23,950 nucleotides of DNA from a virus. The position numbers were made by a program, and so were the translations under genes. Location of the stretch: the IMG/VR virus record IMGVR_UViG_3300010885_011718, positions 1-23,950 of that record; one strand, given 5' to 3'. Shown one piece after another: positions 1 through 23,950 of the stretch (within the stretch, counting starts at the first letter, position 1; each line of letters begins with the position of its first letter). The notes beneath the pieces are model-generated. The model was not told where the DNA came from. It made no database searches and saw only the letters and a list, made by a program, of their open reading frames with translations.

Positions 1-13
1 AACAATATCAAAA

Positions 14-316
14 ATGGCAACAATAATTTCAGCAAGCATAGACCTTGCAAAAATCGACAGAAGTCGAATCATACCTGGTAAGAATGGTGCGCAGTATTAC
101 AACATACAAGTTAATCTTAATGACGAGGTTGACAATTATGGAAACAATGTTTCTGTAACAACAAATCAAACTAAGGAAGAACGTGAGGCCAAGACTCCAA
201 AGGTTTATCTTGGCAACGGCAAGACTGTATGGTCATCAAAAGACACACTGGCATCTGTACCAGTTGCGCCAAAAGTTAGTGTTCCAGTTTATCCAACAGA
301 CGATCTGCCATTCTAG
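14..316 (+). CDS. Small SSB-like protein with acidic C-terminal tip
   Basis: This 100-residue protein probably binds single-stranded DNA during phage replication or recombination. The C-terminus reads PTDDLPF, the acidic-plus-terminal-Phe pattern by which bacterial SSB proteins recruit partners. Before it lies a Pro/Val-rich linker (about residues 80-93). The first 70 residues are predicted beta-rich and polar, with conserved-looking YYNIQV and YLGNGK segments. It is shorter than a classic SSB, so an OB fold is not proven. The ATG at 14 follows an A-rich leader, and the next gene (ERF recombinase) starts 2 nt after the stop. That pairing with an annealing protein supports the call. Seen: the tail motif and the context. 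Inferred: ssDNA binding. Alternative: a conserved phage protein of unknown role with a chance acidic tail. Confidence 0.6.
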   Translation: MATIISASIDLAKIDRSRIIPGKNGAQYYNIQVNLNDEVDNYGNNVSVTTNQTKEEREAKTPKVYLGNGKTVWSSKDTLASVPVAPKVSVPVYPTDDLPF

Positions 317-318
317 TC

Positions 319-861
319 ATGGAAATATTAATAAAAATTCAGATGGAACTGAAAGTGCCAAAAGGCAACTTCAATTCCTTCGGGAAATACAAGTACCGGT
401 CTTGTCAGGATATTCTTGAAAATCTGAAACCAATCTTGGCGAAATATTCAGCTGTGCTGATTCTAACTGATCGCATCGTTGTGATTGGTTCAAAGTTCTT
501 CATGAAGTCAACAGCTTGCTTAACAATTGCAGACAAAGAAATGTGCGTTACCGGATACGCAGAACTGGCATTCCACAAAGGAATGTCAGCGGAACAAGCC
601 ACCGGAACTGCATCATCATATGCAAGGAAGTATGCCTTGAATGGTTTATTTCTAATCGATGAAACAGAAGCAGATCCTGATTATCAAACAAAGCAACCAG
701 AAGTACCGGCAAAGCAATTGCGATTAATAACAGCAGTACAATACGAAAAGTTGATTGATCGTGTAAAGTCTGGTGATGCCAGCGCAATCGAATCGGCACA
801 TAGGGCATTTAATTTAAACGAAGGACAGATTAAGGAACTTAAATCATATTTACCATCATGA
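319..861 (+). CDS. erf: ERF-family single-strand annealing recombinase
   Basis: This 180-residue protein resembles the ERF family of phage single-strand annealing proteins, which pair complementary strands in recombination-dependent replication and genome circularisation. Family hallmarks are present. An N-terminal segment with FGKYKYRSCQDILENLKP (residues 21-38) is followed by the strongly conserved block GTASSYARKYALNGLF (about residues 96-111) and the acidic ETEADPD. The last ~45 residues are a variable helical tail, as is usual in the family. The ATG at 319 gives the expected short N-terminus before the ELKVPK segment. The stop overlaps the next start as ATGA (858-861). It sits in an operon with the SSB-like gene, a typical partner. 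Confidence 0.88.
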   Translation: MEILIKIQMELKVPKGNFNSFGKYKYRSCQDILENLKPILAKYSAVLILTDRIVVIGSKFFMKSTACLTIADKEMCVTGYAELAFHKGMSAEQATGTASSYARKYALNGLFLIDETEADPDYQTKQPEVPAKQLRLITAVQYEKLIDRVKSGDASAIESAHRAFNLNEGQIKELKSYLPS

Positions 862-1319
862 CAAGTACATCAGTAATTAATCTAGGGCCAACCAATGGCC
901 CTGAAATTGAATCATTTGCGATTCAAACTATCAAGCAAATTGAAGATGGTGAATACTCCGCACTGGAGTTGTTCATCAAGTGTAAGGCATTCCAAAAGTC
1001 AATTGACTTGATTATTCAAGGTATTGAAGAATCGGCATTAACTGAAGCAGAACGTGAAGGAAAATCATTTTCCAAATACAATGCATCAGTTTCCATTAGG
1101 GAACTTGGAACAAAATGGTTTTATGACAAGACCAATGATCCGACCATTGCGGAGATATTAGATGAAAAAGCTGAAATCACCGAAAAAGAAAAGGATAGGC
1201 AAAAATTCTTGAAGGCATTAAAGACTGCAATTGTAGTGATGAATGAAGAAACCGGTGAACTTATCCAAGTTTTTCCGCCACGTAAAGAATCAAAGACTGG
1301 ACTTGTAATCAGCTTTTAA
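858..1319 (+). CDS. Hypothetical protein in the recombination operon
   Basis: This is a 153-residue soluble, mainly helical protein that I do not recognise. Its most distinctive part is the second half: a charged helix rich in Glu/Lys (about residues 100-118), then a short strand-rich ending with VVMNEETGELIQVFPP. It starts inside the ERF stop codon (ATGA), so translation is probably coupled to the recombinase. This suggests a role in DNA replication, recombination or nucleotide metabolism. No nuclease or helicase motif and no metal-binding cluster is visible. The charged central helix could mediate protein contacts. The function is unknown; that it is a real gene is well supported by length, overlap and codon pattern. 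Confidence 0.75.
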   Translation: MTSTSVINLGPTNGPEIESFAIQTIKQIEDGEYSALELFIKCKAFQKSIDLIIQGIEESALTEAEREGKSFSKYNASVSIRELGTKWFYDKTNDPTIAEILDEKAEITEKEKDRQKFLKALKTAIVVMNEETGELIQVFPPRKESKTGLVISF

Positions 1320-1321
1320 TC

Positions 1322-1684
1322 ATGGAATTTATCAGAATAGAAAACAGACTTGCGATATTACTAGATGATAGCGATATTGATTTGATGAATAAGTTTAGAA
1401 CTCCAGTTGAACAGTTGGTACTTTCTGAACCGAAAGAAAATCCAATGAAAGGATTTAAAACTAAAACAATTGATTTTTATAAAAAATTGGTTCAAACATT
1501 TGGTTATAATACATCAATTGAAAGACGCAATTCAAAATTGTTGGATCTTGAATATGAGTTTTACATAAAAGATATGAGTCAATATCTACTACAATTCGAA
1601 AGCCGAAACTTGATTGAAATCAAACGGAAGAACTTCGAGAAATCTAGCAGATATGAATCATTTAAGATATTGAATTGGGATTAG
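1322..1684 (+). CDS. Hypothetical protein, last gene of the early operon
   Basis: This 120-residue protein of unknown function is Lys/Glu-rich and predicted to be mostly helical with an N-terminal beta hairpin (IRIENRLAILL). It starts 2 nt after the preceding stop and is the last gene before the intrinsic terminator at 1719-1746, so it belongs to the same transcription unit as the ERF gene. The region is more AT-rich than the genes before it. There are no cysteines, no membrane segment and no recognisable catalytic motif. Genes at this place are often small DNA-associated or regulatory phage proteins, but nothing here lets me choose. Confidence 0.7.
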   Translation: MEFIRIENRLAILLDDSDIDLMNKFRTPVEQLVLSEPKENPMKGFKTKTIDFYKKLVQTFGYNTSIERRNSKLLDLEYEFYIKDMSQYLLQFESRNLIEIKRKNFEKSSRYESFKILNWD

Positions 1685-1718
1685 GTTATCATTTTGATTT
1701 TTGGTTTAAAATAAAAAA

Positions 1719-1746
1719 GGAAGGCTTTTGGCCTTCCCTTTTTTTT
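1719..1746. terminator. Bidirectional intrinsic terminator between convergent operons
   Basis: A perfect 7-bp stem, GGAAGGC (1719-1725) with GCCTTCC (1731-1737), encloses a 5-nt loop. It is followed on the + strand by a run of T (1739-1746) and preceded by a run of A (1713-1718), which is a U-tract when read on the - strand. It lies between the stop of the last + gene (1684) and the stop of the convergent capsid gene (1762). It can therefore end both the early operon and the virion operon. Confidence 0.88.
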
Positions 1747-1761
1747 GGAACAATCCTAAAA

Positions 1762-2880
1762 TTAGGCTTGTGTGAACGTAGCAGCGAAAACACCATTAAC
1801 ACCTTCAAGGTAATCACCAGCAGGGAACATGGTAGTCGGTGCAGCATAAACATCGAAGTATACTTCCATCCATACAGCGTAATTTTCATCACATTCGTTT
1901 GGAAGAATTCGAACATCGCACTTCACGTTTGGCAATCCTGGGATTGGCATTGTGAATCGTTGCATTGTACCAATTTGACCGAAGTTTCCAGCATATTGCA
2001 AGAATGGTGTATAAACCAATGAACCTGGTGCGAAGATTACAGCTTTAGTCTGACCACTCAAAACTGTATTTACGTTTTGGTCATAGTAGAATTGAGCAAT
2101 TCCGGTATTATCACGAACAGTTGAAAAGTTGATACCATTAGCTGCTTGGCCAAAGTATCTTGAATCATTCATCCATACTCGTTGTAATGGCCCTGCACCA
2201 CCAATGATGATTGGCGCACCATTGAATCCGGTAATCATATATTCTTGCTTCATAGCAAAAAGACCATCGGCATAGATTGAACCATCAGATTGCTGAATAT
2301 GAAATGCTTTAGTGGAAGCACCACCAACATACTTACCATATGCGCCAGAGATTGAAGTCAACAAATCGGTGTTGATTGCTTGAACCAATGCTTCAGCAGC
2401 TAACTGGAAGTCCATGAACATTTCACGAACAACTGACAATGCACCTTGTGCGCTACCCAATCCACCGGCACGTTGAACAATCTGACCTGGATCAGTTGAA
2501 CCAGTTAATCGTACAAGTTCAGAGTATGATGCGCAGTAAGTACGAAGTTGTGCTTCAGTCATTGAAAAGGGAATACCACGATAATTATTAACTGCGAAAG
2601 TTTCTTCTTGGTACAACATTTCGTCACCTACAACACAATCCTTATCAGTTACTGTGTCGGATTTCAATAATCGTTGTTTGTAAACGACTCGCACTTCCTT
2701 AGAATGACCAGTTCCATCATCGTTTGCATTTCTGATGATTTGACCAGATCGCAAGTTGGATGGATCGTTCAATGCAGCTAGTGTTCCACCATTGATGTTC
2801 ACATTCGCTGGGTTGTTTATTAAGTTGTCGGACAGCGATGTAAGGATCGCTGGACAGACATTCGCTAAAGATAAAGACAT
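1762..2880 (-). CDS. Major capsid protein
   Basis: This 372-residue protein is the probable shell-forming major capsid protein. It is the last gene of the virion operon and directly follows a scaffold-like gene, the standard scaffold-capsid order. Composition fits a capsid subunit: rich in Ala, Gly and Asn, with few charged runs, no membrane segment and a mixed alpha/beta pattern. A long central helix (about residues 140-175, around the EMFMDFQLAAEALVQAI stretch) would suit the spine helix of an HK97-type fold. The C-terminal third has several beta-like stretches. The leader before the ATG is A/U-rich with no Shine-Dalgarno. The call rests on position, size and composition; sequence-level identity to a named family was not tested. 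Confidence 0.75.
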   Translation of the reverse strand: MSLSLANVCPAILTSLSDNLINNPANVNINGGTLAALNDPSNLRSGQIIRNANDDGTGHSKEVRVVYKQRLLKSDTVTDKDCVVGDEMLYQEETFAVNNYRGIPFSMTEAQLRTYCASYSELVRLTGSTDPGQIVQRAGGLGSAQGALSVVREMFMDFQLAAEALVQAINTDLLTSISGAYGKYVGGASTKAFHIQQSDGSIYADGLFAMKQEYMITGFNGAPIIIGGAGPLQRVWMNDSRYFGQAANGINFSTVRDNTGIAQFYYDQNVNTVLSGQTKAVIFAPGSLVYTPFLQYAGNFGQIGTMQRFTMPIPGLPNVKCDVRILPNECDENYAVWMEVYFDVYAAPTTMFPAGDYLEGVNGVFAATFTQA

Positions 2881-2885
2881 GATTT

Positions 2886-3797
2886 TTAAGAAGGATTTTG
2901 CATTTGCGCAGCAGTTCGACTGATGTCAGCTAATGCACTCGCCATTGAAGGAGAGATTTTTTGTGTGCCTTGTCCACCTGATGGTGGAATAAACTGTGTG
3001 CCTGAAGGTATTGCTGGTGTGCCACCACCGTTCGAATCCTTCAATAATTTATTCTCCTGCAAAACTAATGAATGCAAATCTGAAAATGCAAATTCTTTTG
3101 ACCCATTCATCAACGGAAGTGAAGAATCCTGCGCATTCACAACCTTAGCGGACTGTGTTTCAGGATCAAAAATTAACTTGCCACCTAGGGAAGAAAGTTT
3201 TGCATTCAAGCCAGCTTCATATGCCGGAACTCTGGCAATCTCTGGAAGTGCATCATTCCAACTGATTCCGGATAAATGAGATTGCTTCCATAGTGATTCC
3301 ATTTTGCTGACATACTTGTGCTGAATCTGATTTTTTTCTGATTCAGACAGTTGTTTGTAGTCTTCTAATTCTTTCTGTTTCTCTGCGATTTTACGCACAA
3401 ATTCATCGGAGTTGCCACCTTTGCCAGATTTTCTTGCCTCTTCTTCCAATGCCTTCATCGCTCTGAATGCCAGCTTTACTTTATCGCCTGAATTCTTGGC
3501 AGATTTAATTTCAGCAATAGTTTCCAATGCCAGACCAGATTCCTTTGCCAGATCAACCACCGATTCATCATATCCCTTCATGTAATCACCGATGAAGTGA
3601 TTCTTCAAGTCCAACTTAGCTTTGGCCTGCTGCATATCCATCAGGTTTTCCCTGAATGCTGACATCGCAGAATCGGGTATTTCGAATGCTCGCAGCGTAT
3701 CTGCTGCACTCCCTGCCAATGCCAGATCCAGTTCTTGATTGTTTGACAAGCCAGCTTTTGCAGCTAATTCTTTAATTGCATCAAGTATATTTGCCAT
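2886..3797 (-). CDS. Probable capsid scaffolding protein
   Basis: This 303-residue protein probably acts as the internal scaffold for procapsid assembly. It lies directly upstream of the capsid gene, with 5 nt between stop and start. It has the usual scaffold make-up: highly helical and charged, with a coiled-coil-like stretch at about residues 105-170 (AEKQKELEDYKQLSESEKNQ is typical). A low-complexity Gly/Pro/Ser region (about 255-280) precedes a short C-terminal helix (282-300). A basic or amphipathic C-terminal helix is the usual capsid-binding element. No Ser-His-Asp protease motif or other protease signature is seen, so a fused protease is unlikely. Alternative: a general head morphogenesis protein. 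Confidence 0.68.
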   Translation of the reverse strand: MANILDAIKELAAKAGLSNNQELDLALAGSAADTLRAFEIPDSAMSAFRENLMDMQQAKAKLDLKNHFIGDYMKGYDESVVDLAKESGLALETIAEIKSAKNSGDKVKLAFRAMKALEEEARKSGKGGNSDEFVRKIAEKQKELEDYKQLSESEKNQIQHKYVSKMESLWKQSHLSGISWNDALPEIARVPAYEAGLNAKLSSLGGKLIFDPETQSAKVVNAQDSSLPLMNGSKEFAFSDLHSLVLQENKLLKDSNGGGTPAIPSGTQFIPPSGGQGTQKISPSMASALADISRTAAQMQNPS

Positions 3798-3798
3798 G

Positions 3799-4176
3799 TT
3801 ATTGTTCGGTGGTTATGTTATCAGCACTTTTCTTGCTTTCCTTCTCCATTGCTTTAAGCTGCTTCATCAAGTCTGAATTGTTGGCCAGTTGCATCAACAA
3901 GTCTGGATTTGATAAAGAATTCTGATCAATCGGCTGGATATTGCTCTGCATATAACTTGGCGCATTGCCATAAGGTCTAATCATCTGCCATGTTCTGCTG
4001 CGTTTATTCAATGGTTTTTCAAGAATTGATAACGCAATTGATGCCGTAACGGTAATGTCAAATGGCTTGTCTTGAAATCCAGTTTTAGGATCTTTTTCCC
4101 ATCTGGTTACCTGGACTTGTGCGCCTTTGCCATCTTTAGCGATGGCATCTCTGATGTATTGAAGTTGATCTTGCAT
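3799..4176 (-). CDS. Hypothetical protein upstream of scaffold
   Basis: This 125-residue protein of unknown function is encoded one base upstream of the scaffold start, so it is probably made late with the head proteins. Residues 1-60 are mixed, with a WEKDPKTGFQDKPFDITVTAS segment. The middle has a Pro/Asn/Gln-rich linker (about 69-90), and the C-terminal 35 residues form a Gln/Lys-rich helix with LLMQLANNSDLMKQLKAME. The helical tail and the position suggest a capsid-assembly accessory or minor head protein. No known domain is apparent. Confidence 0.6.
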   Translation of the reverse strand: MQDQLQYIRDAIAKDGKGAQVQVTRWEKDPKTGFQDKPFDITVTASIALSILEKPLNKRSRTWQMIRPYGNAPSYMQSNIQPIDQNSLSNPDLLMQLANNSDLMKQLKAMEKESKKSADNITTEQ

Positions 4177-4181
4177 AATTA

Positions 4182-4847
4182 TTATTGTGTATGTTTAATT
4201 GTCGATGGATTCGACATGGTTACTTTTAATTGCATAATTAATTCCGGACTGAAACCGAATGATTTGATCTGGCCTTGTAAGCCAGTCAACTGCCAGTCAA
4301 CGCATCCAAGTTGAACATTTGTGTTCCGATAGAAGTATTCTGCTGCTTTCTTGTTAATGGCATATGCATGAGTTAACCACATACCAGCACCGGAATATAA
4401 TGTCTTGAAGAATGGATTCTGGACAATTTCCAGCCGGTCTTCAATGCTTCCTCTTATTCGCTTATATCCAAAATTAATGTAATCCCATTCTGGAAGTGAA
4501 TCAAAATTGGCTACAAAATCAAGAAATTGATCAGATTTAAATCTGGCATCATCTTCAAGTATTAGCACAGTTTCTACATCACCTTCAGCTATCAATTTCC
4601 AGATGGCCCGATGCGAAGCAAAGCATCCGATTTCAGACATTGACATCTTGGCCCTGCGATTCTGCAACTTGATTGAGTTATCAACTAAGTGATCAACATT
4701 CAATCCGCTGTTGGCCTCGTACCAGATTGGTGATTTCCCATGCTTGTCAACCAGATTAATATCCACAATATAATTTTCCATCTTCAGTCTTCTGGATGGA
4801 TAATTTTTCAGAGATATATAATAGACCTGATCGAATGGTACAATCAT
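4182..4847 (-). CDS. Glycosyltransferase family 25-like protein
   Basis: This 221-residue enzyme probably transfers a sugar from a nucleotide sugar to a glycan or protein. It has the GT25 (LPS biosynthesis glycosyltransferase) layout. The N-terminal strand VYYISLKNYPSRR (8-20) corresponds to the family's VINL..R..R start. SEIGCFASH (71-79) is the conserved helix start. VLILEDDARF (94-103) holds the acidic metal/donor site. The GAGMWLTHAYAINKKAAEYF segment matches the late conserved 'G..aY.is..aa' block. It lies among head genes on the same strand (5 nt before the 125-aa gene), so it is likely expressed late with the virion. The start at 4847 keeps the conserved N-terminal strand intact. The acceptor is unknown. 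Confidence 0.83.
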   Translation of the reverse strand: MIVPFDQVYYISLKNYPSRRLKMENYIVDINLVDKHGKSPIWYEANSGLNVDHLVDNSIKLQNRRAKMSMSEIGCFASHRAIWKLIAEGDVETVLILEDDARFKSDQFLDFVANFDSLPEWDYINFGYKRIRGSIEDRLEIVQNPFFKTLYSGAGMWLTHAYAINKKAAEYFYRNTNVQLGCVDWQLTGLQGQIKSFGFSPELIMQLKVTMSNPSTIKHTQ

Positions 4848-4879
4848 TTTGCAAAAGTATTATTAAAATTGAATATTTG
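4848..4879 (+). promoter_or_regulatory. Bacteroidetes-type promoter for the 72-aa gene
   Basis: TTTG (4848-4851) and AATATTTG (4872-4879) are separated by 20 nt. Established Bacteroidetes promoters have TTTG near -33 and TAnnTTTG near -7; here one base of the -7 box differs. The ATG at 4896 follows 16 nt after the box. The same two boxes with identical spacing precede the gene at 6165, which raises confidence. An inverted repeat (4871-4886) overlaps the -7 box and could be an operator. Confidence 0.6.
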
Positions 4880-4886
4880 CATATTC
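4871..4886. repeat. Inverted repeat over the -7 box (operator or hairpin)
   Basis: GAATAT (4871-4876) and ATATTC (4881-4886) are perfect inverted arms with a 4-nt spacer. On the - strand the loop reads GCAA, a GNRA tetraloop, so an RNA hairpin in the virion transcript is also possible. Its overlap with the + strand -7 box makes a repressor or activator site plausible. With six AT-rich base pairs, chance is not excluded. Confidence 0.35.
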
Positions 4887-4895
4887 AAATTAACT

Positions 4896-5114
4896 ATGAG
4901 CAGAAAAGAAAAAACTGATCAACTGGTTCAGATAATTGCGAGAGAAGTGCAAGGTGATTCAGAGAATCAACCAAGCAAGAAAACTCTGGCTCTGATAGAG
5001 CAGATTGCCAGCAAAGCAATACAATCGGTAGAAACTGATTTGTTGCATAAACTTCGCAAGCATTACGCAGGACTTACACCGGAACAATTCATTCAGAAAC
5101 ATATTCTGAATTAG
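4896..5114 (+). CDS. Small hypothetical protein on an inserted + strand cassette
   Basis: This 72-residue, charged, probably all-helical protein is alone on the + strand inside the - strand virion operon. It starts at the ATG at 4896 (MSRKEKTDQLVQ). A longer reading frame exists upstream, but it would run across the promoter and into the start region of the divergent GT25 gene. It has no cysteine, no membrane segment and no helix-turn-helix that I can recognise. The C-terminal half (LLHKLRKHYAGLTPEQFIQK) resembles a short helical bundle. Its stop overlaps the stop of the convergent neck-gene candidate by 4 bases. With its own promoter it could be expressed independently of the structural genes, for example as a small regulator or host-takeover protein. 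The function is unknown. Confidence 0.6.
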   Translation: MSRKEKTDQLVQIIAREVQGDSENQPSKKTLALIEQIASKAIQSVETDLLHKLRKHYAGLTPEQFIQKHILN

Positions 5115-5581
5115 CAGTCAAGACAGACAATTGTTTCCACACAATAGAAATCCATTGAAAAGAATGCCGTTTCGAAGTTGTGTTCAGTCAGGCCAAAATA
5201 GGTTGTTGCGATGGCTTTATTGTCGAAGTCTGATCCATTATATGTTACACCTTTGGTTTGATTGAGCAGAACCGAAAGTGCATATTCTGAACTGACATTT
5301 CTTGCATTGGCAATCAGTTTGAACTTGACATTCCTTGTCAACTTATTCTTCCGGCCACCACGCACCTGATCATTAGGATCAGCAGTTGTTCGGACAAAGA
5401 AAATCACCATATCAAAACCATCGTTGATTGCGCATGGTTCATAATTCGTTGTGCTGACATAATTCGCACCATCCTGGTCGGTAATCTTTTCGACTCCTTC
5501 GCCATATATCAGAACATTGGATATGTTGCCAGTTATCTGTTGGCATATCGCATCAAGGGCATTGCTTACGTTTATTTTCAT
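5111..5581 (-). CDS. Putative neck or tail-completion protein
   Basis: This 156-residue protein starts with MKINVSNALDAICQ; the start at 5581 overlaps the upstream stop as ATGA (5578-5581). A longer upstream extension of the frame lies inside the preceding gene and is rejected. It is alpha/beta with a central basic stretch (GGRKNKLTRNVKFKL) and ends in a CLDC motif, a CxxC at the extreme C-terminus. Its pairing with the 172-aa gene and its place between adaptor-like and scaffold genes suggest a head-tail connection or tail terminator role, by analogy with the usual pair of a gp10-type protein followed by a tail terminator. The assignment is positional. The gene itself is secure. Confidence 0.55.
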   Translation of the reverse strand: MKINVSNALDAICQQITGNISNVLIYGEGVEKITDQDGANYVSTTNYEPCAINDGFDMVIFFVRTTADPNDQVRGGRKNKLTRNVKFKLIANARNVSSEYALSVLLNQTKGVTYNGSDFDNKAIATTYFGLTEHNFETAFFSMDFYCVETIVCLDC

Positions 5582-6096
5582 TGTCCTAAGTATTTTATTG
5601 CATTTTTTACTATCGATGCTAAAGCAATCTGTTCTTCTTGTTTTGTAGGATCGAATGTAATTCCAAATCGTTTTTCTAGGCTGTTTGCGATGTCGAATTG
5701 TTCCTTCGAAGTAAATGTAACACCCCAACTATTCGTACCACTTGGAACTGGCCTCCATGTCTTGAACATATCACCGGAAAATGTGAAGTCGATATAATTG
5801 GTTTGCAGACCTAGCTTCTGGCGAAGAATGATGTATGGATCTTCGTTCGTTACCTTCTTCAATCGTTTCTTGCTGCCAAATGACTGTGCCTTACTGATGG
5901 CTGACTTAATGACTCGCTGGCCATACTTTCCAATCTGACCACCATCTGATTTCTGGCCATTCTGTTGCACTCTATTCAGGATAGCCGGTGCAGTTATAAT
6001 GGCAGCTTCACGCACCACCTTGGATGCTGTGGTTGCTTCCTTGAAGTTGCGCAGCTGCTGCTTGATGAAATCACTGGTATTCTTGTAGTCTGGCAT
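5578..6096 (-). CDS. Putative virion morphogenesis / head-tail joining protein
   Basis: This is a 172-residue basic protein. The first 70 residues are helical and Lys/Arg/Gln-rich. The following part reads YIDFTFSGDMFKTWRP (about residues 101-116), then WGVTFTSKEQFDIANSLEKRFGITF (123-147). The order 'small beta unit with SG-M, then a strand, then A..-E.RFG' is what I associate with phage virion morphogenesis proteins (Mu gpG or HK97 gp10 type) that work at the neck or tail completion. It is the first - strand gene after the inserted glycosyltransferase cassette and overlaps the next gene by ATGA. No ordinary promoter for it is certain. The identification is by pattern only. Confidence 0.6.
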   Translation of the reverse strand: MPDYKNTSDFIKQQLRNFKEATTASKVVREAAIITAPAILNRVQQNGQKSDGGQIGKYGQRVIKSAISKAQSFGSKKRLKKVTNEDPYIILRQKLGLQTNYIDFTFSGDMFKTWRPVPSGTNSWGVTFTSKEQFDIANSLEKRFGITFDPTKQEEQIALASIVKNAIKYLGQ

Positions 6097-6111
6097 AATT
6101 TTGAAAATAAA

Positions 6112-6143
6112 TTTGCAGAATATATATATCTGTTATTTATTTG
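6112..6143 (+). promoter_or_regulatory. Bacteroidetes-type promoter of the glycosyltransferase cassette
   Basis: TTTG (6112-6115) and TTTATTTG (6136-6143) are 20 nt apart, the same phasing as the promoter at 4848-4879. Both copies also share the extension TTTGCA at the upstream box and ATTTGC at the downstream box. The -7 box differs from TAnnTTTG at one base. The ATG at 6165 is 21 nt downstream. The spacer is almost purely A/T. Confidence 0.6.
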
Positions 6144-6164
6144 CTGAACAAAAACAAAAATACA

Positions 6165-6434
6165 ATGAAAAATCTAATTCTTGAAAAAATCGCAGAAGCA
6201 AAAGAATCGCAAAAAATGATTGCATTGCTTGATTTAAGTTTAAATCATTTATCCTTTAATTACAAGGATATGTCATTTGATGAAATTACATCTTTGGATG
6301 AAGAATTCCTCAAAGAAAAGAATCTAATTCGAAGTATTGATGAAGAATCAACCAGTTTTAAAATTGCATCATTATATACTTCAGATTACACAGTTCATCC
6401 ATCAATTTTCATTCACTTCATTGGCATAAAATGA
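6165..6434 (+). CDS. Small hypothetical protein, first gene of the cassette
   Basis: This 89-residue acidic protein starts with MKNLILEKIAEAKESQK. The ATG at 6165 is chosen over an in-frame TTG at 6141 because the TTG lies inside the promoter's -7 box. The N-terminal two thirds are helical and rich in Asp/Glu (DEITSLDEEFLKEKN); the last 25 residues look beta-like and aromatic. The codons are very AT-rich. The stop overlaps the next start as ATGA (6431-6434). It leads the operon that ends in three glycosyltransferase-like genes. No known domain is visible and the function is unknown. Confidence 0.62.
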   Translation: MKNLILEKIAEAKESQKMIALLDLSLNHLSFNYKDMSFDEITSLDEEFLKEKNLIRSIDEESTSFKIASLYTSDYTVHPSIFIHFIGIK

Positions 6435-6532
6435 AGAAAGATGAACACCCAATGAATGCCCAATCCTGGGCATTTTTTATTGTTTCAATTATCATAATCA
6501 TAATTTTAGAAATTATCACCATATCCAAATGA
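6431..6532 (+). CDS. 33-residue single-pass membrane micro-protein
   Basis: This very short frame encodes 33 residues: a charged N-terminus (MKKDEHP), then SWAFFIVSIIIIIILEIITI (residues 12-31), a convincing single membrane helix carrying one Glu, then a final SK. It starts in the previous stop (ATGA 6431-6434), and its stop overlaps the next start (ATGA 6529-6532), so both junctions match the chain of coupled genes around it. Positive residues before the helix would favour an N-in orientation. Codons 9-15 overlap a terminator-like hairpin (6455-6478). Possible roles are membrane anchoring of a glycosyltransferase complex or a small membrane-active phage protein; neither is shown. The frame could also be chance between a terminator and the next gene, but the double overlap argues against that. 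Confidence 0.5.
   Translation: MKKDEHPMNAQSWAFFIVSIIIIIILEIITISK
6455..6478 (+). terminator. Terminator-like hairpin inside the micro-ORF
   Basis: A perfect 8-bp stem, AATGCCCA (6455-6462) with TGGGCATT (6467-6474), has a 4-nt loop and is followed by TTTTAT. It would stop + strand transcription after the 89-aa gene, or act as an attenuator whose folding depends on ribosomes translating the micro-ORF. The U-tract is short, so read-through is likely. Confidence 0.5.
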
Positions 6533-6717
6533 TGTACCACATTGCATACACACTTGAAGAAGTCATTGGCAAAAATGGAATTGCGTTCATCCAACACGCT
6601 AAGGTAGTCATTCTCTCTAATCCTGATGAAATCAATCATGTTGTGATTTCTTCCTTTGGCGATTATCGCAAAAACACAAAATGCAATATTAACAATTTAA
6701 AAATCGGTGAAAAATGA
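6529..6717 (+). CDS. Small hypothetical protein upstream of glycosyltransferases
   Basis: This 62-residue protein has ATG at 6529, with a second in-frame ATG at 6532. The first is preferred because it overlaps the micro-ORF stop as ATGA. The stop (6715-6717) again overlaps the next start as ATGA. The N-terminal part, MYHIAYTLEEVIGKNGIAFIQHAKVVILS, looks like a small alpha/beta unit, followed by a polar, Lys/Asn-rich tail. I recognise no domain. Translational coupling to the glycosyltransferase gene suggests co-function, but nothing in the sequence says what it does. Confidence 0.6.
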   Translation: MMYHIAYTLEEVIGKNGIAFIQHAKVVILSNPDEINHVVISSFGDYRKNTKCNINNLKIGEK

Positions 6718-7403
6718 ATGAAATCACAGTCGCAATTACATCATGCGGAAGATATGATTTATTGCAGCGGACAATTACCAGCCTTGTTAAGTATTGGGAT
6801 GGCAGTCCGCCAAAGGAATTATTGATTTATGAGGATGCCGAAATTCATGGTACAGAAATCAATGATTATAAGGAATTGATTGCACGATGGTTGGACAATT
6901 TTTGTCCATTTGAAGTATTCGGGATTGGTCAGGATAGGAAGGGCCAGATCATTGCCATTGATACCATGTATTCACGAATCACCACACCATACATATTCCA
7001 TTGTGAGGATGACTGGGAATTTGATCGGACTGGATTTGTTCAAGATTCAATGAAGATATTGGAAGCAGCACCGACCATTTGCCAAGTATGGATTAGATAT
7101 CCGAATGACCGGAACAAACATCCGGTAACTGGACAAATTATGTCCATAAATGGTGTGCGATGTCAGATGATGTCAACCAGATACAAGGAAACATGGAGAG
7201 GATTTTCATTCAATCCTGGACTGCGTAGGCTGGATGATTACCATCAGATTGGTTCATATAGTAAGTTGACATTGTTCAACAGAAGCAGACCATATGAATC
7301 GGAAATCGCAGTTGGTGAAGCATATTACAATGCTGGATTCAAGGCTGCAACATTGTTATCTGGATACGTTAGGCACACCGGTAATCAAAGACATATAAAC
7401 TGA
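6714..7403 (+). CDS. Glycosyltransferase, GT-A fold, family 2-like
   Basis: This 229-residue protein is probably a nucleotide-sugar-dependent glycosyltransferase. The N-terminus ITVAITSCGRYDLLQRTITS (4-23) is the classic first strand and helix of GT-A enzymes, where the donor nucleotide binds. Residues 93-103 (YIFHCEDDWEF) give a hydrophobic strand ending in an acidic cluster that fits the DxD-like metal site. Later WRGFSFNPGLRR (181-192) resembles the acceptor-side loop. There is no membrane segment, so it is likely cytoplasmic. It overlaps both neighbours (ATGA before, TGATG after) and is the first of three tandem enzymes, which may add successive sugars. Donor and acceptor cannot be deduced. 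Confidence 0.78.
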   Translation: MNEITVAITSCGRYDLLQRTITSLVKYWDGSPPKELLIYEDAEIHGTEINDYKELIARWLDNFCPFEVFGIGQDRKGQIIAIDTMYSRITTPYIFHCEDDWEFDRTGFVQDSMKILEAAPTICQVWIRYPNDRNKHPVTGQIMSINGVRCQMMSTRYKETWRGFSFNPGLRRLDDYHQIGSYSKLTLFNRSRPYESEIAVGEAYYNAGFKAATLLSGYVRHTGNQRHIN

Positions 7404-8098
7404 TGGAAATATTCACTAGATCGAACAATGATATGCTGTATAAGATGGCATCTTCATTTTGGCCGAAGGATGTAACTGCACATCAAATCAAAGGAATGCA
7501 GCATTGGACTGATGCAGTTGGCTTCTTGTACCACGTTATCAATAATTCCAAGGACATTGCAGTCATTGTTGATGAAGATTGCTTCATATACGATTGGAAG
7601 ACCTGCAATGAAGTGATTCAATGCTGCATCGACTACAAATATACCAACATTGGAATGCCTGATGGTGGAGTTTGTGAACATCGACAGCATAGTTGGATCA
7701 CTCAGAATCCATTCTTTCTTGTCCTAAATTGTGCCTTAATTCGTGACTTGATTCAGTCATCTGGATTCACTTATCAGCAGATAAATATGATGGGTTATCA
7801 TCCAATGATGGAAGAAAAACAACCATTTTTTCTGCATGATGGAATTGGATTCAATCATGATAATGTTGAGCCATTCACTGGACTGTTCTACTTCCTGATG
7901 TATTATGGAAATCCGTATTACTTGGATGCAGTTCAGCATTTCGATGGCATTAGTACCGGCCTGATTCACGTTGAAAAACAATTCTGCTGGCATTCATGGT
8001 ATTCAAGGGAATATCTTGAAAGTGTATCTCACAACCACCGAATTAATGATCTATTCGTAAAATCGCAATATCTTCATGACATTCATCATTCCATATAG
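7403..8098 (+). CDS. Putative glycosyltransferase-like protein, unassigned family
   Basis: This 231-residue protein has a hydrophobic strand ending in an acidic triad, IAVIVDEDCFIYD (52-64), placed like the DxD site of GT-A glycosyltransferases. It also has GMPDGGVCEHRQHSW (84-98) and NPFFLVLN (102-109), plausible donor-loop and core-strand segments. The first 50 residues hold HWTDAVGFLYHV, similar to the helix that precedes the DxD strand. The second half is rich in His, Tyr and Trp (HIEKQ-like and CWHSWYSREY at about 205-214), a possible acceptor or metal region. It is translationally coupled (TGATG) to the GT2-like gene and overlaps the GT7 gene by 23 nt, so a role in the same pathway is likely. 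The family is not one I can name. Confidence 0.6.
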   Translation: MEIFTRSNNDMLYKMASSFWPKDVTAHQIKGMQHWTDAVGFLYHVINNSKDIAVIVDEDCFIYDWKTCNEVIQCCIDYKYTNIGMPDGGVCEHRQHSWITQNPFFLVLNCALIRDLIQSSGFTYQQINMMGYHPMMEEKQPFFLHDGIGFNHDNVEPFTGLFYFLMYYGNPYYLDAVQHFDGISTGLIHVEKQFCWHSWYSREYLESVSHNHRINDLFVKSQYLHDIHHSI

Positions 8099-8681
8099 AG
8101 ATCGGGAAAAACATCTTGCTGAATTGATTCCGCATCTGGTGCAGCATGGCAGGATTATAGTTGTTGAACAATGCGATGACAAGCCATTTAATCGAGGCAA
8201 GATGATTAACATCGGATTCAAGTATATTGATCCGCAGGAAACTGCAATCTGCATCCATGATGTCGATATGATACCGGTCAAGGTAAATTATGCGCTAGAT
8301 TCATTTGTTTGGCATCTTGCTGGTAAAGTTCAGCAGTTCATTTATAGGATGCCCTACAAGGAATACTTCGGTGGTGTTGTCATTTTTCCGGTAGATATTT
8401 TTGCAAAAATCAACGGTTTTTCAAACGAATATTGGGGATGGGGTGCAGAAGATGATGACCTATATCGCAGATGTGCATCCAAAAGAGTAAAGATATTCCG
8501 ACAGCCTGGAAGGTTTGACAGCTTATCACATCCACACCAGAAAAGCATCAATCTTCACAAAGAAAATCTGATTACCTTGAAAAAAGGTTTGAATTTCGAT
8601 TCTGGGCTGTCAGATTGTATGGAAAACGTGAAAATAATTTCAAAGCAAATGAAGGATTATACCTTAATTTGCGCAGGGTAA
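8076..8681 (+). CDS. Beta-1,4-galactosyltransferase-like protein (GT7)
   Basis: This 201-residue enzyme carries the full set of motifs of the GT7 beta-1,4-galactosyltransferase family, best known from animals. FIIPYRDREKHL (3-14) is the start of the fold. FNRGKMINIGF (38-48) matches the FNRAKLLNVGF block. HDVDMIP (61-67) has the metal-binding DVD. YFGGVVIF (97-104) is followed by GFSNEYWGWGAEDDDLYRR (114-132), the signature WGWGxEDDD loop with the catalytic acid. His152/His154 lie where the family's metal-binding His is expected. No stem or membrane anchor is present, so it is a soluble catalytic domain. It is the last gene of the cassette, followed by a terminator. It likely adds galactose or an N-acetylhexosamine; the acceptor is unknown. 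Confidence 0.9.
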   Translation: MTFIIPYRDREKHLAELIPHLVQHGRIIVVEQCDDKPFNRGKMINIGFKYIDPQETAICIHDVDMIPVKVNYALDSFVWHLAGKVQQFIYRMPYKEYFGGVVIFPVDIFAKINGFSNEYWGWGAEDDDLYRRCASKRVKIFRQPGRFDSLSHPHQKSINLHKENLITLKKGLNFDSGLSDCMENVKIISKQMKDYTLICAG

Positions 8682-8708
8682 ATTTTAAGATTTAATTGGT
8701 TTAACATC

Positions 8709-8741
8709 TAAAAGCCAGCGGATATTCTGCTGGTTTTTTTT
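8709..8741 (+). terminator. Intrinsic terminator after the glycosyltransferase cassette
   Basis: CCAGC (8715-8719) and GCTGG (8729-8733) form a stem, extended by A/T pairs with one bulged G, followed by an 8-T run (8734-8741). It lies 28 nt after the GT7 stop and ends + strand transcription before the convergent gene that stops at 8740. On the - strand the U-tract is only four bases, so virion-operon transcripts may read through. Confidence 0.78.
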
Positions 8742-9777
8742 ATGGTCGCAATCTGCCAACCTGAACCAAAGCAGCTTCTTCACAATTGAAGCATAGGCCT
8801 TCAGAACGTAAATTAAGTTGTCTGGCCCATGTTGCCAGCATTGCCTTATATTTCTCATCCATCGTTGCCATGTTACGTTCTGTGATGTCTTTATTGCTTT
8901 GTGCAAAATAGTTACCACGTTGTGTCAGCATCTTATTCCACAATATTTGATAGGCTAATTTATAGGCATATGCCATTTTTAGGAATTCACGTTGTCCACA
9001 AATAAATGCATCAAGTGAGCAAAGCAATTCTGCATCCCAATAGATTCCAGATTGACTGTTATCCTGCGACCAGTCCACACCAAGACCATATTCCAATGGT
9101 GCTGTGATTGGGAAAATTGACCAACCATTGCGCCATAGATAAGTAAATCTGGTTGCACATTCGATGTCCATCTGATTCCAGCCATAGTCAATGAATGATC
9201 CTTGCAAAGTATCCAGATCAGTACAATCGACCATCAATGCGATGTTCACTTTGTCAAAATCAGAGTAAAAAACTTGATTCACCGGTATGTAATTCATACC
9301 TGGAAGAAGTTCAACAGAATCACTCCACAACAACTTGGCATCTTGTGTCTGGTATATCTTTAAGGATACATCCTGAACTGCGATTGCACCAGCATTGTAT
9401 ATGTATAGCTGCTTTACTCGCAGACCTAAATACTTGCTGCCTTGAATTGATACGAACACACCACGATATTCTGCTGCTGCTGGCAATGGATCAATCTGCT
9501 GCCAGTTCTGTACGAAGTTTTTGGAAGTCTGGAACAACACCTGATCTAACTGTGCTTCGGCACTTAGATACAAGGCATTCTGAATGTCAAATTTGAAATC
9601 CTCATATGCAGATCGCTGGATTGATTCCCACACACCAGAATAAGTAATCTGGTCGGTGGTTGCAATCTTATCCAGCAGTTCAGTTGACATGCCTGGCAGA
9701 TCGTTAATCCATAGATTAGACAATGGTGTGCCAGCTGTGCATGATCGAAGTCCTATGTAATTTTCTAAGCAATTCAT
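8740..9777 (-). CDS. Putative head-tail adaptor / structural protein
   Basis: This 345-residue protein is encoded just after the MuF-like gene in transcription order, a common position for the connector that sits under the portal. The N-terminal 60 residues (MNCLENYIGLRSC, then PLSNLWINDLPGMS) look helical and resemble the opening of adaptor proteins. The centre (about 100-200) is beta-rich with VFVSIQGSKYLGLRVKQLYI, and the C-terminal third is helical with several Cys and ends LCFNCEEAALVQVG. A CxxC (LCFNC) near residues 328-333 is notable. The start at 9777 is 12 nt after the upstream stop. The role is inferred from position; I do not recognise the family with certainty. Alternative: a minor virion protein unrelated to the neck. 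Confidence 0.55.
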   Translation of the reverse strand: MNCLENYIGLRSCTAGTPLSNLWINDLPGMSTELLDKIATTDQITYSGVWESIQRSAYEDFKFDIQNALYLSAEAQLDQVLFQTSKNFVQNWQQIDPLPAAAEYRGVFVSIQGSKYLGLRVKQLYIYNAGAIAVQDVSLKIYQTQDAKLLWSDSVELLPGMNYIPVNQVFYSDFDKVNIALMVDCTDLDTLQGSFIDYGWNQMDIECATRFTYLWRNGWSIFPITAPLEYGLGVDWSQDNSQSGIYWDAELLCSLDAFICGQREFLKMAYAYKLAYQILWNKMLTQRGNYFAQSNKDITERNMATMDEKYKAMLATWARQLNLRSEGLCFNCEEAALVQVGRLRP

Positions 9778-9789
9778 AATTCAAAGATA

Positions 9790-10659
9790 TTATTTTAATC
9801 CTGCCGTTCCATTTCGTTTTGCAATCTCATATTGCACCTTAGTTACTGGCCAGATGGTATGTCTGCAATTATAACCACCAGCATTGGTGAAAATAGTATT
9901 TTCATTTGTTCCAGCCATCCTTCCATTCCAATTGCCCAACTTCGACCAGTTTTGCACTTCTTTTTTTGTAAAGTATCTGCCAGTTCTTGGCTTGCAAAAA
10001 CTTCTGGAATCGGCAATCAATGTACCGGCATAGAAGTAATATGCAAGATTTAAATCTTCGCTGACTGTCTGAATATATTCACGATTGAATCCCATAACAG
10101 CATCATTAGTTGTCTGCTTGATGTACCGGTTAAGGAATGGTTGATCTGCTTCTGTGCCTTCAATGAACTTGCGAAGTGTAGCATTCAAGGTTGTACGATT
10201 TGAAATGCCAGAAACATTGGCCTTTAATACTTCTGTGATTGCATTACCGAAATTGTTGCGAATGCCAGCACCTAGAAGATTGTCCTTTGTCAATGTGATA
10301 TTGGCATTCAGGATTTCCTTGTATAATTCATCTTTGGCAGAAAAACCATCAATCAATTCAGAAAAATAGGCATCACTTAGATTTTTTAATTCCTTAAATC
10401 CTGTGATTACATTGCCAACTTCCTGCTGGTATTCCTTATTATTGATGATAGTTGCAGCGATCTGCTGCTTTAATGTTATAGTTTCACGCAATAGTTTTGC
10501 ACGATCCTTAGCATCCAATGGAAGTTGATTTGCCAGTTCAATCACTTGGTCAGATAGCTTGGAAAAAATCAAAGGTAATCGATTGTCCATGCTGCTTTCA
10601 ATACTTGCTTGCAGCAATTGGATTTTCTTGATTATCTCTAATTGTTTTTGCGTGATCAT
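9790..10659 (-). CDS. MuF-type minor head protein
   Basis: This 289-residue protein has the C-terminal Mu F-like domain that many phages encode next to the portal; such proteins are internal minor head proteins of the procapsid. The diagnostic block is DSRSFCKPRTGRYFTKKEV (217-235), followed by GRMAGTN and GGYNCRHTIWPV (261-272). This is the Cys/His/Arg arrangement typical of the family. The first 130 residues are helical, as in the family's N-terminal portal-contacting part. The start overlaps the portal stop as ATGA (10656-10659), as expected for a portal-MuF pair. MuF domains are sometimes fused to toxins, but there is no extra domain here. Confidence 0.85.
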   Translation of the reverse strand: MITQKQLEIIKKIQLLQASIESSMDNRLPLIFSKLSDQVIELANQLPLDAKDRAKLLRETITLKQQIAATIINNKEYQQEVGNVITGFKELKNLSDAYFSELIDGFSAKDELYKEILNANITLTKDNLLGAGIRNNFGNAITEVLKANVSGISNRTTLNATLRKFIEGTEADQPFLNRYIKQTTNDAVMGFNREYIQTVSEDLNLAYYFYAGTLIADSRSFCKPRTGRYFTKKEVQNWSKLGNWNGRMAGTNENTIFTNAGGYNCRHTIWPVTKVQYEIAKRNGTAGLK

Positions 10660-12458
10660 CCGACTGGCATTATTGGCACAATACCAGCTTTGATTTCATC
10701 AAGTTTAATCTGCGACAATCCAATCAGTAATGCCTTTTGCTCTGGCATCGGCATCTTTACGAAATCCGGATTGGCATCAATCAGCTGCGCAATAAATGCA
10801 GGAAGGTATGTACTCATGATGTAGTCAATCTCTGTGCATCCCATACTTTCCTTGATTGCCATCTTTTCATCTGGCTTCTTAAATGGCAAAGGATCAAGTT
10901 TGTTGACCAATTTCAGCACAGTCAATTGATAGCTATTTTCACCATACAATTTTTCGGTGTAATCCATCTCAATGCCATTGATGATGATCGGATTGAAATT
11001 ATTATTCCTTGCAGTTGACAACATATCGCCAATCATTGATGTGGTTAGTACATCGAAATCAGTTGGAACAGTTATCTGTGGCAATGCTGCAATCTGCTTT
11101 TCATAATTCAGCAGCCCAGAATCAACAAGACCTGAATATCGTTGCAGCAGGATAAGTTCACACAGATGCTCATACACAGCTGACAGATGAACAGCAACTG
11201 AATAGCAGAATGTATTGATTTCTTTGCGATCATACTCCTTCGCAATGCCTGATTGATTGCTTGGAATTTGAGTCAATATTTCCAGACCGATTGCCTGAAA
11301 TCCTTGATATATTTTATCTTCAATATCCTTCTTGAATGCATCAACAGAATCCAATGGTCGTTCGATATACCCCATCGGTGGTGTTGGGATATTGACCGGA
11401 TTAGGTTGCAATGCTGATGCCTTTGGAAGATTGACTTCAACCACACCGAATGGTGTAGCAGAATCCAGCCCAGATCCGTTGCAAGTTCCACAACCAATCA
11501 GTTCATTGTTTTTGGACTTAGTTTGTCCAGATCCCTTGCAAGTTTTGCAGTTGGATGTTTTCACCATCCACTTCTGCGGAAGTGCGTGAATGGCCCATAT
11601 GATGTTCAAATCATCTGTGCGATATAATGCTTCATTCCATGCTGGAAGACATGGTGCAAGAATCGAATCGTACAGCAGATGACCATCTTCGACTTCATCA
11701 ATGATGTTACCAACTTTAACAACTGGCAACCTTCTAAAGTTAAATTCTTGTGAATAGATTTCGAATGAAAATACACTTTTTTCGTATGGCATCACCTGGC
11801 GATACAGCAAGATTCCGCCTTCGTGAATTGCCATGAATTGATCCCATTCCCTACCGGATGCATCACAATATTCTTCAACCTTCACAATGACAACATTGTC
11901 ATCTTCATAAATCAAATCTTCAGAATCAAAAATCTGTGGATATGGTTTTGTGAAATCAAGTTGAATCAGTTCTGGTTGTTCAATCCAATCGTCTATGTCT
12001 GGAAGCATCAGAACAATTGCATTGGCATCCTGAAGATAAGTCTTCAAGAAGACATTGAATGTCCATGTTTCTAGGTTTTTGAATTTTGGCAGCTGAAATG
12101 TTACATAATCAGCAAGTGTATTTGGTTGACCATCTACAAATTCAACGATGCCAGTTTCTGCAAAATCCTTTTTAAACTTAATCTTAAAGTCATCCGCTTG
12201 CTGTATTTTTTGAAGAAAAATATAAATGCGACCAGTTGATGACATCGTTACCGGTTGCCATCTTCGCCTTCTGTATTCCTTCATCCATGCTTCTTCAGAT
12301 GGATGTTGCGTCCTTAGAAGGTCATCAGGGTAATCAGTATCGAAATGGTATTCCAATACCTCTGCCTTTTCTCTGGCTTCTTCAATATAGTCCAATTCGC
12401 CATTACGCACCTTACTGGTGGATAATAAACTACTGATTGCCCTGATTAACTCTTCCAT
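10656..12458 (-). CDS. Portal protein with DnaJ-like zinc-binding insert
   Basis: This 600-residue protein is the probable dodecameric portal, the channel through which DNA enters the head. Support comes from size, its pairing with a MuF gene, and portal-like architecture: a helical N-terminus, a beta-rich wing (about 140-250), then the clip/stem and a long helical crown. The region IGLEILTQIPSNQSGIAKEYDR (about 390-411) matches the place where portals carry the conserved 'S-G-A-E' helix. Residues 304-330 hold two CxxCxGxG repeats (CKTCKGSG and CGTCNGSG, 11 residues apart), the zinc-binding repeat of DnaJ. This is an unusual insert just before the presumed stem. The start at 12458 is 3 nt from the upstream stop, in the same operon. 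Confidence 0.75.
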   Translation of the reverse strand: MEELIRAISSLLSTSKVRNGELDYIEEAREKAEVLEYHFDTDYPDDLLRTQHPSEEAWMKEYRRRRWQPVTMSSTGRIYIFLQKIQQADDFKIKFKKDFAETGIVEFVDGQPNTLADYVTFQLPKFKNLETWTFNVFLKTYLQDANAIVLMLPDIDDWIEQPELIQLDFTKPYPQIFDSEDLIYEDDNVVIVKVEEYCDASGREWDQFMAIHEGGILLYRQVMPYEKSVFSFEIYSQEFNFRRLPVVKVGNIIDEVEDGHLLYDSILAPCLPAWNEALYRTDDLNIIWAIHALPQKWMVKTSNCKTCKGSGQTKSKNNELIGCGTCNGSGLDSATPFGVVEVNLPKASALQPNPVNIPTPPMGYIERPLDSVDAFKKDIEDKIYQGFQAIGLEILTQIPSNQSGIAKEYDRKEINTFCYSVAVHLSAVYEHLCELILLQRYSGLVDSGLLNYEKQIAALPQITVPTDFDVLTTSMIGDMLSTARNNNFNPIIINGIEMDYTEKLYGENSYQLTVLKLVNKLDPLPFKKPDEKMAIKESMGCTEIDYIMSTYLPAFIAQLIDANPDFVKMPMPEQKALLIGLSQIKLDEIKAGIVPIMPVG

Positions 12459-12461
12459 TTA

Positions 12462-13313
12462 TTACGGTGTGATGCCGGTGAAGGCAGTTACAATTTGCTC
12501 ACCAAAAATACAACCATAAATGTTGGTTACTTTCAAAGTGAATGTAGTTGTTTGACTATCTTGGTTTGGCGCAATAACTGTTACTATACCAGTTATAGGA
12601 TCAACAGAAACAGTAAAATCATCGTTACTTGGTGCAGATACTGACCAAACTAATTCAGGGCTAGAATACAATGCAATATTTAAGTCAGCAGTAAATGTTG
12701 ATGTTGCAGATCCACCAGTTTGAACTTCAATTGAAAAATCAGGATCAGTTGTGCCGGAAATTTCATAATATAAACCATCCAACAATGTATCGACATCAAA
12801 TTCGCATGGCAATGGATTGCCTTTAGAAACCCACTTAATAGTCGCCTCAGAACCGATGTAAGTATTCAAATCAGCTGTGATAACTGGATCTGCAACAAGT
12901 GAAATGGTTTCACCGGCAACATCCCATATCAAGTCTGGTGTGAAGTAATACAAATCATAATTCTTGGAAGTTCTGGCAATCTTATTGTAGAAATCAACAT
13001 TCACAACACCTTGCATATCGGTAAAGTTCAAGGTATGAGTTTTTCCTCCTGGTTTGTTCAACTGCTTTCCACGACCTGGAAGTTCAGCAGTATCTGGTCT
13101 TGGTTTCTCGCCTGAAATATTCAGAATCAAAAATCCATTACCTTCATTGCAAGCTATCAACAAACTATCAAGCCAAGCAGCTGAAGTAGTTTTTGTGATT
13201 GGGACTCCCTTCTTAACAAGAACAGCAGCCACAATTCTATTTTCTTTTTCGATGTCGCACAGATAATTGGCATAGCAACCATCGGATGGACAAGTAATTG
13301 TGAAACAAGACAT
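12462..13313 (-). CDS. Virion protein with C-terminal Ig-like domain
   Basis: This 283-residue protein is probably part of the particle. It has a Cys-rich N-terminus (four Cys in the first 19 residues, MSCFTITCPSDGC), a mixed middle, and a C-terminal portion of about 80 residues (200-283) that alternates Thr/Ser/Val in beta-sandwich fashion. The segment VDPITGIVTVIAPN, then TTTFTLKVTNIYGC, is typical of bacterial Ig-like or PKD-type repeats. Such domains decorate tail tubes, capsids and fibres and help attachment. It lies between the 739-aa tail-associated gene and the portal with gaps of 14 and 3 nt. Whether it belongs to head or tail is not clear. The C-terminal beta domain would be an obvious candidate acceptor for the phage's own glycosyltransferases, though this is speculation. 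Confidence 0.55.
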   Translation of the reverse strand: MSCFTITCPSDGCYANYLCDIEKENRIVAAVLVKKGVPITKTTSAAWLDSLLIACNEGNGFLILNISGEKPRPDTAELPGRGKQLNKPGGKTHTLNFTDMQGVVNVDFYNKIARTSKNYDLYYFTPDLIWDVAGETISLVADPVITADLNTYIGSEATIKWVSKGNPLPCEFDVDTLLDGLYYEISGTTDPDFSIEVQTGGSATSTFTADLNIALYSSPELVWSVSAPSNDDFTVSVDPITGIVTVIAPNQDSQTTTFTLKVTNIYGCIFGEQIVTAFTGITP

Positions 13314-13327
13314 TTTTTTAAATGATT

Positions 13328-15547
13328 TTAACAGCCTAAACAGCTGTTGTTGTAGGGCTGATAGCCCTGCACGAGTGCCTGAAACTTCATTTGGCTCAAA
13401 GTTTCGAAGGAGCTTTCATTGGTGAAATCTTGAGTTGTGGCAACCTCAATATCACCATTGACAAAGATATTCTGATTTTTCCAGATCAAAAACTTGTGTC
13501 TTGTGGCAGAAGTCATGGCCTTGATAGCTGGCAAATCTAAATAATCAGTATGCAAATCTAATGATAAATCTGTTTTATTCTGCGGTCTGCGATGAATTCC
13601 ATTTGACTGCCGGTATAATGATTCTTCTAGTTGAATTTTCTCACCACCGCCATTGATGCCCATCCGGATACGTTGTGTCCAATTTGGATAGTATTCGAAT
13701 CCTTCAACAATTCCATCACCCCAGAATTCTATGATTTCTGAAAAACATTCAAAATTATCAATGCGAATCGGGTTAGATGTGGAATATATTTCTAACGCTG
13801 ATTCTGACTGGTTGTATAGCCCAAATTTATATTCACCAGTTGAAACCGATGGAATGTCAATTGATGCTTGTAGTTGTGTGGAAGTTATTATATTTTGAAT
13901 ATATGGAATTTCTAAAAAAATATTTACAATTTCTTGAGTTGCAATATTTCTTAATAATAAAAATGCGTGTGGATTTGTTATACATTCTAATGTATTAGAA
14001 GTATAACTTATATTTGCAAGTCCAGTAATATCATTATAAGAACTAATAACTAAAGTATTATTTGAATCTGATATAATATTTTCTAAATCTATTATCCATT
14101 GTGGATATTCATATGTGTTATAATATGTATCTAAAGGAGTGGTATTAGCATAAATTAATTCGTCTGTAAGTTGATTTGGGCCATTAAAAATAAAAATACC
14201 ATATTCATAATAAACTTCATAAGGTGGTGTAATATTTACATAATTTCTAACTCCATTAAAATATCCTTCTAAATTTAAATTAAAACCATCAAAAAGAATT
14301 GGTCTACTACAAATATTACAATTAATTGTTATTTTATTTTGAGTTCCAATTTCCTGAATGAAATTTTCTTGGCAATCAAACAACCCAATTTTTGATTCTA
14401 TTATTCCAGTTGTGTTGCTGATTGATGGAATTACATTGAACTGCAAGTGGTCAGCTGTCTTGGCTGGCATCGGATAGTATTCAACTGGAATGTCGCAGGC
14501 ATCGGTAAAGCAAATCTGCTCGAAATCATACCATAAATTTTCAGGATCAATGGAGTATCCTTTTCCAACCGTTGGTGGGTATGGCAATTGTGTTGTCGGT
14601 GAAGTAATTTCCATCACTTCCAATAGACCTATTGTGTTGCTTGTCCATCGGTTAAAAAATCTTTGCCATTTCCATTCAGCATCAAACCTTCCAATTATAG
14701 CCAATGATTCTTTATTGTCATTATTGAAAAATGTATATTGAACCCTAGGATAACCAGTCAAATCAAAACCTCCTAAAACTGCCCATCCATCTGGATAGAT
14801 TAAGTTCAATATATAGACTTCAATTTCTGCTGCTGTCTTTGTGCTGTCAAGGCCAAATTCTATGATTCTATTAATCAATAGAAGCATATACCTTTCATCG
14901 GCAGACATTGCAGAAATTTCCAAACTCCAATAAGGTGATACTGGTGCAGTAATTAGCGGATAGCGTTCACCGAATCCAGTTGTTTCATTGAATTTGCAAT
15001 CCTGAAATCTAGCCACACTTGATGTCGCAATTCCGGTGGTTGAATCATACTTATATTCAGGTGGAAAAAATGCAGCACCGTTTGCGTGAGTAATTTCCAA
15101 GGCCCTATATGCTGCTATTTCTGTTGGAAATAATGGCAGCGAATAATCGTAAGGATAGCTGACATCTGTATTTGGCGTTACGGTTGTGACAGTTATAATT
15201 CCATCTACTGTTGTAAAATCAATTACGAATTTTTGACCAGAATGAAGTGAAATTAATTGCTTATCGGTTATGTAATACTGCCAAGACTGTGTACCTGAAC
15301 CAACTGGAACCATTGGAATTGGATTGGATGGCACGAGGATAAAGTTGAAATGATAAGGTGCTGCATTCCTTTCTTCAATAATATTTCGAATCAATCTTAA
15401 TCCAAAATTTAATGATGCACCGACCGAAAATCCATTTGAAATATCAACAATAAAATCATATAGTGCATCCACAGTTGGCGTGAATGCTGGCTCAAATGCA
15501 GTATTCCAATTGGAATTTTCGAATCTGTAAAATGGATTTGTGGCCAT
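13328..15547 (-). CDS. Large tail-associated structural protein
   Basis: This 739-residue, beta-rich protein follows the fibre genes and probably forms part of the tail tip or an adhesion appendage. No named family is recognised. The N-terminal 300 residues are compact and aromatic-rich. Residues about 402-542 are encoded by a markedly AT-rich stretch (13921-14340, about 22 percent GC by hand count) and are full of Asn, Ile and Tyr. The C-terminal 180 residues return to normal composition and include WGDGIVEGFEYYP and a final CLGC. The start is coupled to the stop of the 66-aa gene (1-nt overlap at 15547). The composition break suggests that the middle module was exchanged by recombination. 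Confidence 0.55.
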   Translation of the reverse strand: MATNPFYRFENSNWNTAFEPAFTPTVDALYDFIVDISNGFSVGASLNFGLRLIRNIIEERNAAPYHFNFILVPSNPIPMVPVGSGTQSWQYYITDKQLISLHSGQKFVIDFTTVDGIITVTTVTPNTDVSYPYDYSLPLFPTEIAAYRALEITHANGAAFFPPEYKYDSTTGIATSSVARFQDCKFNETTGFGERYPLITAPVSPYWSLEISAMSADERYMLLLINRIIEFGLDSTKTAAEIEVYILNLIYPDGWAVLGGFDLTGYPRVQYTFFNNDNKESLAIIGRFDAEWKWQRFFNRWTSNTIGLLEVMEITSPTTQLPYPPTVGKGYSIDPENLWYDFEQICFTDACDIPVEYYPMPAKTADHLQFNVIPSISNTTGIIESKIGLFDCQENFIQEIGTQNKITINCNICSRPILFDGFNLNLEGYFNGVRNYVNITPPYEVYYEYGIFIFNGPNQLTDELIYANTTPLDTYYNTYEYPQWIIDLENIISDSNNTLVISSYNDITGLANISYTSNTLECITNPHAFLLLRNIATQEIVNIFLEIPYIQNIITSTQLQASIDIPSVSTGEYKFGLYNQSESALEIYSTSNPIRIDNFECFSEIIEFWGDGIVEGFEYYPNWTQRIRMGINGGGEKIQLEESLYRQSNGIHRRPQNKTDLSLDLHTDYLDLPAIKAMTSATRHKFLIWKNQNIFVNGDIEVATTQDFTNESSFETLSQMKFQALVQGYQPYNNSCLGC

Positions 15548-15747
15548 TATATTTCTGATGTTTTTGGAAAATAGTCAATCAAAGGTAATTCTTTCACCCA
15601 ATCAATTGAGCATTGATCGACTTCTTCTTGTGAAATTATCCAATTATCAGAAGCATCTTGAATTGGATTGAAAATGACTTCTAGTATATACTCAACACCT
15701 ACCAGAGAGGCAGCTTGTTCAGCATTTAATAAATAGACTTGTATCAT
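15547..15747 (-). CDS. Small acidic protein downstream of the fibre genes
   Basis: This 66-residue protein lies between the lectin-like fibre protein and the 739-aa protein and overlaps both (ATGA at 15744-15747; 1 nt at 15547). It is acidic, with YILEVIFNPIQDASDNWIIS in the centre and a C-terminal PLIDYFPKTSEI. There is no membrane segment and no known motif. A small gene directly after fibre genes may encode a fibre assembly chaperone or a cap subunit; this is a guess from position. It is coding because both junctions are overlapped in the style of the operon. Confidence 0.6.
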   Translation of the reverse strand: MIQVYLLNAEQAASLVGVEYILEVIFNPIQDASDNWIISQEEVDQCSIDWVKELPLIDYFPKTSEI

Positions 15748-16559
15748 ACGTTGCGACCTAATGCGGTTTGATATGCTTGAACAATTGTGTATAGATTAGA
15801 AACATCAGTATCTGTAAGTCCACTTCCGATTGAAGCAAAAGCACATTCTTTAGCAGAAAAAGCAGTTTGACCCATCGCATAATTAAGACAATTCAAGGTA
15901 ATTGTATTAGTTGGAAGAATGCCAGTTCCATTAGCAGATGCAGCAGTTCCAGCAATTGCATTTCTAAATATTTTTAAAGTTGAAGCCGTTGCACTTGTTC
16001 TTGTAGTTGTGAATAAACCTTGTGTTGATGTTCCAGATAAAGTTGTAATTGCTCCAGCTGGACTTTGAGAAGCCCATCCTCCAGATGATGTATTAGTAAC
16101 TGATCTAGCAATTGACATTACAATAATATTTTCAGATCCAGTACCAGTTGCAGATCCTATTACACTATCTCCAACCTGCTGATTTTGCAATCTTGAATAA
16201 TAAGATATGTGTCCACTTGTAAGAGATAATATAGAAGATGGTGCAAGAAATGTATTAGCGTATCCAGTTGTACTTCCTTGCATTCCAGTTGCCGAATGTG
16301 TCCATCCTCCTGCAAATGCTAATCTAAATGCTGCATTAGTATCTAATGGATTCTTTAGATTAAATTTATGGCTTGCAGCAGTTCCTCCAATTACTGGATA
16401 CACAGCATTCATTTTTGTCCATAATGAATTTGATTTTAATGATAAAACCAAATTATTTATGGCATTGGCCTGCGTATCTGTTTTAAGATTTGCAGCCAAA
16501 ATAAAGGCATAAGCATCCGAATCATAAGGTGCTTTGATTATGAATGGATTTATTATCAT
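15744..16559 (-). CDS. Lectin-like fibre or receptor-binding protein
   Basis: This 271-residue protein, coupled by ATGA to the fibre gene (16556-16559), is probably a receptor-binding part of the tail. The sequence is Ala/Ser/Thr/Gly-rich with alternating beta segments, as expected for a concanavalin-like sandwich. Characteristic parts are the opening DAYAFILAANLKTDTQANAI (helical), the middle HKFNLKNPLD then FAGGWTHSATG, a strand set with SILSLTSGHISYYSR, and the closing ASIGSGLTDTDVSNLYTIVQ followed by a C-terminal helix. The pattern 'helix, sandwich, helix ending in ALGR' is one I associate with fibre-linked proteins in Bacteroidetes phages. The domain call is inference; a fold prediction would settle it. 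No sign of a diversity-generating cassette is seen nearby. Confidence 0.62.
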   Translation of the reverse strand: MIINPFIIKAPYDSDAYAFILAANLKTDTQANAINNLVLSLKSNSLWTKMNAVYPVIGGTAASHKFNLKNPLDTNAAFRLAFAGGWTHSATGMQGSTTGYANTFLAPSSILSLTSGHISYYSRLQNQQVGDSVIGSATGTGSENIIVMSIARSVTNTSSGGWASQSPAGAITTLSGTSTQGLFTTTRTSATASTLKIFRNAIAGTAASANGTGILPTNTITLNCLNYAMGQTAFSAKECAFASIGSGLTDTDVSNLYTIVQAYQTALGRNV

Positions 16560-18823
16560 GCTCTAGTTCCGATAATAGTTACTTTAAGACCTGATCCGCT
16601 GAATGTGCTTCCAACTGTTAGAATGTCGATCGAGATTTCAGAATCATCTGCAAGTGCAGAATCTGTAATTACTGGTGTTCCAGAACCAACAGAAGTTTTA
16701 GTCGTTGCAGCAATACTGATTTTGGTGGTTGTCATTATTGAAGTGCCATTTTCCTTTACATCCACACTTATTGCCGATCCAGTTGGTGCAGTATTGACTG
16801 ATGCTCGTACAGATGTAACTGTCATTGCGTAAGGCATCCTGAAAGTCATCTTGCTAGTTCCAGTTGTCAATGAAGTAGTTTCATCACTTACAGCCGTTTG
16901 AATCTCACAAGGTGAACCGACTAAATTTGTTGGTGCTTTTCCACTAAATTGTGTCTGTATTGCTGAACTTACTCCGCTGACATATCCAAGTTCTAGTGCG
17001 GTAGTAGTAGCTGCTGCGACCTTACCGCTGGCATCGCTGACTAATGCTTTTGATAAAGCTAAATTGCTGCTTGTAATAGTTGTTGCGCCACCAGTTATTG
17101 CATCTTGCTTGTTGTTAAATGTAGTCCAATTTGCTGAACTTAATGCACCACGAACCGATGCGGATGCAGTTGGTAAATTAAAAGTGTGAGTTGTTCCAGT
17201 TGATGCAATATTGAAATCAGAACCACTACCATTAGTAGCGAATGTCTGAACTGGGTTAGTAATTGCTGAAATTCCATTCAATGCAGTCAATCCACTTCCG
17301 GCCATTATTCCAGACTGTTGTGTTACTGTCAAAATTGTAGATGGAATAATTGGATGCGCAAATGGCGAAGTTTGAGCAGCTTCATATAATATTCTAACGT
17401 GAGTATCTGGTGTACTCCACATCAATTGATAGTAATCCGTTCCTATTACATCTAATACATAATTCCAAGTCGCAATCAATGGAGATGCAGCAGCACTTCC
17501 AGTTAATACAATCTTGCCACCAGTTCCTGCTACATCAGCCCCATTTTTTCTTAACCAAATATCTACAACATCAGTTCCGCTATTTGTTCTGTCAAATTGT
17601 GCTGAAAATTGAATATTATAAACACCACTATATGCAAATGTAATTCTTGTTAAATTACTTCCATCACTAACTATCGTAACACCATTATTCAAATCCGTTA
17701 GGCCAAACTTCATTGCATAAGGTGTATTAATAGCAGCAGCAGTTTGTATGGTTTGATCTTGAAATGCACCATAGTAACCCAAAGGTGTAGGTGTTGCTGT
17801 ATTGGTTAGCGTTCCGCCAGATAGCGTTAATCCACTACCTACTGCTATTTCTTCCATAACTCCAGCACTTGCCGAAGACCTTCCAACTAATTTGTTGGTA
17901 TTTATAGAAGTTGTAATTGTTCCGCTACTTGTGATTGTTCCGCCTGATAATAACCCAGCAGTAGCAATCGAAGTAACAGTACCGCTTCCAACTGTTGGCT
18001 TATTCTTAATATAGTCAAGTGCAGCGTTATTTGTTTGAGTCCAATCTGACTGAATCTGCGCTGCTGGTATAGTTGGAAATGTAGCAAGTGAGCCATCACC
18101 ACGTAAGTATTGACTAGTTGAACCAGTAGGATCATCGAATTTACCATCTAATGCAGTCTGAAGTCCAGTTATGTCAACAATAGCTGCATCAGCACCAGCC
18201 GTTACAAGCCCTTTTACATCATAGGAAATTTTAGTTTTAGTTGCGCCAGTTATTGCAGCATTTTCATCAATTTTTGCATCCAAAGCACCCTGCAAGTCTG
18301 TTTGATCAGATAGCGTTCCAGTGATTGAACCCCAAGTGCCACCACCACCGCCACCACCAACCAAGGCAGCACCGCTTTTACGTTGATAGGCCACGCATCT
18401 CCAGTTACCACCGCCTTCAGAAATCATAAATGCCGTATCGCCAATAGCCGTTGTAATGTTCGCAGATGTTGGTAGAATCAACGAAACGGAATTATATTGT
18501 AATGTCAATGCAGCTTCAAAAAGTAAGACAAACCTTGCACCAGCCTGCACAGTTCCGAATCCTGCGATGGTTATACTTCCAGTAATATGAACAAAGTTGC
18601 CATCAGCCGTAGATAAATCCACAGTATTAGCGGATGCCTTAGAACTGGATCTATTTTCCAGCATTACCGCTTGCAATTCGCTAGCATCCTTAGAAGTCAA
18701 GAATGAATCAATCGTATCAGTATTGTAAGTACGATGCAATACCGGAGTGATATCACCATTGGTATTATCTGCAAATGTTGCTGCACTTTCTGCTGCTAAT
18801 TGTGCTTTGGTTTTTATGGCCAT
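16556..18823 (-). CDS. Tail fibre protein
   Basis: This 755-residue trimeric-type tail fibre has several modules. Residues 1-150 form an N-terminal attachment domain. A seven-Gly hinge (156-162) follows. Then come fibre repeats containing LQGALDAKIDENAA (177-190) and LQTALDGKFDD (221-231), and GTVTSIATAGLLSGG-type shaft sequence to about 345. Residues 350-505 (GAFQDQTIQTAA to about TVTQQS) look like a compact beta jelly-roll with SGVYNIQFSAQFDR, similar to C1q-like domains in phage fibres. Further shaft repeats include FNNKQDAITGG. The C-terminal beta domain (about 645-755) ends in IIGTRA. Low charge, high Thr/Ser/Gly and few Cys are typical. It is followed by the lectin-like gene, so together they likely form the adhesion device that recognises the host surface. 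Confidence 0.85.
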   Translation of the reverse strand: MAIKTKAQLAAESAATFADNTNGDITPVLHRTYNTDTIDSFLTSKDASELQAVMLENRSSSKASANTVDLSTADGNFVHITGSITIAGFGTVQAGARFVLLFEAALTLQYNSVSLILPTSANITTAIGDTAFMISEGGGNWRCVAYQRKSGAALVGGGGGGGTWGSITGTLSDQTDLQGALDAKIDENAAITGATKTKISYDVKGLVTAGADAAIVDITGLQTALDGKFDDPTGSTSQYLRGDGSLATFPTIPAAQIQSDWTQTNNAALDYIKNKPTVGSGTVTSIATAGLLSGGTITSSGTITTSINTNKLVGRSSASAGVMEEIAVGSGLTLSGGTLTNTATPTPLGYYGAFQDQTIQTAAAINTPYAMKFGLTDLNNGVTIVSDGSNLTRITFAYSGVYNIQFSAQFDRTNSGTDVVDIWLRKNGADVAGTGGKIVLTGSAAASPLIATWNYVLDVIGTDYYQLMWSTPDTHVRILYEAAQTSPFAHPIIPSTILTVTQQSGIMAGSGLTALNGISAITNPVQTFATNGSGSDFNIASTGTTHTFNLPTASASVRGALSSANWTTFNNKQDAITGGATTITSSNLALSKALVSDASGKVAAATTTALELGYVSGVSSAIQTQFSGKAPTNLVGSPCEIQTAVSDETTSLTTGTSKMTFRMPYAMTVTSVRASVNTAPTGSAISVDVKENGTSIMTTTKISIAATTKTSVGSGTPVITDSALADDSEISIDILTVGSTFSGSGLKVTIIGTRA

Positions 18824-18829
18824 AATTTT

Positions 18830-21208
18830 TTATTCAAATCCATCTGAATAACCATCGGAATATGGTCGGCCAGTTGGTAAGGTTTTGTTTGACAAAATTA
18901 ACGTAAATTTAGTTGTGCCACCGGAAGGATCTTCTGGTTTGTTGGCAGATTCTTGAATGAATCCAAGACCGGTTAAACTACCAGAAGTAAATTGAACAAT
19001 TCCATTACCAGGATCACCCATTCCTATGAAGTTGCACAATGTCTGCGGATATTCAAATTCTACTGCGATGGGCTTGAATATATATTCCTGATATGCCGGT
19101 TGAATTATGTCAACGGAAATATCAATATTTTCTGCCAATACTTCGCCTTGTATTTCCTCCAAACAACTTGATGCAATCTCACTTGAATATGTTGTGTAAT
19201 ATTCCCCGACTTGGAAGAACAGCTTTGCATCGGCAGTATCAAGACCAAATGTGTGCATTCCCAACAGCTTCCACCATCTTATGGCATTCCGCATTGGTGT
19301 TAATGGTATATTATAAATCCTTCCTATTGGCGCATTGCTAACAGCGATAAAGTTGCTACCATAGCTTACTGTTCCAGCTGTAAAAGTCTTTGGACCAGTT
19401 TCATTTGGCAACTGATAGCCAGAACCAGCAATTTCAGCAATTGAAACAGAACCAGAATTCAAAGCAATGATAAAAGTTTCATAGTCATTTGGTCGGTCAG
19501 AAGAACCGGAATCATCACGCAAGAACTGCAATCGTCTGCTGAATTCAATAGCATATCCGGATGCAATGATATCCGATTTCAAATCTAACTTGGCAGTTGA
19601 CCCATTCGTTGTGGCTTTGTTTTTTATAAAGTAATTGCGTTCTGTATGGATTTCAAAGATTCCAGAAACAGCGATGTTTTTCCACTTGTCAGAATAGCCA
19701 ACAGTAACGTTGTTCATCAACTTATCGGTCATTGCATACTGCCTGATATCACCAACATTTTCGAAGGAAGCCATCAGATTTGCTTGATAGAAATAATCTA
19801 CTGGCTCAATGCGGATCTTCCATGATAAGTCAATTTGCTGCTCGTACTGCCAGCCAAGGCAAAATATTTTACTAAGGTTTTCAAATGTCTTTTTAAAACT
19901 GGTTTTTAGAGAATATAATGCTTCTACTGGGGTTGTTGTTCCACATCCATTTACTAAAGTATCAATTGTTGCAGCGTTACGGATATATAAACCAGTGGTC
20001 AGCATATTGGCCCATTCGCAGCCAGTTGATTGCTGGAAATAATCTGATACGATTGCATTCTGCTGACCAGTTATAATGTATGTCAGTCTATCAAGATAAT
20101 CCTTTACAAGTAATCCTTTGGCTAGCGAGGCATCTGCTGAACTATTTAACTCAGTCATTGTTAGGCAAGCATTATCAATATTGACCAGCATAGCTAGTCC
20201 AGTTACCAATAAACCAACATCAACATATCTTCTAAAAGTATCGCCTCCTTTATTTGACCACTCTACATATGCTAAAATTCTACCTCCTTTAGGAACAGTA
20301 AAATCACCAGAATATGATACATTTAAATTTGAATAAACAGTTTGAGGGCCACCATCATTATAAGATGCTGAAGTGCTTGTATAAATGGTTCTATAATCTG
20401 TTATATTATTATCTTTATCTCTTACAACAATTGCAACATCAATACTTGCAGTATCTCCCTGAGGATCATAAGGATATATATATTCAATTGCAGACCACCT
20501 AAAACCAATAATAACAGAAAAATTTAAATTAATTTTTCTTGTAAAAGAACTATTATTGACAAAAAAACAATTAGTATCTGTATAATTTAATCCAGTTGGA
20601 TCAAGTGTGTTTCCAAATGTTCCCTTAAAATCTGAATTACCCCAATAAATAGGCATTGTTATAGCGAATAAATCTCTATCCCAACTATCTAACCAAAAAA
20701 TACCTTCATTTGAAACAGCAGCTAATTGAGCACCTTCACCAGCCAAAAATAATTCTTGACAATGTAGCCGAGTTTCATGCAACGTAATCGCAGGAATTGT
20801 ATTCTGATCGAGGTCTTTCAGTGTCAGTAAATCAACTTCGACATCCATTCGAGCCTTAAATTTCTCTCGAAAATTGTCTTCAAGTATTCCAACAGTTACT
20901 TCCCAGCTATCTGTGTCGCATACATTCTTTTCGGAATATATTGATAAATCAACATAGCCAAGATATGACCATGCCGTGCCATTGACATTGACATCTGATG
21001 TGATTAATAGTGTGATGTTGGCATTGATAAAGTGTGCATCATACTGCGCCTTTATCAACCTCGCACCAACACCATCGAATGTAAGTTCTGTGCTGAATGG
21101 TTGATCCATTCCATGCGAATCCATCCGCTTTGCTGTGAACTCCACAGCATCCCATCCAATAGGTTCTTCAACTTCCGTTCCATTTAGGAAAAAACTCCAT
21201 CCTGCCAT
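18830..21208 (-). CDS. Tail tip / baseplate-like structural protein
   Basis: This 792-residue protein is encoded directly after the tape measure gene (1-nt overlap, TGATG at 21208), where distal-tail and hub proteins are found. The N-terminus MAGWSFFLNGTEVEEPIGWD is followed by beta-rich segments resembling the distal tail fold (about 1-150). Residues about 150-325 are encoded by a somewhat more AT-rich stretch and look like an inserted beta domain. From 380 on there are mixed alpha/beta segments with LSKIFCLGWQYEQQIDLSWKI and WKNIAVSGIFEIHTERNYF, similar to hub or tail-associated lysozyme scaffolds; no catalytic lysozyme motif is seen. It probably closes the tail tube and holds the fibre. 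The exact family is not identified. Confidence 0.65.
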   Translation of the reverse strand: MAGWSFFLNGTEVEEPIGWDAVEFTAKRMDSHGMDQPFSTELTFDGVGARLIKAQYDAHFINANITLLITSDVNVNGTAWSYLGYVDLSIYSEKNVCDTDSWEVTVGILEDNFREKFKARMDVEVDLLTLKDLDQNTIPAITLHETRLHCQELFLAGEGAQLAAVSNEGIFWLDSWDRDLFAITMPIYWGNSDFKGTFGNTLDPTGLNYTDTNCFFVNNSSFTRKINLNFSVIIGFRWSAIEYIYPYDPQGDTASIDVAIVVRDKDNNITDYRTIYTSTSASYNDGGPQTVYSNLNVSYSGDFTVPKGGRILAYVEWSNKGGDTFRRYVDVGLLVTGLAMLVNIDNACLTMTELNSSADASLAKGLLVKDYLDRLTYIITGQQNAIVSDYFQQSTGCEWANMLTTGLYIRNAATIDTLVNGCGTTTPVEALYSLKTSFKKTFENLSKIFCLGWQYEQQIDLSWKIRIEPVDYFYQANLMASFENVGDIRQYAMTDKLMNNVTVGYSDKWKNIAVSGIFEIHTERNYFIKNKATTNGSTAKLDLKSDIIASGYAIEFSRRLQFLRDDSGSSDRPNDYETFIIALNSGSVSIAEIAGSGYQLPNETGPKTFTAGTVSYGSNFIAVSNAPIGRIYNIPLTPMRNAIRWWKLLGMHTFGLDTADAKLFFQVGEYYTTYSSEIASSCLEEIQGEVLAENIDISVDIIQPAYQEYIFKPIAVEFEYPQTLCNFIGMGDPGNGIVQFTSGSLTGLGFIQESANKPEDPSGGTTKFTLILSNKTLPTGRPYSDGYSDGFE

Positions 21209-23877
21209 CAGTTACTAGGGAATCGATTGTTTAAAATCTTAGTTGTGCGTTTCGGTGTGCGAATATACTTTTCGAATCCACGTTCATCCATATTCAATTG
21301 TGTAATTGGCAATCCCATCAATGCACTTTCAATGCTCGCTAATCGTTCAACTACACGATCACTTCCATTCGATTGCCTGCCTTGTCTTGACATCGCAGTT
21401 CCAAGAAACAATTCCTGCGACAACTGTTTCTGGTTGAAGACTTGCGATCCTTTTGGCAGATCAACCAATGTTGTGGTTGCAGGACTCCAGAATGACTTAC
21501 CGCCTGGCGTTGTGATCAATTCTGACTCACCACCATCACCGACATATGCAAAACCACCTTTGTGTTTTTTACCTTTTGTACCTTCTTTGTATGCCGGCAC
21601 TGGTTGCGCCAATATAAAACCAATTTGCGCAGCTGCAATTGCATATGATAATGCTGCTAATGGTGCAGTAATAACTCCAGAAAGTTGTTGTGCAATTATA
21701 GGTGCAGTATTAAAGATAACTTGTGCAACTGCTGCTGCTTGTTGCGCACGAAACATTTCAATTCTTATTTCCTTTTCTTTTGATTTTTTCTTTTCTTCAA
21801 GTTCTACTTTTTTTTGTTCATTATCACCAGCAAGTCGAATCTGTTCATCATAATATGCTGATGTTGCTGCCAGTTCATTTGATTTATTAGCAAGATATAG
21901 GTCTGTAAAACCTTGATATAATGTGCTGGCTAATTCAACCGACTTTTCAACTATTGCCTGCCTTTCTTCAGCAGACATCTTATCTGAATTCAGTAAATCG
22001 GCATTCAGTTTATTGTTGATGGCTTTTAATTTATCAGCTTTTGCCTGCGCACCTTCAATTCCTTTATTCGCAGCATCTTCTTCAATCTTGATTTGTTCTT
22101 CATTGAACTTAATATTGTTCTGAATGATTCTTTTCTTTTCTTCCTTTTCGGCTAATCCCATTGCTTGAATATCAAGTTCTGCAATATCTCTGCGATTGTT
22201 AATCATTTCCACATCTGCTTTGTATCGGTCTTCTTCTGCACCTTGAATAAGTTGACCACGTTTCCTTGCTTTGTCAATTAAAGAGTTGGTCAGTTCATCC
22301 CACTTCTTTTTGATTTCTTCATTATGCTTTTTTTCGTTGGCAACAATGTCAGAATTATATTTTAAGTTTTCCGCAACTCGCAGATCACCATTTAATTTAG
22401 CATCATCAACACCTAATTTGGCATACTTACGGTCAACTGTTAATCGTTTTTGATTGAATGTAATTTGGTTTTCAAGTAGCTTTTGTTTCTGCTTGAATTC
22501 ATCTGGTGTTGTGGCTTCAATCTTCAATGCTGCAATCTTTTCCTGCGCATCGATGATATTCAATAATGCTTTGTATTCATCTTTTAGTTCCTTGTCTGTC
22601 TTGGCAGCTATTGCAGCACCAACAGCACCATTGGCTTTTCTTGCTTCTAGCAACTTAAACAATCCATCAAGATTTGCCCTGCGAAGGTTGATTTCTGCTT
22701 CTGTTGCTTTGTTTAGTTTCAAATATTCTTCCCTTGTATCACTTGTGGCATTTCCATTAAATTCAATCTCATTATTGACTTCCCTTCGCTGAACAATTTC
22801 ATTCTTTAGATTCTGTATTGAATACTTTTCGCTGGTCATTGCTCTTTTGATTGCTTCATCAGATGCCTTTGACCATTCTTCTTGGACTTTAGTCGATTGT
22901 TTGAAAAAGTCTTGTTCAGCAACTTGCTTTTGCGTCATCAAGTATTCATTCAATGCTTTGGTAATCTTACCAAATCCATTTATTAAACCACCAAAAAAAG
23001 TATCTCCACCAGCATTGGCATTTTGACCTATTGTATTCAATAATGATTCCCATGCATTTTGTAACAAGGTAATTCGTTTTGCTGCGCCATCCTTTCCAGC
23101 AGCAGATTCAGACATTCTGGCCAATGCTTCCGTAAATGGAATTAAGAATTCTCTGGTTGTTACCTTGCCAGATTGAAGCATTTTATTCAATTCCTTTTCT
23201 GTTACATTCATTGATTTGGCAGCAATACTGAATGCGCCTGGTAATCGTTCACCAATCTGACCACGTAATTCTTCGCTTGCAACAGTTCCCTTTGAAATCA
23301 TCTGACCTAATGCAAGAAATACACCTTTGGCATCATCGCCACTTAATTTGAATGCTGAAACTGCTTTGGATACGTTTTCAAATATGTTTCTTGTTTGTCC
23401 GCCAGAATAACCAGCTTGACTGGCAGCACCTGATATTGTCTTGAATCCAACAACAGCAGAATCAAGTGATATCCCTAGTTTTTCAGCAGTCTTCATTAAA
23501 AACTGCATATTGTATCCACCTTGCTGCATCGATCCAGAAGTAAAATCAATTGCTGATCTTAATGATTCATACTTCAATGTTGTTGCCAGAACTTCAGCAC
23601 CAAACTGCTTGATTGATCCAATGGCGAATAAACCAACTAGTGTACCAGCAAGATTTTTGGATATATTGTTAAGACTCAAAAAGCCATCCTTGACATTCTT
23701 GGTTGACTTCTGGCCTTCATCACCGGTTTCCTTTAATGCCCTATTTAGCTTTTTCGTTTCATTTATTGAAGCACGTTCAGCATCGGTCAGATTGTCGAAC
23801 TGGTCAGCTGCCTTATTTAATGCATCGGAATTGACAACATAATTGACAACAATATTATTGGATGAAATGGTACTCAC
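21208..23877 (-). CDS. Tape measure protein
   Basis: This 889-residue protein sets tail length and is carried inside the tail tube. Family hallmarks: a hydrophobic segment at about residues 75-90; the tape-measure domain from about 95 to 270 with ISKGTVASEELRGQIGERLP (194-213), GAFSIAAKSM and GKVTTREFLIPFTEAL; a long Lys/Glu/Asn-rich coiled-coil region (about 330-700); and a C-terminal hydrophobic stretch (711-760, Ala/Ile/Val/Leu) that could insert into the host membrane. After it comes a Gly-rich GGFAYVGDGGESELI segment. By the usual 0.15 nm per residue, the tail would be about 130 nm or a bit less (estimate). It starts at a GTG that overlaps the upstream stop as GTGA (23874-23877). No lytic transglycosylase or peptidase motif is evident. 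Confidence 0.93.
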   Translation of the reverse strand: MSTISSNNIVVNYVVNSDALNKAADQFDNLTDAERASINETKKLNRALKETGDEGQKSTKNVKDGFLSLNNISKNLAGTLVGLFAIGSIKQFGAEVLATTLKYESLRSAIDFTSGSMQQGGYNMQFLMKTAEKLGISLDSAVVGFKTISGAASQAGYSGGQTRNIFENVSKAVSAFKLSGDDAKGVFLALGQMISKGTVASEELRGQIGERLPGAFSIAAKSMNVTEKELNKMLQSGKVTTREFLIPFTEALARMSESAAGKDGAAKRITLLQNAWESLLNTIGQNANAGGDTFFGGLINGFGKITKALNEYLMTQKQVAEQDFFKQSTKVQEEWSKASDEAIKRAMTSEKYSIQNLKNEIVQRREVNNEIEFNGNATSDTREEYLKLNKATEAEINLRRANLDGLFKLLEARKANGAVGAAIAAKTDKELKDEYKALLNIIDAQEKIAALKIEATTPDEFKQKQKLLENQITFNQKRLTVDRKYAKLGVDDAKLNGDLRVAENLKYNSDIVANEKKHNEEIKKKWDELTNSLIDKARKRGQLIQGAEEDRYKADVEMINNRRDIAELDIQAMGLAEKEEKKRIIQNNIKFNEEQIKIEEDAANKGIEGAQAKADKLKAINNKLNADLLNSDKMSAEERQAIVEKSVELASTLYQGFTDLYLANKSNELAATSAYYDEQIRLAGDNEQKKVELEEKKKSKEKEIRIEMFRAQQAAAVAQVIFNTAPIIAQQLSGVITAPLAALSYAIAAAQIGFILAQPVPAYKEGTKGKKHKGGFAYVGDGGESELITTPGGKSFWSPATTTLVDLPKGSQVFNQKQLSQELFLGTAMSRQGRQSNGSDRVVERLASIESALMGLPITQLNMDERGFEKYIRTPKRTTKILNNRFPSN

Positions 23878-23950
23878 TTTTTCGCATTGCGTTTTTTCTC
23901 TTGCTGTGCCTTGATCCAGCTGCTATACATCAGATAGTATTCGTAGATTG
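23874..23950 (-). CDS. C-terminal end of a probable tail assembly chaperone gene (partial)
   Basis: Only the last 24 codons and the stop are in the window; the gene continues beyond 23950. The readable end is helical and very basic (YYLMYSSWIKAQQEKKRNAK). Its stop overlaps the tape measure start as GTGA. The gene immediately before a tape measure is usually the tail assembly chaperone, often with a programmed frameshift extension. The charged, helical C-terminus would fit that role, but the remaining sequence is needed. Confidence 0.45.
   Translation of the reverse strand, partial: IYEYYLMYSSWIKAQQEKKRNAKK

Follow-up and report, generated by a model that had tools for sequence, protein, structure and literature searches.

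A fixed, reversed accessory operon with glycosyltransferase genes in the head-gene region of an uncultured phage family

Morons, familiar from lambdoid and other tailed phages, are accessory genes that sit among the late genes with their own promoter and terminator, independent of the operon around them. The locus described here resembles them in each of these respects, but no relative has been found with an empty site, its core gene has been inherited with the phage, and only the downstream part of the unit has been exchanged. Phage virion glycosylation, for its part, is to our knowledge known from few systems. Capsid and tail proteins of mycobacteriophages Che8 and Rita are credited with carrying glycans (Freeman et al. 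2023, as cited in PMC11256854, PMC12619734), and phage-encoded glycosyltransferases, the feature shared with our locus, are in the citing papers' account proposed or shown to decorate them. As far as that account goes, these are actinobacteriophages with glycosyltransferases elsewhere in the genome, whereas here the genes sit together as a reversed unit among the head genes, represent other glycosyltransferase families and belong to a phage with a probable Bacteroidota host. In PBCV-1, transferases and methyltransferases build the capsid glycan (PMC9614988). A064R/A061L of that virus offer a likeness in their small GT-A transferases and SAM methyltransferases, and the ORF at 7403-8098 weakly matches A064R domain 1 by fold; PBCV-1, however, is a eukaryotic algal virus with one fused protein, whereas here the genes are separate and short, and the likeness is one of fold rather than of sequence kinship.

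The window, by which we mean the whole stretch analysed, is a 23,950-base viral metagenome record (IMGVR_UViG_3300010885_011718, positions 1 to 23,950). Its minus strand encodes, in order, a tape measure protein (PF20155), virion and tail proteins, a portal (phrog_7376), 9790-10659 and 8740-9777; after a gap of 2.6 kb the same strand continues with 5578-6096, 5111-5581, a GT25 gene, 3799-4176, 2886-3797 and 1762-2880. The gap is occupied by six plus-strand ORFs, successive members of which overlap by 4, 4, 4, 1 and 23 bases (Table 1). The reversed plus-strand block described at 6112-8741 in the initial annotation is therefore present in all its parts, a promoter-like element followed by six overlapping ORFs and closed by a strong terminator, and it does lie between two minus-strand genes, inside the operon that runs from the portal to the putative capsid gene. 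Both flanking genes belong to a conserved run extending from the portal gene to a highly conserved 372-aa protein (1762-2880), which by position only is probably the major capsid protein; family searches with this candidate, and database searches with the two flanking genes, gave no convincing match. Among the late genes, roles were identified for the portal and the tape measure and for a few with tail or virion matches; the remaining late genes are presumed to be structural.

Table 1. Features of the reversed block and its neighbourhood, in window coordinates.
Feature	Position	Strand	Remarks
GT25 glycosyltransferase, likely partner of the block	4182..4847	-	PF01755 1.3e-20
Left flank gene	5578..6096	-	172 aa, head-region protein, no family
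Block promoter-like element TTTGCAG...TTTATTTGC	6112..6144	+	TTTGC-N-TTGC, conserved upstream of block
Candidate -7 box (TATTTTTG) of divergent promoter for 5578-6096 and rest of head operon	6155..6162	-	conserved TAnnTTTG
Gene 1	6165..6434	+	89 aa, no family
Gene 2	6431..6532	+	33-aa peptide, single membrane span
Internal terminator-like hairpin	6454..6475	+	inside gene 2
Gene 3	6529..6717	+	62 aa, no family
GT2-like glycosyltransferase, conserved core enzyme of block	6714..7403	+	PF00535, motif, model
Probable GT-A-fold glycosyltransferase	7403..8098	+	model, invariant DxDCFIYDW
GT7 / beta-1,4-galactosyltransferase-like enzyme	8076..8681	+	Pfam, B4GALT1 match, motifs
Intrinsic terminator of block	8710..8738	+	abuts stop codon of gene 8740-9777
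Right flank gene	8740..9777	-	345 aa, head-region protein, no family

The three larger ORFs had been read as glycosyltransferase-like enzymes of different types, and all three find support, as GT2-like, GT-A-fold and GT7 proteins respectively. The first matches PF00535 at 25.3 bits against a Pfam cut-off of 23.3, carries the conserved acidic motif HCEDDWEF (EDD, of DxD type), and has an AlphaFold model, made from 24 relatives, with a pLDDT of 90.6, which in the PDB resembles GT-A enzymes including B4GALNT1, SpsA and TarP (TM 0.55-0.66); Pfam match, fold and motif thus all agree with membership of GT2. The second, at 7403-8098, had no match in a Pfam search. Its model (pLDDT 84) finds mostly GT-A folds among its best PDB matches, at E 1e-4 to 4e-3 and a TM of only 0.3-0.5 (majastridin with UDP, STIV A197, vaccinia H3, PBCV-1 A064R and B4GalT7), and reaches a TM of about 0.5 against viral and phage GT-A models. 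Its motif DxDCFIYDW, invariant among relatives, fits, and it is counted as a probable glycosyltransferase of GT-A fold. The third exceeds the cut-off for both GT7 domains, Glyco_transf_7C (PF02709, 6.1e-24) and Glyco_transf_7N (PF13733, 1.8e-12), and is close to animal beta-1,4-galactosyltransferases (E 5e-26 against B4GALT1). Its active-site motifs are intact, namely HDVDMIP (DVD), WGWGAEDDD (WGWGxEDD) and a late invariant histidine, H152 (alignment A4), so that domains, metal-binding motifs and distal His all place it, on sequence grounds, in the GT7 family as a galactosyltransferase-like member; it differs from CAZy GT7 enzymes such as B4GALT1 and B4GALT7 in its length of 201 aa and its lack of a membrane anchor. 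A search for membrane spans found none in the block enzymes, gene 2 being the only block protein with one, so that the block is without the membrane-embedded transferases of a serotype-converting gtr cassette (GtrA/GtrB/Gtr).

A further transferase, the GT25 gene of the minus-strand operon, was missing from the list in the initial annotation. It was found in 42 of 42 GT2-positive records where its presence could be decided, against 4 of 8 GT2-negative ones, the records sharing ancestry so that these counts are not independent. Strict linkage of GT2 and GT25 is ruled out by the portal-anchored scan, in which four relatives carry GT25 without GT2, an observation that tells against a virion role. 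Collagen-like repeats that might act as a GT25 acceptor were sought in the window, and none were found.

The proposal that the block has its own promoter and terminator is upheld by conserved signals at both ends. At the start of the block, 57 of 71 distinct upstream regions contain the bipartite pattern TTTGC-N13-24-TTGC, which turns up in 0.03% of shuffles. The element is mostly 31-33 bp long and placed 19-34 bp ahead of gene 1, and its exact form occurs at no other place among the sequences checked. Several relatives have TTTG-N18-21-TAnnTTTG at this position. TTTG...TAnnTTTG is the promoter consensus of Bacteroidota (PMC6847099), and the element resembles that -33/-7 type rather than sigma-70, a scan for sigma-70 promoters having returned sites no commoner than in shuffles. 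Downstream, the terminator folds at -17.8 kcal/mol (z -5.4, 8700-8745), and seven records, which give six distinct versions, keep all nine of its pairs (54 of 54 cells), with 15 cells showing double, compensatory changes against 0 of 500 shuffles; the versions were chosen for having the hairpin, which inflates the proportion paired and leaves the compensatory changes unaffected. A search of the 130 bp next to gene 8740 in a large sister clade revealed no block-end terminator. The initial annotation held that the minus-strand genes downstream of the block need either read-through or a promoter of their own. Of the relatives, 89% have a reverse-strand TAnnTTTG within 110 bp and facing 5578-6096, a box seen in 11% of shuffles, and because of it we suggest that the head genes beyond the block may have their own divergent promoter, although the box at 6155..6162 might equally belong to the leader of the block. 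Shine-Dalgarno-like motifs precede 2 of 131 genes, and their scarcity, with the promoter type, makes a member of the Bacteroidota the probable host. Alignments of the capsid candidate and portal found no relative in 84,980 bacterial and archaeal species (one genome each), 50,697 phage records yielded nothing that matched either the portal or GT2, and Rfam gave no match.

The initial annotation saw the block as a moron inserted into, and splitting, a contiguous operon, and proposed a comparison of gene order with related phages. For this, relatives were gathered through gene 8740 (30 contigs), gene 5578, GT2 (80 of 121) and the portal (80 of 181), the portal-anchored sample being free of bias towards the block and the GT2-anchored sample biased towards GT2. 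After removal of duplicates, 76 records extended at least 300 bp past the start of gene 5578, and in every one an ORF diverging from that gene begins no more than 260 bp away; in 65 it belongs to a single protein family. An empty site was sought in the 64 distinct records with both flanks, the window included, and none was found: in all 64 the same site is taken up by a reversed block, 791-5314 bp long. This is the outcome that the initial annotation had itself named as refuting its reading. GT2 lies inside the block, and reversed, in 62 of 62 occurrences, and is present in 10 of the 14 portal-anchored records with both flanks. On a tree of the portal and 9790 (38 records) one change suffices to explain its presence, the support being starred and the gene being present on the deep branches (L078, L079 and the window); GT2 is for these reasons probably ancestral, one loss being the likeliest history, though under the midpoint rooting used a single gain is formally allowed. 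Two records outside the tree (L036, L072) carry GT2 in the block too, and GT2 distances track those of gene 8740 (Mantel r 0.66, 0/999). Gene order across the relatives therefore argues against insertion, and indicates that the block is an old, fixed feature, vertically kept, with exchangeable contents. The same anatomy proves ancestral once relatives are compared. Opposite-strand units of promoter-genes-terminator form are thus not always recent insertions, and caution is due where morons are called from a single genome.

It is behind GT2 that lineages differ. The pair formed by 7403 and GT7 comes after GT2 in L002, the sister contig, and in L036 and L072; in L073 and L074 it adjoins gene 8740 on contigs that end before GT2, in L076 GT2 and the start of 7403 are visible, and in L075 the pair occurs at a different location. 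L078 and L079 have instead an FkbM-type methyltransferase (RfbT-like in L078), a second GT2 (7.6e-20 and 1.1e-20), a Methyltransf_23 methyltransferase (tested in L078) and a 232-aa protein without a family. L003 and L004 have small ORFs only, L025 has DNA methylases in the same slot, L159, L164 and L172 have a protein resembling a C5 cytosine methylase by sequence, and in the related record G015 a family search places a C5 cytosine methylase. By such comparisons the genes downstream of GT2 have been exchanged between lineages, and this part does look mobile. The second GT2 and FkbM/RfbT methyltransferases of L078 and L079 make up a glycan-tailoring set like that of PBCV-1 (PMC9614988). The DNA methylases found in some lineages imply a slot that is not dedicated to glycans, and so count against a virion role.

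From the placement of the block the initial annotation had drawn two possibilities, glycosylation of virion proteins or alteration of host-surface glycans. The former stays the likeliest, and with moderate confidence we favour a fixed, reversed accessory operon of a tailed-phage family whose soluble transferases, together with GT25, glycosylate virion proteins; it is the simplest reading of transferases that lack membrane spans and adjoin head genes that include GT25, and mycobacteriophages and PBCV-1 provide precedents. The block would be transcribed from its own promoter and stop at its own terminator. The conserved GT2 leads the enzyme part with an exchangeable set behind it, here the GT-A enzyme and GT7, and these enzymes and the GT25 of the head operon would use nucleotide sugars of the host to build a short glycan in the cytoplasm on at least one virion protein. 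Swapping of the downstream enzymes would then yield different outer sugars. A reversed unit may, however, be active at a different time from the head genes, and its link with virions would then be weaker.

That separate transcription would also permit early expression is one of the points in favour of host-surface modification, in which the enzymes alter glycans of the infected cell and block, for example, superinfection or re-adsorption; others are the membrane peptide encoded by gene 2 and the FkbM/RfbT-type methyltransferases of L078 and L079, families annotated for O-antigen modification. We nevertheless judge it unlikely, since the block has no membrane-bound transferase, its enzymes being soluble, the GT25 gene is located within the head operon, and the lack of a tyrosine integrase in 19 records makes long-term conversion unlikely. 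More doubtful is DNA hypermodification, whereby the transferases would glycosylate a modified base as a protection against restriction. Phage glycosyltransferases acting on DNA are known, DNA methylases occupy the same slot in some relatives and the sister genome G001 has both ThyX and a C5 methylase; however, 19 records contained no ThyA/hydroxymethylase homologue and no Tet/JBP homologue (a weak negative, as the Tet control was also blank), ThyX and C5 methylase were each found in three of them, and most GT2-positive genomes are without a visible route to a hydroxylated base. Least probable is a moron in the full sense, a recent and dispensable cargo interrupting a contiguous operon. The promoter-genes-terminator form, the lineage-specific genes behind GT2 and a 7403-GT7 pair that moves as a unit all recall one, and to that extent the original label holds; with every site occupied and GT2 ancestral on the tree, it fits at most the GT-A/GT7 pair and not the block as a whole.

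Virion glycosylation, taken further, leads to a more tentative proposal: that the family keeps a dedicated, permanently reversed slot comprising 1) a fixed promoter; 2) a usually fixed two-gene head; 3) a terminator fixed in part of the family; and 4) a swappable glycan set behind GT2. Were this correct, lineages would alter the sugar coat of their virions by exchanging the tail end of a single operon. The pattern in this large uncultured family, a core transferase that stays put with variable genes behind it, is as would be expected of a variable surface coat.

The small ORFs at the head of the block show their own variation. Relatives have at the position of gene 1 a different conserved family of 100-145 aa with a GG motif, and since the gene 1 of the window falls outside this common family it is, judged by its sequence, replaced or diverged. 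Gene 3 looked by eye like a 61-aa gene of L003, a resemblance that was rejected as the two do not align. At the position of gene 2 relatives have one-span peptides of 34-54 aa, and the pairing of the hairpin inside gene 2, which may act as an attenuator, is retained in the sister L002 through G-U changes, with a z there of only -1.45.

Between genes 9790 and 8740 (named, like those below, by their start in the window), most relatives carry a second variable stretch, as in the related phage records L003 and L022 among others, holding lysis-type genes (an M15 peptidase and small membrane proteins) together with reversed genes; the window itself has 13 bp between 9790 and 8740. In G001, the sister genome, the lysis genes lie at a different location, and in the relative L072 they are placed between gene 5111 and GT25. 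Two further relatives have a putative homing endonuclease (HNH/NUMOD), judged by sequence, between 9790 and 8740.

Within the reversed block, gene 2 contains a terminator-like hairpin. The blocks of L164 and L159 hold a C5-methylase-like ORF, judged as such by its sequence, after the usual gene 1 and the membrane peptide; gene 8740 was not found in their clade. In the L005-L008 lineage, where gene 5578 was not found, the operon's capsid-candidate end (genes 1762 and 2886) is inverted with respect to 8740.

The portal protein includes a zinc-finger-like stretch (residues 304-332) whose cysteines are kept across relatives, with a DnaJ CxxCxGxG match of 0.0019, below the cut-off. The window's protein at 13328-15547, compared between near-identical relatives, is conserved at both ends and variable in the middle (identity 69% then 96%, with ~115 residues unmatched), a pattern like that of a host-contact protein.

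Coordinates of features in the window and related records
Feature	Record	Position
Hairpin, gene 2	window	6454-6475
Portal	window	10656-12458
C5-methylase-like ORF in reversed block	L164	4442-5641
C5-methylase-like ORF in reversed block	L159	5175-6755
Second variable stretch	L003	5364-10001
Second variable stretch	L022	7716-10001
Lysis genes, G001	L063	11248-12436
Homing endonuclease-like ORF	L078	10919-11554
Homing endonuclease-like ORF	L036	4870-5457
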